A stretch of 64,000 nucleotides of DNA from Synechococcus sp. Nb3U1 (GTDB lineage: Bacteria > Cyanobacteriota > Cyanobacteriia > Thermostichales > Thermostichaceae). The DNA lies in contig NZ_JAKFYQ010000001.1 of the NCBI RefSeq assembly GCF_021533835.1, positions 1,646,079-1,710,078 of the forward strand. The letters run 5' to 3'. Below the pieces are notes generated by a model that did no database searches, was not told the DNA's origin, and saw only the letters and a program-made list of their open reading frames with translations. Made by a program: the position numbers and the translations under genes. Positions 1 to 64,000 of this stretch are shown in pieces; the stretch's first letter is position 1; each line of letters starts with the position of its first letter.

Positions 1-2
1 CT

Positions 3-584
3 CCAATCTTAGAAGCAGAAGAGGACGATATCGCGGATCCAAAGCTGCCCTCTGAGGAATTGGAGTCGGAGGAATTGGAGTTGACGGCTGAGCTTGAGGA
101 AGAACTGGAAGATGAAGAGGAAGAAGAAGACGAAACTGACGAAGATAGCGAACTAGAGGATTTGGAAGACGACGAGGATGAAGACTCAGATTACTTCCTA
201 GAGGATGCCCCTGAAGCTGTTAGCTTGGCCGAGCCAGGCTACCAATTTCAGGTGTTGCCCCTAGAAGATCTAATCCCGCCTGAAACCTGTTATGCCGTGA
301 TTGACCGCTATCAGGAACTGGCCACTCGACCCCTGAAGGAGTTTTTTAACCTGGGATCCCTGCCCCCTCATGCCGAAGGGATCGACAGCGCCAACACGCT
401 GCCCATCTTCGACAACCACAGGGTGGCCCGCCGCTTTTCCGAGATGAGCCGCCGCGGCAGCAACACCTACCCGCCCTACCGAGTGATTCAGTTTTCCGGA
501 CACATTCTGGAGGCTGTGCGTAGCCAGTTGCAAAATAAAGGGATCACCCATCTGTTGATAGATGGGCAAATTTATACCCTGTGA
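3..584 (+). CDS. 3' part of a protein with a long acidic low-complexity region (unknown function)
   Basis: The reading frame is open to the left edge, so the true start lies outside the window; a TTG at 60 is not a convincing start. The visible N-terminal third is almost entirely Glu/Asp/Leu, a disordered acidic stretch. It is followed by a folded-looking domain of about 115 residues beginning near YQFQVLPLEDLIPP and ending LLIDGQIYTL. I do not recognise the family. Acidic tails of this kind also occur on nusA in this window, which may reflect a genome-wide habit. The end faces the convergent S1 gene 80 bp away. Confidence is good that it is coding and low for function. Confidence 0.7.
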   Translation, partial: PILEAEEDDIADPKLPSEELESEELELTAELEEELEDEEEEEDETDEDSELEDLEDDEDEDSDYFLEDAPEAVSLAEPGYQFQVLPLEDLIPPETCYAVIDRYQELATRPLKEFFNLGSLPPHAEGIDSANTLPIFDNHRVARRFSEMSRRGSNTYPPYRVIQFSGHILEAVRSQLQNKGITHLLIDGQIYTL

Positions 585-665
585 AAGGGGCCAAAAAAGG
601 GATCCCCAGCGGTTTGAGCAGGGATTCCTCGGGAATATTCTCGGGCGTATGTCACACAACCAGTA

Positions 666-1637
666 TCAATCCACTGCTGCGCCAGCGTACTCCAACTCTT
701 CCACCGCCACCTCCACCGGGGCTTCTTCCGGCTGCCCTTGCTTAGCGGCCAGCATTTGCTCGCGATACTTGGCCGCCATTTCTTCCGCGCCATCGTAAAC
801 CAGCTGTGGATCGCGGGTCATATCGCCAGGATTGGCCTCTAGCTGCTTGGTAGATAGCGAAATCCGACCCCGTTCGGCATCCAGGTCGATGATCATCACC
901 TTCACTTCATCGTTGACGTTGAAGACGCTGTGGGGAGTATCGATGTGATCGTGGGAGATCTCGGAAATGTGCAATAGGCCGGAAACGCCGCCAATATCGA
1001 TGAAGGCGCCGTAGGGTTTGATGCCGCGTACCGCACCGACCACCACTTCCCCCACTTCCAGTTTGTTCATCTTCCGCTCCACCAGGGCACGGCGATGGCT
1101 CAACACCAGGCGATTGCGATCTTCATCCACTTCCAAGAACTTGAGGGGCAATTCTTCACCCACCAAATCTTCCTTCGGCTTGCGGGTGCTGATGTGGGAT
1201 CCCGGAATAAAGCCCCGCAGCCCCTCGATGCGCACCAAAGCCCCACCCCGGTTGGTGGCAAAAATGGCGGAGCGCACGGTGGCATCTTCTTTTTGCAGCT
1301 GCCGTACCCGTTCCCAAGCCCGCATGTACTCAATGCGACGGATGGAGAGAGTCAGTTGCCCTTCTTCGTTCTCTTCGGTGAGGATAAAAAACTCGCGGGT
1401 CTCCCCCGGCTGCAACATCTCTTCTGGGTCATCCAACCGGCTAATGGACATTTCCTGCAACGGCAGAAAAGCAGCAGTTTTGGCCCCAATATCGATCAAC
1501 GCACCACGCGGCTCCAACGAAAACACTGTACCCGCCACAATTTCCCCAGGGCTGAAATGATAATCGTACTTATCGAGTAGGGCGGCAAAGTCCTCGGTGG
1601 TAAAACCTACATCAGCAGTGGCGGTGAATCGACTCAT
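666..1637 (-). CDS. rpsA: 30S ribosomal protein S1 (three S1 repeats)
   Basis: The 323-residue product has three S1 RNA-binding domains, roughly residues 29-98, 116-182 and 197-266, each with the typical GxxxxIxxxGAFVDIG pattern (for example GAVRGIKPYGAFIDIGG). Cyanobacterial S1 has about this length with three repeats, against six in E. coli. S1 binds mRNA on the small ribosomal subunit and helps initiation. The ATG at 1637 gives MSRFTATADVGFTTEDF; a TTG 48 bp upstream exists but would add an atypical Arg/Cys-rich leader. The C-terminal 50 residues are Ala/Glu-rich. Cyanobacteria often have two S1 paralogues, so the suffix rps1A or rps1B cannot be assigned. Confidence 0.9.
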   Translation of the reverse strand: MSRFTATADVGFTTEDFAALLDKYDYHFSPGEIVAGTVFSLEPRGALIDIGAKTAAFLPLQEMSISRLDDPEEMLQPGETREFFILTEENEEGQLTLSIRRIEYMRAWERVRQLQKEDATVRSAIFATNRGGALVRIEGLRGFIPGSHISTRKPKEDLVGEELPLKFLEVDEDRNRLVLSHRRALVERKMNKLEVGEVVVGAVRGIKPYGAFIDIGGVSGLLHISEISHDHIDTPHSVFNVNDEVKVMIIDLDAERGRISLSTKQLEANPGDMTRDPQLVYDGAEEMAAKYREQMLAAKQGQPEEAPVEVAVEELEYAGAAVD

Positions 1638-1847
1638 AGTGGTGAAGCAGCAGGCCGGTCGGCGCGGATAAAGGGCAAAGAACAAGTGAACCAGATGACC
1701 AAGTCCCCGGAGAGCTCACTCTCCTATCACCCCACACGCGACAGGGCAATAGGTTCGGGAAATACCATCCTAGCTTAGGGGTGTGCCGTTTGTGGCAGAT
1801 TTCCTCCGGATCCTGCCAAGCTAGATAGGGATTTGGGAGAGCAGCGG

Positions 1848-2894
1848 TTGCAATTTATTGACCAAGCGGAAATAGAGGTACAAGCCGGGGATGGCGGAGA
1901 TGGCATTGTCGCCTTCCGCCGAGAGAAATATGTGCCTGCTGGAGGGCCTTCTGGGGGCAATGGTGGACGCGGGGGCTCGGTGATTTTGGTAGCAGATCCC
2001 AATCTACAAACCCTACTGGATTTCCGCTTTCAGCATGTGATCAAAGCCGAGCATGGGGCCAAAGGGGGGCCAAACAATCGCACCGGAGCCAGTGGCGCGG
2101 ATCGGCTGGTGCGGGTGCCCTGTGGCACGGTGGTGAGCAATGCCCAAACTGGGGAAATACTTGGGGATTTGACCCATCGAGAGGATCAACTGCTGGTGGC
2201 TCGAGGGGGCAAGGGGGGCATGGGCAATGCCCACTTTTTGAGCAATCGCAATCGTGCCCCCCACAAGTTTACTGAGGGCAAACCGGGAGAGCATGTGCGC
2301 CTGCGGCTGGAGCTGAAACTCATCGCCGAAGTGGGCATTGTCGGTTTGCCGAATGCGGGCAAATCTACCCTGATTTCGGTGGTATCTTCCGCCCGACCCA
2401 AGGTTGCCGACTACCCCTTCACAACGTTGCAGCCCAATTTGGGGGTGGTACCCCATCCGCTGGGAGATGGGGTGGTGTTTGCCGATATTCCCGGGCTGAT
2501 CGAGGGTGCCCATTTGGGGGTGGGGTTAGGACACGAGTTTTTGCGGCATGTGGAGCGGACGCGGGTCTTGATTCATTTGGTGGATGGTACGGCGGCGGAT
2601 CCCGTCAAGGATTACCAGACGATCCAACAGGAGCTGCGAGCCTACGGCCATGGCCTTACGGAGAAACCGCAGATTCTGGTTTTGAATAAGATCGATGCCC
2701 TCGCGCCCCAAGAGATTGCCGAACGCTCCCAAGGGTTATCCACCGCCGCTGCCACTTCGGTTTTGGCCATTTCCGCCATTGCTAAGCAGGGGTTGGATCC
2801 CTTGCTGCAGCGGGTGTGGGAACAACTGAGCTTAGAAAGACAGCCCTCTGGCACAGTGGAGTTTGGCTTAATCTCTGGAAACTCTGTACACTAG
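1848..2894 (+). CDS. obg: Obg/CgtA GTPase, ribosome assembly
   Basis: The 348-residue protein has the glycine-rich Obg fold at residues 1-158 ([19 protein letters not shown]...) followed by a TRAFAC GTPase domain with GLPNAGKST (G1), DIPGLIEGA (G3) and NKID (G4). Obg proteins act in late 50S assembly and stress signalling. I chose TTG at 1848 because it gives the family start MQFIDQAEI and has GGGAGA eight bases upstream; an earlier in-frame TTG at 1833 adds five unusual residues. The C-terminal OCT domain of some Obg proteins is absent, as in other cyanobacterial members. It lies divergently from the S1 gene. Confidence 0.95.
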
Positions 2895-2956
2895 GCGAGT
2901 TCTGGTGCGCAGCAAACTTAAAATAAGCCTGTGCCTTCCCAAGACCTAGAGACCCT

Positions 2957-3307
2957 ATGTACATTTCGGAGGAGAATCTGCCACCGGATTTGCGTCAAAT
3001 CATGTTGGCCATAAAGCAGGCGGCTCAAGTCAGGGCAGGAGCCTGTGTGGATCTGTTGATGCTCCTGCGGCTGTTGGAGGAAATGCATCGGTTGATCTTG
3101 GATGGCACCTTTCGGGAGTCGTTACCCAATACTCGTCAAGCCCTCTACCGTGTGCTGCAAGATCTAGAAGAGGCGGGAGATTGGCCCTATTTGCCCCGGC
3201 TGCATATTCAAGCCTTGATGCAGCAGTTGGAGGGATCCCCGCCCATGCTGGTGCCGCCCACACCCCGCTTTTTTGAGCCCTTGGGGGGAGAAGGTTCCGA
3301 CCCGTGA
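2957..3307 (+). CDS. conserved-looking small helical protein, unknown
   Basis: This 116-residue protein starts at an ATG (MYISEENLPPDLRQIM) 62 bp after obg. It is predicted from composition to be mostly helical, with a leucine-rich stretch near residues 30-45 (VDLLMLLRLLEEMHRLILDG) and a proline-rich C-terminus. No catalytic motif is visible and I do not recognise the family. Codon usage matches its neighbours, which supports a real gene. It may be co-transcribed with obg. Confidence 0.65.
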   Translation: MYISEENLPPDLRQIMLAIKQAAQVRAGACVDLLMLLRLLEEMHRLILDGTFRESLPNTRQALYRVLQDLEEAGDWPYLPRLHIQALMQQLEGSPPMLVPPTPRFFEPLGGEGSDP

Positions 3308-3329
3308 AATGCGTCGGAGGGATCCCATT

Positions 3330-3353
3330 GTTTGTTCATTTGTTTGTTCATTT
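3330..3353. repeat. 12-bp perfect tandem duplication
   Basis: Two adjacent copies of GTTTGTTCATTT lie just downstream of the small gene ending at 3307. It is one of a series of two-copy microduplications in this window. Confidence 0.9.
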
Positions 3354-3504
3354 TTTGTTAAGGTGACGGGGGATCTCGACGCCCCTCCGAGTCGTGTGGT
3401 TCCCGGCAGGGTGCCGTAGGCATAGCACGATTGGGTTGGATCGACTGAGATCAACTTGGATCGAATGGTTTGGTTTGGGATCCCGCTTTTTGCTCCTCTC
3501 CCCC

Positions 3505-4200
3505 ATGGCCGAGTATTTCAAGCTCCATCCTCAATATCCCCAGGCACGTTCCATTCAGCAGATCACGGCGGCTTTGCGAGATGGCGCTGTGATGCTTTAT
3601 CCAACGGATACGGTCTATGCCATTGGTTGTGATGTCACCCACAAGCAGGCGGTTGAGCGGGTGCGCCGCATTAAGCAGCTTTCCAACGACAAACCTCTCA
3701 CTTTTTTGTGCCCCTCTCTATCGCGGATCGCCCACTATGCTCAGGTAACGGATCCCGCCTATCGGTTGATGCGTCGGTTGATCCCTGGCCCCTTTACTTT
3801 TCTGCTGCCCGCTACCAAACTGGTTCCCAAGCTGGTGATGGATCCGAAACGGAAAACCACAGGTATTCGTGTGCCCGATTCCAGCATTTGTCAGGCTTTG
3901 TTAGGGGAGCTGGGTAATCCAATTGTTTCGACCTCCGCTAAGTTGAGTGGGGATACCGTCGGCTCCCTGGATGTCAGTTTTGGTCGCGAAGGGCAAGCTG
4001 AAGATGGGCTGGAAAGTCTTGCTGCAGAGGAAATGAAGCATCTGGAAAAACAGGTGGATCTGGTGCTGGATGATGAGGCTCCCTACCGAGCCAAAGTTTC
4101 GACGGTGATTGATCTGACAGGGCCGGAGCCGTTGGTGGTGCGTGCTGGTTTGGGGTACGACCAAGTGGCGGATTTGCAGGTGACAGAATTGAGGGTGTGA
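3505..4200 (+). CDS. TsaC/Sua5/YciO-family protein (threonylcarbamoyl-AMP synthase-like)
   Basis: The 231-residue product is a single YrdC domain. The PTDTVYAIGCD motif near residues 33-43 and RRIKQLSNDKPLTFLC near residue 57 form the conserved nucleotide and threonine-binding face. The family makes threonylcarbamoyl-AMP for the t6A37 modification of ANN-decoding tRNAs; the YciO branch is less well characterised, and I cannot separate the two by eye. The ATG at 3505 gives MAEYFKLHPQYPQ; the frame is open upstream but that leader looks non-coding. There is no fused Sua5 C-terminal domain. Confidence 0.85.
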   Translation: MAEYFKLHPQYPQARSIQQITAALRDGAVMLYPTDTVYAIGCDVTHKQAVERVRRIKQLSNDKPLTFLCPSLSRIAHYAQVTDPAYRLMRRLIPGPFTFLLPATKLVPKLVMDPKRKTTGIRVPDSSICQALLGELGNPIVSTSAKLSGDTVGSLDVSFGREGQAEDGLESLAAEEMKHLEKQVDLVLDDEAPYRAKVSTVIDLTGPEPLVVRAGLGYDQVADLQVTELRV

Positions 4201-4204
4201 CATA

Positions 4205-4712
4205 CTCCCGACCCTCACGTTGTGCCTACGGCAGGCTTGCGCCAACGCGTAGAGGGCGGGCTTCTCCAGTCTTTCGACCTTCGCGTTTTAGAGTGAGCCG
4301 ATGTCCCAGGCCCACTTTTTTTAGGCACTCCACAGTGGGGGCAGTTATGCCAGCGGTCGGACAACTCCTTCGGCACTCTGTTCAGGCAAATTGCACAATG
4401 CTGGGATGTGCCAGCGGGGTTAACCTTCGCGACCAACCGCCCAGCTTTTGCAGCTTTGTACGGAAGGATTTCGTTCAGGAACCCGGCTATGCCAGCATCA
4501 GCAAAACTTTTGTTCAGCCCAGACTTGGCCGATTGACCGTTAGGCAAAAACTCGCCGCCTTCACCCGTCTTTGGCTTGCATCGGCGGGTCATGTTGGCGA
4601 CTTTCAGATCCTCTACAAGGGTTACGTCTGCCTTGTCCACCATTGAACAGCAAGATTCCCCTGACTCGGGCACTTCGGGGGCATCGTTCGCATCAGCGGC
4701 AGCTTGCTGCAA
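4205..4712 (-). pseudogene. TnpB (IS200/IS605 OrfB) transposase C-terminal remnant
   Basis: Read on the minus strand, the fragment retains VEDLKVANMTRR (the RuvC-like glutamate region), GLNKSFADAGIAGFLNEI and the zinc-finger pair CAIC...CPHC, all diagnostic of TnpB/OrfB. The N-terminal two thirds is missing. After CPHCG the expected RDxNxA segment carrying the last catalytic aspartate is absent, replaced by an out-of-frame tail. It therefore cannot be an active nuclease. No TnpA partner is nearby. Similar GTGCC...GCCAACG elements lie on both sides (about 4219-4262 and 4752-4790). Confidence 0.85.
4219..4262. repeat. left GTGCC...GCCAACG element beside the TnpB remnant
   Basis: This stretch (GTGCCTACGGCAGGCTTGCG onward to the GGGCGGG) resembles the one at 4752-4790 in the same orientation, with gaps. 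Sequences of the form GTGCC..GGCACGGCTACGCCAACG are common short repeats near cyanobacterial IS elements. They may be old element ends. Confidence 0.45.
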
Positions 4713-4751
4713 CCCCCTCAGCGCCCTTGGCTTTCCTCCCGACGCTCCCCT

Positions 4752-4790
4752 AGTGCCAGAGGCACGGCTACGCCAACGGGAGAGCGCGGG
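4752..4790. repeat. right GTGCC...GCCAACG element beside the TnpB remnant
   Basis: It contains GTGCCAGAGGCAC, an imperfect dyad, followed by GGCTACGCCAACG. It is related to the element at 4219-4262 and marks the upstream side of the decayed transposase. The DNA from 4713 to 4894 holds nothing else I can identify. Confidence 0.45.
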
Positions 4791-4894
4791 GCTAGGAACG
4801 ACCTGCGGTCTAGCCGCCGATTAGCTAAAAGATCGGGATCCGGTGCTCTGTCCGGCGAACCCTAGAATAGAGGCGGTGTCTGCGCGGTTTGCCC

Positions 4895-5536
4895 ATGCCC
4901 GAAGCTCTGGCTCAGCAAAAATTGGAGCTGTTGCGTACCCTCGAGACGACCAATCGGGGCCGCAATGTTTTGCCCGACCAAAAACCCAAGCTTTTGGCGC
5001 AAATCGCTGCTCTAGAAGCCCTCAACCCCACCCCTATCCCAATATCCACTCCTGAATTGCTAGAGGGCAATTGGTTGACCCTCTTCACCACGAGTGCAGA
5101 TCTGTTACGCCTGGCCAACAGTTTGCCCATCCTAACCACTGGGGAAATTTACCAGTGCATTCGCACCCAAACAAAGCAGGTATTTAACGTGGCGGAGGTA
5201 CAGGGATCCGGCTGGCTGGGGGCTTGGGTGCCTCGGGGGATTTTTGCCGTGTCGGCTCGGTTCGCACCGGAATCGGAACGGCGGGTGCAGGTGGTGTTCG
5301 AGCGCTTTGTACTGGGATCCCAGATGCTGATGAACTACGAGATCGAGAGCTTTCTGGATTTGCTAGAACATGATCCGGCACGGATCCCGGCCCTCAAGAT
5401 CGACATTCGCCGCCGGGAACAAAGCGGCTGGTTAGATATTACCTATCTGGATGAAGATCTGCGCATTGGTCGGGGCAGCGAAGGGAGCCTCTTCGTTTTG
5501 CAGAAGGTATCCTCTGAAGCCCACAAAAAAGGGTGA
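4895..5536 (+). CDS. PAP/fibrillin family protein
   Basis: The 213-residue product matches the plastid lipid-associated protein (PAP/fibrillin) pattern: an N-terminal helix followed by LLEGNWLTLFTTSADLLRL, a central beta-rich part, and a C-terminal TYLDEDLRIGRGSEGSLFVL segment that is highly typical of the family. Fibrillins are lipocalin-like proteins found with thylakoids and plastoglobules, linked to lipid or quinone binding and photoprotection. ATG at 4895 is preferred to a TTG six bases upstream. It ends 16 bp from the convergent ferredoxin gene. Confidence 0.88.
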   Translation: MPEALAQQKLELLRTLETTNRGRNVLPDQKPKLLAQIAALEALNPTPIPISTPELLEGNWLTLFTTSADLLRLANSLPILTTGEIYQCIRTQTKQVFNVAEVQGSGWLGAWVPRGIFAVSARFAPESERRVQVVFERFVLGSQMLMNYEIESFLDLLEHDPARIPALKIDIRRREQSGWLDITYLDEDLRIGRGSEGSLFVLQKVSSEAHKKG

Positions 5537-5552
5537 GCAAGAGCGCACTCCC

Positions 5553-6038
5553 TCAAAACTCCTGGCTACTCTGGGCCAAAGTTTGCTGGATGTCGAGGTC
5601 TAACCCTTTCACCGATTCCAACACCGAACGGGTGATCAACTTTCCTTCCTGCACCAGGGTTATCCCTGTTACAGGGTGCAACAGCGGTTGTTCCGCCCGC
5701 CGCCCAATCAAAGCCTCAATATCCTTGAAGGCGTTGATGTACATCCCTGCGGGCAGTTCCACCACCACCCCTTCCCCCAGCACACGTGCTTGGCAGGCGA
5801 GGCGAGAATTGGGCTTGCAGGTGGTAATCACTTCCAGGGTGCGCTGTTCCCGCTTGGTCAAGCCAGACAGGGATCCCATCCCTTCTTTGACGTAAACATG
5901 ACAGGTGGCACAGAGGCCGCGCCCGCCACACTCCTTCAATACATTCAGATCCTCTTGCAGGAGTACCGAGAGCAAATTGCTATTGGTGGCAATTTCCGAC
6001 ACCTGAGCTATCGGATCCAACCGCACGCGCTTGACCAT
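5553..6038 (-). CDS. 2Fe-2S ferredoxin (adrenodoxin-type spacing)
   Basis: The 161-residue protein has cysteines at 37, 43, 46 and 82, giving C-x5-C-x2-C-x35-C within CGGRGLCATC and RLACQ. That is the ligand pattern of a plant/adrenodoxin-superfamily 2Fe-2S cluster. A C-terminal extension of about 60 residues (GMYINAFKDIEALIGRR onward) follows the domain; it may form a partner-binding region. Photosynthetic PetF ferredoxins are shorter (about 97 residues) with C-x4-C-x2-C spacing, so this is not PetF. It stands alone, without an adjacent reductase or oxygenase. Confidence 0.85.
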   Translation of the reverse strand: MVKRVRLDPIAQVSEIATNSNLLSVLLQEDLNVLKECGGRGLCATCHVYVKEGMGSLSGLTKREQRTLEVITTCKPNSRLACQARVLGEGVVVELPAGMYINAFKDIEALIGRRAEQPLLHPVTGITLVQEGKLITRSVLESVKGLDLDIQQTLAQSSQEF

Positions 6039-6171
6039 GCGCTTCCTCTTGTTACATCTCTTAACAATAGCTTGCCCATGGAAGGGGATCCCGGTAGCAT
6101 TCGCTTCAGATCATTGACCACTCCAGTTTGGCCGGTTGATCCCGTTTTTGGGGACTTCGACAGGGGTCAGG

Positions 6172-6693
6172 CTAATCACACAATTGCAGACGGGATTGCG
6201 GCTGCCGCATGGCCGGATCGATCTCGTGGGTTAGCTCAAAGTTGATCACTCGCCAGCGGTTGGGGGATCCGTTTGAATTGGGACTGTCTGGGGCATTGGA
6301 ACTAAAACTGACGGGCAGGCCGTAGAGGCGGGGTGGGCCAGGGCGACGATGGGATCCCTGCTCCAAATAGGGGGTGAGCAATTGGCAGTAACGTTCGGCA
6401 ACCACCACCTGGGTAGCCCGCAGCCCCTGCATCCGCAACCGATCCAATTCTTCATGAATCTCAAAGCGGATCCCATCTGCATGGGTATGTTGGCGAAACC
6501 AACGGCCTTCCCAGAAGCGCCAACGCCGCCCCGATTGCAGATGTACCAATTCTTCTTGTTCAGGGTCTGCCTCAAACGCGCCATGCCGATGACAAAGATA
6601 GGTATCCGTCAGGGTCAGGGCAGCAATCGTTTGCCGACAGTGGGGACACTGGATGCTGGGGCCGAAAATGGGATAGGAAAAGGCGACCGTCAT
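6172..6693 (-). CDS. cyanobacterial zinc-ribbon-like protein (TIGR02652-like)
   Basis: The 173-residue protein opens with a probable metal site: IQCPHCRQTI, then CHRHG about 20 residues on. It continues with a Trp-rich section (GRRWRFWEGRWFRQHTHADG). From memory this matches a cyanobacteria-specific family named TIGR02652 with no known function. ATG at 6693 is chosen, with GGGG upstream; a GTG at 6705 is possible. The C-terminal 40 residues are Pro/Asn/Ser-rich and probably disordered. A TATAAT hexamer lies 54 bp upstream on this strand. Confidence 0.75.
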   Translation of the reverse strand: MTVAFSYPIFGPSIQCPHCRQTIAALTLTDTYLCHRHGAFEADPEQEELVHLQSGRRWRFWEGRWFRQHTHADGIRFEIHEELDRLRMQGLRATQVVVAERYCQLLTPYLEQGSHRRPGPPRLYGLPVSFSSNAPDSPNSNGSPNRWRVINFELTHEIDPAMRQPQSRLQLCD

Positions 6694-6746
6694 AGAGAAC
6701 CCCACAAAAATGGGCTGTGTGTGCGGGCAAACCCACAGTTGTCCAC

Positions 6747-6752
6747 ATTATA
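6747..6752 (-). promoter_or_regulatory. candidate -10 box for the TIGR02652-like gene
   Basis: Reading the minus strand, TATAAT lies 54 bp before the ATG at 6693. No good -35 box is seen at 16-18 bp, so this is a partial promoter match only. The 298 bp between this gene and rimP also holds the terminator-like hairpin at 6901-6924; nothing else was recognised there. Confidence 0.4.
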
Positions 6753-6900
6753 GGAGCTTGCCTTTGTGGGGATCTGACCGGGAAGGGATCCCCTGGCAAA
6801 ATCTGGCAGGATCTCCTAAGGTGAGAAATAGGGATTCCCCTTAACCCTGGCCTCGCCAACTCGGGTCGAATCTCTGACAACCTCCGAAACAAAAACGGGG

Positions 6901-6924
6901 AGTGGGGTAGTGCCCACTTTTTTT
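6901..6924 (+). terminator. terminator-like hairpin in the rimP-nusA leader (possible attenuator)
   Basis: AGTGGG (6901-6906) and CCCACT (6913-6918) form a perfect six-pair stem with a six-base loop, followed by an unbroken T run to 6924. The upstream gene is transcribed the other way, so on the plus strand this element can only act on transcripts heading into rimP, whose ATG is at 6992. It could be an attenuator of the rimP-nusA operon or a barrier to stray transcription. Confidence 0.6.
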
Positions 6925-6991
6925 GTGTTTTTAGGGGTTGCCGTTGCCCAGATGGGCTTTGCCACTTCCTGGTGTTGATATCGAGTGTGTT

Positions 6992-7465
6992 ATGGCCCAC
7001 CCTCTGATCCCACAGCTGGAAATCCTAGCCCGCCCCTTGGCCACTCAACTGGGGTACGAGCTGGTGCAGATGGTTTTTCACACCAACCAACATCCGCCCA
7101 TCCTCCGGGTGGATATTCGCCCGCTGGATCCGGAGCAAGACACCAGCCATGCCGACTGCGAAACCATGAGTCAAGCCTTGGAAGCGGAGCTGGATCGAGT
7201 GGATCTGATTCCTGGCCAGTACGTGCTGGAGATCTCTAGCCCCGGCCTCGATAACCTTTTGAACAGCGACCGGGACTTCACGGTGTTCAAAGGCTTTGCA
7301 GTGGAGGTCGCCCTGGATCCCCCCTACAAAGGCAAAGCCCTCTGGTCAGGGCATCTGTTGGGTCGGGATGAGGAGACGGTTGCCCTATCCCTCAAGGGGC
7401 GGCGCGTCCGGTTGCCCCGTGCTTCCGTACAGCGGGTGTCTCTTTCCGAGGCCGAAACGGATTAG
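6992..7465 (+). CDS. rimP: ribosome maturation factor RimP
   Basis: The 157-residue product has the two-domain RimP layout: an N-terminal alpha/beta domain (LARPLATQLGYELVQMVF) ending in the family signature YVLEISSPGLDNLL, then an SH3-like C-terminal barrel (GFAVEVALDPPYKGKALWSG). RimP is needed for 30S subunit maturation. ATG at 6992 gives MAHPLIPQLEILA. It is followed after 80 bp by nusA, the conserved order in bacteria, and the hairpin at 6901-6924 lies in its leader. Confidence 0.92.
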   Translation: MAHPLIPQLEILARPLATQLGYELVQMVFHTNQHPPILRVDIRPLDPEQDTSHADCETMSQALEAELDRVDLIPGQYVLEISSPGLDNLLNSDRDFTVFKGFAVEVALDPPYKGKALWSGHLLGRDEETVALSLKGRRVRLPRASVQRVSLSEAETD

Positions 7466-7545
7466 GGCCCAGGGATCCCTGAGGTGGGGTTGGGCTTAGG
7501 TTACGCGAACAAGGTTTTTAGCATTCTTTCAGGAGAACGGTTCTT

Positions 7546-8916
7546 ATGTCGATGGTGCCCCTGCCCGGTTTAGCAGAAATGGTGGAGATGATCTCACGGG
7601 AGCGTAATTTGCCTCGTCATGTGGTCACCGATGCTCTGCGGGAGGCGCTGCTCAAGGGCTACGAGCGTTACCGTAAAACCCTGCAGCGGGATGTTGCTTT
7701 TGACGAAGAACACTTTCACAACTTCGATGTGGAGCTGGATGTGGAGGCGGGTGGTTTTCGCGTGTTGGCCACCAAAACTATCGTCGAACAGGTGGAAACT
7801 CCGGATCACGAGATCTCCCTTTACGATGTGCAGCAGGATTACCCAGAAGCTGAGGTGGGATGGGAAGTCACCAATGATGTCACCCCGCAGCAGGCAGAAT
7901 TTGGGCGGATGGCGGCCATTCAGACCAAGCAGGTGCTGGCCCAAAAGCTACGGGATCAGCAGCGCCGTCTGATCCAAGAAGAATTCCGCGATCTGGAAAA
8001 TACAGTCTTACAGGCGCGGGTACTCCGCCTGGAACGGCAGACGGTGATTATGTCCGTATCCAGCGGGTTTGGGCAGCCGGAAGTCGAAGCAGAACTGCTG
8101 AAGCGGGATCAACTGGCCAGCGATCGCTATACCCCCAACGCGGTGATGAAGGTGTACCTCAAGCGGGTGCATGAGGGATCCCGGCGAGGGCCCCAGTTGC
8201 AGGTGTCGCGGGCTGATGCCGGTTTGGTGGTCAACCTGTTTGCCAATGAGGTGCCGGAGATCGAAGACGATGTGGTACGGATCGTGGCGGTGGCACGGGA
8301 AGCTAACCCGCCCTCGCGTACCGTGGGGCCGCGCACCAAGATTGCTGTGGATACGGTTGAGCGGGATGTAGATCCGGTGGGGGCCTGTATCGGCGCTCGC
8401 GGATCCCGGATTCAGGCGGTGGTAGCCGAGTTGCGCAACGAGAAAATCGATGTGATTCGTTGGTCGCCGGATCCGGCGACCTACATCGCCAATGCCCTCA
8501 GCCCCGCCAAAGTGGTGGAAGTATTGTTGGTGGATCCCGAGATCCAGCAGGCGCATGTGCTGGTGAATAGCGATCAGCTCAGTTTGGCCATCGGCAAAGA
8601 GGGGCAGAATGTGCGTCTAGCCGCCCGCCTTACGGGCTGGAAAATCGACATCAAAGAAGTGGAGAGTTATCGAACGGCGATGGAGGAGGCAAAAGCTCAA
8701 GGATTGCCCTATCCCTTCATCAGTCCGATGGCTTTGGAGCGCTTCCAACGGCGGGCAGAACGAGCGGCTTTGGGCTTAGAGGAGGAGTATGAAGAACAGT
8801 CTTACCTGGAGACAGAAGATCTAGAGGAGGACGACTTGATGGAGGAAGATTGGGCTGAGGAAGAAGAAGACTTCGACTACGATGCCGAGTTCGATATTGC
8901 CGAGCCTCAAAAGTAG
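7546..8916 (+). CDS. nusA: transcription termination/antitermination factor NusA
   Basis: The 456-residue protein has the RNA-polymerase-binding N-terminal domain (MISRERNLPRHVVTDALREALLKGYERY as the start of the family signature), an S1 domain at about residues 140-205, and tandem KH domains at about 235-370 with GACIGARGSRIQ and LAIGKEGQNVRLA. The C-terminal 45 residues are very acidic (LEEDDLMEEDWAEEEEDFDY). It lacks the acidic AR repeats of E. coli NusA, as usual in cyanobacteria. AGGAG sits nine bases before the ATG. Downstream, ylxR and infB, which often follow nusA, are absent and replaced by a 51-bp tandem repeat and ubiX. Confidence 0.95.
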   Translation: MSMVPLPGLAEMVEMISRERNLPRHVVTDALREALLKGYERYRKTLQRDVAFDEEHFHNFDVELDVEAGGFRVLATKTIVEQVETPDHEISLYDVQQDYPEAEVGWEVTNDVTPQQAEFGRMAAIQTKQVLAQKLRDQQRRLIQEEFRDLENTVLQARVLRLERQTVIMSVSSGFGQPEVEAELLKRDQLASDRYTPNAVMKVYLKRVHEGSRRGPQLQVSRADAGLVVNLFANEVPEIEDDVVRIVAVAREANPPSRTVGPRTKIAVDTVERDVDPVGACIGARGSRIQAVVAELRNEKIDVIRWSPDPATYIANALSPAKVVEVLLVDPEIQQAHVLVNSDQLSLAIGKEGQNVRLAARLTGWKIDIKEVESYRTAMEEAKAQGLPYPFISPMALERFQRRAERAALGLEEEYEEQSYLETEDLEEDDLMEEDWAEEEEDFDYDAEFDIAEPQK

Positions 8917-8928
8917 AGCTGCTTCCGG

Positions 8929-9030
8929 ATCCCTAAGAAGTGGAAACGGTAGACTAAAGTAAGCCTTTGCCTGCTCGATATCCCTAAGAAGTGGAAACGG
9001 TAGACTAAAGTAAGCCTTTGCCTGCTCGAT
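8929..9030. repeat. perfect tandem duplication, 2 x 51 bp
   Basis: Copy one is 8929-8979 and copy two 8980-9030; they are identical as far as I can read. The repeat fills almost all of the nusA-ubiX gap. Each copy contains CGGTAGACTAAAGTAAGCC, which could carry a weak -10-like element, so the duplication may have doubled a promoter or leader. It ends two bases before the proposed ubiX start. Confidence 0.95.
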
Positions 9031-9031
9031 T

Positions 9032-9679
9032 TTGATTTCGCCCAAACCCATCATCCTTGGCATATCCGGCGCATCGGGAATGCTCTATGCTGTGCGCGCT
9101 TTGCACGTCTTGCTCAGCCTGGACTACCGCGTTGAATTGGTGGCCTCCAAGGCAGCCTACCAGGTGTGGCAAGGGGAGCAGCGGATGCAACTGCCGGTGG
9201 ATCCCGAGCAACAAGCCCTCTTTTGGCGAAAACAGGCAGACAGTGAGGCGGGATCCCTGGTTTGTCACCGTTGGCAGGATGTGGGGGCGACCATTGCCAG
9301 TGGCTCCTACCGCACGGAGGGGATGTTGGTGATCCCGTGCAGCATGGGTACTGTGGCCAAACTGGCAGCCGGGCTCAGTTCGGATTTACTGGAACGGGCC
9401 GCCGATGTGCAACTGAAGGAGGGGCGGCGATTGGTGGTGGTGCCTCGAGAAACCCCCTTCAGCCTGATTCATCTGCGCAACCTGACCACCTTGGCGGAGG
9501 CAGGGGTGCGAATTGTTCCTGCCATTCCCGCCTGGTATCATCAGCCACGCACCATCTTGGATCTGGTGGATTTTGTCGTGGTGAAGGCGTTGGATCAGTT
9601 CGGCATCGACAGCGATTTGATCCAGCGTTGGCAAGGGATGCGGCAGCACAGTGCCCTGACCCTACCTCCAGATGCTTAG
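9032..9679 (+). CDS. ubiX: UbiX flavin prenyltransferase
   Basis: The 215-residue product carries the UbiX/Pad1 flavoprotein fold: ILGISGASGMLYAVRAL at the N-terminus (flavin phosphate loop), IPCSMGTVAKLAAGLSSDLLERAADVQLKEGR in the middle, and VPRETPFSLIHLRNLTTLAEAG, all diagnostic. UbiX attaches a dimethylallyl group to FMN to make the prenyl-FMN cofactor of UbiD decarboxylases, here probably for plastoquinone synthesis. The only upstream start is TTG at 9032, directly after the 51-bp repeat and without a clear Shine-Dalgarno. An eight-base duplication spans its stop codon. Confidence 0.93.
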   Translation: MISPKPIILGISGASGMLYAVRALHVLLSLDYRVELVASKAAYQVWQGEQRMQLPVDPEQQALFWRKQADSEAGSLVCHRWQDVGATIASGSYRTEGMLVIPCSMGTVAKLAAGLSSDLLERAADVQLKEGRRLVVVPRETPFSLIHLRNLTTLAEAGVRIVPAIPAWYHQPRTILDLVDFVVVKALDQFGIDSDLIQRWQGMRQHSALTLPPDA

Positions 9680-9686
9680 ATGCTTA
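9671..9686. repeat. 8-bp tandem duplication across the ubiX stop
   Basis: GATGCTTA occurs twice in direct succession; the first copy contains the Asp-Ala codons and start of the TAG stop of ubiX. Confidence 0.8.
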
Positions 9687-9721
9687 GGCTTGGAACGGGA
9701 TCCCAGCTTGCCCATCACCTA

Positions 9722-10768
9722 TCAGTTGACCTGGGGTTCTGCCGCGGAGCGGGGCGACCCAACTCGGCTTTGCCCTGAGCTGTAACTTGAACCTACCTCC
9801 AAACTGGCGGCCCATTCCCCGATCAACACATTCACCCAATCGGGTAGCTCATCGTGGGCACAGTGGCCCACCCCCGGCAGCTTGACCAGCGTGAGGGCGG
9901 GCTGCCAGCGCTTGAACTGATCCGCCAAAAAACTCGGCACCGCGGGATCCTCTTGGCCCCAGAGCAACAAAATCGGCATCTTCAGTGTTGGCAACAGGCG
10001 TTTGGGGCTGTCGAAGCGGCGGCTGAGGATCGCCCTGAGGCTATCCAAAAACACATGGGCAGCCCCTGGATCAAAAGCCGGTTTCTGGAAGATCTGCACC
10101 AGTTCGTCGTCTACCTGCTCATCTCGTTTGTAGACATTCTTGATCCAACCCCGCAGCACCTCCGTTCGCCGCAGCCAGTTGAATAGATACGGATAGGTGA
10201 GCGGGCACCCCAGCACCGCCATGATCCCATCACACAAAGCCTGCACCAAGCCATCCCAAGGGGGGGACAACTCCTCTGGATGAGGGCCATCGGCACAGCT
10301 AATCAAACACAATCCCTTTACCATCTGCGGATAGCGAGCCGCCACGATCACCCCCACCAACCCCCCGATCGAGTGGCCTACCAGGAGTATCGGCTGCTGA
10401 ATGTAGGTTTGCCAAAACTCGTATACCTGCTCTACCCACAGATCAACGCTATAGGCAATCTCCGGCTTGGCGCTGCCCCCGTACCCCAACAAATCCAGGG
10501 CATACACCGAACGCTGGGATCCCAAGGGGAGAATGTTGTGTCGCCAGTGGCCCACAGAGGCACCAAACCCATGGATCAAAAGGGCCGGGGCCGCGCTTAG
10601 GTTGACTTGCCCGCTTGTTGTTTGAGCACGGCTAGGAGTGTAGGTAAAGTGAATAGGCCAACCGCGCCAGTGCCAGGTTTGCGGGTGCCCGTAGCGGGGG
10701 AGAACCGACTCAGAATCCTGAGAGTTCAGTCCGTGTAATGAAGGAGTGTGTGACAACAACAGGCCCAT
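9722..10768 (-). CDS. alpha/beta-fold hydrolase
   Basis: The 348-residue protein has the oxyanion motif HGFGAS at 66-71, the nucleophile elbow GHSIGG with Ser133, a late acidic residue in LLWGQEDPAVPS and the catalytic histidine in GVGHCAHDE. The sequence is close in style to chloroplast pheophytinase/epoxide-hydrolase-like proteins common in cyanobacteria. A sister gene of the same layout occurs at 29602-30525. The first 55 residues look like a poorly conserved extension. Substrate is unknown. It ends 43 bp from ubiX in convergent orientation. Confidence 0.85.
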   Translation of the reverse strand: MGLLLSHTPSLHGLNSQDSESVLPRYGHPQTWHWRGWPIHFTYTPSRAQTTSGQVNLSAAPALLIHGFGASVGHWRHNILPLGSQRSVYALDLLGYGGSAKPEIAYSVDLWVEQVYEFWQTYIQQPILLVGHSIGGLVGVIVAARYPQMVKGLCLISCADGPHPEELSPPWDGLVQALCDGIMAVLGCPLTYPYLFNWLRRTEVLRGWIKNVYKRDEQVDDELVQIFQKPAFDPGAAHVFLDSLRAILSRRFDSPKRLLPTLKMPILLLWGQEDPAVPSFLADQFKRWQPALTLVKLPGVGHCAHDELPDWVNVLIGEWAASLEVGSSYSSGQSRVGSPRSAAEPQVN

Positions 10769-10908
10769 CTCCAGCAGAATAGACTGATTTTAGCGGTTTC
10801 CTCACAGTAGGCCTCTGGTTGGAACCCCCACCAGAGGAGAATAGCGGCAAGGCTAGCTCGTACTTAACGAATGCCAGTGAATACCAGGGATGATATGCGA
10901 TCTCAGTT

Positions 10909-11565
10909 TCAATCTGCACTGGAAAGAGCCGTACCTCGCAATTTTTCTAGACTATTGAGGATTAACTCAAGGCCAAACTCGAAATGATGTAGGCCGTCAT
11001 AGTCTCCCTGAAGGATCAGATGAGTCAGGTGATTCAGGTGGGGATACTGCTCCGGCGGGATCCAGTCGATAAAGTGCTTGGCCATGGAAACATACTCCGT
11101 TGCGGCAATCGGGAAGTTTAGCTCCAGCAGCGTAAAGCCATAGATATGGCTGTCTATGGCATTCCAGACATGATCCGCCATTTCCGCAGAAAAGCCCGCC
11201 CCCAGCAAACAGCCCAGCGTGGCATCCACATAGCGCAACATGGCTGGCCCGACATTCATCCGCGACACAATCGGCATCGTCGCCCAGGGATGACGCAGCA
11301 GCACCTCGTGTGCCGAGATAGCCCGTTGTCGCATGGCTTCTTTCCAATCCAACGCAGGATCCGGCAGCTCAATCTCGCCGATCACCCGATCCACCAGAGC
11401 ATCGAGAATGTCATCTTTGCTGGCCACATAATTATACAGCGACATCGCCTTCACCCCCAGCGCCTGGGCCAGCTTGCGCATCGACAGGGCTTCTAGTCCC
11501 TCGGCATCCACCCACTCCAGGGCAGCCTGGAGGATCCGCTCTCGGGTTAGGGGCAACGCAGACAT
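10909..11565 (-). CDS. TetR-family transcriptional regulator
   Basis: The 218-residue protein has the TetR helix-turn-helix at about residues 27-47 (LSMRKLAQALGVKAMSLYNYVASKDDILDAL) and an all-helical ligand-binding region of the TetR_C_1 type. It is divergent from an NAD(P)-dependent dehydrogenase 94 bp away, the classic arrangement for a local repressor of that gene. The intergenic space has two CTGTACG repeats 18 bp apart that are candidate operator halves. The ligand cannot be read from sequence. Confidence 0.88.
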   Translation of the reverse strand: MSALPLTRERILQAALEWVDAEGLEALSMRKLAQALGVKAMSLYNYVASKDDILDALVDRVIGEIELPDPALDWKEAMRQRAISAHEVLLRHPWATMPIVSRMNVGPAMLRYVDATLGCLLGAGFSAEMADHVWNAIDSHIYGFTLLELNFPIAATEYVSMAKHFIDWIPPEQYPHLNHLTHLILQGDYDGLHHFEFGLELILNSLEKLRGTALSSAD

Positions 11566-11611
11566 TGGGCTAAGTTCAACGTTTTACAGGGTATCTACTC
11601 ATCAGCTTGCA

Positions 11612-11636
11612 CTGTACGCTAAACTTACGCTGTACG
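11612..11636. promoter_or_regulatory. candidate TetR operator: two CTGTACG repeats
   Basis: CTGTACG occurs at 11612-11618 and 11630-11636 with CTAAACTTACG between; the block also has partial dyad symmetry around TAAACTTA. It lies between the divergent TetR gene and the dehydrogenase and overlaps a possible -35 TTGCAC at 11607-11612. Placement favours a shared operator, but this is inference. Confidence 0.4.
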
Positions 11637-11659
11637 TTCAGATTGTCAGGGATCCCACC

Positions 11660-12643
11660 ATGAAAGCCATTGTCCAGAGCGAGTATGGATCTGCCGAGGT
11701 GCTGCATCTACAGGAGGTGGATCGTCCGCCTGTATCGGCCAGTAGCGTGTTGGTGCGGGTGCGAGCGGCCTCGGTTCATGCCGGAGATTGGCATCTAATG
11801 CGCGGGGATCCCTTCTTGCTGCGCTTCATCTACGGTGGGATCCGCAGGCCCAAGATCACCATTCTCGGTTCTGATGTGGCAGGAGAGGTGGAAGCTGTTG
11901 GTCAGGCAGTGAGTCAGTTTAAGCCAGGGGATCCCGTGTTTGGGGATCTGACGGAATGTGGCTTCGGGGCCTTTGCGGAGTATGTGAGTGTGCCGGAGTC
12001 CGCCTTGGTGCTCAAGCCTGAGAACCTCACCTTTGAAGAAGCCGCCACAGTCCCGGTGTCTGGATTGTCGGCGTTGCAGGGATTGCGGGATGTGGGGCAG
12101 CTTCGGGCGGGTGAACGGGTGCTGGTTAGGGGTGCCGCCGGAGGGGTGGGATCCTTTGCGGTGCAGATCGCCAAAGCTTTGGGGGCTGAGGTAACGGGGG
12201 TGTGCAGCCCTCACAAGAAAGAGGGGGTGCGCAAGCTGGGGGCCGATGAGGTAATGGATTATGACCAAGCCGTGCGCAAGGATCCCTGCTTTGACCTGAT
12301 TCTGGATACGGCTGCCTATCGCTCCGTGTTTGCCTCCTTGGCTGCCTTGAAGCCGGGGGGGCGCTATGTGATGGTAGGGGGATCCATGCCCTATTTTTTC
12401 CAGGTACTGCTGCTGGGATCCCTGATGTCTACTCTGAGTGGCCGCAGGGTCAAGAATTTGGTCTGTCAGCCCAATTCAAAGGATTTGACCATTCTGAAAG
12501 ACTGGATTGAAAGGGGCACGATTTACCCCTATGTGGATCGGACCTACCCCCTTGAGCAGGTGCCAGATGCCATTTGTGCCCTTGAACAGCGGCAGGTATG
12601 TGGGAAAGTGGCCATCAGCATCGGATCTGTAGGTCAGCGGTAG
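11660..12643 (+). CDS. zinc-independent MDR oxidoreductase (NAD(P)-dependent quinone/enone reductase-like)
   Basis: The 327-residue product is a medium-chain dehydrogenase/reductase: N-terminal GroES-like domain starting MKAIVQSEYGSAEVLHLQEV, a Rossmann motif GAAGGVGSFAVQIAKALGAEV, and C-terminal YPLEQVPDAICALEQRQVCGKVAI. The catalytic and structural zinc cysteines of alcohol dehydrogenases are absent, placing it with NADPH:quinone reductases and reticulon-4-interacting-protein-like enzymes. ATG at 11660 follows GGGATCCC. The divergent TetR regulator probably controls it. Its stop overlaps the convergent glgA end by 10 bp. Confidence 0.87.
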   Translation: MKAIVQSEYGSAEVLHLQEVDRPPVSASSVLVRVRAASVHAGDWHLMRGDPFLLRFIYGGIRRPKITILGSDVAGEVEAVGQAVSQFKPGDPVFGDLTECGFGAFAEYVSVPESALVLKPENLTFEEAATVPVSGLSALQGLRDVGQLRAGERVLVRGAAGGVGSFAVQIAKALGAEVTGVCSPHKKEGVRKLGADEVMDYDQAVRKDPCFDLILDTAAYRSVFASLAALKPGGRYVMVGGSMPYFFQVLLLGSLMSTLSGRRVKNLVCQPNSKDLTILKDWIERGTIYPYVDRTYPLEQVPDAICALEQRQVCGKVAISIGSVGQR

Positions 12644-14109
12644 CAGATCAAGTCGTAGATCTCCAGATATTCCTTGCCGGGGTAGTTCCAGGAGTAGTCG
12701 TAGCCCATGCCCTGAGCTTGCAACTGGCGAAACTGGGCAGGAGACTCGTACCAAAGGTCGATGGCCCGATCCAAGGCAGACTCTAGAGCCGCCGGATCCG
12801 TCTGGTAAAACACGTAGCCATTGCGCTGCTCGGGTAATTTTTGCGTGTCATAGTCCCGGTCGAAGACGGTATCTACCAAGCCGCCCACCCCTCTCACCAC
12901 CGGAACCGCGCCATATTTCAACCCGATCATCTGGGTGAGGCCGCAGGGCTCGTAATGGCTGGGCACCACGATCAAATCTGCCCCAGCATAGATTAGGTGG
13001 GAGAGTTCTTCGTTGAATCCCAGCTCGATATGGATATCGGGGTTGTCGTTGAGGTGGCGCTTTTCGTGAGCAAACCAAGAGCCAATCGCCCGCTCGGTGG
13101 CTGCCCCCAACAACACGAACTGGGCCTTTTTGAACAGGGCGCGATAGATGGCGTGATGCACCAGATGCACTCCCTTTTGTTCATCCAAGCGTCCGATGTA
13201 GGCGACAATCGGCTTATCGACATCCTGCAATAGAAGACGATCCCGTAGGGCTTTTTTGTTTTTGGCTTTGTCGGCTAGGGTTTTGGCGGTATAGGTGGCC
13301 GGGATAAAACGGTCGATCTCTGGGTTCCAAATGTCATAGTCAATGCCATTCAAAACACCGCGAAACTTATTTTGGTGTAGGTAAAGGGTATGGCCCAGCC
13401 CATAGCTATAATCGCCAAATTGTACCTCCAGACCATGATTAGGGGAAACTGTGGTGACAAAGTTGGAAAATACGATGCCCCCCTTCATAAAGTTGAGAGA
13501 GAAGGGGTTGAAGTTATCCCGCAAACGATCGTAATGGAAGTAATAGGATTCGCGATTGAGCCCGGTTGCCCAGAGAATTTCCGAGCCGCCGAAGCCTTGG
13601 TGCTTAAAGTTGTGGATGGTGTAACACACCCGCTGATTCCACATGCCGTTGTACTTATAAATCTCGAATAGCAAAACCGGCACCAATCCGGTCTGCCAAT
13701 CGTGGCAATGGATCACGTCTGGGCGTTTGTTGCTGCGCAAGAGAAATTCCAGCGCCGCCTTACTAAAAAAGGCGAAACGCATATTGTCGTCGTGGCAGCC
13801 GTAGTAACAACCGCGGTTGAAGAAGTTGTCTCCCGAATGGGGTTCGATAAAAAAGCAAAGACGCCCATGCACCCAGCCACAATAGACCGAGCAGTGAATC
13901 GCCCCGCCATACCAAGGCACCCAGAGATCGCGATAGGCATCGTGCATCCCCCAGATCTGGTCGTAGCCCATGTTGTCGTACTTGGGCAAAATCAACTCGA
14001 CACAGTGGCCGCGCCCTTCTAGCTCCCGGCTGAGGCCGTACACCACATCCCCCAGACCTCCCACCTTAATCACCGGGGCACACTCAGACGCAATCTGCAC
14101 GATGTACAT
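12634..14109 (-). CDS. glgA: glycogen synthase (GT5 family)
   Basis: The 491-residue enzyme has the ADP-glucose-binding KVGGLGD at residues 15-21, VIHCHDWQTGLVP in the N-terminal domain, IGRLDEQKG at the domain junction and PSHYEPCGLTQMIGLKYG near the C-terminus, all characteristic of GT5 glycogen/starch synthases. It extends alpha-1,4-glucan chains from ADP-glucose. Cyanobacteria usually have two GlgA isoforms; I cannot assign this one firmly to GlgA1 or GlgA2. ATG at 14109 is the family start (MYIVQIASECAPV). No other glycogen genes are adjacent. Confidence 0.93.
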   Translation of the reverse strand: MYIVQIASECAPVIKVGGLGDVVYGLSRELEGRGHCVELILPKYDNMGYDQIWGMHDAYRDLWVPWYGGAIHCSVYCGWVHGRLCFFIEPHSGDNFFNRGCYYGCHDDNMRFAFFSKAALEFLLRSNKRPDVIHCHDWQTGLVPVLLFEIYKYNGMWNQRVCYTIHNFKHQGFGGSEILWATGLNRESYYFHYDRLRDNFNPFSLNFMKGGIVFSNFVTTVSPNHGLEVQFGDYSYGLGHTLYLHQNKFRGVLNGIDYDIWNPEIDRFIPATYTAKTLADKAKNKKALRDRLLLQDVDKPIVAYIGRLDEQKGVHLVHHAIYRALFKKAQFVLLGAATERAIGSWFAHEKRHLNDNPDIHIELGFNEELSHLIYAGADLIVVPSHYEPCGLTQMIGLKYGAVPVVRGVGGLVDTVFDRDYDTQKLPEQRNGYVFYQTDPAALESALDRAIDLWYESPAQFRQLQAQGMGYDYSWNYPGKEYLEIYDLICYR

Positions 14110-14196
14110 TTCGAGATCTCCCGCAGTAGTGCCTTACCTTTCTTCACAAAAGATAATCTCTTTTGGCCGCGATAGGACATCTCCGGCAATGACAAA

Positions 14197-14216
14197 GGAT
14201 CCCTAGTCAGGGATCC
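14197..14216 (-). terminator. hairpin built from two GGGATCC palindromes (weak terminator?)
   Basis: GGATCCC (14197-14203) and GGGATCC (14210-14216) can pair over seven bases with a six-base loop. On the minus strand it is followed by TTTGTC, only a short T run. It lies between the small gene ending at 14390 and glgA. The rest of 14110-14389 contains other small dyads (GGCAAC...GTTGCC, GACCC...GGGTC) but no gene that I recognise; an unannotated structured RNA is possible. Confidence 0.35.
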
Positions 14217-14389
14217 CTCGTGGAATGGCTAAGTTGGCTGGTGGGGTTCAGGCTCAAACCGTTTTATCCGCTAGGCAGAGGCAGCGCTGGTGAAGAGAGG
14301 AGACCCTGTTCTGGGGTCGGATCCCTACACAGGGGCAACCTCAGCGTTGCCAACACAAGCTAGAGATGCTGTCTGCTTAAAGAATCCAG

Positions 14390-14725
14390 TTAAGGAATCA
14401 AACGGCTAATGCCAGGGTGGTAATAAAGCTCTTCGATCCAGGTGCGCAACTCATCTTCAGTGGAGATAGCAGCAGACGTCCCCGTTTTTGGATCGTAAGC
14501 ATGCCAGAGGACATGACCGGCTCGATCGCGGCTTTGCCAAACTTGAACCTCATCGGAGCCCACCCAGAAGGTTGCTACTGCCTGCCAGATGTGCTTTAGT
14601 CCTGACCCAAGAGCTTGCAAAATGGCGCGAAACCGAGCAGAAGACGTTTGAGATTCAGATTCAACCCCTTCCATTTCATGAAGCGGGATCCAACCTTGAG
14701 AAACCTTGAGTTGTGTGTTTTTCAT
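14390..14725 (-). CDS. small conserved-looking protein, unknown
   Basis: The 111-residue protein starts at an ATG (MKNTQLKVSQGWIPLHEMEG) and ends WIEELYYHPGISRLIP. It is Trp-rich, with WHAYDPKTGTSAAISTEDELRTWIEELYY in the C-terminal half, a pattern I associate with small cyanobacterial conserved proteins but cannot name. No membrane segment or metal motif is seen. Composition resembles neighbouring genes. Confidence 0.65.
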   Translation of the reverse strand: MKNTQLKVSQGWIPLHEMEGVESESQTSSARFRAILQALGSGLKHIWQAVATFWVGSDEVQVWQSRDRAGHVLWHAYDPKTGTSAAISTEDELRTWIEELYYHPGISRLIP

Positions 14726-14827
14726 ACCGATGACCGTTGAGCCTGTTCACATTCCCAACCTATCGATTGCGTCAGTCAGGATCAAAACATTTTCTGCATG
14801 GGATCCATGAATACTTTCGATGGATAA

Positions 14828-14884
14828 CAGTCTTTTTGGGCAGTCTTTTTGGACAGGGATCCCCTGCATTGATCCTGCATTGAT
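14828..14884. repeat. two short tandem duplications in a 378-bp gap
   Basis: CAGTCTTTTTGG(G/A) is repeated at 14828-14840 and 14841-14853, and CCTGCATTGAT at 14863-14873 and 14874-14884. The gap 14726-15103 before chlD has no convincing gene; a 76-codon open frame at 14820-15050 is not supported by composition or start context. Confidence 0.8.
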
Positions 14885-15103
14885 CAGGATCACATCGTCT
14901 TCTAATGCCGTAGTCGCAGATCTCATCAGCCTATTCGGAATCCTATTTGGGATAGATCCCTTTGTGGACTACTTAGACTTTGTTGTGGGGGGAGAGAGCG
15001 CCTGTGGGAGAATGGGACAAGAAAAACTGTTGCCCCATGTCGCACATTGAGTCCCCGGCTTCAGGGCAGATCCGAGCAGCTATAGGTTCATTCAGGTGAA
15101 TTC

Positions 15104-17116
15104 ATGGGATCCGCCGCCCTTCATCCAACCCTCAAGGCTCAGCCCACCTTTCCGCTCACCGCAGTGGTTGGACAGCAGCCGATTAAACTAGCCCTGCTTT
15201 TGGCCGCCGTGGATCCCGGCTTAGGAGGAGTGGTGATCGTCGGGCCACGCGGTACAGCCAAATCGGTTCTGGCCAGGGGGATCCATGCCCTGCTGCCCCC
15301 GATTGAAGTGCTCATCGGATCCTTTTGCAACGATGATCCGGCTCAGCCAGGCACCTGGTCAGACTGGGCCAAAGCCCATTGTGTTTCTACTTCACCGCTC
15401 CCAAGACAAGTGATCCCGGCTCCCTTTGTGCAAATCCCCTTGGGAGTGACGGAAGATCGCCTACTGGGATCCGTAGATGTGGGGGCCTCTGTGGAGCGGG
15501 GGGAAACCATTTTTCAACCGGGATTGCTAGCAGCAGCCCATCGGGGTGTGTTGTACGTGGATGACATCAACCTCTTGGATGACCAGATTGCCAATTTGCT
15601 CCTGACAGTGGTGGGAGATGGTGTCAATCGGCTGGAGCGGGAAGGGATCAGCCTGCAACACCCCTGTCGGCCCCTACTGGTGGCCACCTACAATCCCGAA
15701 GAAGGTCCTCTACGGCAACACTTGCTAGATCGCATGGCCATGGTGCTGCCTGCCGATTTGGAGCTCACCCTAGAGGAGCGGCGGGAAATCGCGCAACGGG
15801 CCAACCTCTTCAGCGACACTCCGGAGACCTTCTTGGCTGAGCAAGAGGCTGAACTAGAGGACTTACGCACCCGCATCCTTTTGGCGCGGGAATGGCTGCC
15901 CCAGGTGAAACCCCAACGGGAACAGATCAATTATTTGGTGCAGGAAGCCATCCGGGGTAACGTCCAAGGCCATCGGGGAGAACACTTCGCCCTACGAGCA
16001 GCCTGTGCCCTAGCGGCCCTAGAAGGACGGGATCGCCTTTTGGCAGAGGATTTGCAACAGGCGGTGCAATTGGTGCTATTGCCCCGTGCCCATTACGATC
16101 CCACCCAACCGCCCCCACCCCCACCCTCTGAACCGGAGTCGGAGCAGTCGGATCCCGAAGATGAACCGGAGGATAACAACACAGAACCCCAACCGGAAAA
16201 CACCAGCCTACCGGAGGAATTTTTATTCGACCCAGAAAGCGTTGCCCTCGATCCAAGCCTGCTGGCCTTTGCCCAATCTTTGAACCAACAGGGCAAAACG
16301 GGATCCCGCAGTTTGGTGTTCAGTGCCGACCGGGGCAGGTATATCAAGCCTATCTTGCCCCAGGGATCCAACCCGCGGGTTGCCGTCGATGCCACCCTAC
16401 GCACCGCCGCCCCTTACCAACAGAGCCGCCGCCAACGGCAACCGGGCCGAACGGTGATCGTGGAGCAGAGCGATATTCGCGCCAAGAAGCTGGCTCGCAA
16501 AGCAGGAGCCTTGGTGATCTTCGTAGTGGATGCATCCGGTTCTATGGCCCTGAATCGCATGCAATCCGCCAAAGGAGCGGCTCTACGACTGCTCACGGAA
16601 GCCTATCAAAACCGCGACAAAGTCGCCTTAATCGCCTTTCGCGGCGAGACCGCCGAGGTGCTGCTACCCCCCACCCGCTCAATTGAGCTGGCCCGCCGTC
16701 GCCTAGAATCTTTGCCCTGTGGCGGGGGATCCCCTCTAGCTCATGCCCTGACACAAGCGGTACGGATGGGGGTGAATGCCCGTACTGCCGGAGATGTGGG
16801 GCAGGTAATGCTGGTGGCCCTCACGGATGGCCGCGGTAACATTCCCCTCAGTCGCTCTTTGGGACAAAGCAAAGCTTCAAACGAGTCTGAAGCCACCGAC
16901 CTGAAACAAGAACTGCGCGACATTGCCCTACGCATTCGGGCTCTCGGGTTGAAACTGTTGTTGATCGATTCCCAAAGCCGCTTTGTCACCACCGGCTTTA
17001 GCCAGGAGCTAGCGGAGCTAGCGGGAGGGCGATATTTTCACCTGCCCCGGGCCACCGACCAAGGGATCGCGGCGGTGGCTCGCTCGGCTATTCAGGAAGG
17101 TCGGGGATCCCGTTGA
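15104..17116 (+). CDS. chlD: magnesium chelatase subunit D
   Basis: The 670-residue subunit has an AAA+ domain at about residues 20-330 with a P-loop GPRGTAKS at 47-54, [12 protein letters not shown] (Walker B) and [17 protein letters not shown], then a proline/acidic linker near 330-370, and a C-terminal von Willebrand A domain with the MIDAS motif DASGSM at 476-481. ChlD works with ChlI and ChlH to insert Mg2+ into protoporphyrin IX, the committed step to chlorophyll. chlI and chlH are not in this window. The ATG at 15104 gives [13 protein letters not shown]. Confidence 0.96.
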
Positions 17117-17200
17117 AGGCTGCGGGGTGTATCCTGAAGGCGGTTGTAACCTTTCTTAATGATTCGCTATGCTTGGAAATAGAAGATACTCCCTTGTCCT

Positions 17201-17971
17201 ATGACCACAAGTCTCCTGCCAGAACTGGCCCTACAGAGTCAAACGGCTGTTGTTGATTGGGTCAGCCGGGGCGTGGGTGCTGCCATCCGTGCCCTGTTCA
17301 AGCACTCAGAGCGACTAGAGGCCCGCGTGCGGGTAGAACCTGTCGCTAAGCTGCTGCAGGGATGCATGGACAGCTTTGAGCTGCTAGGCCAGCGCCTTCA
17401 GATGTACAACGGCCTCAGGCTTTCGGTGTTAGAGTTATTTGCCAACTCGGTTGCCATCGATTTCAGCCAAATTTGGCAAGGCCGAGTCAGGTTGCAGCAG
17501 CCCGTACAGGCCACCATGCGGGTGGTACTTACAGAATCTGATCTGGCGGAATCTTTCAACACTCCTTTCGTGTTGGACAGGCTGGCTCAGGTGAAACCGG
17601 GGGGGCAGCCCCTATCCTTTCAGCAGGTGCAAGTTCGCATCATCCCGGATCAGCGGTTGCAGCTACGAGCAGATGTGCAGCAAGGGATCGAGAATGCTCT
17701 GAAAATTGGATTCTCCAGTCGGATCGAGGTGCTTGACCGTCGCCGCATCCGTTTTGAGGATCCTGTGTTTGAAGGGGATCCGGATGGGTTAGGCCTGAGC
17801 CGGGCCTTAGTTGATCACTTAAATGCCCTCCTGGATCTGGATCGGTTTGCTCTGCAAGGCACCGAGTTGCGGGTGGATCGGCTGCGTCTACAACAGCAGC
17901 AGATGATCTTTTACGGCAGTGCCACCATCGAGCGTTTCCCAACTCGGCAACCGCAATGGGCCAGTGCTTGA
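17201..17971 (+). CDS. DUF2993 (LmeA-like) protein
   Basis: The 256-residue protein fits the DUF2993 family common in cyanobacteria: LEARVRVEPVAKLLQGCMDSFELLGQRLQMYNGLRLSVLEL near the N-terminus and RQRIRFEDP-like beta-rich sections after. The related mycobacterial LmeA is a periplasmic phospholipid-binding protein, but no signal peptide is evident here, so the location is uncertain. It follows chlD by 84 bp and ends before a strong terminator at 18026, so it may form the end of a chlD transcript. Confidence 0.78.
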   Translation: MTTSLLPELALQSQTAVVDWVSRGVGAAIRALFKHSERLEARVRVEPVAKLLQGCMDSFELLGQRLQMYNGLRLSVLELFANSVAIDFSQIWQGRVRLQQPVQATMRVVLTESDLAESFNTPFVLDRLAQVKPGGQPLSFQQVQVRIIPDQRLQLRADVQQGIENALKIGFSSRIEVLDRRRIRFEDPVFEGDPDGLGLSRALVDHLNALLDLDRFALQGTELRVDRLRLQQQQMIFYGSATIERFPTRQPQWASA

Positions 17972-18025
17972 CACCCTTCACAGGAGCGGATATATTCAAT
18001 TATGGTGAGGAGTGAAGAGAAGAAG

Positions 18026-18066
18026 CCTCTGGGGTCGAAACACGGACAGACTCCCAGAGGTTTTTT
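18026..18066 (+). terminator. intrinsic terminator after the DUF2993 gene
   Basis: CCTCTGGG (18026-18033) pairs perfectly with CCCAGAGG (18053-18060), followed by six T. It sits 55 bp after the DUF2993 stop codon. Confidence 0.85.
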
Positions 18067-18133
18067 CATTTCTTGCCCAAGATATTCCCAGCTGAAGCAA
18101 TCTGATCTTTACTTCTAAGCGAGTGCCCCAAGT

Positions 18134-19195
18134 TTGCGAGTACGCCTGCTTGAGTTCTGGTACAACCGGTTCCCCCACAGCCTGCGCACCCAAGTGGCAC
18201 TGGTGATTGCCAGTCTCTCTTTTGTTCCTAACTTGGTTTTGATCCTGTCGGTACGTTGGATTCTGCCCGGCACCCGGATCAGCGGCGAGGGAATTGTACT
18301 GTTGTTGCTGTGGATCCCGTTGTTGGCGGGTCTTTCGGCAGCCGTAGGGTATGGGTTGTCTTCTCTGATTTTGCGCCCCCTCACCCTGCTGGCGCGTGAG
18401 TTGATGCATTTGGAAACGCTGCTCAATCAACCGGCGCGGTGGAACCTGTTGCTGCGGCCTGAGGATCCCCAAGAATCGCTGATCTTGCGGAGAGCTTTTG
18501 CCCATTTGCTGCGTCAGATTCAAACCGATCAAATGCGGCGGGAAGCCTTTACGGCCACCCTGGTTCACGATCTGAAAACCCCTCTGATTGCCTTCGGACA
18601 CCTACTCAGCGCCCTGAAACAAGAAGACCTTGAACCGGAACAACGTCGTGCCCTGCTAGATCGCATCTTGCAAGAGAATCAACATAACCTCTCACTAGTG
18701 CAAAAAATGGTGGAAGCCCATCGCCTAGAGCGGGGGGAAATCGAGCTGAATCCGCAACCGTGCGATCTGGGATCCCTGGCCAGACGGGTGGCAGAACGGA
18801 TGGGATCCCTGGCCCAAGAGCGGGAGATCGACTTACGAGTGGAAGGACAAGGATGGAGCAAGGCGGATGAGGCCGAGTTGGAACGGGCCTTGGTGAATTT
18901 GATTGATAATGCTTTGCGCTATGCCCGCCGTGAAGTTGTGCTAACGGTTATGCCTGAGCAAATACAGGTTCGGGATGACGGCCCTGGGCTACCGGCTCCG
19001 CTAGAGGAGTTGGCCCAACCCTATGTAACCCAGCCGATTCACATTGCCGGCCACCATTACCCGACTGGATCCGGAGGTCTGGGGCTGTATATTGCCAGGC
19101 GCATCCTGCAAGCTCACCAGGGAGATCTGTGCTTGCTCGAGACTGGATCCCAGGGAACCACCCTGGCCCTAGTGTTGCAGTCTATGTCGCAGTAA
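18134..19195 (+). CDS. membrane sensor histidine kinase
   Basis: The 353-residue protein has two probable membrane segments (about residues 20-42 and 52-75), a short HAMP-like linker, an H-box FTATLVHDLKTPLIAF with His145, the N-box NLIDNALRYA, G1 DDGPGLP and G2 GSGGLGLYIA. The extracytoplasmic part is only about ten residues, so it probably senses a membrane or cytoplasmic signal. No response regulator is adjacent. The start is a TTG at 18134; there is no ATG that keeps the first membrane segment. Confidence 0.85.
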   Translation: MRVRLLEFWYNRFPHSLRTQVALVIASLSFVPNLVLILSVRWILPGTRISGEGIVLLLLWIPLLAGLSAAVGYGLSSLILRPLTLLARELMHLETLLNQPARWNLLLRPEDPQESLILRRAFAHLLRQIQTDQMRREAFTATLVHDLKTPLIAFGHLLSALKQEDLEPEQRRALLDRILQENQHNLSLVQKMVEAHRLERGEIELNPQPCDLGSLARRVAERMGSLAQEREIDLRVEGQGWSKADEAELERALVNLIDNALRYARREVVLTVMPEQIQVRDDGPGLPAPLEELAQPYVTQPIHIAGHHYPTGSGGLGLYIARRILQAHQGDLCLLETGSQGTTLALVLQSMSQ

Positions 19196-19295
19196 CCCAG
19201 GATCCCTTGGGCAACCGAGGCCAGTGGGGTTATTATCAATTAACAAGCTTATTGACTGTCGCGGCGACCTTGCCCAACAGCGGAGGGGCAACACC

Positions 19296-19742
19296 ATGGT
19301 CTACACCGAAGAAGCCTTCAAAGCAGAGCTCAATGCCAAAGGTTGGCGATCGACTCGGCAGCGGGAGATCATCCTCCAGACCTTTCAAAACTTGCCCGAG
19401 GGCACTCACCTGAGCGCCGAGGAGCTGCACGAGAGCCTGCGCGAAGCTGGCCACAACATCAGCCTTTCCACCATTTATCGCACCGTCAAGCTGATGGCTC
19501 GCATGGGCATTTTGCGGGAGCTGGAACTGACGGAGGGCCATAAGCACTACGAGATCAACCAACCAGCGCCCCACCACCATCACCATTTGGTCTGTGTGAA
19601 AACCAACCAGGTGATCGAGTTCAAAAACAGCGCCATCCTCGGCATTACCCAAAAAGTGGCAGAAAAGTACGGCTTCAAGGTGCTCGATTGTCAACTCACC
19701 ATCATCGGAATCAGCCCGGAGGGGCAACGCTCTATTTTGTAG
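19296..19742 (+). CDS. Fur-family metalloregulator lacking the structural zinc cysteines
   Basis: The 148-residue protein has the Fur winged helix (LSAEELHESLREAGHNISLSTIYRTVKLM) and the His-rich metal site HHHHH at residues 93-97. Where most Fur/PerR/Zur proteins have CxxC after this, it has C100-V-K-T; and the C-terminal CxxC is replaced by SPEGQRS. It therefore should not hold the Cys4 structural zinc. The ATG at 19296 follows CGGAGGGG. Whether it regulates iron, zinc or peroxide genes cannot be decided from sequence. It is probably a stand-alone transcript. Confidence 0.88.
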   Translation: MVYTEEAFKAELNAKGWRSTRQREIILQTFQNLPEGTHLSAEELHESLREAGHNISLSTIYRTVKLMARMGILRELELTEGHKHYEINQPAPHHHHHLVCVKTNQVIEFKNSAILGITQKVAEKYGFKVLDCQLTIIGISPEGQRSIL

Positions 19743-19971
19743 GATTTTTGTTTGTAGGATTATTTAATCTCCACCTGCCGACATGAGGAGGGGGGAATCT
19801 AGGCTGAACCTGCTCAAAACCAGAAGAACAGCCGCTAGGTCTCAGGAAAAATTAATATCCGCTGGGGTCGTAGACAGGAGTCTTACGGAAGAACCGCTAC
19901 CTGGCTGACTAAGCCAAAATGGTAAAATTGCCACAGCTCAATATTACTGGCTATTGGCCCAGGCTTGTCCC

Positions 19972-22842
19972 ATGCTCCAGACCCTACAGAAGATCCTCGG
20001 CGATCCCAACGATCGGAAGGTGCGGCAGTACCGCCCTGCCCTCAAGTTGATCAATTCGCTGGAGATCGAGATTGCCTCTCTTTCGGATGCGCAGCTCAAG
20101 GCCAAAACCAGCGAATTTCGGGAGCGATTGGACAAAGGGGAATCTCTGGATGAGCTGCTGCCGGAAGCCTTTGCAGTGGTGCGGGAGGCAGCGAAGCGAG
20201 TCCTGAACCTGCGTCACTACGATGTACAGTTACTGGGCGGAATGGTGCTGCACGAGGGCCAAATCGCCGAAATGAAAACGGGGGAAGGGAAAACCCTCGT
20301 CTCCACGCTGCCCGCCTACTTGAATGGCCTCACCGGCAAGGGTGTTCATATCGTCACGGTAAACGATTACCTAGCCCGTCGGGACTCGGAATGGATGGGA
20401 CAGGTACATCGCTTCTTGGGGTTGACCGTCGGCTTGATCCAGCAGGGCATGTCTCCGGAGGAAAAGCGCCGCAACTACAACTGTGACGTCACCTACTGCA
20501 CCAACAGCGAGCTAGGCTTCGATTACCTGCGGGACAACATGGCCAATGACATCAAAGAAGTGATGCAACGGCCGTTTAACTACTGCATCATCGATGAAGT
20601 GGACTCGATCCTCATCGATGAAGCCCGTACTCCGCTGATCATTTCCGGTCAGGTGGCGCGTCCCTCCGAAAAATACATGCGGGCTGCCCAGGTGGCACGG
20701 GAACTGATCAACGAAGAACACTACGAGGTGGACGAAAAAGCCCGCAACGTCATTCTCACAGACGAAGGGTTTGAAGCGGCTGAACAACTGCTGGGGGTCT
20801 CCGACCTGTTCGATCCCAAGGATCCCTGGGCCCACTTTGTCTTTAATGCAGTAAAAGCCAAAGAGCTTTTCATCAAGGATGTCAACTACATCATCCGCAG
20901 CCAAGAGGTGGTGATCGTGGATGAGTTCACCGGACGGGTGATGCCCGGTCGTCGCTGGTCCGATGGCTTGCACCAGGCGGTGGAGGCCAAAGAAGGGCTG
21001 CCCATTCAAAATGAGAGTCAAACCCTGGCCACCATCACCTACCAAAACTTATTTTTGCTTTATCCGAAGCTCTCGGGTATGACGGGGACGGCTCGCACGG
21101 AAGAAGCCGAGTTCGGCAAAACCTACAATCTGGAAGTGACGGTGATCCCCACCAACCGCCCGATTCGCCGCAAAGATGCTCCGGACTTGGTGTACAAAAC
21201 GGAAAACGGCAAGTGGCAAGCAGTGGCGGAGGAAATTGCTCAAATGCACGAGCGGGGTCGCCCGGTACTGGTGGGGACTACCAGCGTGGAAAAATCGGAG
21301 CGGCTCTCGGCCATCCTTAAGGAGATGGGGATCCCCCACAACCTCCTCAATGCCAAGCCGGAAAACGTGGAGCGGGAATCGGAAATCATCGCCCAAGCCG
21401 GACGCAAAGGTGCTGTTACTATCGCCACCAACATGGCGGGTCGCGGTACCGACATCATTTTGGGAGGGAATGCCGAGTACATGGCCCGCCTGAAGATTCG
21501 GGAACGGCTGATGCCCAAGCTGGCCCAACTGGATACTGATAACCCGATGGGATCCGTACAAATCAGCGGACGGGGCGGTGGCCAAGGGTTTGGTGGGGCA
21601 GCCCCGAAACCCAAAAAATCCTGGGCGGTGGTTTCTGCCAGCCTCTATCCCTGTGAGCTTTCTCAGCCGGTCAGCCAGGCCCTCGAGGAAGCGGTTGCGG
21701 CAGCCGTGACTAAATATGGCCTGAACCGTTTGCCGGAGTTGGCGGTGGAAGATTTGATCGCGGTGGCCTCGGAAAAAGCACCGGTGCAGGATCCGCTGAT
21801 TTTGCAACTGCGGGATGTGTACAACAGCATCAAAGCCGAGTACGAAAAGGTCACCGAAGCTGAACACGAAGAGGTGGTGAAGCTGGGGGGGCTGCACGTC
21901 ATCGGCACGGAGCGGCACGAATCTCGGCGCATCGACAACCAACTGCGGGGCCGGGCTGGCCGACAAGGGGATCCGGGCTCCTCCCGCTTTTTCCTCAGCC
22001 TGGAAGACAATCTGCTCAAGATCTTCGGTGGGGATCGCGTCTCCCGCATGATGGACATGTTCCGGGTGGAAGAAGATATGCCGATCGAGCACCCGTTGCT
22101 CACCAGCAGCCTGGAAAATGCCCAGAAAAAAGTGGAAGTTTACTACTTCGACATGCGCAAGCAGGTGTTTGAGTATGACGAGGTGATGAACAACCAGCGG
22201 CGGGCCATTTACTCCGAGCGGCGGCGGGTTCTAGAAGGGGAAGACATTAAAACCAAAATCCTCGAGTACGTGCGCAAAACCGTCGGCGAGATTGTACGCG
22301 CCCATGTCAACCCCGAGCTGCCCCCAGAAGAATGGGAGATTGATAAGCTCACCGCCAAAATGCAGGAGTTTGTGCCTCTCCTCAGGGACAACCTCAAGGC
22401 TCAGGATCTACGGGATCTTTCCTACGAGCAAATTTTGGACTATCTGACCAAACAGGCGGAACTAGCCTATGAGGCCAAGGAGTCTTTCTTAGATACTTTT
22501 GAGCCTGGTTTGATGCGGCGGGCGGAGCGGTTTTTCCTATTGCAACAGGTGGATACCCTCTGGCGGGAACACCTGCAACAGATGGAAGCCTTGCGGGAAT
22601 CGGTGGGGCTGCGGGGCTATGGCCAGAAGGATCCCCTGATCGAGTACAAAAATGAGGGTTACGAGCTGTTCCTGGAAATGATGGATAACATCCGCCGTAA
22701 CACGGTGTTTAACTTGTTCATCTTTACCCCGCAAATTGTGCAGCCACCTCAGGGGGTACAGGCGGTTCCGGCCCAGACGGTGGCTGCAGGTGCAGAGGCT
22801 GGTGCTGCGGGTGTGGTGGAAGCGGACTTCACCGAGGAATAG
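19972..22842 (+). CDS. secA: preprotein translocase ATPase SecA
   Basis: The 956-residue motor has Walker A MKTGEGKT near residue 100, the DEVD box in [19 protein letters not shown], the [12 protein letters not shown]-type motif ([15 protein letters not shown]) and [23 protein letters not shown]. SecA drives protein export through SecYEG in plasma and thylakoid membranes. A Gly-rich insertion after [12 protein letters not shown] is normal for cyanobacterial SecA, and the C-terminal zinc-binding tail is missing, also as usual. ATG at 19972 gives [13 protein letters not shown]; a TTG six codons upstream is less likely. The 229-bp upstream region contains no gene that I recognise. Confidence 0.96.
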
Positions 22843-22908
22843 CTTTGCCAGAAATAGGGATCCCTCCCTCAATCACCCATCGCTAACCACTGCGGCTAAA
22901 TTGGCTAA

Positions 22909-25578
22909 ATGCGAGCCATCATCATCTCTCACACCCATTGGGATCGGGCCTGGTACCTTCCGTTTCAGGTCTACCGACTGCAGTTGGTTCGCCTGATCGA
23001 CCATGTGCTGGATATTCTGGAGAGCCAACCGGACTACCGCTGCTTCACTCTGGATGGGCAGACGGTGGTGCTGGAGGATTACCGGCAAATTCGCCCCCAA
23101 CGCTGGCCAGAACTTGAGCAATGGATCCGGTCGGGACGGCTGCAGGTGGGGCCTTTTTTTGTGTTGCCGGATGAATTTCTGGTGAGTGGCGAAGCGTTGA
23201 TCCGCAACCTACAACGGGGGATCCGGTTGGTGCGAGCCTGGGGTGGGATCCCGAGTGAGGGGTACATGCCCGATTCTTTTGGCCACATCGCCCAGATACC
23301 GCAGATTTTGCAGGGCTTTGGCCTGCGATCTTTTTTGTTTATGCGGGGGATGTCGGCGGAGCTGTTTGAGCGCACAGGAACGGAGTTTTACTGGCAAGCG
23401 CCGGATGGCAGTCGGGTGTTGGCCGTCAATTTACGGGGGGGCTACGACAACTTCTCGGCATGGGGGTATCCCCATCGGTTTGGGCAGTTTCGGGGTGGAG
23501 TACCGGATCCCCATCTGGCGATACAACACTTGCAGGAGTGCCTAGAGCAACTGCTTCCCCACAGCCGTACCGGGGTGATCACCCTCTGCAATGGTGGCGA
23601 CCACATGCCCCCCCAACCCGAACTGACGGAACTTCTGGAAAAAGCCCAGCAGGCTTGCCCGGATATCCCTCTACGCCACGGCAGCTACCCGGAGCTGATC
23701 CAAGCGATGCTCGACCGCCAACCGGACTTGGCTACCTATAGTGGCGAATTACTGGGCAACGCCCATCACCCGATTCTCAGCAATGTGTGGTCGGCTCGGG
23801 TTGTCTTGAAACAGTGCAATCAACGGGTGCAATCCCTTCTGGAACGCTATGTGGAGCCGTTGGTGGCCGCTCTGGGCAAAGACGGGATCCCGTGGGTGGC
23901 CCACCTGGAAGAAGCCTGGCGACAGGTGCTGTTATGCCACCCCCATGACGACATCTGCGGCTGCAGCATCGACCCTGTGCATCAAGACAATCTCTTTCAT
24001 TTCCGTCAGGCAGAAACCATCGCCCGCAGTGTTGTGGCCGAAGCCCTTTCCCAACTGGCGTTGCAGGCAGGATTTGGCCCAGAGCCCTTCACCGAGCTGG
24101 TGGCCGTCTTCAACCCCCATCCTTACCCAATCACTCAGCAGGTAGAGTGCTCGCTGCTTTGGCACGGGGATCCCTCTGTGCAGGGCTACGCTCTCTGGGA
24201 TGAGAGGGGTCGGCAGATTCCGGTGGGAGTAGAACTCGAGGCGACTGCCGACTTTCAGGCCCGCCATTTGGATTTCCGGCAGGGATCCCGACTCAAGATC
24301 CACTTTGAGATGGCGGTGCCAGCCACGGGGCTGCGTTTTTTGCGGTTGGGGGTAGCGGGTTCTCAAGAGGGTTCTCAATCTCAGGAGCAAGATCCCGAAA
24401 CACGCCTCTCTCAGGAGGCGATTGAGAATGCCACCTACCGCATCACTGTCAATGAAACCGGCCAACTGAGGCTGCTGCATAAACCCTCTGGGCAGGTGAT
24501 TCCAGAGTTTCTCTGCTTTGAAGATCAACAAGATGAAGGGGATCTCTACAGCTGCAGCTTGACCAGATCCCCGGTTGTGTTTTCGCAATCGACTGTGACC
24601 CGCCTTGCTGCCCACCACCTGCAGGTGGTAACCCAAGTCCAGCTTCCCTGGGATCCCTCAAATCCTTTGCATCTGGTCACCGACATTCACCTGCAACAGG
24701 AATGGATCCAGTTCACCACCCACTTCCACAACAGGTTGCACAATCATCGGCTGCGGGTGTTGTTGCCTTGCCCTGCCGGGATCCCAGCTGCCTATGTCAC
24801 TGGGCACTTTCAAGTCCATGCCCGCCCCCGAGTCAATCTGTCGGCACAGGATCCCAACTGTTTTCAGGGTTATCCGGGGGAAGGACTTTACCCAACCCAG
24901 TTCAGCCAAGACATGATCTACGCTCGGGATCCCAGTCAAAATCATGGCGTGCTCATTGCCCATCGCGGTCTGCACGAATACGAGCTGGTGGATAGAGGTC
25001 AAGCATCCCGTTGTGCCCTGACTTTGCTCCGTGCGGTAGGGGTGTTGTCGCGGGCGGGTGGCGCCATTCGCCGAGTTCAGGCGGGCCCAAGTATACCCAC
25101 TCCAGAAGGGCAATGCCAGGGAGAACATCGCTTTGAGTACGCTTGGCGCTGGGTAGAGGGATCCCTGGAGCCAGAACATGCTGCTGCCCTGGCCGATGCT
25201 TGGGTGAACCCTCTGTGGGCAGAACACGTATGGCTAGGAGACTACGAACAACCCCACTCCCCAGGGATCCCAGTCCAATTCATTCAACTGGATAACCCTA
25301 AGATCGCCCTTTCTGCCCTGAAGCGAGATGAGGCTGGGCGGCTGATCGTGAGGTTGTTTAACCGCAGCAGTACTTTGCAACAGGCGCAACTGCAAATTCA
25401 TCGCCCGATTACCGCTGCCTATCGGTGTGATCTGAATGAGGATCCCCTGCCGGAGGGGGAGTTGCCTTTTGAGGTCAAAGGTGGGGCGGAGTTTGACCCG
25501 TGGAAAGCGTTGACCACGGTGGATCTGCACTTCAATCCGGCTCAAATTCTCTGTTTGGCCTTTCTGGAAAATCGCTGA
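22909..25578 (+). CDS. glycoside hydrolase family 38 alpha-mannosidase
   Basis: The 889-residue protein has the GH38 zinc-site motif HTHWDRAW at 8-15 and the probable nucleophile Asp122 in GYMPDSFGHIAQIPQIL, then the GH38 middle and C-terminal beta-sandwich domains. The family cleaves alpha-mannosides; bacterial members include mannosylglycerate hydrolases (MngB), and the HTHWDREWY-like start resembles that branch. No signal peptide is visible, so a cytoplasmic role such as turnover of a mannosyl solute or glycan is likely but unproved. It begins 66 bp after secA. A tandem duplication covers its stop codon. Confidence 0.9.
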   Translation: MRAIIISHTHWDRAWYLPFQVYRLQLVRLIDHVLDILESQPDYRCFTLDGQTVVLEDYRQIRPQRWPELEQWIRSGRLQVGPFFVLPDEFLVSGEALIRNLQRGIRLVRAWGGIPSEGYMPDSFGHIAQIPQILQGFGLRSFLFMRGMSAELFERTGTEFYWQAPDGSRVLAVNLRGGYDNFSAWGYPHRFGQFRGGVPDPHLAIQHLQECLEQLLPHSRTGVITLCNGGDHMPPQPELTELLEKAQQACPDIPLRHGSYPELIQAMLDRQPDLATYSGELLGNAHHPILSNVWSARVVLKQCNQRVQSLLERYVEPLVAALGKDGIPWVAHLEEAWRQVLLCHPHDDICGCSIDPVHQDNLFHFRQAETIARSVVAEALSQLALQAGFGPEPFTELVAVFNPHPYPITQQVECSLLWHGDPSVQGYALWDERGRQIPVGVELEATADFQARHLDFRQGSRLKIHFEMAVPATGLRFLRLGVAGSQEGSQSQEQDPETRLSQEAIENATYRITVNETGQLRLLHKPSGQVIPEFLCFEDQQDEGDLYSCSLTRSPVVFSQSTVTRLAAHHLQVVTQVQLPWDPSNPLHLVTDIHLQQEWIQFTTHFHNRLHNHRLRVLLPCPAGIPAAYVTGHFQVHARPRVNLSAQDPNCFQGYPGEGLYPTQFSQDMIYARDPSQNHGVLIAHRGLHEYELVDRGQASRCALTLLRAVGVLSRAGGAIRRVQAGPSIPTPEGQCQGEHRFEYAWRWVEGSLEPEHAAALADAWVNPLWAEHVWLGDYEQPHSPGIPVQFIQLDNPKIALSALKRDEAGRLIVRLFNRSSTLQQAQLQIHRPITAAYRCDLNEDPLPEGELPFEVKGGAEFDPWKALTTVDLHFNPAQILCLAFLENR

Positions 25579-25597
25579 TGAGATACTGATGAGATAC
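25576..25597. repeat. 11-bp tandem duplication including a stop codon
   Basis: TGATGAGATAC is present twice in succession; the first TGA is the stop of the GH38 gene. Confidence 0.9.
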
Positions 25598-25625
25598 TTC
25601 AGCAACCGCAAAGAACCGGCAGGAT

Positions 25626-25649
25626 GTCAGGATAAGAGTCAGGATAAGA
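25626..25649. repeat. 12-bp tandem duplication
   Basis: GTCAGGATAAGA is present twice in succession in the short gap before lspA. Confidence 0.9.
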
Positions 25650-25702
25650 AAAGTGCTAATCTGGGCGCTCTTGCTGGTGTACATGACTGAGGTGAGTTGA
25701 GC

Positions 25703-26227
25703 ATGAAAAATGGAGGCTTCTGGCTGGCTGGGATCCTGGGGGTCATCTTGGATCAGGCGACCAAACGCTGGGCAGTAGAAAGGTTGCTGCCGGGGCCAGA
25801 AATTCGCCTATGGCCGGGGGTTTTTCACCTCACCTATGTGGAAAATACTGGAGCCGCCTGGAGCTTGTTTGAAGACTCGGGGGAGTTTCTTAAGTGGATC
25901 TCGTTGGGGGTGTCGTTGGCCTTGATGCTGCTGGCGATTCGAGGGGGGAGCATGAGCCGCTGGGAACAGGCAGGCTATGGCTTGGTGTTGGCAGGGGCTG
26001 CGGGCAATGGCATCGACCGCTTCACCACGGGCTATGTGGTGGATTTTTTCAACTTTGTCTGGATTCGTTTTCCGGTGTTCAATGTAGCGGATGTGGCAAT
26101 CAATATCGGCGTGGCCTGTCTGCTGATCGGTTTACTAGGGGGTGACACCAAGCCCAAAGGTTCCGCTTCAGCCTTACTGCATCCTGAGGGGAAATCAAAC
26201 GAAGGGATCCCTCCCCATAAGGATTGA
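25703..26227 (+). CDS. lspA: lipoprotein signal peptidase (signal peptidase II)
   Basis: The 174-residue inner-membrane aspartic protease has four hydrophobic segments and the family motifs DQATK, VENTGAAWS, GNGIDR (Asp105) and FNVADVAI (Asp130); the last two supply the catalytic aspartates. It removes signal peptides from prolipoproteins after diacylglyceryl transfer. ATG at 25703 follows GAGGTGAG; an in-frame TTG two codons upstream is possible. Lipoprotein substrates seen in this window include the CHRD protein and the one at the right edge. Confidence 0.95.
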   Translation: MKNGGFWLAGILGVILDQATKRWAVERLLPGPEIRLWPGVFHLTYVENTGAAWSLFEDSGEFLKWISLGVSLALMLLAIRGGSMSRWEQAGYGLVLAGAAGNGIDRFTTGYVVDFFNFVWIRFPVFNVADVAINIGVACLLIGLLGGDTKPKGSASALLHPEGKSNEGIPPHKD

Positions 26228-26282
26228 GCTGGATCAACCGAAAAGGTACCCAGTCCCTCGACAGGGAAAAAACAGTCTACAT

Positions 26283-26306
26283 GGAATCTTAGTGGGAATC
26301 TTAGTG
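26283..26306. repeat. 12-bp tandem duplication at the 3' end of the aldolase gene
   Basis: GGAATCTTAGTG occurs at 26283-26294 and 26295-26306; the second copy covers the stop codon of the minus-strand aldolase. Confidence 0.9.
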
Positions 26307-27362
26307 AGTCACTGTTGCAGGAGATAACACCCGACTGGCTTCATGGGCTACCTGGCAAAAATAATCCACATCCGCCTCTGTAGTACTAAAGGCGGTGACC
26401 AAGCGAATCTGGTTGTGGTCTTCCCCCAGCCAGCGGTAAAACCGAAACCCCGCCCGCTCAAGCGCTTGCAGAACCGGCTCTGGCAGCTCAATAAACAGTT
26501 CATTGGCCTGAGGGGGATGCACCCACACGGCTCCCGGCAGGGATCCCAGTCCTTCGGACAACTTCTGGGCCATGGCATTGGCATGGCGAGCATTGCGCAA
26601 CCATACCCCATCTTTTAGGTAGGCCTGCCACTGAGCCGAAAGAAAGCGCATTTTTGAAACGAGATGTCCGGATCGTTTGCGACGAAACTCAAAATCCCCG
26701 GCCAGTTCCGGCTGAAAAAACACCACCGCTTCCGCAGCCCAAGCGCCATTCTTGGTGGCCCCAAAAGAGAGCACATCCACCCCCGCTTTCCAGGTCATCT
26801 CCGCAGGTGTACATCCCAGACTCACCAAAGCGTTGGCAAAGCGGGCCCCATCCATGTGCACGTTCAGGCCAAAAGCATGAGCCAACTCCGCCAGAGATCC
26901 AATTTGATCCAGGGAGTAAACCGTACCGGCTTCGGTGGCTTGCGTCAGACTAAGGCTAGTGGGTTGCACGTGATGAACCACCCCCAACCCAGAATGGGTC
27001 AGGGCAGCTCTCAACTGGTCAAGGTCAATGCGGCCATGCTCTCCAGGGATCCCCAGCAGCTTTGCTCCACCCGTGAACAGTTCTGGCGCCCCGCATTCGT
27101 CCACATTGATATGGGCCTCAGGATGGCAATAAATCGCCCCGTAGGGAGGCGTGAACACCGAAAGCGCCAGGGCATTGGCCGCGGATCCCGTTGCCACCGG
27201 AAACACCGCCACTTCATGTTCAAAGATTTCGGCAAAGATCCCCTGTAACTGGGCCGTGCAGTCATCCCCCCCGTAGGGCATGGCGGAGCCTTGGTTGAGG
27301 GCCATCAAAGCCTGCATGACCTCAGGGCAGGCCCCCGTCACGTTGTCGCTACAAAAATTCAT
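26301..27362 (-). CDS. ltaE: low-specificity L-threonine aldolase
   Basis: The 353-residue PLP enzyme opens with FCSDNVTGACPEVMQAL and contains HMDGARFANALVSLG and the Schiff-base region LSFGATKNGAWAAEAVVFF, where the lysine of ATKNG binds PLP. The family cleaves threonine or allo-threonine to glycine and acetaldehyde. The fold is type I aminotransferase-like. It is followed on the same strand, upstream, by the CruF-like gene 19 bp away, so the two could be co-transcribed. Assignment to the beta-eliminating lyase family is firm; exact substrate is inference. Confidence 0.88.
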   Translation of the reverse strand: MNFCSDNVTGACPEVMQALMALNQGSAMPYGGDDCTAQLQGIFAEIFEHEVAVFPVATGSAANALALSVFTPPYGAIYCHPEAHINVDECGAPELFTGGAKLLGIPGEHGRIDLDQLRAALTHSGLGVVHHVQPTSLSLTQATEAGTVYSLDQIGSLAELAHAFGLNVHMDGARFANALVSLGCTPAEMTWKAGVDVLSFGATKNGAWAAEAVVFFQPELAGDFEFRRKRSGHLVSKMRFLSAQWQAYLKDGVWLRNARHANAMAQKLSEGLGSLPGAVWVHPPQANELFIELPEPVLQALERAGFRFYRWLGEDHNQIRLVTAFSTTEADVDYFCQVAHEASRVLSPATVTH

Positions 27363-27381
27363 GGGATCCCGTAGCGTCGTC

Positions 27382-28410
27382 TTATTTTACACCAACCAGA
27401 CTGGGATCCTCGAGCGTGTCCCAAGCAGAATCCGCCGGGTTCGCTTCTGCATCCACCGGCAAATCTGGAGCTGGCTGAGCCATCCACCACATTCCCAGCG
27501 CCGGGGCCAAACCGAGCAACACCCCCAACCCTGCCGGGGCAACAATCCCGGATCCCAGACTCATCAGCAGGGCAAAGCCAAAGTTGGCCCCGTACAGCAC
27601 CAGCGGCCCCAAGAGTTGGCTACGGTTCAAAATCGGTTGATCCTTGCCCCAAAGCAGCTTAGCTACCGTCATAAAAGCGGCCCCGGTCAGCATCCAGCCA
27701 CCGAAATTTTGCAACGGCATACCGAAGAAAGGCCCCGGTTGAAACCACGTCCAAAAGGGAATTAAACCGCGGGTCATCGCCGGATCCAACACAAAATCCC
27801 AAGCGGTCAGGAGCAACGCCCCCAACATAATTGCCTCGAAATGGAGTAGCCAATGGCGCTGATGTTGCAGAGCCACTCGGGCCAACAGATAGGCGGACAA
27901 CCCCACATAAAACCAAGACAAAGGAATTGTAAAAGGCACCAATCCGGCAATTTTGTACCCCAACCCGCTTAGGTAGCCATAGTTTCCAAACGGGATCCCG
28001 GTGCTGGTGCCCAGCAACTCACTGCCCAGGGAAATACCGACGGCGGGGATCAAAAACATCAACATACGCCGCCACCCCAACAGCCGGGATCCCATCAAGG
28101 CCGCCGCGAGCATGCCAAACACCATGTAGGCCACGCCGCCGTTGCCCATACTCAAAGAGAATGCCTGAATACCAATCGGGGGCAAACTGGCAATCCACTC
28201 AGGATGCGGTACAACCCAAAGCAATCCCGCTAACCCAAAGAACAGAGACAGGATGTGCAAACCAAGGGCCAGGGTTTCCAGCCGTCGCCACAGGGGGGAT
28301 CCCGACCAAGGCAGGACGGCTTGCCAAAGGGAGGGCTTGGGGCTGGGGTTGGTAAGCCCCGACGGGACAGGTAGGCTGACAGGAACACTAGAGGACGAGA
28401 ACCAACGCAT
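27382..28410 (-). CDS. cruF: CruF-like carotenoid hydratase (carotenoid 1',2'-hydratase family)
   Basis: The 342-residue protein has about eight hydrophobic segments and the family signatures GISLGSELLGTSTGIPFGNY, GYLSGLGYKIAGLVPFTIPLSW and LTAWDFVLDPAMT, followed by WTWFQPGPFFGMPLQNFGGW. CruF adds the 1'-hydroxyl of gamma-carotene in cyanobacteria, leading to myxol and related glycosides; haloarchaeal homologues hydrate bisanhydrobacterioruberin. CruG, its usual glycosyltransferase partner, is not next to it here. ATG at 28410 (MRWFSSSSVPV) is preferred; the frame is open further upstream. Confidence 0.85.
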   Translation of the reverse strand: MRWFSSSSVPVSLPVPSGLTNPSPKPSLWQAVLPWSGSPLWRRLETLALGLHILSLFFGLAGLLWVVPHPEWIASLPPIGIQAFSLSMGNGGVAYMVFGMLAAALMGSRLLGWRRMLMFLIPAVGISLGSELLGTSTGIPFGNYGYLSGLGYKIAGLVPFTIPLSWFYVGLSAYLLARVALQHQRHWLLHFEAIMLGALLLTAWDFVLDPAMTRGLIPFWTWFQPGPFFGMPLQNFGGWMLTGAAFMTVAKLLWGKDQPILNRSQLLGPLVLYGANFGFALLMSLGSGIVAPAGLGVLLGLAPALGMWWMAQPAPDLPVDAEANPADSAWDTLEDPSLVGVK

Positions 28411-28471
28411 GAGGGACTCCCGAAGGGTGGTTGACCAGGGCCGCTGTACCTCCCCAAAACCCACACGGCAA

Positions 28472-29509
28472 ATGGAGGGGAAACGGGATGCCCTGAGAAG
28501 GTGGCTGTACGCCATCGTGCATGTGCCCGTGGCAAAGGTGAGACGGTTGCCTCAGGCGACTCCATGGGCAGTTGCCACACTGCTGATATTTTGCGCTCTA
28601 TTGTATCAATTCGTAAACATATCGCCTGTTTTTGCCCAGAGTTTGACCGAATCCATCGGCCAGGGATCCCCTGTGGGGTTGTATGCCCAGCTGGTACGGG
28701 CTTTGGATCGTCAAGATTGGCGGCAAGCATTGCGCCTGGTGGACGAGTTACGCCGTCAGGAGAGGGATCCGGCCCAACGCCAGGATCTAGAACATTATCG
28801 GCTGGATCTGGAGCAACGGGCTTATCCTTCCTTTGGGGAGCCACCGCCGCCTCAACCTCCCCATTTGCCCTTCTTACACAAACCTTTTGTAGGGGAATTC
28901 CCCGTGAGCAACCTCTTCGACCATGACCTGCCCCTGGGCGAAGCAGATGGCAATGGCCGATTTTTAACCTTGCAGGGGCAAGTGTGGATCCCGAACCCGT
29001 CGCACCCCTGTGGCAAAAGTGATGGCCATGCCGGTTATGACTGGGAAATGCCAATCGGCACCCCGATCCTGGCCGCCGCCGCAGGACGGGTAAGCTTAGC
29101 CCGTGAGGAACCAGAGTTTTACTGTCCTGCCTTGGGGCGTTCTGTGAGGGGATTGAGAATCCGCATTCTCCACGAGCTGGGATCCCCAGAGACCCAATGG
29201 TTTGAAACCCTCTACACCCACCTCAGCCAAATGCAAGTGCGCGAGGGCCAAACGGTTTCCCCAGAAGAAGTGATCGGCCTGTCGGGCAACAGCGGCTGTT
29301 CCAGTGGGCCTCATCTTCACTTCGAGGTGCGGCGGATCAATCACACCAATTCCGGCCAACCGGCGGCGGTGGATCCCTACGGCTGGCTGGGATCCGGCCT
29401 GGATCCGTGGAGTATTCACCCCCATGGAGCAGACAGCCTCTCGCTGTGGCGAGTGGGGCAAGCCCCCAGCTTGGGATCCTGTTGGGATCCTCTCCTTGAG
29501 CTGGATTGA
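28472..29509 (+). CDS. M23 family (LytM) metallopeptidase
   Basis: The 345-residue protein has a basic N-terminus, one hydrophobic export segment (WAVATLLIFCALLYQFVN, ending near VFAQS) and a C-terminal LytM domain with GHAGYDWEMPIGTPILAAAAG, YTHLSQMQVREGQ and the metal motif PHLHFEV. M23 enzymes cut peptidoglycan cross-links or activate amidases; the zinc ligands His, Asp and HxH appear present. It is divergent from cruF. ATG at 28472 lacks a good Shine-Dalgarno, so a later start near 28500 is possible. Confidence 0.87.
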   Translation: MEGKRDALRRWLYAIVHVPVAKVRRLPQATPWAVATLLIFCALLYQFVNISPVFAQSLTESIGQGSPVGLYAQLVRALDRQDWRQALRLVDELRRQERDPAQRQDLEHYRLDLEQRAYPSFGEPPPPQPPHLPFLHKPFVGEFPVSNLFDHDLPLGEADGNGRFLTLQGQVWIPNPSHPCGKSDGHAGYDWEMPIGTPILAAAAGRVSLAREEPEFYCPALGRSVRGLRIRILHELGSPETQWFETLYTHLSQMQVREGQTVSPEEVIGLSGNSGCSSGPHLHFEVRRINHTNSGQPAAVDPYGWLGSGLDPWSIHPHGADSLSLWRVGQAPSLGSCWDPLLELD

Positions 29510-29536
29510 GAGGGATCCCTCGCGGAGCAGAACCCA

Positions 29537-29564
29537 GATGTGACGTTATGGATGTGAAGTTATG
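29537..29564. repeat. 14-bp near-perfect tandem duplication
   Basis: GATGTGACGTTATG is followed at once by GATGTGAAGTTATG, one mismatch, in the leader of the hydrolase gene. Confidence 0.85.
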
Positions 29565-29601
29565 TAAAAGTGGGATCAGCACCACTGACTCAGGATCCCT
29601 C

Positions 29602-30525
29602 ATGCGCACGGAAGAGCCCCTTTCCTCGGCCCCAACAGCTACAGAGCAGCACTGGCAGTGGCGCGGACACGCCATTCGCTACCAACAGGCAGGCTCCACA
29701 GGCCCAGCAGTCCTCTTGATCCATGGCTTTGGGGCCAGTAGCGACCATTGGCGCAAAAACCTGCCGGAACTGGGGCAACACAGTCGGGTCTATGCGGTCG
29801 ATTTGCTGGGGTTTGGCGGCTCGGCGAAGCCTCTGCCGGGATCCGACCTCACCTACACTTTTGCAACCTGGGGATCCCTGGTGGTGGAGTTTCTCAAGGA
29901 GGTGATCGGGGATCCCGCCTATTTGGTGGGCAACTCAATTGGCTGTATTGTCGCCTTGCAAGCTGCAGTTTTCGAGCCGACCTGGGTTTTGGGGGTGGCA
30001 ATGTTGGATCCCTCGCTGCGACTGTTGCACGAGCGGAAACGGGGGGAGCTCTCCTGGTTGCGCCGCTGGTCCACACCCCTGATTCAAACCCTACTGGGGT
30101 GGCCCCCTTTCGGCAACTTCTTCTTCACCCAAGTGGCCCAAGCCAAGGCCATTCGCAATATTCTCCTCCAAGCCTATGGGCGCAAAGAGGCTGTCACTGA
30201 TGAACTGGTACACCTACTGCTCAAACCCGCTCTGGATCCGGGGGCTGCCGCCGTGTTCCTGGCCTTTGTGCGTTACTCCCAGGGGCCCTTGGCTGAAGAT
30301 CTCTTGCCCCAACTCACCTGTCCGGTCTTGATCCTTTGGGGAGAAGCGGATCCCTGGGAACCGATTGCCCTCGGTCGGGCTTTGGCCGAGTTTTCCTGCG
30401 TGGTCGGGTTTATTCCATTGGCAGGTGTTGGCCACTGCCCACAGGATGAAGCACCAGAGAAGGTTAATCCACTGCTGCTGGATTGGCTCCGGGATCCCTT
30501 CAACAAGACAAATAAATGTAAATGA
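29602..30525 (+). CDS. alpha/beta-fold hydrolase
   Basis: The 307-residue protein has HGFGASSDHWRKN for the oxyanion loop, the nucleophile elbow GNSIGC with Ser112, LILWGEADPWEP with the late aspartate and GVGHCPQDE with the histidine. Layout and several blocks (LLIHGFGAS, VYAVDLLGFGGSAKP) closely match the hydrolase at 9722-10768, so these are paralogues. Similar proteins in cyanobacteria and plastids include pheophytinase-like enzymes, but no substrate can be fixed. ATG at 29602 was chosen for the AGGA upstream; an ATG at 29548 is also in frame. Confidence 0.87.
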   Translation: MRTEEPLSSAPTATEQHWQWRGHAIRYQQAGSTGPAVLLIHGFGASSDHWRKNLPELGQHSRVYAVDLLGFGGSAKPLPGSDLTYTFATWGSLVVEFLKEVIGDPAYLVGNSIGCIVALQAAVFEPTWVLGVAMLDPSLRLLHERKRGELSWLRRWSTPLIQTLLGWPPFGNFFFTQVAQAKAIRNILLQAYGRKEAVTDELVHLLLKPALDPGAAAVFLAFVRYSQGPLAEDLLPQLTCPVLILWGEADPWEPIALGRALAEFSCVVGFIPLAGVGHCPQDEAPEKVNPLLLDWLRDPFNKTNKCK

Positions 30526-30560
30526 GAAAACCGCTTGAATGCCCCGCTTACCCGCCCCGT

Positions 30561-31043
30561 TCACCCACGGCTGATGTGTTCCAGTTGATCCAGGTTGGGG
30601 CCACTGAGGCGAAAGGCTTGACCAAACCCCTGTACGAAGCTGCCCGCTTTGGGGGTGATCTGACAAAAGTGAAAATCCGCTAAGCCCAACAACATCTCGG
30701 CAATCTCATACTTGGCCCGATACAACGGCTCAAACCCGCTCGCCACCGCCTCTTCCCGGCTGAGGAATTCTGCTACCCCACTCACCATCACCCGAGCTAG
30801 GGCATGATTGCTGCGGGGATCCCCTGCCGTTGGCGGCTCATGAATCATCAAACTGGCACGCCTATCTGCCCGCAGAGCTTGGGTATGGGAAGACAACTCG
30901 CTGATTAAAAGGGCAAACCGCAAGGGATCCCGTTGCACCACAAAAGGCACCAACGATACAGTCGGGGATCCCGCCTCCAGTACCGCCAAACTGGCCACCG
31001 GTTGCTGATCCAGCAGGGCATTCAAATTTTCCACCGCAGACAT
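30561..31043 (-). CDS. pyridoxamine 5'-phosphate oxidase-related FMN-binding protein
   Basis: The 160-residue split-barrel protein resembles the PNPOx-like/HugZ group: LDQQPVASLAVLEAGSPTVSLVPFVVQRDPLRFALLISELSSHTQALRADRRASLMIHE. Such proteins bind FMN, F420 or heme, and HugZ-type members degrade heme. The C-terminal DUF2470 domain of full HugZ proteins is absent, so a general flavoprotein label is safer. It is convergent with the hydrolase gene and divergent from ilvA. Confidence 0.8.
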   Translation of the reverse strand: MSAVENLNALLDQQPVASLAVLEAGSPTVSLVPFVVQRDPLRFALLISELSSHTQALRADRRASLMIHEPPTAGDPRSNHALARVMVSGVAEFLSREEAVASGFEPLYRAKYEIAEMLLGLADFHFCQITPKAGSFVQGFGQAFRLSGPNLDQLEHISRG

Positions 31044-31207
31044 AGGTCATTCTCAGGCCGCCTTTGTCATTATCCCCAGGCTGGTGTTTCCTGAGAGGAT
31101 GTCCCAGGGATAATAGAACTTACCCTTTCAATATTGGGCAAGAGCGCAGCGCTTACAGCAAATTGCGTCCAGTGCCCGGGGCCGTCTGCATCAACGGATC
31201 CTCATCA

Positions 31208-32719
31208 ATGTACTGCGATTATCTCATCCAAATCCTCACCGCCCGTGTTTACGATGTTGCCCAAGAATCCCCCCTTGAACCGGCCTTTAATCTCTCCCGC
31301 CGCCTGAAAAACCAGATCTGGCTGAAACGGGAGGATATGCAGTCGGTCTTTTCTTTTAAGCTGCGCGGCGCCTACAACAAAATGGCTCAGCTCCCGCCAG
31401 ACCAATTGGCCCAGGGGGTGATCGCAGCTTCGGCAGGCAACCACGCCCAAGGGGTAGCACTGGGGGCACAACGGTTGGGCACGCAGGCCATCATCGTCAT
31501 GCCCGTCACCACCCCGCAGGTGAAAGTGGATGCTGTACGGGCTCGGGGCGGAGAAGTGGTGTTGTACGGAGATACCTTCGACGATGCCTATACCTATGCA
31601 CGGCAACTGGAAGTTGAAAAGGGCTTGACTTTCATCCATCCCTTCGATGATCCGGAGGTGATCGCCGGTCAAGGCACCATCGGCATGGAGATCCTGCGCC
31701 AGTATCAACAGCCGATTCATGCCATTTTTGTAGCCATTGGCGGTGGCGGATTGATCTCAGGTATTGCCGCCTACGTCAAACACTTGCGCCCCGAGATCAA
31801 GATTATCGGCGTGGAACCCACGGATTCCGACGCCATGTATCAGTCATTACAAGCGGGACGGCGGATTCGACTATCTCAGGTGGGCTTGTTTGCCGATGGT
31901 GTAGCCGTGCGGGAAGTGGGGGAAGAAACCTTTCGCCTCTGTCAACAATATGTAGATGAGATCCTCTTGGTCAGTACCGACGATATCTGTGCTGCCATCA
32001 AAGATGTGTTTGAAGATACCCGCTCCATCCTAGAGCCTGCTGGGGCCCTGGCCATTGCCGGGATGAAAGCCTATGTCAACCGCACTGGCATCCAAGGCCA
32101 AACCCTGGTCGCTGTCGCTTGCGGGGCGAATATGAACTTCGATCGCCTGCGCTTTGTGGCAGAACGAGCCGAGATTGGGGAAGAACGGGAGGCCATTTTT
32201 GCAGTCACCATTCCCGAGCAGCGGGGCAGCTTTCTCAAGTTCTGCAGCTGCATTGGTCAGCGCAACCTCACCGAGTTTAACTACCGCATTGCTGATGACC
32301 GTGAGGCTCACATCTTTGTCGGGTTACAGGTCAAAGATCGCACGGATGCCCGGCAAATGGCCTTGATCTTCGAGGAGGCGGGCTTCAAAACGTTGGATCT
32401 GACGGATGATGAGCTGGCCAAATTGCACCTGCGGCATATGGTGGGAGGCCGGTCTCCCCTGGCAGAAGAGGAGCTGCTCTACCGCTTTGAGTTCCCGGAA
32501 CGGCCCGGCGCTTTGATGAAATTCTTGGCCTCCATGAGCCCCAACTGGAACATCAGCCTGTTTCACTACCGCAACAACGGTGCCGACTATGGCCGGGTGG
32601 TGATCGGGATCCAAGTGCCTGCCACCGAAATGCCCGAGTGGCAGAGTTTTCTCGATACCTTGGGCTATCGCTACTGGGATGAGAGCCAAAACCCCGCCTA
32701 CAAGTTGTTCCTGGCCTAG
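31208..32719 (+). CDS. ilvA: threonine ammonia-lyase, biosynthetic
   Basis: The 503-residue enzyme has the PLP-lysine motif VFSFKLRGAYNKM (Lys51), the glycine loop IGGGGLISG and two C-terminal ACT-like regulatory domains (about residues 325-410 and 420-503: RGSFLKFCSCIG and RPGALMKFLASM). It converts threonine to 2-oxobutanoate, the first step to isoleucine, and the two-domain tail predicts feedback inhibition by isoleucine. ATG at 31208 gives MYCDYLIQILTARVYDV. The frame is open for 48 codons upstream but lacks family similarity. No T-box or leader peptide is seen in the 164-bp leader. Confidence 0.95.
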   Translation: MYCDYLIQILTARVYDVAQESPLEPAFNLSRRLKNQIWLKREDMQSVFSFKLRGAYNKMAQLPPDQLAQGVIAASAGNHAQGVALGAQRLGTQAIIVMPVTTPQVKVDAVRARGGEVVLYGDTFDDAYTYARQLEVEKGLTFIHPFDDPEVIAGQGTIGMEILRQYQQPIHAIFVAIGGGGLISGIAAYVKHLRPEIKIIGVEPTDSDAMYQSLQAGRRIRLSQVGLFADGVAVREVGEETFRLCQQYVDEILLVSTDDICAAIKDVFEDTRSILEPAGALAIAGMKAYVNRTGIQGQTLVAVACGANMNFDRLRFVAERAEIGEEREAIFAVTIPEQRGSFLKFCSCIGQRNLTEFNYRIADDREAHIFVGLQVKDRTDARQMALIFEEAGFKTLDLTDDELAKLHLRHMVGGRSPLAEEELLYRFEFPERPGALMKFLASMSPNWNISLFHYRNNGADYGRVVIGIQVPATEMPEWQSFLDTLGYRYWDESQNPAYKLFLA

Positions 32720-32779
32720 TCGTCTTTGGGGCTGTGCCTAGGCAAGCCAGAGCCTTTTGTCTAGCTCTGTAAATAAAAC

Positions 32780-32809
32780 TTTACAAATCTATGCAAAGTG
32801 ATCTACACT
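32780..32809 (+). promoter_or_regulatory. hli promoter with HLR1-like element
   Basis: TTTACA (32780-32785) and TACACT (32804-32809) form a sigma-70-type promoter with an 18-bp spacer, 26 bp before the hli ATG. The -35 box lies in TTTACAAA, which fits one half of HLR1, the RpaB-binding direct repeat; ten bases upstream TAAATAAA is a weaker second half. RpaB control of hli genes is established in model cyanobacteria; here it is inferred. Confidence 0.6.
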
Positions 32810-32835
32810 AGGTTTAGAAGAACCAGGAGAACCGT

Positions 32836-33057
32836 ATGACTAGATATCGCTCCGTCGTAGTCGAAGAAGGTGGCCGTTTGAACAACTACGCCATCGAACC
32901 GGAAATGTATGTGGACAGCACCCCTCGCGTGGGCTTTACCGACTATGCAGAGCGCTTGAATGGTCGTTTGGCGATGATTGGTTTTGTTGCCTTGATTGCG
33001 ACCGAAGCGTTGTTGGGCACTTCCCTGATCGGCTGGTTGCAGTCTCTGGGTCAGTAG
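32836..33057 (+). CDS. hliA: high-light-inducible protein (HLIP, one-helix chlorophyll-binding)
   Basis: The 73-residue protein has one transmembrane helix with the chlorophyll-binding motif ERLNGRLAMIGF at 39-50, the hallmark of the LHC-superfamily one-helix proteins. HLIPs bind chlorophyll and carotenoid, associate with photosystem II assembly intermediates and quench excess energy. CCAGGAGAA gives a strong ribosome-binding site. A promoter with an HLR1-like half and a clear terminator make this a complete single-gene unit. The specific letter (A-D) is nominal. Confidence 0.93.
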   Translation: MTRYRSVVVEEGGRLNNYAIEPEMYVDSTPRVGFTDYAERLNGRLAMIGFVALIATEALLGTSLIGWLQSLGQ

Positions 33058-33155
33058 GCTGCTAGAGAGGGATCCAGCGCAGTTGAAGTTCTGGCTGCTC
33101 TGAAATCCGAACGAAATTCGGAGCAACATCTTTCTCTATAATTTCTCTGTAAGGC

Positions 33156-33182
33156 AGCCCCAGTTACAAGCTGGGGCTTTTT
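33156..33182 (+). terminator. intrinsic terminator after hli
   Basis: AGCCCCAG (33156-33163) pairs with CTGGGGCT (33171-33178) across a seven-base loop, then a T run. It ends the hli transcript about 100 bases after the stop. Confidence 0.9.
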
Positions 33183-33227
33183 CGATCAGCTATTGGCAGG
33201 GTATTTGGCACAGCGTATAGAGATAGC

Positions 33228-35342
33228 TCAGAGACTGGGCATTTCCCAGTGCAGCTCGACGTGGGTATACCCTTCCGGGGTGTGGGTGCGGTGCCAGGAT
33301 CCCTTGGGCAGGTAACGGGCAATGGTATTCATGGCTTTGCTGCCATAACCGCCACTGGGGCTGGGGGCATGTTCCACGCCATCGTTTACGACTCTTAGGC
33401 AGCAGTGATGATCCGTTTGCATCAGCGAAACATTTACAAACGAGGCATCCCCTTTGGGCGGCTGCACATGGGCGATCACATTGCCAATGGCCTCTCGCAA
33501 AAAACGCAAAATGTCTTCTCGCTGGTCAAACCACTCGCTGGTATTGGGCTCATTCAAAGGTTGCAGTTGCCGTTCTACCGATAGAGTTAGGCCGCCGCTC
33601 TGCACCAGTTCATCCAAATAGGTATCGATGCCCCGATGCAGTCCTTCCCGCAAACTGGGGGAAATGCGCAACTTAGTGGCTAAGGTACGAACATCATTGA
33701 GCTGATCCCGAATGCCACGTCCGATCCCTTCTAGTTGTTCCAACAGCTGATCATAGGTGGCGGGGTTAAGTTCTTTTCCCTGTTGCTGTTGCCATTGCAA
33801 ACTCTCCAAATTGTCCATCACCACTTTTAAATCTTGTAGCTCCCGATCATGAATATCAGTGGCCACTCGGTAAAGCAACTTGCGGGCTTGATCAATGGCG
33901 GCTTCTTGTTCGGCACGACGCAACCGATCCAATTCTTGCTGTTGAGCCAGTAGCCGCTCTTGGTTCTGCAAAATGATCAAAGTCAACAGTAAGCTCACCC
34001 CTGTCAGACCACTGGCCAGAGCCGGTAGAGCCAACGGCCAAACCCAGCGCCAGAGCAGAAACTGAGCCACAGCCCAACTTTCATAAACCAATAGCCCCAA
34101 TACAGGCCAAAGGAGAAATCGCTGCTGTTTCCAGTCTTGATGAGTCAGCCTCAAATGAGGGCGGTAAAGCATCAGGAGCAAGCCCGTACCTCCCCCCATC
34201 AACACCACCACAAAGGCCGCCAACCCAGAGGGCACCGAGCGATACACTTCCCCTGTGAGGAGGCTGGACAGGATTTGCGCCTGCAATTCCACCGCGGCAA
34301 TCTGGGATCCATCCGCAGTTTGCACTGGGAAAGTTTCTGGGTAGCCTCCCACAAAGCCCACTAACACCACCTTATCCCGCAACTGGGCTGCAATCTCTGG
34401 ATCGAGGGGAGGGATCCCTTCTGAGCTGAGGCAGGCCTGGCTGGGATTCACTATCTGTGAGGCGGCTCCGGATCCCGCTTGGAGGATCACCGGCGGACAA
34501 ACCTGTTCGATGGGAATGATGGGGATGCTGTGGTTTGCTCCCAGAGGGTTGAACTGCACAGGCTCCAACCCTTGTTCTCGGAACCACCGGCTGGCCTGCT
34601 CTGGGTTGAACTTGGCAAAGGTAAGAGCTTCCACAGAAGCAAACATCTGCTCCTCTTGGCTATCGCGGCGCAGATACAGCCCCCGCAGCTGAGCTTTGCG
34701 TAGGATCCCGGCCCCATCTACCCGATATTGCACCACCCCCTGCACATGCTCGGGTGGCACCAGGTACTCCAGCCGCAACGAGGAAAAGGGCAGGAAATGG
34801 TTGTAGATGCTGATCTCCGCCCGCCGGAAACTTTCGCTGCTGCGGGTGGCCAATACCAACCGATCCGGGTAGCGCTGCACCACTTGCCGCAGAGGCGCAT
34901 CCAAGTTTTCGTTACCCAAGTTTTGCGGCACCACGAAGCTGCTGGGCAGATTCAGAACCACCACTTTGGCCTCAGCTTCTTCCAATAGGCGCAAGGTCAA
35001 GCCGGCGTAGTTGGCTCGTTCCAAGAGAAAGTCGATGTTTTGGCTAGTATCCGTGCCTTCACCCCGAACCTGAATGCGGCCATCAATACCCACGATCACC
35101 ACATCTGCAGAGGGAGTCTGTGGATCTCGCCAGGCGTAAAGCCACTGTTGGGCATCACTCTCCATCCGCACCAACAATGGATGCTGTGCCGAGAGATTGA
35201 GCAACGTCGCCCAACCCAATCCCCAACCCAAAGCCCAACCCAGTCGCCGCCGGGAGGGGAGAACCTGTCGTTTCCAGTCTTGAGTAGGGGGGGAGTGATA
35301 GACGTTATCTGGCATCGAGTCGGACATGGTCTCTTCTGCCAT
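33228..35342 (-). CDS. CHASE2-domain histidine kinase (NarL-type)
   Basis: The 704-residue protein has an N-terminal membrane segment in LGWALGWGLGWATLLNL, a periplasmic CHASE2 domain (DVVIVGIDGRIQVRGEG, VVVLNLPSSF, DKVVLVGFVGGYPETFPV), three further membrane helices near residues 375-465, a coiled coil of Gln/Glu, and a HisKA_3 kinase core with ATDIHDRELQDLKVVMDNLE. The ATPase domain has ReaIGNVIAH as N-box. It is expected to sense an external signal and phosphorylate a NarL-type regulator; none is adjacent, though the PedR-like protein at 38302 is of NarL/LuxR DNA-binding type without receiver. ATG at 35342 was chosen over TTG at 35354. Confidence 0.87.
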   Translation of the reverse strand: MAEETMSDSMPDNVYHSPPTQDWKRQVLPSRRRLGWALGWGLGWATLLNLSAQHPLLVRMESDAQQWLYAWRDPQTPSADVVIVGIDGRIQVRGEGTDTSQNIDFLLERANYAGLTLRLLEEAEAKVVVLNLPSSFVVPQNLGNENLDAPLRQVVQRYPDRLVLATRSSESFRRAEISIYNHFLPFSSLRLEYLVPPEHVQGVVQYRVDGAGILRKAQLRGLYLRRDSQEEQMFASVEALTFAKFNPEQASRWFREQGLEPVQFNPLGANHSIPIIPIEQVCPPVILQAGSGAASQIVNPSQACLSSEGIPPLDPEIAAQLRDKVVLVGFVGGYPETFPVQTADGSQIAAVELQAQILSSLLTGEVYRSVPSGLAAFVVVLMGGGTGLLLMLYRPHLRLTHQDWKQQRFLLWPVLGLLVYESWAVAQFLLWRWVWPLALPALASGLTGVSLLLTLIILQNQERLLAQQQELDRLRRAEQEAAIDQARKLLYRVATDIHDRELQDLKVVMDNLESLQWQQQQGKELNPATYDQLLEQLEGIGRGIRDQLNDVRTLATKLRISPSLREGLHRGIDTYLDELVQSGGLTLSVERQLQPLNEPNTSEWFDQREDILRFLREAIGNVIAHVQPPKGDASFVNVSLMQTDHHCCLRVVNDGVEHAPSPSGGYGSKAMNTIARYLPKGSWHRTHTPEGYTHVELHWEMPSL

Positions 35343-35409
35343 CTTGGCCCTCAAGGCTAGCAGTTGAGGGGATCCCTGACCTCCAACCTGGCGGGGCGGA
35401 AGCGCAGCC

Positions 35410-37548
35410 TCAATGGTGATTGTTGCGCACCTGAGCCGCTTCGTCAGGGCTAATACCTAGACGGGTGAGGTTAATGCGGCCCTTGTGATCGATGCTGCGC
35501 ACCTTCACCACCACCTCGTCTTCCACAGCGATCTCATCTTCCACTTTGCCCACCCGGTAGTCCGCCAGTTGCGAGATATGGATCATGCCTTCTTTGCCGG
35601 GCAAAAACTCCACAAACGCACCGATGGGGATAATGCGGGTCACCTTGCCCAAGTACACCTGCCCCTCCTGGACTCGCCGCACCAAGTTCTCGATCATTTC
35701 CTGGGCCGCTTCCGCTTGGCCTCCTACCGCCGAAGACACTGTGACAGTGCCATCATCGCTGATATCTACTTTCGCTCCTGTCGCTTCGGTGATGCTGCGA
35801 ACCATCTTGCCGCCGGGGCCGATGATCTTGCCGATATCTTCCGGATCCACCTTGAAGGTGAGCAGTCGGGGGGCGGTGGTTGCCAACTGGGGTCGGGGGG
35901 CAGAAATTGCCTCCATCATTTTGCTGAGGATAAACTCGCGCCCGGCTTTGGCCTGGTGAACCGCTTGTTCTACAACATTGACGGTGATGCCGGTTATTTT
36001 CATATCCATCTGCAGGGCGGTGATCCCTGCCTGGGTGCCCGCCACCTTGAAGTCCATGTCGCCGAGGAAGTCCTCAATACCCTGAATGTCGGTGAGGATG
36101 CGCACTTCTTCTCCCTCTTTGATCAGGCCCATGGCCACGCCACTGACCGGCGCTTTGATCGGCACCCCGGCATCCATCAGAGAAAGGGTAGAGCCACAGA
36201 CGGATCCCATCGAGGTAGAGCCGTTGGAGGAGAGCACCTCCGATACTACCCGTACCACGTAGGCAAACTTATCTTTGTCGGGCACTACCGGCACCAAGGC
36301 CCGCTCTGCCAAGGCCCCATGGCCAATTTCGCGCCGACCCGGAGAGCGTGAGGGGCGTGTTTCCCCCACCGAGAAGGCCGGGAAGTTGTAGTGGTGCATG
36401 TAGCGTTTTTCATCGCTAGGGTGCAGATCGTCCAGCTCTTGGGCATCGCCAGGAGTGCCGAGGGTGGTGATAGAGAGCACTTGCGTGAGACCCCGGTTAA
36501 ACAGGGCGCTGCCATGGACTCTTGGAATCAACCCCACTCGGCAGGAAATCGGTCGGATCTCGTCCAGTTTACGGCCATCCACCCGCACCCCCTCCTGGAT
36601 GATCTGTTGCCGCATCAATTTTTTGGTCAGAGATTTGAATTGCGTATCCAGATCCTTCGGGTTTTCTAGGAGGTAGAGTCGCAAGGGATCCGTTTCCGGT
36701 CGCTCTTGGATTTGGGCTTCTAACTTGGCTTTGATGTCGTCGAGCTGCTGATCGCGGCTGGTTTTGTCCAGAAATTGCTTCAGAATCGACTGAATTGCGT
36801 CTTGAGCCTGCTCTTTAACAAAAGCGATTAGGGCTTCACTTGCCGGAGGGGGCGGCAACTCCACCGGCTCCATTTTCAGATCCTGAAAGACTTGGTTCTG
36901 CACTCTGAGCAGCTCTTGAATGGCTTCAAACCCAAATTCGATCGCCTCGATCACGTCTTTTTCCGGCAGTTGGTTGGCCCCAGCCTCTACCATGATCACG
37001 CCATCAGCACAGCCCGCCACCACCAAGTCCAGATCCCCAGCTTCGATCTCAGCATAGGTGGGGTTAATAATAAATTCATCTTTGACCAGACCCACCCGCA
37101 CGGCGGCCACAGGGCCATTGAAGGGGATCCCGGCCCCACGAATCGCCAAGGAAGCCCCCAAAATACACAACACATCCGGCGGTACATTGTCATCTACTGA
37201 CAGGGTTGTGGCCACCACCTGCACATCATCCCGCAGCCATTCCGGGAACAAAGGGCGAATGGGGCGGTCTATTAACCGAGAGATGAGGGTAGCCCGTTCC
37301 GGGGGGCGACCTTCCCGCCGCAGATACCCGCCCGGGATCCGCCCGGCTGCGTAGAGGCGCTCTTCGTAGTCCACGAGCAGGGGCATAAAGTCGATGCCAG
37401 GACGTCCCGGTTGCCGGGTAGCCGTGACTAAGATGGAGGTTTCGCCTGAAGTCAACCAGACCCCACAACCTGCTTGCGGAGCCAACAAACCGATATTGAT
37501 GTCAATTTCCCGCCCATAAAAGGAAATCGACTGGGTGTATTCTGCCAT
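35410..37548 (-). CDS. pnp: polyribonucleotide nucleotidyltransferase (PNPase)
   Basis: The 712-residue protein has two RNase PH domains separated by a helical linker, then a KH domain ([25 protein letters not shown]) and an S1 domain ([31 protein letters not shown]). It degrades RNA 3' to 5' by phosphorolysis and in cyanobacteria also adds heteropolymeric tails. Motifs such as [21 protein letters not shown] mark the catalytic half. Start ATG at 37548 gives [15 protein letters not shown]. Full length and intact. Confidence 0.96.
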
Positions 37549-37598
37549 GTAACGTTTCGCCTTCTTTTTTTCTTGCCGCTATCGTAGCACTCTCCTCC

Positions 37599-37889
37599 TC
37601 AACCCCCACTAACTGGCGGGATGAACACCACTTCGTCTTCGGCAGATAGGGGGGTGTCCGCAGGGACAAAGTTCAAGTTGAGGCCAAACCGGGTTTGGGA
37701 GCGCCAGGGAGCCAAGGCCGGGTAGCGCTGGCTCAGCTGATCACATACTTGCCCAACAGTGGTACCGGGGATAACCTGTATCCTCAGTTCCGCCTGACCG
37801 ATCACCTCTTGATAGATGGCGAAGAGTTTCAGGGTGATGGGGAATTCCCTCTTCTCATTAATCATTTCAATTGTTGGATTGCCTTCCAT
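37599..37889 (-). CDS. MoaD/ThiS-family small sulfur carrier
   Basis: The 96-residue protein is a ubiquitin-fold sulfur carrier ending in VSGG; the terminal Gly-Gly is thiocarboxylated by an E1-like enzyme. KLFAIYQEVIGQAELRIQVIPGTTVGQVCDQL and DEVVFIPPVSGG resemble MoaD of molybdopterin synthase more than ThiS. No moaE, moeB or thiG is nearby, so the pathway is inferred. ATG at 37889 or at 37865 (MINEKREFPI) could be the start. Confidence 0.82.
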   Translation of the reverse strand: MEGNPTIEMINEKREFPITLKLFAIYQEVIGQAELRIQVIPGTTVGQVCDQLSQRYPALAPWRSQTRFGLNLNFVPADTPLSAEDEVVFIPPVSGG

Positions 37890-37933
37890 TTCATTTCTGA
37901 GATGACAGTCAACTGCTCCAATCCCTACAGAGT

Positions 37934-38209
37934 TTACCGAGAAGACGGATCTAAAGGACTGTGTTGCCAGGCTCCATAATGATCAAGAATGCGCTTGATC
38001 TGCTCAGAGTCTGCATCAAGGGATTGATGAATAAGCAATGCTTCAACTTGGCTATCTTGGTACCGAAAGGTAGATCCTTTTTCCCATTCAAACTCGGTTT
38101 CTATTCCTGCAACACAAGCCAGATGAGCAGCCAACTCCCGATAAACCATTAGGGGCATGGCATCGAAACGAACTGCGTAATGCTTCAAGTCAGCGAGGGA
38201 CACAGACAT
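37934..38209 (-). CDS. small unknown protein
   Basis: The 91-residue product starts at an ATG (MSVSLADLKHYAVRFDAMPLMVYRELAAHL) and contains a mixed helical sequence ending with the low-complexity SPLDPSSR. I do not recognise it. It has a normal start and neighbour-like codon use and sits between the MoaD/ThiS-like gene and the PedR-like gene on the same strand. Function unknown. Confidence 0.6.
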   Translation of the reverse strand: MSVSLADLKHYAVRFDAMPLMVYRELAAHLACVAGIETEFEWEKGSTFRYQDSQVEALLIHQSLDADSEQIKRILDHYGAWQHSPLDPSSR

Positions 38210-38301
38210 GGTAAAGAGTAACGCAAAACATCATTCTCTAGCCAGGAGAAACCCCGAAAAAGAGTTAGCTATTGAGGCATTTGCTCAGGAGAAAGCATGA
38301 C

Positions 38302-38565
38302 TTAAGCGATTTTGCCATCCGCTAAGGTGCAGCAATTCACTTCATCTAGACAGACTTTCCCCCATTGCAGGGCCCAGCGCACCAAAGCAACCCGGTTAGC
38401 TGTTCGGGTTTTGCTTAAGATATTGCTGATGTGGTTATCAACGGTGCGTTTACTAATTTCTAAATGTTCCGCAATGTCTTGATTGGTCATGCCCGCCGCG
38501 ATCAACTCGATGACTTGCAATTCCCGTTCTGACAACAAATCTGCGGAATGATAGTCGGTGCCCAT
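38302..38565 (-). CDS. pedR: stand-alone LuxR-type HTH regulator, PedR-like
   Basis: The 87-residue protein is just a GerE/LuxR DNA-binding domain: LLSERELQVIELIAAGMTNQDIAEHLEISKRTVDNHISNIL, with no receiver domain. The C-terminal part VRWALQWGKVCLDEVNCC carries Cys72, Cys78 and Cys79. This matches the cyanobacterial PedR (Ssl0564-type) regulator, whose activity responds to photosynthetic electron transport through thioredoxin acting on cysteines. The assignment is from recognition of the family and is strong but not checked against a database. Confidence 0.8.
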   Translation of the reverse strand: MGTDYHSADLLSERELQVIELIAAGMTNQDIAEHLEISKRTVDNHISNILSKTRTANRVALVRWALQWGKVCLDEVNCCTLADGKIA

Positions 38566-38705
38566 TCCGGATGCCTGTAGTGTAGATTGTAAGGATTACC
38601 TATTCCAATTCTAGGGGATCCCCCGCGAGATGGATAGCCCTAAAGGCAACAGATCCCGGGCAATTTTCAACGGGATCCCGTCCCCATGTTTTTAGTTAGA
38701 CAAAT

Positions 38706-39965
38706 TCACAAGGGATCCAGTCGTTTTTGCGGCAGTTGCACCCGAACCCATAGCCCACCTGTTTGGGGATGATTACATAATCGAATGGTGCCCTCATGAG
38801 CCTCAACAATTTGTCGCACAATCGCCAGCCCCAGTCCGGTGCCTCCCTTGCTGCGAGCGCGTGCCGTATCGGTACGGTAGAAGGGTTGAAATACCAACTC
38901 AAACTGATCTGCCGCCAACCCTGATCCATGATCGTACACCTCCAGGCCGACTGCAGATCCCTCCTCGGCCAAAACCACGTGCACCGGGGATCCCGGCCTG
39001 CCGTATTTAATGGCGTTGTCCAGCAGATTCAAAAGCAGTCGATACAGGCGTTGTTCATCACCCCAGAGGCAGGCTTGTGTTGTCCCAGTCAGATGTAGTT
39101 CTTGCTGGCGGGGTTTGGCTAGAGGTTCCAGGCTTTGCCAAGCTTTTCGAACCAGAAAAGCCAGATCTACCGAGCGCAGTTGCAATCGGGATCCCGCCCC
39201 CAAGTTGAGAGCACTCAGTTCCAATAAATCTTGCACTAAGCTACTGAGGCGCAGCGTTTCGTTGAGAAGGCGTTCGACCCAAACCGCTTGGGCTGCATCG
39301 ACTCGGCTCTGTAGGGTTTCCGCCAGCAAGCGAATCGAGGTCAGGGGGGTTTTGAGCTCGTGGGCCACATCCGAAGCCCAGCGATCCCGTTGTTGAGTCA
39401 GCATTTTCGCTTCTAGCCGATCCTCCAAAAAAATGGCCACCTGAGACTGGGGCAACGGCAGACCCCAACCTCGGAGCGGAATTGGTTTGCCATCCCCCCC
39501 CGAAGGATAAAAAATCCACTCACGGCTTTGGGTGGGCCTGTCGGCCTCCTGCCGACGGGTGGTTTCGATCAGCTGATCCAATTCGTAGGAACGCACCCAT
39601 TCCAGGAGCAACTTGATGCCCGGTTGCCATTGGTTGATGCGTAAAAGACGCTGGGCCGCAGGGTTACACTCGAGCACCACGTTGTTCTCATCTACCCGTA
39701 GATATCCCCAGGGCAGGCGCTGACTTAGATATTGCCAATCTTGCAGTTGCTGGTTTTGACCAGCCCAATCCAGTTGCTGTTGGCGGAGCTGGCGACTGAG
39801 CAAACTGAGCATTTCCTCTGAAGAATGAACCGGCAGGGGGTTGCTGACCAGGGATCCCAGCCGTTGCAATTCCCGTCTGAAGCGGCGATGACTTTGCCAA
39901 AGCAGGAGCAGAGCGCACAGCAGCCCGACTCCCACTCCGATCAGGATCCCGGTTGCTAATCCCAT
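38706..39965 (-). CDS. sensor histidine kinase, PhoR/SphS-like
   Basis: The 419-residue protein has one N-terminal membrane helix (GLATGILIGVGVGLLCALLLL), a PAS-like domain (LPWGYLRVDENNVVLECNPAAQRLL), an H-box SDVAHELKTPLTSIRLLAETL, N-box LNLLDNAIKYG and G boxes DHGSGL and GGTGLGLAIV. The short membrane anchor plus PAS plus HisKA layout is that of PhoR/SphS, the phosphate-starvation kinase of cyanobacteria. The SphR response regulator is not adjacent, so the phosphate role is tentative. ATG at 39965 is preferred over GTG at 39971. Confidence 0.85.
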   Translation of the reverse strand: MGLATGILIGVGVGLLCALLLLWQSHRRFRRELQRLGSLVSNPLPVHSSEEMLSLLSRQLRQQQLDWAGQNQQLQDWQYLSQRLPWGYLRVDENNVVLECNPAAQRLLRINQWQPGIKLLLEWVRSYELDQLIETTRRQEADRPTQSREWIFYPSGGDGKPIPLRGWGLPLPQSQVAIFLEDRLEAKMLTQQRDRWASDVAHELKTPLTSIRLLAETLQSRVDAAQAVWVERLLNETLRLSSLVQDLLELSALNLGAGSRLQLRSVDLAFLVRKAWQSLEPLAKPRQQELHLTGTTQACLWGDEQRLYRLLLNLLDNAIKYGRPGSPVHVVLAEEGSAVGLEVYDHGSGLAADQFELVFQPFYRTDTARARSKGGTGLGLAIVRQIVEAHEGTIRLCNHPQTGGLWVRVQLPQKRLDPL

Positions 39966-40057
39966 CCGCACTCAACTCTCTTTGCCGCCATTGTCGCTTA
40001 GGCCGGCGGGAATAGGTACTGAATCGCACTTAAAAATGGTGCGGAAAAATGCTGCAG

Positions 40058-40822
40058 TTAGTGCCGATGCACCAACGTGGTACTGGCCTGATCGGTGGGC
40101 AGGAGCAGAACCTCGCTGATATTTACGTGTGGGGGGCGGGTTGCCGCAAATACCACTACTTCCGCCACATCCATCGCCGTAAGGGGAGTGACACCTTGGT
40201 ATACGGCAGCAGCTCGGGATGAGTCGCCATGAAACCTCACTTCGCTAAACTCGGTTTCCACCATGCCCGGCTGGATCTCGGTGACGCGAATCGGGGTGCC
40301 CAATAGGTCCAGTTTTAAGCCTTCTGAAATGGCCCGCACCGCCGCTTTGGAAGCACAGTACACATTGCCGCCAGGATAGGTTTGCCGCCCGGCAATGGAG
40401 CCAATATTGACTACATGGCCCCGGCCCCGTTCCACCATGCCCGGCAACACAGCCCGGGTGACGTAGAGCAGGCCCTTCAGGTTGGTATCGATCATCTCTT
40501 CCCAGTCTTGTATCACCCCTTTGTGCAACTTATCCAGGCCACGACTCAAGCCAGCATTATTGATCAAGATGTCAATGGCAGCCCATTCCGGTGGCAACGT
40601 CTGTACGGCCCGCTGTACCTCTGCACGATCCCGCACATCCAGAGCCAATAGGTAGGGTGGGTTCCCGAAGGCTTGCTCCAAATCTAAGGCCAACTCCTGC
40701 AACCGATCTTGGCGACGCGCCGCCAGAATGAGTCTGGCTCCGGAACGGGCAAAGAGGGTGGCACAGGCTGCCCCGATGCCACTGCTGGCTCCAGTAATCA
40801 GGATGACAGGGGTTGAACTCAT
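40058..40822 (-). CDS. short-chain dehydrogenase/reductase (YdfG-like)
   Basis: The 254-residue SDR has the nucleotide-binding GASSGIG, NNAGLSRG, the catalytic serine in NIGSIAG and the catalytic YCASKAA (Tyr-x3-Lys). EIQPGMVETEFSEVRFHGD is the signature of the YdfG/serine-dehydrogenase-like NADP-dependent branch, which oxidises 3-hydroxy acids such as serine or 3-hydroxypropionate. The true substrate is open. ATG at 40822 is the family start; the open frame continues upstream without similarity. Confidence 0.88.
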   Translation of the reverse strand: MSSTPVILITGASSGIGAACATLFARSGARLILAARRQDRLQELALDLEQAFGNPPYLLALDVRDRAEVQRAVQTLPPEWAAIDILINNAGLSRGLDKLHKGVIQDWEEMIDTNLKGLLYVTRAVLPGMVERGRGHVVNIGSIAGRQTYPGGNVYCASKAAVRAISEGLKLDLLGTPIRVTEIQPGMVETEFSEVRFHGDSSRAAAVYQGVTPLTAMDVAEVVVFAATRPPHVNISEVLLLPTDQASTTLVHRH

Positions 40823-41046
40823 GAGTCCTCGCAAAGCATTCACATGGCCAATCTTACGAGAAAGAATCCGATTCACTCTTGCGCTGACTTGTACTGACCA
40901 AAAGCGGTTCTGGTTGTCTTTCTCATCTTGAGCCAAGTCAAAATGCTACCCAACAGCGAGAGGGTGATATAACCAAGGCAACGATGCTTCAAACAATGGG
41001 GCAGAACATAGCAGCATTTAGCCCATCTCACGGGGAACTCTAGAGT

Positions 41047-42879
41047 ATGCTGGCCCTCACCCAATCGGAATGGCAGGATCCCCCCCTGAATCAGGGAGAC
41101 ATTCTGCTGGTGGATGATGTGTTGGAAAATTTGCAGATCTTGTCGGCGATGCTGGAGGCAGAGGGCTACGAAGTCCGGCAGGCACTGAATGGGCAGATGG
41201 CCCTGATGGGCATTGAAGCAGAACTTCCGGATTTGATCCTCCTGGATGTGAGGATGCCAGGCCTGGACGGCTATACAGTGTGTCAATAGTTGAAGTCCCA
41301 TCCCCGTACCGCTGGGATCCCGATTATCTTCATCAGTGCTCTCGATGCCCTAGAAGACAAGTTACAAGCCTTTGCCGTTGGTGGTGTGGACTACATCACC
41401 AAACCCTTCCAGGAAGCAGAGGTGCTAGCGCGGGTACGAACTCAATTGACGTTATTGCAGTTACGTCGCCACCTGGAGAGAGCCCACCAGGATCTGTTGG
41501 AGATCAATGGCTTTCTCGAAGACCGAGTACGAGAGCGAACCGCCCAACTGCGTCACCGCATTCTCTTTGATACCCTGACCGGGTTACCCAGCCGTGAGAA
41601 TCTGATAGGGCAGTTGCAGGAAGCCCTAGAACGTTTGCGCTCTCAACCTGAGGTAAGATTCGCCCTGCTGCTGCTGGACTGTGATCGCTTCGGCCTGATC
41701 AACAGTTCCTTGGGCTATGGGTTGGGGGACCAGATGCTCTCAGCTATTGGACAACGGCTAAGCCAGTTTGCGCAAACTCAGCAGGGGTTTGTCGCCCGCT
41801 TCGGAGAAGATGATTTTTGTCTGCTCTTGAATCAGATCTCCTCCCCTCAGGAGGCAGAGGCACAAGCTAGGGCAGTGTTGAGGCTGCTGCGGGATCCCTT
41901 TCAGATCGACCTCTATGAAGTGTATCTGACCGCCAGCATTGGCATTGTCCTCGGCGATTCTCTCTATGCCCAGCCCCAAGATTTGCTGCGCGATGCCGAT
42001 ACCGCGTTGCGGCAAGCCAAACACTCTGGCCGAGGGAGCTTTCATCTGTTCGATCCGGGGTTGCACACGGCAGCGATTCAGCGGTTACGCCTAGAAAATG
42101 ATCTGCGGCGGGCGCTGGATCGGCAGGAGTTTCAGGTGTTTTATCAGCCGATCGTCAACCTGAAACAGGGCAGAATCGCCGCCTTTGAAGCCTTGATCCG
42201 CTGGCAACACCCTGAGCGCGGTTGGGTCTCGCCGACAGAGTTCATTCCCTGCATGGAAGAAACCGGTCTGATTATTCCAGTGGGTTTGCAAGTGTTGCAC
42301 ATGGCCTGTAGCCAGGTTTGGCGATGGCAACGGCAACTGGAGACGCTTTGGGCAGCCAGAGGGGCGGATCCCTTGGTGATCAGCGTCAATCTCTCCATCT
42401 GTCAGTTCAGCTACCCAACTCTGCTGGAGGATGTGGATCGGGTGCTCTCTCGCAGTGGATTGGATCCCGGTTATCTGAAGCTGGAGATCACCGAAAGCGT
42501 GATTATGGAGAACACGCAAGCTGCCCAACGATTGGTGGAACAACTGCAGGCCCGTCGCATCCACATCAGTCTCGACGACTTTGGTACGGGCTACTCTTCC
42601 CTCAGCTATTTACAACACTTCCCGGTGGATAGCGTGAAGATTGACCGTTCCTTTGTCAAAGACATGGGGCCCAATGGAGAAAATGCTCAGATCGCAACTG
42701 CTGTCATCGAGCTGGGCCATGCCTTGGGGATGTCGGTGATTGCGGAGGGAATCGATTCACCCCTGCAGGTGGAAGTTCTGCAAGCTTTGAACTGCGAATA
42801 CGGTTAAGGCTATTATTTCAGCCCTCCGCTGACCCCTGAACAGGCTTGGGCATTACTAGAGCGGGATCCCTGTTGGTAA
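41047..42879 (+). pseudogene. REC-GGDEF-EAL gene broken by two in-frame stops
   Basis: One continuous frame encodes a response-regulator receiver (DILLVDDVLENLQ, phospho-acceptor in LLDVRMPG, TKPF), a GGDEF domain with the degenerate motif GEDDF and an EAL domain (FEALIRW, DDFGTGYSS). It is interrupted by TAG at 41287-41289, after CAA, within the receiver, and by TAA at 42805-42807 shortly before the natural end. Both lie where glutamine is expected (VCQ*LKSH and CEYG*GYYFSPPL), so each can arise by a single C-to-T change. Reading goes on cleanly to TAA at 42877. A TTG follows the first stop at once, so a receiver-less product from 41290 is possible. The GGDEF site is probably inactive and the EAL phosphodiesterase motif intact. 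Confidence 0.88.
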
Positions 42880-42897
42880 GAGCCGGATTGCTCTGAA

Positions 42898-43902
42898 TCA
42901 GGATCCTTGGGTTGCTTTTTCGCCAGAACGCTCCAGCAATTTCACACAGGCATACAAGGTATCCAAATGGGGGGTAGGCACCGCCACCAAACGGCCTAAC
43001 TCTGTGATGGCCCCCACAATCGTTTCGATCTCCGTTGGTCGCCCCAGCTCGATATCCTGCAGCATGGAGGTGCGATGGGATCCCACCCGGGTGGCATTCC
43101 CCAACCGCTCATCCAAAGACATGGGCAAGCGGATCCCGAGGGCCTTTGCCACCGTCTCTGTTTCTTGCATCACCGCTCGGATCAAGTTGCGGGTGGGGGG
43201 GTAGTGGGCCATCTCATCTTGGGCGGCACGGGTGAGAGCACTGATCGGGTTGAAGGCAGAGTTGCCCCACAGTTTCTGCCAGATCTCGGTGCGAATTTGG
43301 GAAGTGAGGGTTGTGTGGAGCTGCGCTTGTTCAAAGAGTTGGGCCAGCATCCTCAAGCGCCCGGACAGGGATCCATCCGGTTCACCGAGAATGTAGCGTC
43401 CTCCCCCCGTATGCAGGAGCATCCCTGGCTCCACCAACTGCACGGCGATGTACACTACACAGCCAATCACACGTTCGATCGGCAGATGGGCAGCAATCAC
43501 CCCATCCGGATCCACGGCTGCCAGCGGATGCCCTTCAAACTCACCCCCATGTCGACGGAAATACCACCAGGGAATGCCATTCTGGGCGATCACGATGGGA
43601 GTCTCCGGCCCACACAGGGATCCCAACTGGGGGGCAAGCTCTGGCAAACTATGGGCCTTAACGGTGACAATCACCCAATCCTGCAGGCCTAGTGTCGTCA
43701 GATCGTCAGTGGCTGTTAGGCGTTCAACCCAAGTTTGCTGGGATCCCTCTTGGCCATAGCTGCTGATCAATTTCAATCCCTGGGTGCGGATCGCTTGGAG
43801 ATGGGATCCCCTTGCCACCAAGCTGACGGTCAACCCTGCTTGAGCCAAACGAATGGCTAGGTAGCCCCCTACTGCTCCAGCACCAACAATGCAAATCTTC
43901 AT
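42898..43902 (-). CDS. panE: 2-dehydropantoate 2-reductase (ketopantoate reductase family)
   Basis: The 334-residue protein opens with the Rossmann motif KICIVGAGAVGGYLAIRLAQAG and contains WQKLWGNSAFNPISALT, where the family's Asn-Ser pair binds substrate, and the lysine of VKAH (IVTVKAHSLPELAPQL). It reduces 2-dehydropantoate to pantoate for coenzyme A synthesis, using NADPH. Cyanobacteria may carry several ApbA/PanE paralogues, so the exact substrate is not certain. Convergent with the broken REC-GGDEF-EAL gene. Confidence 0.88.
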   Translation of the reverse strand: MKICIVGAGAVGGYLAIRLAQAGLTVSLVARGSHLQAIRTQGLKLISSYGQEGSQQTWVERLTATDDLTTLGLQDWVIVTVKAHSLPELAPQLGSLCGPETPIVIAQNGIPWWYFRRHGGEFEGHPLAAVDPDGVIAAHLPIERVIGCVVYIAVQLVEPGMLLHTGGGRYILGEPDGSLSGRLRMLAQLFEQAQLHTTLTSQIRTEIWQKLWGNSAFNPISALTRAAQDEMAHYPPTRNLIRAVMQETETVAKALGIRLPMSLDERLGNATRVGSHRTSMLQDIELGRPTEIETIVGAITELGRLVAVPTPHLDTLYACVKLLERSGEKATQGS

Positions 43903-43960
43903 GGAGCTATTATCGCCTTAGGGGAGACACGGGGCCAACAGGAAGACAACCAAATCCAAA

Positions 43961-43989
43961 AAGGATCCACCCTAATAAGGATCCACCCT
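43961..43989. repeat. 13-bp duplication separated by AAT
   Basis: AAGGATCCACCCT is found at 43961-43973 and 43977-43989, with AAT between; the unit is 16 bp. Confidence 0.85.
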
Positions 43990-44000
43990 GTTGATTTCTC

Positions 44001-44022
44001 TTATTCCTCGGTTATTCCTCGG
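44001..44022. repeat. 11-bp tandem duplication across the petM stop
   Basis: TTATTCCTCGG occurs twice in succession; the second copy contains the petM stop codon (read on the minus strand). Confidence 0.9.
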
Positions 44023-44122
44023 CCCCACCCTGGGTCACCCGCAGGATCCCATATCCCAGCGCCAAGCCCACCAGGGTCAGCACAATGCAAAGTCCGGCAG
44101 TGGTGAAGATCTCGCTGGCCAT
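44012..44122 (-). CDS. petM: cytochrome b6f complex subunit PetM
   Basis: This 36-residue frame, too short for usual gene calling, reads [20 protein letters not shown] and on to [14 protein letters not shown]. It is one transmembrane helix with a short N-terminus, and [13 protein letters not shown] matches PetM (subunit VII) as I know it from cyanobacteria and plastids. PetM stabilises the b6f dimer. The start is ATG at 44122. An 11-bp duplication covers the stop, and an 8-bp one (TCCTTAAA, 44127-44142) lies directly upstream of the start. Confidence 0.82.
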
Positions 44123-44281
44123 AGCTTCCTTAAATCCTTAAATGAGCAATCTTACGGTGCCTTCTCAGAATATCGGATCTTGAGGCTAGCGCATTCGGAT
44201 CGCCTGCATAACCCCAAACCCCGTCCTCCAGGAGAAACGACTTCCTTACCCCAGAGTTGATGGAATCTGGCGGATGCCCCC

Positions 44282-44313
44282 TATAATGAAAGCAATTTAC
44301 AAGTCTTTACTGG
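44282..44313 (+). promoter_or_regulatory. psbD upstream promoter -10 and HLR1-like repeat
   Basis: TATAAT at 44282-44287 is a consensus -10; TTGATG lies upstream with a long 19-bp gap. TTTACAAG (44296-44303) and TTTACTGG (44306-44313), two bases apart, form a direct repeat in the HLR1 pattern of RpaB sites. The position, at or just after the expected start of transcription and about 290 bp before the gene, would give a long leader. The rest of the 480-bp gap 44123-44602 shows no gene. Confidence 0.5.
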
Positions 44314-44602
44314 CGTAGGCTGAATTGTAATGCCTGAACCTGTAGAGCCTGCTTAGTAAGTTCAAGGTGGCCCACTTGGCCATTGCGAGTTCTGGATCCC
44401 TGTCGGGTGAGAGCCGCATAAGTCAGGATCCTTAGTCCAAGGCGCTCCTGCAAGGCCCTTTCCCGGATGGAAGTTCAGAAAACTGAGGCAGAGGATCCTT
44501 GAGTTGAGTCTTTATACCTAGGCTCCGGTCTTGCTTTGATGAAGCAAACTTTGTAGTTTCATTAACGTCCTCATCATTTAGATGTTTTTAGGAGTAGTCC
44601 AG

Positions 44603-45661
44603 ATGACCATAGCGGTAGGACGCGTGCGTCAGGAGCGAGGATGGTTCGACATCGTCGACGACTGGCTCAAACGCGACAGATTTGTCTTTATCGGCTGGTC
44701 CGGCCTGTTGCTGTTCCCCTGCGCCTTCTTGGCCTTGGGCGGCTGGCTGACCGGCACCACCTTTGTCACCTCTTGGTACACCCACGGGTTGGCCAGCTCC
44801 TACTTGGAAGGGGCGAACTTTCTGACAGTGGCGGTTTCCTCGCCTGCCGACAGCATGGGGCACAGCCTGTTGCTGTTGTGGGGGCCAGAAGCGCAAGGGG
44901 ACTTCACCCGCTGGTGCCAAATCGGGGGGTTGTGGACGTTTGTTGCCTTGCACGGGGCCTTTGGGTTGATTGGCTTCATGCTGCGGCAGTTTGAGATTGC
45001 TCGCTTGGTGGGGGTACGCCCTTACAACGCCATCGCCTTCAGCGCGCCGATTGCAGTGTTTGTGAGCGTATTTTTGATGTACCCGTTGGGGCAGAGCAGC
45101 TGGTTTTTCGCCCCCAGCTTTGGGGTAGCGGGGATCTTCCGGTTTCTGCTGTTTTTGCAAGGGTTCCACAACTGGACCTTGAACCCGTTCCACATGATGG
45201 GTGTGGCGGGTGTGCTGGGAGGGGCCTTGCTGTGTGCCATTCATGGGGCGACGGTGGAGAACACCTTGTTCCAGGATGGGGAAGGGGCGAACACCTTCCG
45301 GGCGTTTGAGCCGACGCAAGCGGAAGAGACCTATTCGATGGTGACGGCGAACCGGTTTTGGAGCCAGATTTTTGGGATTGCTTTTTCCAACAAGCGGTGG
45401 CTGCACTTTTTCATGTTGTTTGTGCCGGTGACGGGGCTGTGGATGGCCAGCATCGGGATTGTGGGGTTGGCGCTGAACCTGCGGGCGTATGACTTCATCA
45501 GTCAGGAGACGCGGGCGGCGGAGGATCCTGAGTTTGAGACGTTCTACACCAAGAACATTCTCTTGAATGAGGGGATCCGGGCCTGGATGGCGCCGCAAGA
45601 CCAGCCCCATGAGCACTTTGAGTTCCCTGAAGAGGTGCTCCCCCGCGGTAATGCCCTGTAA
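44603..45661 (+). CDS. psbD: photosystem II reaction-centre protein D2
   Basis: The 352-residue protein is a canonical D2: [25 protein letters not shown], five transmembrane helices, [34 protein letters not shown] (carrying P680 and iron ligands) and the C-terminal [13 protein letters not shown]2 pairs with D1 to bind the chlorophylls, pheophytin, QA and the non-heme iron. AGGAG at 44590-44594 sets ATG 44603 as the start; an ATG at 44582 is upstream of that site. Unlike most cyanobacteria, its end does not overlap psbC. Confidence 0.98.
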
Positions 45662-45802
45662 TTGGGTGGTGCTTCTGGTGTAAACGCTTGGGTTTTTCTG
45701 GATCCCTTGCATTAGTGTTGAAGATCGGGCGCTTGCTTGTTGGCTTTGATGGGTGAGCGCTCGCCGATAACCAAACCCTTTTGTATTAACTGTCGCAGTT
45801 TT

Positions 45803-45808
45803 GGGAGG
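45803..45808 (+). promoter_or_regulatory. psbC Shine-Dalgarno that sets a GTG start
   Basis: GGGAGG lies nine bases before GTG at 45818 and is the only strong ribosome-binding site near the psbC start. In other cyanobacteria psbC also uses GTG. It decides against TTG 45737 or ATG 45749. Confidence 0.75.
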
Positions 45809-45817
45809 CTGGCCTCA

Positions 45818-47197
45818 GTGACCTCAACGACGTTTAGTTCCGCAGCGATGCAGGATCGTACCCAGGGTGGATTTGCCTGGTGGGCCGGGAATGCTCGCTT
45901 GATCAATCTGTCCGGTCGGCTTTTGGGTGCCCATGTGGCCCATGCTGGCCTGATCGTCTTCTGGGCAGGAGCGATGCTGCTGTTTGAAGTGGCTCACTTC
46001 ACCCCGGATCGGCCCATGTACGAGCAGGGCTTGATCCTGATGCCCCATGTGGCAACCTTAGGCTGGGGCGTTGGCCCTGGCGGCGAAATTGTCAATACGT
46101 TTCCTTTCTTTGTGGTGGGTGTGTTGCACCTGATCTCCAGCGCCGTGCTGGGGTTGGGTGGCATCTATCACGCGGTGCGTGGCCCGGAAACTCTGGAGCA
46201 ATCTTCTCCGTTCTTTGGCTATGACTGGAAAGACAAGAACAAGATGACCACCATCATCGGCATCCACCTGATCCTGCTGGGCTTGGGTGCGTTCCTGTTG
46301 GTGGCTAAAGCCGTCTGGTTCGGTGGCGTTTACGATACCTGGGCTCCCGGCGGTGGCGATGTGCGGGTGATCACCAACCCGACTTTGAACCCGGCGGTGA
46401 TCTTCGGCTATTTGGTCAAATCTCCCTTTGGTGGCGAAGGCTGGATTGTTAGCGTTGACAACATGGAAGACGTGATCGGCGGCCACATCTACCTTGGCAT
46501 CATCTGCATTGCCGGTGGGATCTGGCACATCCTGACCAAGCCCTTCGGCTGGGCTCGTCGCGCCTTCATTTGGTCTGGGGAAGCCTACCTTTCCTACAGC
46601 TTGGCGGCGGTTTCCTTGATGAGCTTCATCGCCACCTGCTTTATTTGGTTCAACAACACCGTTTACCCGAGCGAGTTCTACGGCCCCACCGGCCCGGAAG
46701 CTTCTCAAGCTCAAGCTCTCACCTTCGTGGTACGGGACCAGCGCTTGGGGGCCAACATCAGTCAGGCCCAAGGCCCCACCGGTTTGGGTAAGTACCTGAT
46801 GCGCTCTCCCACGGGTGAGATCATCTTCGGGGGTGAGACCATGCGCTTCTGGGATGTGCGCGCTCCCTGGAAAGAGCCTCTGCTCGGCCCGAACGGCCTT
46901 GACCTGGATAAGCTCAAGAATGATATTCAGCCCTGGCAAGCTCGCCGCGCCGTGGAATACATGACCCATGCTCCACTGGGATCCTTGAACTCCGTGGGCG
47001 GTGTGGCGACCGAGATCAACACCGTGAACTTCACCAGTCCGCGGACTTGGTTGGCGGCTCACAACTTCATTCTGGGCTTCTTGTTCTTTGTCGGTCACCT
47101 CTGGCATGCTGGTCGTGCTCGGGCGGCGGCCGCTGGCTTTGAGAAAGGCTTGGATCGCGAAAGCGAACCAGTCTACAAAATGAAGCCTTTGCGTTAA
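45818..47197 (+). CDS. psbC: photosystem II antenna protein CP43
   Basis: From GTG at 45818 the 459-residue product has the normal CP43 length. [37 protein letters not shown], the large lumenal loop with [17 protein letters not shown], and the C-terminal [28 protein letters not shown] are all conserved. CP43 binds chlorophyll as the inner antenna and its lumenal loop ligates the Mn cluster (Glu and Arg of the [14 protein letters not shown] region). It starts 156 bp after psbD, whereas psbC usually begins inside psbD; transcription is probably still shared. Confidence 0.96.
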
Positions 47198-47314
47198 TTT
47201 GCTCTACTGCTCTGAACAAACATTCGAGTATCTTTAGATCCTTAAGTTTTGACCTTAAGTAAAGATCAGTAGAGCTCAGATCTCAGATCAGAGCTGATTA
47301 AAAAGATCATTTCG

Positions 47315-47335
47315 GCCCCTACGGGGGCTTTTTTT
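47315..47335 (+). terminator. intrinsic terminator of psbDC
   Basis: GCCCC (47315-47319) pairs with GGGGC (47324-47328) over a four-base loop, followed by seven T. It lies 118 bp after psbC. Just upstream, GAGCTCAGATCTCAGATC contains a small CTCAGAT duplication. Confidence 0.85.
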
Positions 47336-47431
47336 ATGGGCTGCTGCCGACAAAGGGATCCCTGGCTGGGGCATTTCGCAGGAGTAGGGGTTGCAGTAGA
47401 CTGAGGAGCGCTATATTTTCTGCGATGGCCC

Positions 47432-48481
47432 ATGCACAAGATCCCAGTTACTGTGATCACCGGATTTTTGGGATCCGGCAAAACCACCCTGATCCGTCAC
47501 CTATTGCGCAACCCTGAGGGCCGTCGTATCGCTGTGATTGTCAATGAGTTTGGCGAGATGGGGATTGATGGTGAGCTGCTACAGGATTGCCAAATCTGCG
47601 AAGAAGGGGGATCCCCAACCGCCCCCGCACCGATTTTGGAACTGGCCAATGGCTGTCTTTGCTGCACGGTACAAGAAGAGTTTTTGCCCACCATGGAGGA
47701 ACTGCTGCAACGACGGGAAGATCTTGACTGTATTGTGATCGAAACCTCTGGCTTAGCACTGCCCAAACCCTTGGTACAGGCCTTCCGCTGGCCTACGCTT
47801 CGCACCGGGGCAACCGTAGATGGAGTGATCACGGTGGTGGATTGTCAGGCCCTAGCCCGGGGGGAATATGTCAGCAATTTGGCGGCTCTAGAAGCCCAAC
47901 GGCAAGTGGATACCAGCCTAGACCATGAAACGCCGATTGAGGAGCTGTTTGAGGATCAGCTGAGTTGTGCGGATCTGGTGTTGTTGACCAAGGTAGATCA
48001 GGTCAGCCCTACCGAACGGTTCCAAGTGGAAAACTGGCTGCGCCAAGAACTACCCACCGGGATCCAGGTGATCCCTTGCCAACAGGGCCAGATTGCGGCG
48101 GCAGTGCTGCTGGGCTTTAGTGCGGCTGTAGAAGACCAGTTAGACCAACGCCCCAGCCATCACGACCACGAAGGAGATCACGACCACGAAGCCTTCGACT
48201 CCCTGCATCTCACCCTGCCCCCGATCTCGGATCCAGGATCTTTAATCGCCCAACTGCGGCAACTGGTAGAAAAAGAATGCTTGTACCGCGTCAAGGGCTT
48301 TGTTGCGGTGACCGACAAATCCATGCGGATGGTGCTACAGGGGGTGGGATCCCGATTCGAAACCTACTACGACCGCCCCTGGCGTACAGACGAGCTGCGG
48401 CAAACTCGCTTGGTGTTGATTGGGCAACATCTTGACCGGAAGTGGATTCAAGCTCAGCTTCAACCCATGCCCACCGGTTGA
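47432..48481 (+). CDS. cobW: CobW/G3E-family GTPase metal chaperone
   Basis: The 349-residue protein has a P-loop GFLGSGKTT (11-19), the zinc/cobalt-binding CxCC motif in NGCLCCTVQ, ETSGLALPKPLV, TKVDQV for guanine recognition, and a His/Asp-rich linker (HHDHEGDHDHE). The C-terminal CobW_C domain follows. The SGLALPKPLVQAFRWP form matches the cobalamin-linked CobW of cyanobacteria rather than YeiR/ZigA, but no cob genes are adjacent. It may deliver Co2+ or Zn2+. ATG at 47432 is clear. Confidence 0.88.
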   Translation: MHKIPVTVITGFLGSGKTTLIRHLLRNPEGRRIAVIVNEFGEMGIDGELLQDCQICEEGGSPTAPAPILELANGCLCCTVQEEFLPTMEELLQRREDLDCIVIETSGLALPKPLVQAFRWPTLRTGATVDGVITVVDCQALARGEYVSNLAALEAQRQVDTSLDHETPIEELFEDQLSCADLVLLTKVDQVSPTERFQVENWLRQELPTGIQVIPCQQGQIAAAVLLGFSAAVEDQLDQRPSHHDHEGDHDHEAFDSLHLTLPPISDPGSLIAQLRQLVEKECLYRVKGFVAVTDKSMRMVLQGVGSRFETYYDRPWRTDELRQTRLVLIGQHLDRKWIQAQLQPMPTG

Positions 48482-48494
48482 GAGATTCATCCCT

Positions 48495-49451
48495 TCAGAG
48501 GTAGGCATCCAGTAACGTAGCCACCGTCGGAAACTGGGAAACCATGCCCAAACTTTCCGGACAAGCTGCCGGATAGACAAAATGTCGATGGTGCAAGCAA
48601 TACTCATCCCATTCCGAAAGCTGTACCCGAAACAAAAAGGCCAATGACCGAAACAAACGCACCGGCAGCGGTACCCGAAAATAGATGGTTTTTTTGTAGT
48701 AGGCACACACCTGCTCCACACATTGATTGAGGGACAAAGGGGGATTGCCGAGCACCCAATCGCCACCTCCAGGCGGATGGGCGACCCAATGGGCCACCAT
48801 CTGGGCAATATCGGCAGCATGGATAAAGTGAAAGCTGGCATCAACCCTCAAAAAGCGGATCAGATCCAACCAGCGGAACACGTCCTTGAGACCGCTGGTG
48901 ATATGGGAGTAAGGATGGTGAGGGCTGCCCCCAAACAACAATGTTGGGTACAGAGTCAGGATACGATCCGGCCAGAAGCAGCTTTCCGGTCGGCGCATCA
49001 ACATCTCGTACTTGCTGCGGATATAGTCGGTTCCAGCCCGTCCTGCTACAGCCAAAGGTTCGAGGGCATGGTTCAGGAGGCTGGCGGTGGAAAAGTAGAT
49101 CACCTGCTGACAGCGATCCGGATCCAGCAAACTCAGCAACTCTAATGTATGGGTGACGTTGACCCCCCAAGCGGCTATGGGATCCCCCCAAGCGGCCGCC
49201 ATGTGAATCAACCCATCCATTTGCCGAAGTAAGGTGGCCTGTTCGCCGATACGCATTAAATCTCCAGGCACCAAGGTAATTGGGGCGGGGAAACGTTCTA
49301 TCGGCAGCCGTAGACGGGTGGGCTCGCGGATCAGCACATACAAATGGTAGGCCGGCTGGGTGGGATGGGCGGGATCCATCTGCTGGGCCAAGCGTTCCAA
49401 AACGTAGTGCCCCAAGCAGCCGCTAGCGCCAGTAAGAAACAGGTTCCGCAA
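48495..49451 (-). CDS. NAD-dependent epimerase/dehydratase (extended SDR)
   Basis: The 318-residue protein has the extended-SDR nucleotide motif GASGCLGHYVLERL and the active-site YIRSK (Tyr-x3-Lys), with the serine in FSTASLLN. Substrates of the family are sugar nucleotides, flavonoids and other ketones; none is deducible here. It starts at TTG 49451 (MRNLFLTGASG) with GGAG eight to ten bases upstream. It ends 13 bp from cobW in convergent orientation. Confidence 0.85.
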   Translation of the reverse strand: MRNLFLTGASGCLGHYVLERLAQQMDPAHPTQPAYHLYVLIREPTRLRLPIERFPAPITLVPGDLMRIGEQATLLRQMDGLIHMAAAWGDPIAAWGVNVTHTLELLSLLDPDRCQQVIYFSTASLLNHALEPLAVAGRAGTDYIRSKYEMLMRRPESCFWPDRILTLYPTLLFGGSPHHPYSHITSGLKDVFRWLDLIRFLRVDASFHFIHAADIAQMVAHWVAHPPGGGDWVLGNPPLSLNQCVEQVCAYYKKTIYFRVPLPVRLFRSLAFLFRVQLSEWDEYCLHHRHFVYPAACPESLGMVSQFPTVATLLDAYL

Positions 49452-49632
49452 AAGGTCTCCGGCCCGCCATCACCAACGGGAACTTGATCAAAAAAGCTTC
49501 TGACTAGTGTATCGTCTTGGTTCCCTTTTGCTGGGCTTGGGAAGATCAGGGATCCCCAGCGGAGTGGGGGAAGACCTGTTCAGGCTATGTGCAGACAAGG
49601 CTGGCAATTGACGGACAAGGATGTAAGCATGG

Positions 49633-50685
49633 TTGCAACCTTGGTTCCCCGCGAAGTTTGTTGTGACGACCTCCTCCTCCTCCCGCCCACGTGCTCTGAA
49701 CCTCTGGCCACCCTTGGCCTTGGTTGTAGGACGGCTGACCCAAGCTCTGCCGGTGCTGCTGTTGATTACGGTGCTCAGCTTTTTGTTGTTGCAGTTGGCC
49801 CCAGGGGACTTTCTGGATCAGTTGCGGGCGGATCCCAATATTAGTCAAGAGTTTATCGCTCAAGAAGAGGCTCGCCTGGGGTTGGATCAGCCCTTGGTCT
49901 GGCAATACCTCATCTGGTTGGGAAACCTGCTGCGGGGAGATTTTGGCCTGAGCTACACCTACCGCATTCCGGTGTTGGGGCTGATCGCCTCCCGCGCTGG
50001 GGCTACCCTGCTGTTGGCGGCTGCCTCCATTTTGCTGACCTGGATGATCGCTGTTCCACTGGGGATCCTGGGAGCCCTGCGGCAAAATACCGCTCTGGAT
50101 CGAGCTCTACAGCTGCTCAGCTACTTGGGACAGGCCATGCCCAGCTTTGTGCTGGCGATTTTGCTACTGATTTTGGCCCAAAATGTGGGTTGGCTACCGG
50201 TGGGAGGCATGACCAGTGTGTACTTCGCTGAGCTGAACCTGGGGGAAAAACTACTGGATTTGGGCCGCCACCTACTGTTGCCGACTTTGGTGCTCAGCAT
50301 CACCAGCTTCGCCGGACTGCAACGGATCACACGCGGTAACTTCTTGGATGTGCTGCGACAGGAATACATTCAGGCGGCACGGGCACGGGGCATTCCCGAA
50401 TGGCGGGTCATCGGTCTACACGCTCTCCGCAATGCCATTAACCCTTTGGTGACCCTTTTGGGCTTTGAGTTTGCCAATCTGCTTAGTGGTTCCTTTATTG
50501 CCGAGTTTTTCTTTAATTGGCCGGGGCTGGGCAAGCTGCTGCTCGAGGCGGTGCAGAGCTTCGATATCAATGTGGTGATGGCAGGGCTTTTGCTGGGGGC
50601 AGTGATGCTAATTCTGGGCAATTTACTGGCAGATCTGTTGTTGCAATGGGTGGATCCCCGTATTCGGCGGGATTCTCTCTTCTGA
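49633..50685 (+). CDS. ABC transporter permease, DppB/OppB type
   Basis: The roughly 340-residue membrane protein begins its conserved part at GRLTQALPVLLLITVLSFLLLQLAPGD, has six hydrophobic segments and the EAA-like loop QAARARGIPEWRVIGLHALRNAINPLVTLLG that contacts the ATPase. These are the inner-membrane subunits of dipeptide/oligopeptide/nickel importers. No DppC, ATPase or binding-protein gene is beside it. The start is unsure: TTG 49633 and GTG 49663 are in frame, while the best-placed Shine-Dalgarno serves an out-of-frame ATG at 49629. Confidence 0.87.
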   Translation: MQPWFPAKFVVTTSSSSRPRALNLWPPLALVVGRLTQALPVLLLITVLSFLLLQLAPGDFLDQLRADPNISQEFIAQEEARLGLDQPLVWQYLIWLGNLLRGDFGLSYTYRIPVLGLIASRAGATLLLAAASILLTWMIAVPLGILGALRQNTALDRALQLLSYLGQAMPSFVLAILLLILAQNVGWLPVGGMTSVYFAELNLGEKLLDLGRHLLLPTLVLSITSFAGLQRITRGNFLDVLRQEYIQAARARGIPEWRVIGLHALRNAINPLVTLLGFEFANLLSGSFIAEFFFNWPGLGKLLLEAVQSFDINVVMAGLLLGAVMLILGNLLADLLLQWVDPRIRRDSLF

Positions 50686-50947
50686 CACTCCCCGCGCCCA
50701 ACAACCGGGGATTCTTGGTTCTAGGAACTCGCTTGCTCTGACAGGACTGCTGCAAGCAGAGTAGAGATGGGTTCTCCCCAAGCGGGGCACGGTTGAGAAT
50801 CTGTTGACACCCATGCTTAGGCTCTGTTGGGTTGCAGCGCTCCAAGCTGTCGTTCTATTTTGCTGGAGTTTAAACTCAACGGAATCTGAACTGTGGTTGG
50901 GTTCGTATCCAACTTGAACTGTCCCCTACTTGAGGAGCTATTTTTCC

Positions 50948-51511
50948 ATGTTGTTCGGTGTCTCTGATGTTCAGCCCCGCCGGGTTTTCAAGCTTTTTTG
51001 TGGTTTGTGCTTGGCGGCTTTGTTATTTCTCAGTGGTTGTGGTAGCAGTAGTAACTCAGGGACTACTCTTCTGCCTCCGCCTCCTGGGGATGTGGTGTCT
51101 ACCGCCGCCTTAACCCTTTCTCCTGATGTTGAGGTGCCTCCTGTAACGGTGCCTAGTGCTGCCAGTGGCAGTGCGGTAGTCACCCTTAACCAAACCGCCC
51201 GTACCCTGAGGGTTCAGGGGAATTTCACCAACCTAACCACCCCTCTTCGTCCCATCGCTGATTTTGGCCCCGGACACATTCACATTGCCCAACCTGCGGC
51301 AGGACAATCCTTCACGCAGGCCACAGGGCCGGTGATTTTTGTCTTGAATATGTTGCCAAATCCGGGGAATCAGTCGGGGAACTTCCAACTGGAAACCAGC
51401 CTCACCCCCGAGCAAGTATCCAGTTTCTTGGCGGGTGCCTACTACATCAACATCCATACCGAAGCCAATCCACCCGGAGAATTGCGTGCCCAGGTAGTTT
51501 TCCCGCTCTAG
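50948..51511 (+). CDS. CHRD-domain lipoprotein
   Basis: The 187-residue protein has a lipoprotein signal peptide with lipobox FLSGC (Cys31), a Gly/Pro/Ser linker and a CHRD domain (PGHIHIAQPAAGQ...GAYYINIHTEANPPGELRAQV). CHRD domains were defined in chordin and occur in secreted bacterial proteins; their ligand is unknown. TGAGGAG lies ten bases before ATG 50948. It is followed by a terminator made from GGGATCCC repeats. The 260 bp upstream have no convincing gene. Confidence 0.87.
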   Translation: MLFGVSDVQPRRVFKLFCGLCLAALLFLSGCGSSSNSGTTLLPPPPGDVVSTAALTLSPDVEVPPVTVPSAASGSAVVTLNQTARTLRVQGNFTNLTTPLRPIADFGPGHIHIAQPAAGQSFTQATGPVIFVLNMLPNPGNQSGNFQLETSLTPEQVSSFLAGAYYINIHTEANPPGELRAQVVFPL

Positions 51512-51541
51512 AAGCTTGAAATGCCAACCGATGGAGGCCAG

Positions 51542-51566
51542 GGATCCCGGCTGGGATCCTTTTTTT
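51542..51566 (+). terminator. terminator formed by two GGGATCC palindromes
   Basis: GGATCCC (51542-51548) pairs with GGGATCC (51553-51559) across a four-base loop, followed by T7 (51560-51566). It is 30 bp after the CHRD stop. Two copies of the genome's iterated palindrome here make a working-looking terminator. Confidence 0.75.
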
Positions 51567-51730
51567 GGGGGAGCCGCGGATGCAACCGGTTGTTGTCAAA
51601 AATCAGCTCCTCCGTCACCAGAAGAGGATCGGATCCCGGAGAAATTGGCTATCCTGTGGATGGTTTTGGCAAATCCTGACCCAAACAGTACCCATGACAA
51701 CCCCAATGCCAGAGCTGGTGGGAGGAAACG

Positions 51731-51868
51731 GTGGCTGACTACAATCGCGGCATCATGAAGTTCAACGGGGCGGATAGCCCAATGGTCATTTTGATCTCGG
51801 CAGCTGTTGTGGCCGGTGTGGTTTCGGCCTTGATCTGGTGGGCTCTACATTTCGCCTATGCTGTTTGA
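51731..51868 (+). CDS. 45-residue single-helix membrane protein, unknown
   Basis: A short frame begins at GTG 51731 with GGAGG six bases upstream (GGAGGAAACG then GTG) and reads MADYNRGIMKFNGADSPMV followed by one strong transmembrane helix (ILISAAVVAGVVSALIWW) and ends ALHFAYAV. An ATG at 51755 is an alternative start. Size and layout resemble the tiny photosynthetic subunits (Psb, Psa, Pet, Ndh), but it matches none that I can recall. It lies directly before mutY, whose possible upstream GTG start overlaps its end. Confidence 0.55.
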   Translation: MADYNRGIMKFNGADSPMVILISAAVVAGVVSALIWWALHFAYAV

Positions 51869-51882
51869 ATGCTGAGCTAGCC

Positions 51883-53013
51883 TTGACCACTGAGTCTCTG
51901 TCCCTTCCCGGTTGGGATCGGAAGCACCTGCTGCGTTTGCAGCGGTCTCTCCAGGATTGGTTCTGTACCCAGGGCCGAGATCTGCCTTGGCGACACACTC
52001 AGGATCCCTATGCCATTTGGGTTTCGGAGGTGATGTTGCAGCAGACGCAAGTGGCGACGGTGATCCCCTATTTCCAGCGTTGGATGCAGGCGTTACCCCG
52101 GATCTCGGACTTGGCGGCTGCGCCCCAACACCAGGTGCTCAAACTTTGGGAAGGAATGGGCTATTACCGGCGGGCCCTGAATCTGCGTAGAGCTGCCCAG
52201 ATCCTAATGCGGGAGCAGAATGGCGAATTTCCTAGGGATCTGAACAGGGTTCTGGCGTTGCCAGGGATTGGGCGCACCACTGCCGGAGGCATCCTCAGCG
52301 CAGCCTTTAATCAACCTGTGCCGATTTTGGATGGCAACGTGAAGCGGGTTTTGGCTCGTCTAGTTGCTTTGCAACACCCTCCTGCCCAGTGTTTGCCCCT
52401 CTTGTGGCAGCTTTCGGAACAAGTATTGGATCCCGTACAGCCGCGGAATTTTAATCAAGCCCTGATGGATTTGGGAGCAACGGTTTGCCGCCCCAAGCAG
52501 CCTCGCTGTGGAGAATGCCCTTGGCAAGCGGATTGCAGCGCCTACAATCGAGGTCAACACCACCAGTTGCCTATGTCTGTGCCCCGTGCTACCCGTCCCC
52601 ACAAGCAAATTGCAGTGGCCATCGTTCTGCGAGGAAAAGAAATCCTCATTGACCAACGACTAGAAACCTCGATGCTGAGCGGATTGTGGGAGTTTCCGGG
52701 GGGGAAAATTGAACCGGGGGAAACGGCGGCTGAATGTGTGGTGCGGGAGGTGAAAGAAGAGATCGGCATCGATATTGAGGTGGTCACGGAGCTGGCCACG
52801 ATTGAACATGCCTATACCCACTTCACCATTACTCTGATTGCCTTTATCTGTCGCTATTTGGGTGGAGAAGCCCAGGCTCTGCAATGTACCGAAGTGCGTT
52901 GGGTTAGTCCAGCAGCGCTGTCGGAGTTTCCCTTTCCGGGGGCCAATCAAAAGTTGTTTCCCTACCTGCATGCCTGGCTAGCCGAACAAAGAGAAACCTG
53001 GGATGCCGAGTAA
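51883..53013 (+). CDS. mutY: adenine DNA glycosylase MutY with C-terminal Nudix-like domain
   Basis: The 376-residue enzyme has the HhH-GPD fold (SEVMLQQTQVATVIPYFQRWM; ALPGIGRTTAGGIL; catalytic Asp in PILDGNVKRVLARL) and the 4Fe-4S ligands in CRPKQPRCGECPWQADC. MutY removes adenine mispaired with 8-oxoguanine. The C-terminal region has an intact Nudix box (GGKIEPGETAAECVVREVKEEIGI), unlike many MutY proteins whose box is degenerate, so it may still hydrolyse nucleotides. Start is TTG 51883 or GTG 51838, the latter overlapping the tiny upstream gene. Confidence 0.93.
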   Translation: MTTESLSLPGWDRKHLLRLQRSLQDWFCTQGRDLPWRHTQDPYAIWVSEVMLQQTQVATVIPYFQRWMQALPRISDLAAAPQHQVLKLWEGMGYYRRALNLRRAAQILMREQNGEFPRDLNRVLALPGIGRTTAGGILSAAFNQPVPILDGNVKRVLARLVALQHPPAQCLPLLWQLSEQVLDPVQPRNFNQALMDLGATVCRPKQPRCGECPWQADCSAYNRGQHHQLPMSVPRATRPHKQIAVAIVLRGKEILIDQRLETSMLSGLWEFPGGKIEPGETAAECVVREVKEEIGIDIEVVTELATIEHAYTHFTITLIAFICRYLGGEAQALQCTEVRWVSPAALSEFPFPGANQKLFPYLHAWLAEQRETWDAE

Positions 53014-53271
53014 AGTCGGATCCCCGAATAGGTTATCTCCGAGCCAGATCGGTCAGTCCAGCGCCCGCTCCGGCCATCTCCAACGGGGATCAGTCGAACA
53101 TCCCAGTCCCACAAGCAGGGAACACAAGCACTGTTGCAATAAGTTCACGAGAAGGCTGTAAGGTAGTTGATATGTTAGTTGTATACTAATTGATCCATTT
53201 GGTATCTGCTGCGTGGTTTTCCCGTTGCCTAGCTTACAGTTTTCTTAACCAAATTTTCTTTTTTCTCTCTT

Positions 53272-55881
53272 TTGCGTGTGCCACTCTTGCGAACTGCTCT
53301 TTTGCGCTATTGGTTCTCAGTAGCGCCGGATACTCCAGTGCTAGAGGCCATACACCGCATGGCTCAAAGGGATCCCGAGCTCCCGGCCGTTGTCTGGGTA
53401 CAACGGGGTAAGCACTTCCTGGGATATCTCTCTGCGCTGGATCTGCTGCAAGTGCTTCATCCCGGGCTCCCACCCCAAACTTCTGTCCAAGATCTGACTT
53501 GGGCAAACCCGCAGGGGATCCCTTGGCCCAAGCCAGCCGTCGAACGGGAGCTGAGCTTTTTACTGGATGCAGCTCGTCTTTTGACGCAACAGAAAACAGA
53601 AGCCTTGCCAGTTTTGGATGCCAAGGGCCATCTGAAAGGGATCCTCACCCCTCTGAGCCTCTTACAAGCCCTAAAACCCTTGAAGTTGCTTCGGCATCAT
53701 GCTGTGGGCTTTTGGGTACAGCCTTTGCCCCTGCAAGCGCCTGCTGATCTGCTCCTGGGTTCTTTACTGCCTTTACTGGTGCAACATCGGGCGGAATCGG
53801 TGTTGTTACGGGATCCCCAACGCCACACCCCCATCGGTTGGATCCAGGCTGAACAGGTGTTGCAGATTGCTCAAGACACTCCCGATTGGCAATCCATACC
53901 TGCCCAAAGCCATTGCCTCCCCTATGGAACCCCTCTGGATGCTTCCGAAAATTTGGGGTCGGTCTACGAACGCTTGCTACAGGAGCCGAGTCGGAAACTG
54001 TTGGTGGTGGATCGTCAGGCGCAAGTTACGGGATGGGTAGGCCCTCAACAGCTGTTGCACATTCTGCTGCCCGAGCAATTGTTTCTCAGTCATCGTAGGG
54101 GTGAAGAAGCCGAGGAATTACCCGAAGAATTTCTGGGCCAAACTGAGGATAGACCGATATCCCCGCACTTCCATCCAGAATTGGTTGCATTGGATCAGTT
54201 CAAACGCCGTTGGGCAGAAGAAGCGTTGCGCAAAAGCGAAAGTCTGCGTCACGCCATTTTGGCTCACATGCCTGCTGTCATTTGGTTGGTGGATCGGGAT
54301 TTGCGCTATACCTACTTCTCCGGGGCCAATCTGCATCAGTTTGGCATCGACCCACAAGTGGCCCTGGGCAGAACTCTAGCGGAGGTGTATGGGGAATCTG
54401 GGGATGGCTGGCACAGTCGGCATCATCGCATGGCCCTAGAAGGGATCCCTTGTGCCTATGAAGCCAAAGTAGCCGGGATCACCTACGAGTGCCGGGTAGA
54501 TCTGTTGCCCAACCACGAAGGGGTAATCGGCATTGCCATCGACATCAGCAAGCGCAAAGAAGCAGAAGCCCGGCTGGAGCATTTGGCCCATTACGATCCT
54601 TTGACACAACTGCCCAACCGCACCCTATTTCAGCGCCGGTTGCAGGAATTCTTACAGCAACCCCATCCCTTGGCGGTGTTGTTTTTGGATCTGGATGATT
54701 TCAAAACCATCAACGATAGCCTCGGCCATAGTGCTGGGGATCGGGTTCTACAACAGATTGCCCAGCGGTTGCAGGAGCAGGTGCCGGCTGGGGATCTGAT
54801 GGCTCGCATGGGGGGGGATGAGTTCACATTTATTCTGACTCACCTAGACAACCCCAAGCAGGCCCTCAATCTGGCCCAGTCTCTGCTGGATACCTTTGAC
54901 CAGCCGATTTTGTTGGATAACCATGAGCTCTACGTGAGCGGCAGCATTGGCATCAGCTTTTACCCACAGGATGCCACTGACCTAGACAGCCTGGTGCAGT
55001 ATGCCGACGCCGCCATGTACCGAGCCAAAGCCCAGTCCCGCAACAGTTATCAGGTTCATCATTCCGACCCCCAACCCGAGGCACTCAGTCGTCTCACCTT
55101 AGAAAGCCGTCTGCGCCGCGCCATCGAGCAGGATCAGATGCAGGTATTCTACCAGCCCCAGTGGGATATCGATGGGCAAAAAATTGTCGGGGCGGAAGCC
55201 CTGGTGCGCTGGGATCCCCTGAGCCCAGAATCTTTCTCGCCGGACCAATTTATCCCCTTAGCGGAAGAAACCGGGTTGATTTTGCCCCTGGGGGAATCGG
55301 TATTGCGGCGGGCCTGTGCCGCCGCCCAAAGTTGGCGCACCCAAGGTTGGCCGGAGATCACCGTGGCGGTTAACCTATCGATGCGACAGTTCCAACAGCA
55401 AGATATGGTGACACGGCTGAAAAGCATTTTGGCGGAAACCCAACTACCCGCCGCCGCTCTGGAACTGGAGATTACCGAAACCACCGCCGCTAAAGATTTT
55501 GACCAAACCCTCGAGATTCTGCGCCGGCTTTACCATCTGGGGGTGAAGTTGGCCATCGACGATTTTGGTACCGGCTATTCTTCGATTAACTACCTGAAGC
55601 GATTCCCCTTGCACAAGCTCAAGATCGATCAGTCCTTCGTCCGGGATTTGAACACGACGATGGTGCCCCTGAGTCGCTACGAAAAAAGTGATATTGCTGT
55701 GGTGGCTGCCATCATCGACCTGGGCCATAGCCTCAATTTACGGGTGGCCGCTGAAGGGGTAGAGACCCTCTCACAATTGGATATTTTGCAAAACTTAAAG
55801 TGCGATGAGGTGCAAGGGTTTCTGTTGGGGCATCCCGTCACAGCCACGGATTTTTTGCAGCAATTACGTGAACATGCATAA
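53272..55881 (+). CDS. CBS-PAS-GGDEF-EAL protein (c-di-GMP metabolism)
   Basis: The 869-residue protein carries CBS-type repeats in the first 280 residues (VAPDTPVLEAIHRMAQ and KTEALPVLDAKGHLKGILT), a PAS domain near 310-430 (LAHMPAVIWLVDRDLRYTY), a GGDEF domain with intact MGGDEF and an EAL domain with AEALVRW and IDDFGTGYSS. Both catalytic motifs are intact, so it could make and break c-di-GMP. CBS domains usually bind adenosyl nucleotides and may couple c-di-GMP to energy state. The start is TTG 53272. The 258 bp upstream hold a dyad TTAGT...ACTAA around TATACT at 53182, a possible -10, and no gene. Confidence 0.87.
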   Translation: MRVPLLRTALLRYWFSVAPDTPVLEAIHRMAQRDPELPAVVWVQRGKHFLGYLSALDLLQVLHPGLPPQTSVQDLTWANPQGIPWPKPAVERELSFLLDAARLLTQQKTEALPVLDAKGHLKGILTPLSLLQALKPLKLLRHHAVGFWVQPLPLQAPADLLLGSLLPLLVQHRAESVLLRDPQRHTPIGWIQAEQVLQIAQDTPDWQSIPAQSHCLPYGTPLDASENLGSVYERLLQEPSRKLLVVDRQAQVTGWVGPQQLLHILLPEQLFLSHRRGEEAEELPEEFLGQTEDRPISPHFHPELVALDQFKRRWAEEALRKSESLRHAILAHMPAVIWLVDRDLRYTYFSGANLHQFGIDPQVALGRTLAEVYGESGDGWHSRHHRMALEGIPCAYEAKVAGITYECRVDLLPNHEGVIGIAIDISKRKEAEARLEHLAHYDPLTQLPNRTLFQRRLQEFLQQPHPLAVLFLDLDDFKTINDSLGHSAGDRVLQQIAQRLQEQVPAGDLMARMGGDEFTFILTHLDNPKQALNLAQSLLDTFDQPILLDNHELYVSGSIGISFYPQDATDLDSLVQYADAAMYRAKAQSRNSYQVHHSDPQPEALSRLTLESRLRRAIEQDQMQVFYQPQWDIDGQKIVGAEALVRWDPLSPESFSPDQFIPLAEETGLILPLGESVLRRACAAAQSWRTQGWPEITVAVNLSMRQFQQQDMVTRLKSILAETQLPAAALELEITETTAAKDFDQTLEILRRLYHLGVKLAIDDFGTGYSSINYLKRFPLHKLKIDQSFVRDLNTTMVPLSRYEKSDIAVVAAIIDLGHSLNLRVAAEGVETLSQLDILQNLKCDEVQGFLLGHPVTATDFLQQLREHA

Positions 55882-55968
55882 TCCGCCAAATGGTCTAGAT
55901 GGAGCTAGCCCTGTTCCCCCAAGACATCCGGTAGGATAAAGGATGTTCTGCTTCCGTGAGCCACGGAT

Positions 55969-56244
55969 ATGCTCATCACTCTGGAAAAAGCTGGGGAGAT
56001 TCTTGCCAAGGGATCCCACATAGCCATTACTACCACTGATGGCAAGATTGCCCTGGTGCCCAAGGACAAAGAAACCTTGAAGCTGACCTCCACTGAAGCT
56101 GTCAATATGATGTTCTACGTCGTTCGCTCTGCTGAGCCGGCAGAAACCGTGATGGTGCAACTAGAAGAAGCAATCGCCAAAGCCCAAGCCCCAGATCCTG
56201 CCGAAGAACGGGCCAGAAAATATCGGGAAATTCGCGGCACCTAG
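55969..56244 (+). CDS. small protein, unknown
   Basis: The 91-residue frame begins at an ATG (MLITLEKAGEILAKGSHIAITTTDGKIALVPKD), 87 bp after the EAL gene. A beta-rich N-terminal half is followed by a charged helix (DPAEERARKYREIRG). No family is recognised. Codon use and start context support a real gene. Confidence 0.6.
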   Translation: MLITLEKAGEILAKGSHIAITTTDGKIALVPKDKETLKLTSTEAVNMMFYVVRSAEPAETVMVQLEEAIAKAQAPDPAEERARKYREIRGT

Positions 56245-56301
56245 GGGATCCGGTATAGTTGGGTGTGGATTCGGATCCCCTACGGGAAACCTACAAGAAA
56301 T

Positions 56302-56634
56302 TTAAAGACTGGAGGGGCTGAGGGCGACGAGGTTGCCGTCAGTAGTCCACCCTAGCAACATGGGTTCCTGCGGTTGAATGGGTTGGCCAGTGAGGGCACA
56401 GCGCTGAGCTTGATGGGCCGTGACAGGGAAGCTGGCTTGAATATCGGTGGGGTTGAGTGTCAGGCTCTCTCCGGAATGACGGTGTACGTAGTTCCAAAGA
56501 ATTTCTCGTACCAAAGCCTGATAGCCCTGATCTCCGGCCAGCGATTTGAGCCGATCCTTAAGTTCCCGTTCCAGTCGAATGCTGGTGACCTCCATTTCGG
56601 TGGTGGGAATGCGAGGTGCGGTAGCAGCGATCAT
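56302..56634 (-). CDS. RHH/CopG-like small DNA-binding protein
   Basis: The 110-residue protein has EMEVTSIRLERELKDRLKSLAGDQGYQALVREILWNYVHRH, a strand-helix-helix pattern like Arc/CopG ribbon-helix-helix proteins. The C-terminal part contains CALTGQPIQPQEPML, not a complete zinc ribbon. AGGAGG (read on the minus strand, 56643-56648) gives a very strong ribosome-binding site, and TATACT lies further upstream. Small RHH proteins are often antitoxins or repressors; no toxin partner is seen. It is divergent from arsR. Confidence 0.65.
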   Translation of the reverse strand: MIAATAPRIPTTEMEVTSIRLERELKDRLKSLAGDQGYQALVREILWNYVHRHSGESLTLNPTDIQASFPVTAHQAQRCALTGQPIQPQEPMLLGWTTDGNLVALSPSSL

Positions 56635-56642
56635 GAAGGGAT

Positions 56643-56648
56643 CCTCCT
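56643..56648 (-). promoter_or_regulatory. strong Shine-Dalgarno AGGAGG of the RHH-like gene
   Basis: On the minus strand AGGAGG precedes the ATG at 56634 by eight bases. A TATACT hexamer (plus-strand 56672-56677) just upstream is a candidate -10. Confidence 0.65.
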
Positions 56649-56742
56649 GAGAAAGCGTGTATTACTCCTGTAGTATAACTTCCCTTCACCCCTGTGGACG
56701 GGAGTCTTATCCTATGATGGTGAGGCAAAATGCCTTTGAGCC

Positions 56743-57081
56743 ATGGTTTCTTTTCTTGCTGAACACCCTGTCACTGCTGAACAGGTGCAGGGGGGGTTTC
56801 ATGCCCTCTCGGATCCGATTCGCCTGCAGGTGCTGCACCTGTTGCAGGGTCGGGAATTGTGCGTTTGTGATCTGTGTGAGATTTTAGAGGTCAGTCAGTC
56901 GAAGTTGTCTTTTCACCTAAAAACCTTGCGAGATGCCGAGTTGGTCAATGCTCGCCAGCAAGGACGTTGGATTTACTACAGTCTTAATCCTCCCCGCTTT
57001 CAGCTCTTGCAGCACTTTTTGGATCAGCTAGGGCAAGCGGACACTCCCCAAATCGCGGCTCCCTGTGCAGAAGATGCCTAA
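56743..57081 (+). CDS. arsR: ArsR-family metalloregulator
   Basis: The 112-residue protein has the ArsR winged helix with the metal-site sequence ELCVCDLC (Cys40, Cys42, Cys45) on helix 3 and the recognition helix SQSKLSFHLKTLRDAELV. The CVCDLC motif binds As(III) or Sb(III) and releases the DNA. Its end overlaps the start of a MATE transporter gene, so the two are translationally coupled. A repressor-exporter pair is inferred. Confidence 0.88.
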   Translation: MVSFLAEHPVTAEQVQGGFHALSDPIRLQVLHLLQGRELCVCDLCEILEVSQSKLSFHLKTLRDAELVNARQQGRWIYYSLNPPRFQLLQHFLDQLGQADTPQIAAPCAEDA

Positions 57082-58447
57082 AGACCGACAGGGGATCCCT
57101 GAGGAGCTGGGATCTGAGTGGCTATCGGCCTTAAGGGCCTGTTGGCGCTTATCGGCCCCCTTGGCAGCGGCTGAAATGGCCCAAACTGCCACGACGTTTA
57201 TTGACGCCATGATGATGGGTTGGCTGGGGGAAGAGACCTTGGCGGCTGGGGCTTTGGGAACGGTGCTGGTTCATTTTGTGATCACCGTCAGCAGTGGCAT
57301 TGTCAGCGCCCTCAGCCCTCTGGTCGCCATGGCCTATGGGGCTCGAAAGCTGAATCAGATGGGATCCCTGACGCGGCAAACGTTAGGGTTGGCCATTCTG
57401 TTGGGGATTTTGGGGTGGATCCCGCTGTGGTACGGAGAACCGCTCCTGCTGGCCTTGGGACAGTCGGGATCCACTGCAGCGCTGGCTTCTACCTATCTGC
57501 GGGCGATCAGTTGGGGGTTGGTGCCAGCTCTGGCCTTTGCGGTGTTGAAAAACTTGGTGACGGCTCTGTCGCGTCCGCGCCCGGTGATGCTGGTGATGCT
57601 GGGGGGCACTCTCCTCAATAGCGTGGGGAACGCGGTGCTGATGTTTGGTTGGTTCGGCTTCCCGGAGCTGGGCTTGGCGGGGATCGGCTGGTCAAGCACC
57701 TTCTCTTTTGGGGCGCTGGCTGTGGCGATGGGCCTGTACGTGCTGCGGCAGCCTCAGTTTCAAGGGTTTCAGATTTTCTGGCCTGTTCAAGGGGGTCAGG
57801 GATCCCATTGGGGGGATTTGCTGCGGATTGGCCTGCCGGTGGGCGGGCTAGTGGCGGTGGAGTTTGGCATGTTTGCGGCCACGGCCTTGCTCATGGGCAC
57901 TTTGGGCACAACCCCTTTGGCTGCCCATCAAATGGCGATTCAGACGGCAGCGGTGGCCTTTGCGGTGGTTAGGGGCATTTCCTACGGGGCTACGGTGCAG
58001 GTGGGGCAGCAGCGGGGAGCCGCCAACCGGCCTGGAACTCGTGCGGCAGGGTGGGCAGCATTGGCTCTAGGTTCTGTATTCATGCTGGGGGTGGCGGCGG
58101 GGTTTTGGTTCTTCCCCGAAGGGATCGTGGCGCTGTTCTTGGATATTAGAGATGCGGCCAATCAGCCGGTGGTGGAGTACACCTGCCGGTTATTGGGGGT
58201 GGCAGCGGTCTTTCAATGGGTGGATGGGGGCCAGGTGATTGCGGCGGGAGCGTTGCGGGGATTAAAAGATACGCGGATCCCATTTTTGATCGGGATCCTC
58301 GCCTATTGGGGGGTGGGCTTGCCGAGCGGCTACTGGCTGGGGTTTGGGCTGGGGATGGGCGGGTTTGGCCTCTGGTGGGGCTTGGCACTGGGGCTGACGG
58401 TGGCTGCTGTTATCTTGACCGTGAGATTTGCCCAATTAACGCGCTGA
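57074..58447 (+). CDS. MATE-family efflux transporter
   Basis: The 457-residue protein has about twelve transmembrane segments in the MATE pattern: an N-terminal PLAAAEMAQTATTFIDAMMMG, SALSPLVAMAYGARK and a second half with GTTPLAAHQMAIQTAAVAFAVVRGISYGATVQVGQQRG. MATE proteins export cationic drugs or metabolites by Na+ or H+ antiport. The ATG at 57074 lies inside the end of arsR (eight-base overlap). Control by an arsenite-type sensor is unusual for MATE, where Acr3 or ArsB would be expected. Confidence 0.87.
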   Translation: MPKDRQGIPEELGSEWLSALRACWRLSAPLAAAEMAQTATTFIDAMMMGWLGEETLAAGALGTVLVHFVITVSSGIVSALSPLVAMAYGARKLNQMGSLTRQTLGLAILLGILGWIPLWYGEPLLLALGQSGSTAALASTYLRAISWGLVPALAFAVLKNLVTALSRPRPVMLVMLGGTLLNSVGNAVLMFGWFGFPELGLAGIGWSSTFSFGALAVAMGLYVLRQPQFQGFQIFWPVQGGQGSHWGDLLRIGLPVGGLVAVEFGMFAATALLMGTLGTTPLAAHQMAIQTAAVAFAVVRGISYGATVQVGQQRGAANRPGTRAAGWAALALGSVFMLGVAAGFWFFPEGIVALFLDIRDAANQPVVEYTCRLLGVAAVFQWVDGGQVIAAGALRGLKDTRIPFLIGILAYWGVGLPSGYWLGFGLGMGGFGLWWGLALGLTVAAVILTVRFAQLTR

Positions 58448-58561
58448 ACGCCAGGTGACACAGAGCATACAGCCTTTTCCGACTGCACACAGGCCCTTGA
58501 GCTAGGTCAAAAACCCTATGGAGCAAGGGATTGACCTGAATCTGCCATATCAGATGAAGAT

Positions 58562-59573
58562 CTAGGTGGTGGCTATTTTCCGCAAATCCAGCCGGGGCAA
58601 ACCCTAAAACTTTGGGGATCCTGGAAGGAGCATCCGCAGTATGGATCCCAACTCAGCGCCGACCGTTTTCAGGAAACCCAACCGGCAACCTTGACTGGTA
58701 TTGAAAAATATCTCGGTTCAGGGCTGATCAAAGGGGTGGGGCCCGCCACAGCCAAGCGGATTGTGCAGCACTTTGGCCTAGAAACCTTACAGGTGATCGA
58801 ACAGGAAACTAGCCGTTTGCGGGAAGTGCCAGGGGTGGGATCCTACCGGGTGCAACGCATCGAGCAAGCTTGGCAGGAACAAAAATCTATTTAAAGAGGT
58901 GATGCTGTTTTTGCAGTCCCATCGGGTGAGTACCCCCCATGCCGTCAAAATCTTCAAAATCTACGGGGATACCGCCATCGCCACGGTAAACACAACCCTT
59001 ATCAACTGTCCCAGGATATTTGGGGCATTGGCTGCAAAACCACCGACCAGATCGCCCAAAACCTAGGGATCCCTGCCGACAGCGATGCGAGGCTCCAAGC
59101 CGGCCTTAGCTAGGCTCTGCTCACCGCCACCGAAGAAGGCCATTGCTATTTGCCGATTGATACCTTAATGGCTCAAGCCGCCGCCCTGTTGGGATTAACC
59201 GACCAAGCCGGGATCCTGGAACGCCTGCGGGAAAACGCCCGCCAGTTGGTACAGCAAGATCAGATCAAAGCAGAGAAACTGCCCAATGGCCTGGCAGCCT
59301 GCTATCACCCACCCCTCTCTAGCCCTGGCCTATGCCATCACCATTCACCGCGCTCAAGGCTCCGAATATCCCGTCGTCATTCTGCCCATTCACATCCAGC
59401 ATTTTCCAATGTTGAGCCGCAACCTGCTCTATACCGGCCTTACCCGTGCCAAGCAACAGGCCTGGCTGGTGGGCACCTCAACAGCCATTGCCATGCGGCA
59501 AGTGAATGCCCAACGACGTTATACCCATTTGGCGCAACGGTTGCACCCCACCCCTGCCAATTTACTGCCGTAA
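58562..59573 (+). pseudogene. recD2: decayed recD2 (RecD-like DNA helicase)
   Basis: The N-terminal RecD2 segment GYFPQIQPGQTLKLWGSW, LTGIEKYLGSGLIKGVGPATAKRI and VPGVGSYRVQRIEQAWQEQKSI is in frame at 58571-58894, then shifts (KEVMLFLQSHRVSTPHAVKI). A stop codon lies at about 59109 within LQAGLS*ALLTATEEG. The reading resumes at YLPIDTLMAQAAALLGL, and at about 59286 jumps straight to the C-terminal motif IHRAQGSEYPVVILP and LLYTGLTRAKQQAWLVG. The Walker A/B helicase core of some 400 residues is missing. It cannot encode a functional helicase. The last bases overlap the gene on the opposite strand. Confidence 0.9.
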
Positions 59574-59882
59574 CAAGAGCAAAATCACCCCCGCAATCAC
59601 GCTGATGGTGGCCCCCGCAATCAGGGTATTGGCACGGTTGGCAGAGTCTTCGGCAAATTTGAAAAATCGCTCATCCCAGCGCTGCACCTCCTGCCGCAGC
59701 CGTTCGTCGTTCTGAGTCATGCGCTCATCCAGTTGACCGACCCGCTCATCCAGTTGACCCACACGATGATCCAACTGGCTCACTCGCTCATCCAAGCGGG
59801 CAATGTCTCGCGCCACATCTGCCCGAATCAGGCGCACTTCGTTCAAAACATCCAAAAGGGTGGGTTCTGCGGGGTTGCTCAT
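59562..59882 (-). CDS. heptad-repeat coiled-coil protein with C-terminal membrane helix
   Basis: The 106-residue protein has five successive seven-residue repeats of the type QLDERVG (residues about 29-63), a classic trimeric coiled coil, and ends in one transmembrane helix (TLIAGATISVIAGVILLLLRQ). At DNA level the repeats are 21 bp. It resembles a widespread group of small DUF-type tail-anchored coiled-coil proteins; the function is unknown. It starts at ATG 59882 and its last codons overlap the recD2 remnant. Confidence 0.72.
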   Translation of the reverse strand: MSNPAEPTLLDVLNEVRLIRADVARDIARLDERVSQLDHRVGQLDERVGQLDERMTQNDERLRQEVQRWDERFFKFAEDSANRANTLIAGATISVIAGVILLLLRQ

Positions 59883-60058
59883 CGGCGTCCGTCAGCTCAG
59901 GTTTGGCTTGCCTCTATTCTCTCCTGTCTCCCACTGACAGGGATCCACAGGTGCAAACCCATTTAACTCAAACATCACGCACCTGAACAACACAGGCCCA
60001 AAAGAGTCTGCTAGGCTGACTTAAGCTTTAGCTCAGATTTCAAATTCTTTCTCTGGTC

Positions 60059-61906
60059 ATGACCGACACCATTCGCCTATCCTCCCCGGCTGCCCCCACA
60101 GCAGCCCAGCAGGGATCCCCGCCTCCGGCTCGCAAACCCCACCCCCTCTTGCGGCTGCTCAGCTACGGACGGGCCTACCACCGGCAAATGGGGCTGGCCA
60201 CCCTCTGCTCGGTCTTGAACCAATTCTTTGACTTGGCTCCCCCCTTTATCATTGGTGCGGCCATCGACATCGTGGCCCAACGGGAAAGTCGCCTGATCAA
60301 CTGGTTCACAATCGGGGATTTGGGGGACTTGCGCACCCAGTTTTTGATCTTGACCGGTCTTAGCTTTTTGATCTGGTGGTTGGAGTCAGCCTTCGAGTAT
60401 GCCTATGCGCGGCTGTGGCGGAACCTGGCCCAAAACATCGAACATGATTTGCGCCTAGATGCTTATCGCCACGTCCAGGAGCTAGAGACCGCCTACTTTG
60501 AGGAGCGCAGCACGGGCGGCCTGATGGCCATTCTGAATGATGACATTAACCAACTGGAGCGTTTTTTGGATATGGGCGCCAATGAGCTGATCCACGTCGC
60601 CGCCACCATTGTCATCATCTCCATCGCCTTTGTGCTACTAGCTCCCGGCATTGCTTGGACGGCCGTCTTGCCCATGCCTTTCGTAATTTGGGGATCCCTG
60701 ATCTTTCAGCGGTATTTGGCGCCCCGCTATGCGGAGGTGCGGAGCAAGGTGAGCCTCCTCAGTGGCCGCTTGGCCAACAACCTGGGGGGTATGACCACCA
60801 TCAAGAGCTTTGTAACAGAAGACTACGAAATTGAGCGCCTACGGGCTGATAGCGAAGCCTACCGCCAAAGTAATTTTCGGGCCATCGCCCTCAGTGCTGC
60901 CTTTATTCCCCTGATTCGCAATGTAATCTTGCTGGGCTTTGCGGCGACCTTGCTGTTTGGCGGCTTCCAAACCGCTGATGGCCTGATGTCAGTGGGGGTC
61001 TACAGCATGATGGTGTTTTTGATCCAACGACTGCTCTGGCCCCTCACCCGCCTGGGAGAAACCATGGATCAATATCAACGGGCCATGGCCTCTACGAATC
61101 GTGTCCTGGATTTGTTGGATACCCCGATCCAGATCCAATCGGGCACCACTCCTCTCGTTAAGGAAAAGGTGCAAGGGGAGATCGTGTTACAGGATGTCAC
61201 CTTTGCCTATCACGACCGCCGACCCATTCTCGAGCGATTACAGTTACGAATCCCGGCAGGACAAACCATCGCCATTGTCGGAGCCACCGGTTCTGGGAAG
61301 AGCACGCTGGTGAAGCTGCTGTTGCGCCTTTACGAAATTCGTTCCGGTGTGATTACTCTGGATGGCATCGATATTCGCCAACTGCAACTGCGGGATCTGC
61401 GACGAGCCATGGGTTGGGTTAGTCAAGATGTGTTTTTGTTTCACGGTACTGTGGCGGAAAATATTGCCTACGGTAGCCCTGAGGCTACACCTGAGGAGAT
61501 TGTGCGAGCCGCCCAACTGGCAGAAGCCCACGAGTTTATTGAGTCCTTGCCCAGAGGGTATGACACGATCGTGGGAGAACGGGGACAAAAGCTCTCAGGA
61601 GGTCAACGGCAACGCCTGGCCATTGCCCGTGCCATTCTCAAGAACCCGCCCATTTTAATCTTGGATGAGGCCACCAGCGCTGTGGACAACGAAACGGAAG
61701 CGGCCATTCAACGCTCGCTAGAGAAGATCACCCGCAACCGCACCACCATTGCCATCGCCCATCGCCTCTCCACGATTCGAGATGCGGATCAAATCTATGT
61801 GATGGAGCAGGGACGGATTGCTGAATATGGGGATCACGATACATTGCTGGCGAAAAATGGCCTCTATGCAGCCCTCTGGCGGGTACAAACCGGCATTCGC
61901 TCCTGA
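60059..61906 (+). CDS. ABC exporter, fused permease and ATPase
   Basis: The 615-residue half-transporter has six membrane helices (about residues 40-320) and a nucleotide-binding domain with Walker A GATGSGKST, the Q-loop VSQDVFLFHG, signature LSGGQRQRLAIARA, Walker B ILILDEATSA and switch IAHRLSTI. It works as a dimer and exports lipid, drug or peptide. The sequence style is that of MsbA-type exporters. It is a single gene with its own ATG at 60059 and no partner genes. Substrate unknown. Confidence 0.92.
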   Translation: MTDTIRLSSPAAPTAAQQGSPPPARKPHPLLRLLSYGRAYHRQMGLATLCSVLNQFFDLAPPFIIGAAIDIVAQRESRLINWFTIGDLGDLRTQFLILTGLSFLIWWLESAFEYAYARLWRNLAQNIEHDLRLDAYRHVQELETAYFEERSTGGLMAILNDDINQLERFLDMGANELIHVAATIVIISIAFVLLAPGIAWTAVLPMPFVIWGSLIFQRYLAPRYAEVRSKVSLLSGRLANNLGGMTTIKSFVTEDYEIERLRADSEAYRQSNFRAIALSAAFIPLIRNVILLGFAATLLFGGFQTADGLMSVGVYSMMVFLIQRLLWPLTRLGETMDQYQRAMASTNRVLDLLDTPIQIQSGTTPLVKEKVQGEIVLQDVTFAYHDRRPILERLQLRIPAGQTIAIVGATGSGKSTLVKLLLRLYEIRSGVITLDGIDIRQLQLRDLRRAMGWVSQDVFLFHGTVAENIAYGSPEATPEEIVRAAQLAEAHEFIESLPRGYDTIVGERGQKLSGGQRQRLAIARAILKNPPILILDEATSAVDNETEAAIQRSLEKITRNRTTIAIAHRLSTIRDADQIYVMEQGRIAEYGDHDTLLAKNGLYAALWRVQTGIRS

Positions 61907-62014
61907 TTCCCGCTTGTGTTCCTTGGGTGTTGTCCCCCTTGAAGTCCATCAACGTTCTCTGACAGCGGATCCCGTACCTCTAGTTAAGATCGATACAGGA
62001 TAGGGGGAGGCAAC

Positions 62015-62236
62015 ATGATATACGAACAGGAAGAGGAGTTAGAACGCATTCACCGGACGCACCTATGGAACCGCCTCAAAAAACGGGTGGCACACGCCCA
62101 GTCGGATCCGACGCTGCTGGCTTTGCTGGCACGAGAGGCTCTTGAGCTGGGCTTTGCTTTGCCTGCTTCCTCCTGCCAATCGATGTTGGATCCCCGTGCT
62201 GAGCCACCCCATGGGGATCCTCACCATGCCCAGTGA
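62015..62236 (+). CDS. small unknown protein
   Basis: The 73-residue protein has a good Shine-Dalgarno (GGGGAGG) before ATG 62015. The N-terminal half is highly charged and helical (EQEEELERIHRTHLWNRLKKRVAHAQ) and the last 20 residues are Pro/His-rich. No family is recognised. Confidence 0.6.
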   Translation: MIYEQEEELERIHRTHLWNRLKKRVAHAQSDPTLLALLAREALELGFALPASSCQSMLDPRAEPPHGDPHHAQ

Positions 62237-62401
62237 AGCTTGCCCCTCTATGCCAAAATGGGGGACAAAGGCCAGCAAAAAACCTAAAACGGTCGAATAC
62301 CCGAAAGAATTCCTCCCTCAGGGTTCCTAGAGCGGTTAGTCTAGGCCATGATTCTGAATAGTCCATGCTATTGAGATCAAAGCTGAGATCAGAGCTTGTT
62401 A

Positions 62402-62956
62402 ATGAACACTGCCGAAGCCCTTGAAATGCTCAATCTTCCTGCGGGTGCGAGCGAACGGGAGATCCGAGGGCGACTATTTCAGGAATATCAAACCCTCAGC
62501 ACCGCCCTGACAGAATTGGAAGATGAGCGGCAACGGCTCCTGTTTGAGGTGCAACTGGCGCGGCTGAATGAGGCTCGGGATGTGCTGCTCAGGGCGGCCC
62601 AACCTCGGGGATCCCAGCCGGAGAACGTATTGTCATTGGTCAGCCCCGAAGACCTACCCGCGCAGGTGATCGTGCTGCTTTACCAGACAAACGGACAGGA
62701 AGGGATCTGTACGCGCCAAGTCGGGGGACAGGATATCGTCCTTGCCTTTGAAAGTTCATTTGGGGCACGAAAATATGCCCAGAGATTGGCCCAGCAGGGA
62801 TTGTCTAAGCCTGTGCCAGAGCGCTTTGATACAGAGGAGATCGTCGATTTTTGTCGCGGGGGAGGATATGGCTTAATGGTCGTTCCGGCCAATGAAGCGC
62901 TAGAGCCCCTAGAGGAAAGCACAGAATCTGCTCAAGATTGGCAAGGTAGGCCCTGA
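62402..62956 (+). CDS. DUF3110-domain protein with J-like N-terminal helices
   Basis: The 184-residue protein has a helical N-terminal section with EALEMLNLPAGASEREIRGRLFQEYQ, like a degenerate J-domain-type hairpin without HPD, and a C-terminal DUF3110 domain (VIVLLYQTNGQEGICTRQVGGQDIVLAFESSFGARKYAQRLAQQG and EIVDFCRGGGYGLMVV). DUF3110 proteins are cyanobacterial/plastid and of unknown role. ATG at 62402 is preferred over the nearby TTG. It is 42 bp from the next gene on the same strand. Confidence 0.78.
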   Translation: MNTAEALEMLNLPAGASEREIRGRLFQEYQTLSTALTELEDERQRLLFEVQLARLNEARDVLLRAAQPRGSQPENVLSLVSPEDLPAQVIVLLYQTNGQEGICTRQVGGQDIVLAFESSFGARKYAQRLAQQGLSKPVPERFDTEEIVDFCRGGGYGLMVVPANEALEPLEESTESAQDWQGRP

Positions 62957-62998
62957 TGCGACTCAACCCACATCCACTTGTGTTCACTGGTGCGCTCA

Positions 62999-63724
62999 AT
63001 GATTGGGGCTGAACAGATCTCCGTGAACGAGTTTCGCCAGCTCATGGCTGCCGATCTGGAGGCCTGCTGTGAGGCATTTGATCTGCGGGTAGAGTACCTG
63101 CGTTTGAAACAACAACGGCTACGGTTTTGGGGTGCGGCGGTCTTTTGTCTGTTGGCAATCGCTCTGACGGTGTTCTTGGTGATTCGGGATCCCGCCCTTT
63201 GGATACTTTACATTGGGGCTACCGGGATCCTATTGATTGTCTTGCTGGTGATCCTGCGGGCCAATCTGCGGTTGGAGCGAGATCTGCATCGCATTCGTCA
63301 GCGCTGGCAGGAGGCCAATCTGCTCAATAGCGATCCCGAGATGATGAAGTTTGCCACCGACTTGGCCCGCAAGGTGAAAGACTACAACCATTGGGTGGAG
63401 GAGCTGCAGCAGTCTATGCAGGGGGGACAGTATTGGCGAGATTTTCGACAACTCAACGCTGGGGAGCAAAAGTATATTCAAACAGTGTTTCTACAAGTGC
63501 GGGCTCAGCTGGTGATTGCTTTGCAACTATGCAGACGGTTGATCGAGAACCCTCGTGCTCCGATAGAGCACCACTTCAAGCAATTGGTCTCACGGGATCA
63601 ACAGTTGCTGAGTCAATTTACCGCCAAAAATATGACGGCCAACCGCTACGTCATCATGGTGCGGGAACTCTCCAACTTAGAAGCAGACCTGCAAACCCAG
63701 CTTCAGGCTTTAGGATCCCGGTGA
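62999..63724 (+). CDS. membrane protein with two helices and a C-terminal coiled region, unknown
   Basis: The 241-residue protein has two membrane helices (about 47-65 and 71-90: FWGAAVFCLLAIALTVFLVI and LYIGATGILLIVLLVILRA), then a long cytoplasmic, mostly helical region with many charged residues (LRLERDLHRIRQRWQEANLL). No enzymatic motif is visible. ATG at 62999 is used. It lies between the DUF3110 gene and a lipoprotein start, all on one strand. Confidence 0.7.
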   Translation: MIGAEQISVNEFRQLMAADLEACCEAFDLRVEYLRLKQQRLRFWGAAVFCLLAIALTVFLVIRDPALWILYIGATGILLIVLLVILRANLRLERDLHRIRQRWQEANLLNSDPEMMKFATDLARKVKDYNHWVEELQQSMQGGQYWRDFRQLNAGEQKYIQTVFLQVRAQLVIALQLCRRLIENPRAPIEHHFKQLVSRDQQLLSQFTAKNMTANRYVIMVRELSNLEADLQTQLQALGSR

Positions 63725-63770
63725 TACCCTGTTAGGGATGTTCAGTTGTAGGTTCATGGGACATAGGGGA

Positions 63771-64000
63771 ATGGGAAGACTGTGGCTCCTGCTGCTCTTC
63801 GGAGGACTGGGACTAATGGGATGCGGGGATCCGAACGTGCCCTTAACCCAACCACCCCAGGATGCCTTCCGAGTCAGCACCCCCCGTCCACCGCGTACTG
63901 ACCTTTACCCGACTCCCACGCCACCGCCTACCCCAACCCCAACACCCGCCCCCACTTTGCTGGAGTTGAGTGCCCGTTGGCTACAAATCCCTTGGCCCCC
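63771..64000 (+). CDS. start of a proline-rich lipoprotein (runs off the window)
   Basis: From ATG 63771 the frame reads MGRLWLLLLFGGLGLMGCGD, a lipoprotein signal peptide with lipobox LMGC, then a Pro/Thr-rich linker (TPTPPPTPTPTPAPT) and continues past the right edge. In-frame ATGs at 63738 and 63756 could also be used. LspA in this window would process it. Function unknown. Confidence 0.65.
   Translation, partial: MGRLWLLLLFGGLGLMGCGDPNVPLTQPPQDAFRVSTPRPPRTDLYPTPTPPPTPTPTPAPTLLELSARWLQIPWP

Follow-up and report, generated by a model that had tools for sequence, protein, structure and literature searches.

The question raised by this locus is whether a signaling gene interrupted by two stop codons is dead, misread, or still able to give a protein. 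The window, which is the whole stretch of DNA analyzed, spans 64,000 nucleotides of the Synechococcus sp. Nb3U1 genome. On its forward strand, positions 41047-42879 hold a frame for a response regulator with receiver (REC), GGDEF, and EAL domains. Most probably the gene once encoded a PleD-VieA-type response regulator (REC-GGDEF-EAL), restricted to its lineage, and is now a nonsense pseudogene of fairly recent origin that is undergoing ordinary decay.

The gene frame and its two internal stops

The frame starts with an ATG and contains exactly two internal stops, TAG at 41287-41289 (residue 81) and TAA at 42805-42807 (residue 587), ahead of the terminal TAA at 42877-42879. When the frame is read through, Pfam finds nearly the whole profile of each of three domains. 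These are the receiver domain at residues 19-131 (41101-41439; PF00072, E 1.3e-27), the GGDEF domain at residues 174-330 (41566-42036; PF00990, 2.2e-36), and the EAL domain at residues 351-594 (42097-42828; PF00563, 5.5e-75). The first stop cuts the receiver and the second cuts the EAL domain. Splitting the frame at the stops leaves a partial receiver 5' of the first stop and the receiver remainder, GGDEF, and most of EAL 3' of it. Because the three profile matches are nearly complete on read-through, no frameshift is required, and the two stops are the sole breaks in the frame. Translation and Pfam therefore both agree with the original prediction, in which frame and domain order were intact except at these two codons.

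Full-length homologs of up to 51.5% identity are found, and the codon-position GC of the frame (0.641/0.382/0.626) is similar to that of the other long frames in the window; for both reasons 41047-42879 is taken as a real gene frame. The order REC, GGDEF, EAL, seen by Pfam and in the full-length homologs, makes the gene a member of the REC-GGDEF-EAL (PleD-VieA) response regulators by descent. Its premature stops, set against the intact frames of its relatives, give it the form of a nonsense pseudogene. The sequence collections searched yielded no close intact ortholog; their best full-length homologs reach 51.5% identity. A search of viral_contigs gave one weak match, to the receiver end.

Residues replaced by the stops

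Homologs were picked by similarity to the query; the 60 loci given yielded 46 full-length frames, of which 39 were kept for alignment. At the column of the second stop, all 39 homologs have glutamine, and all 39 have glycine at the next residue. The column of the first stop is variable, with Arg in 16, Lys in 8, Gln in 6, Ser and His in 2 each, and Trp, Cys, Leu, Thr, and Ala once each. The earlier claim that both stops had replaced CAG or CAA thus holds for the second. At the first, glutamine is a plausible guess, because a single transition turns CAG into TAG, and is not the commonest residue there.

A PDB search aligned query positions 119-248 with positions 266-395 of the BlrP1 chain, a range of equal length on both sides, which puts the glutamine at query position 240 on chain position 387. 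The 413-residue chain is presumed to be offset by 8 residues from the native protein, so that chain position 387 would be Gln379. Judged from this alignment range, the glutamine of residue 587 appears to be the counterpart of BlrP1 Gln379. PMC3989770 lists that residue among those that are strongly conserved in active EAL domains and take a direct part in binding the substrate. An active EAL phosphodiesterase has a complete EAL domain with its active-site residues in one product; here the TAA ends the frame at residue 586.

State of the remaining protein sequence

The receiver motifs LLVDD, LLDVRMP, and TKPF are kept, as are most EAL motifs (EALIRW, EITES, DDFGTGY, and KIDRSF). Decay is slight, because most active-site motifs are kept. 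Among near-invariant columns (at least 97% conserved), 4 of 53 deviate (N182S, I553V, E570D, and Q587stop) and 34 of the 39 homologs have fewer than 4 deviations, a weak test because homologs chosen for similarity to the query favor near-consensus sequences. The excess shrinks at a looser threshold of at least 90%, where 6 of 96 columns deviate and 29 of 39 homologs have fewer. Together, these counts point to at most a slight relaxation of constraint outside the stops.

The GGDEF motif reads GEDDF at residues 253-257 (41803-41817), as had been described. The homologs have Gly at position 254 in 32 of 39 and Glu at position 256 in 34 of 39. Two other GTP-site columns are also altered: Asn 182, present in 38 of 39 homologs, is Ser (N182S), and Lys 216, present in 29 of 39, is Gly (K216G). 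With these changes the GTP (cyclase) site looks degenerate. Active diguanylate cyclases carry a GGDEF or GGEEF signature, and GEDDF is neither.

The locus in related genomes

The gene lies in a lineage-specific segment, 40874-42926, flanked by an SDR gene on one side and a ketopantoate-reductase-like gene on the other. Positions 40000-44500 were compared by blastn with the matching loci in five other genomes of the genus (Thermostichus-like; G001-G005). Homology with the sister genome G005 ends at 40873 and resumes at 42927, and 12 nt there replace the 2,053-base segment. The gene is missing between these flanks in all five genomes searched. The spacer is short in G002, G003, and G004; in G001 it is about 2 kb and holds an IS605-like element, recognized by eye, without a REC-GGDEF-EAL gene. 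Around 2361200-2363180 of G001 contig C1, tnpA- and TnpB-like frames were seen by eye, and an apparent repeat of the 3' end of the ketopantoate-reductase gene adjoins them. Insertion of a mobile element carrying the gene was considered and rejected: no repeats of 12 nt or longer are present at the borders of the 40874-42926 segment, and the element in G001 lacks the gene.

The octamer GGGATCCC occurs 89 times in the whole window (1-64000), a mean of 2.5 in every 1833 bases, and 3 times in the gene. The HIP1 octamer GCGATCGC is absent from the gene and occurs once in the window. According to PMC4390886, GGGATCCC is the most frequent octamer in Synechococcus JA-3-3Ab and JA-2-3B. The GGGATCCC-rich, GCGATCGC-poor composition of the window is the HIP1-derivative pattern reported for these hot-spring Synechococcus JA strains.

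Codon usage, GGATCC density, and GGGATCCC density of the segment are all native; it has therefore probably long been resident in this or a close lineage. The gene tree places the gene beside one distant row, G014 (89/99), on long branches. The native codon usage and GGGATCCC density and the lack of the HIP1 octamer in the gene lend no support to a recent arrival from a different kind of cyanobacterium. The history of the segment would be either a gain within the clade or repeated loss. Absent from five genomes of the genus, the segment is dispensable.

Nonsense decay as the preferred reading

Young decay is the best reading, as first proposed. It is favored by a frame that is gene-like except for the two stops, by the loss of an invariant glutamine at the second, by the deviating near-invariant columns, by the dispensability of the segment, by the tRNA, release-factor, and domain counts given below, and by the decay of other c-di-GMP genes. 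The motifs that are mostly kept and the constraint on either side of the stop in an EAL gene of G005 weigh against it. A first nonsense mutation, probably a C-to-T change, would have inactivated a regulator that was dispensable and restricted to its lineage; the other stop would have followed once constraint was gone, with no indel so far. The first stop truncates the receiver, as predicted, and would leave an 80-residue receiver fragment, while translation from any restart would break off within the EAL active site. Before its inactivation, the gene probably encoded an EAL phosphodiesterase or a regulator that binds c-di-GMP, perhaps with a cyclase site that was already weak.

Simple mutation models, which assume an indel rate of 0.03-0.1 of substitutions, were used to ask how unusual such a pattern is. 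About 4-5% of single changes in the frame create a stop, and 23-50% of nonsense changes arise through CAA or CAG. Given two disabling changes, both are nonsense with a probability of 0.09-0.42, so the absence of frameshifts needs no special cause.

The leading alternative, improbable in our judgment, is that the cell carries an intact gene and that sequencing or assembly errors account for one or both stops. The good preservation of the gene apart from the stops, with no frameshift, would suit such errors. Against them stands the quality of the assembly, which totals 3.49 Mb in 4 contigs and is rated 99.89% complete. Internal stops were also counted among domain matches in this genome, a count that is blind to frameshifts. 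The present gene is the only interrupted one of 70 REC matches (0 of the other 69), and none of 98 ABC matches is interrupted, the ABC search having scored 150 of 161 candidates. This assembly therefore contains few wrong stops, and a gene with two of them would be unlikely. The present gene is again the only interrupted one of 9 EAL matches, and none of 11 GGDEF matches has an internal stop. Among the 150 matches listed over 20 genomes, at least 4 have internal stops, the present gene included.

Slightly less probable still is a shortened GGDEF-EAL protein without a working receiver, made from TTG 41290 or a later start and perhaps acting as a c-di-GMP binder. The original prediction had pointed to the TTG directly after the first stop, which is indeed there, and from it a frame of 505 codons is open from 41290 to 42804. 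Later starts at GTG 41422 and GTG 42136 have upstream 5/6 matches to AGGAGG, better than the 4/6 of the gene's own ATG, but the Shine-Dalgarno-like match of TTG 41290 itself is only 3/6. Moreover, any such product would end before the invariant substrate-binding glutamine and lack 23 further residues, so that catalysis and probably folding would fail, and its GTP site is degenerate as well. The unregulated EAL protein once suggested is thus a weak proposal. An unregulated EAL phosphodiesterase from this gene is unlikely, because the second stop removes the active-site glutamine and the last 23 residues.

Far less credible is readthrough, in which the stops would be read as glutamine by tRNA-Gln(UUG) acting as a near-cognate, or by a suppressor that escaped detection, to give a full-length protein. 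In its favor, the second stop lies at a glutamine site, and an EAL gene of the sister genome G005 has a CAG-to-TAG change with dN/dS of about 0.07 on either side. A search of the present genome found 40 tRNAs, with anticodons assigned by ARAGORN. None of the 40 has a stop-reading anticodon (CUA or UUA), nor does any of the 40 found in G005, and the one tRNA-Gln of the present genome has the anticodon TTG. Both sets are incomplete, because tRNA-Ile(GAT) and tRNA-Ala(TGC) are absent from the 40 of each genome; that of the present genome may lack rRNA-operon or intron-bearing tRNAs. The two missing tRNAs suggest that rRNA-operon stretches are perhaps missing or masked in both genomes.

Further evidence against readthrough comes from the release factors. 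The RF1-like frame (PAT, GGQ) is open over 366 codons, with no loss or alteration, and RF1 is the factor that terminates at both TAG and TAA. The RF2-like frame (SPF, GGQ) is also open; PAT is presumed to mark RF1 and SPF to mark RF2. The uninterrupted state of the other REC and ABC matches likewise weighs against readthrough, and any loss would be compounded where a single message has two stops to pass. These observations speak against the idea that the stops are tolerated.

A wider version, to which we give hardly any credence, holds that glutamine-to-stop changes silence c-di-GMP phosphodiesterase genes of the genus yet preserve them as readable alleles, from which low-level readthrough yields a little full-length protein. 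If it were true, a second case would be the G005 EAL gene, in which the CAG-to-TAG change has sequence under undiminished constraint on either side. Genome-wide recoding of TAG and TAA as Gln is rejected, given that no stop-reading tRNA was among the 40 found, both release-factor frames are open, and the domain counts hold no other stops.

Other broken c-di-GMP genes in the genus

Decay of a c-di-GMP gene is not confined to this locus. On the minus strand of contig C1 of the present genome, a sensor-like N-terminus, a GGDEF domain with an intact motif (935782-936243), and an EAL domain (934991-935713) lie end to end in three frames. They are probably one gene with two frameshifts and a second c-di-GMP pseudogene of this genome; alternatively, they are three overlapping genes. 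Both domains (C1:935782 and C1:934991) were scored as open in the internal-stop counts.

The stand-alone EAL gene of G005 at C1:78346-79026 (minus strand) has an in-frame TAG where its ortholog in the present genome, C1:1031981, has CAG. Its dN/dS against the ortholog is 0.078 before the stop and 0.067 after it. Four other EAL pairs were compared, of which three gave 0.03-0.093 and one was saturated. This stop is either very recent or tolerated; no stop-reading tRNA was among the 40 found in G005. Another EAL gene of G005, at C12:19985-20690 (minus strand), is split into two frames by a frameshift, and the similar gene C1:345709 of the present genome is open. In these two genomes, c-di-GMP genes broken by stops or by frameshifts are no rarity.

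The number of EAL matches is 9 in the present genome (G000), 7 in G005 (including two halves of one frameshifted gene), and 1, 1, 1, and 0 in the others. GGDEF matches across the same six genomes number 11, 8, 4, 4, 4, and 3. The uneven EAL content fits repeated loss or gain and does not in itself show selection. Other broken genes in the window were also sought by codon usage; that scan was discarded, because it failed to pick up the known stops and its four reported sites are all antisense to long frames.

In itself, another young pseudogene is of little weight. It fits an easily testable pattern, namely uneven EAL content together with several broken c-di-GMP genes in related hot-spring-type cyanobacteria. 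Tables of gene presence would overcount working phosphodiesterases here.

Comparison with known systems

The PleD-VieA class (REC-GGDEF-EAL) has open frames in many cyanobacteria. The present gene shares its domain order over the full length, at up to 51.5% identity, but differs in its two in-frame stops and its degenerate GGDEF motif. Table 5 of PMC9953108 gives this class a score of 0 for every one of its six Thermostichus strains. The terms pseudogene, GGDEF, and c-di-GMP do not occur in the accessible text of PMC11456837.

Stop-codon reassignment, with TAG and TAA read as Gln, resembles the present case in that the second stop replaces a glutamine. Unlike such systems, this genome has no suppressor tRNA among those seen, its release-factor frames are open, and its other REC and ABC genes are free of stops.

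Young bacterial nonsense pseudogenes are the remaining comparison. The present gene differs from them in having two stops and no frameshift, a combination to which simple models give a probability of 0.09-0.42. It shares with them premature stops in a gene-like frame, patchy presence in relatives, and flanking genes that are open.
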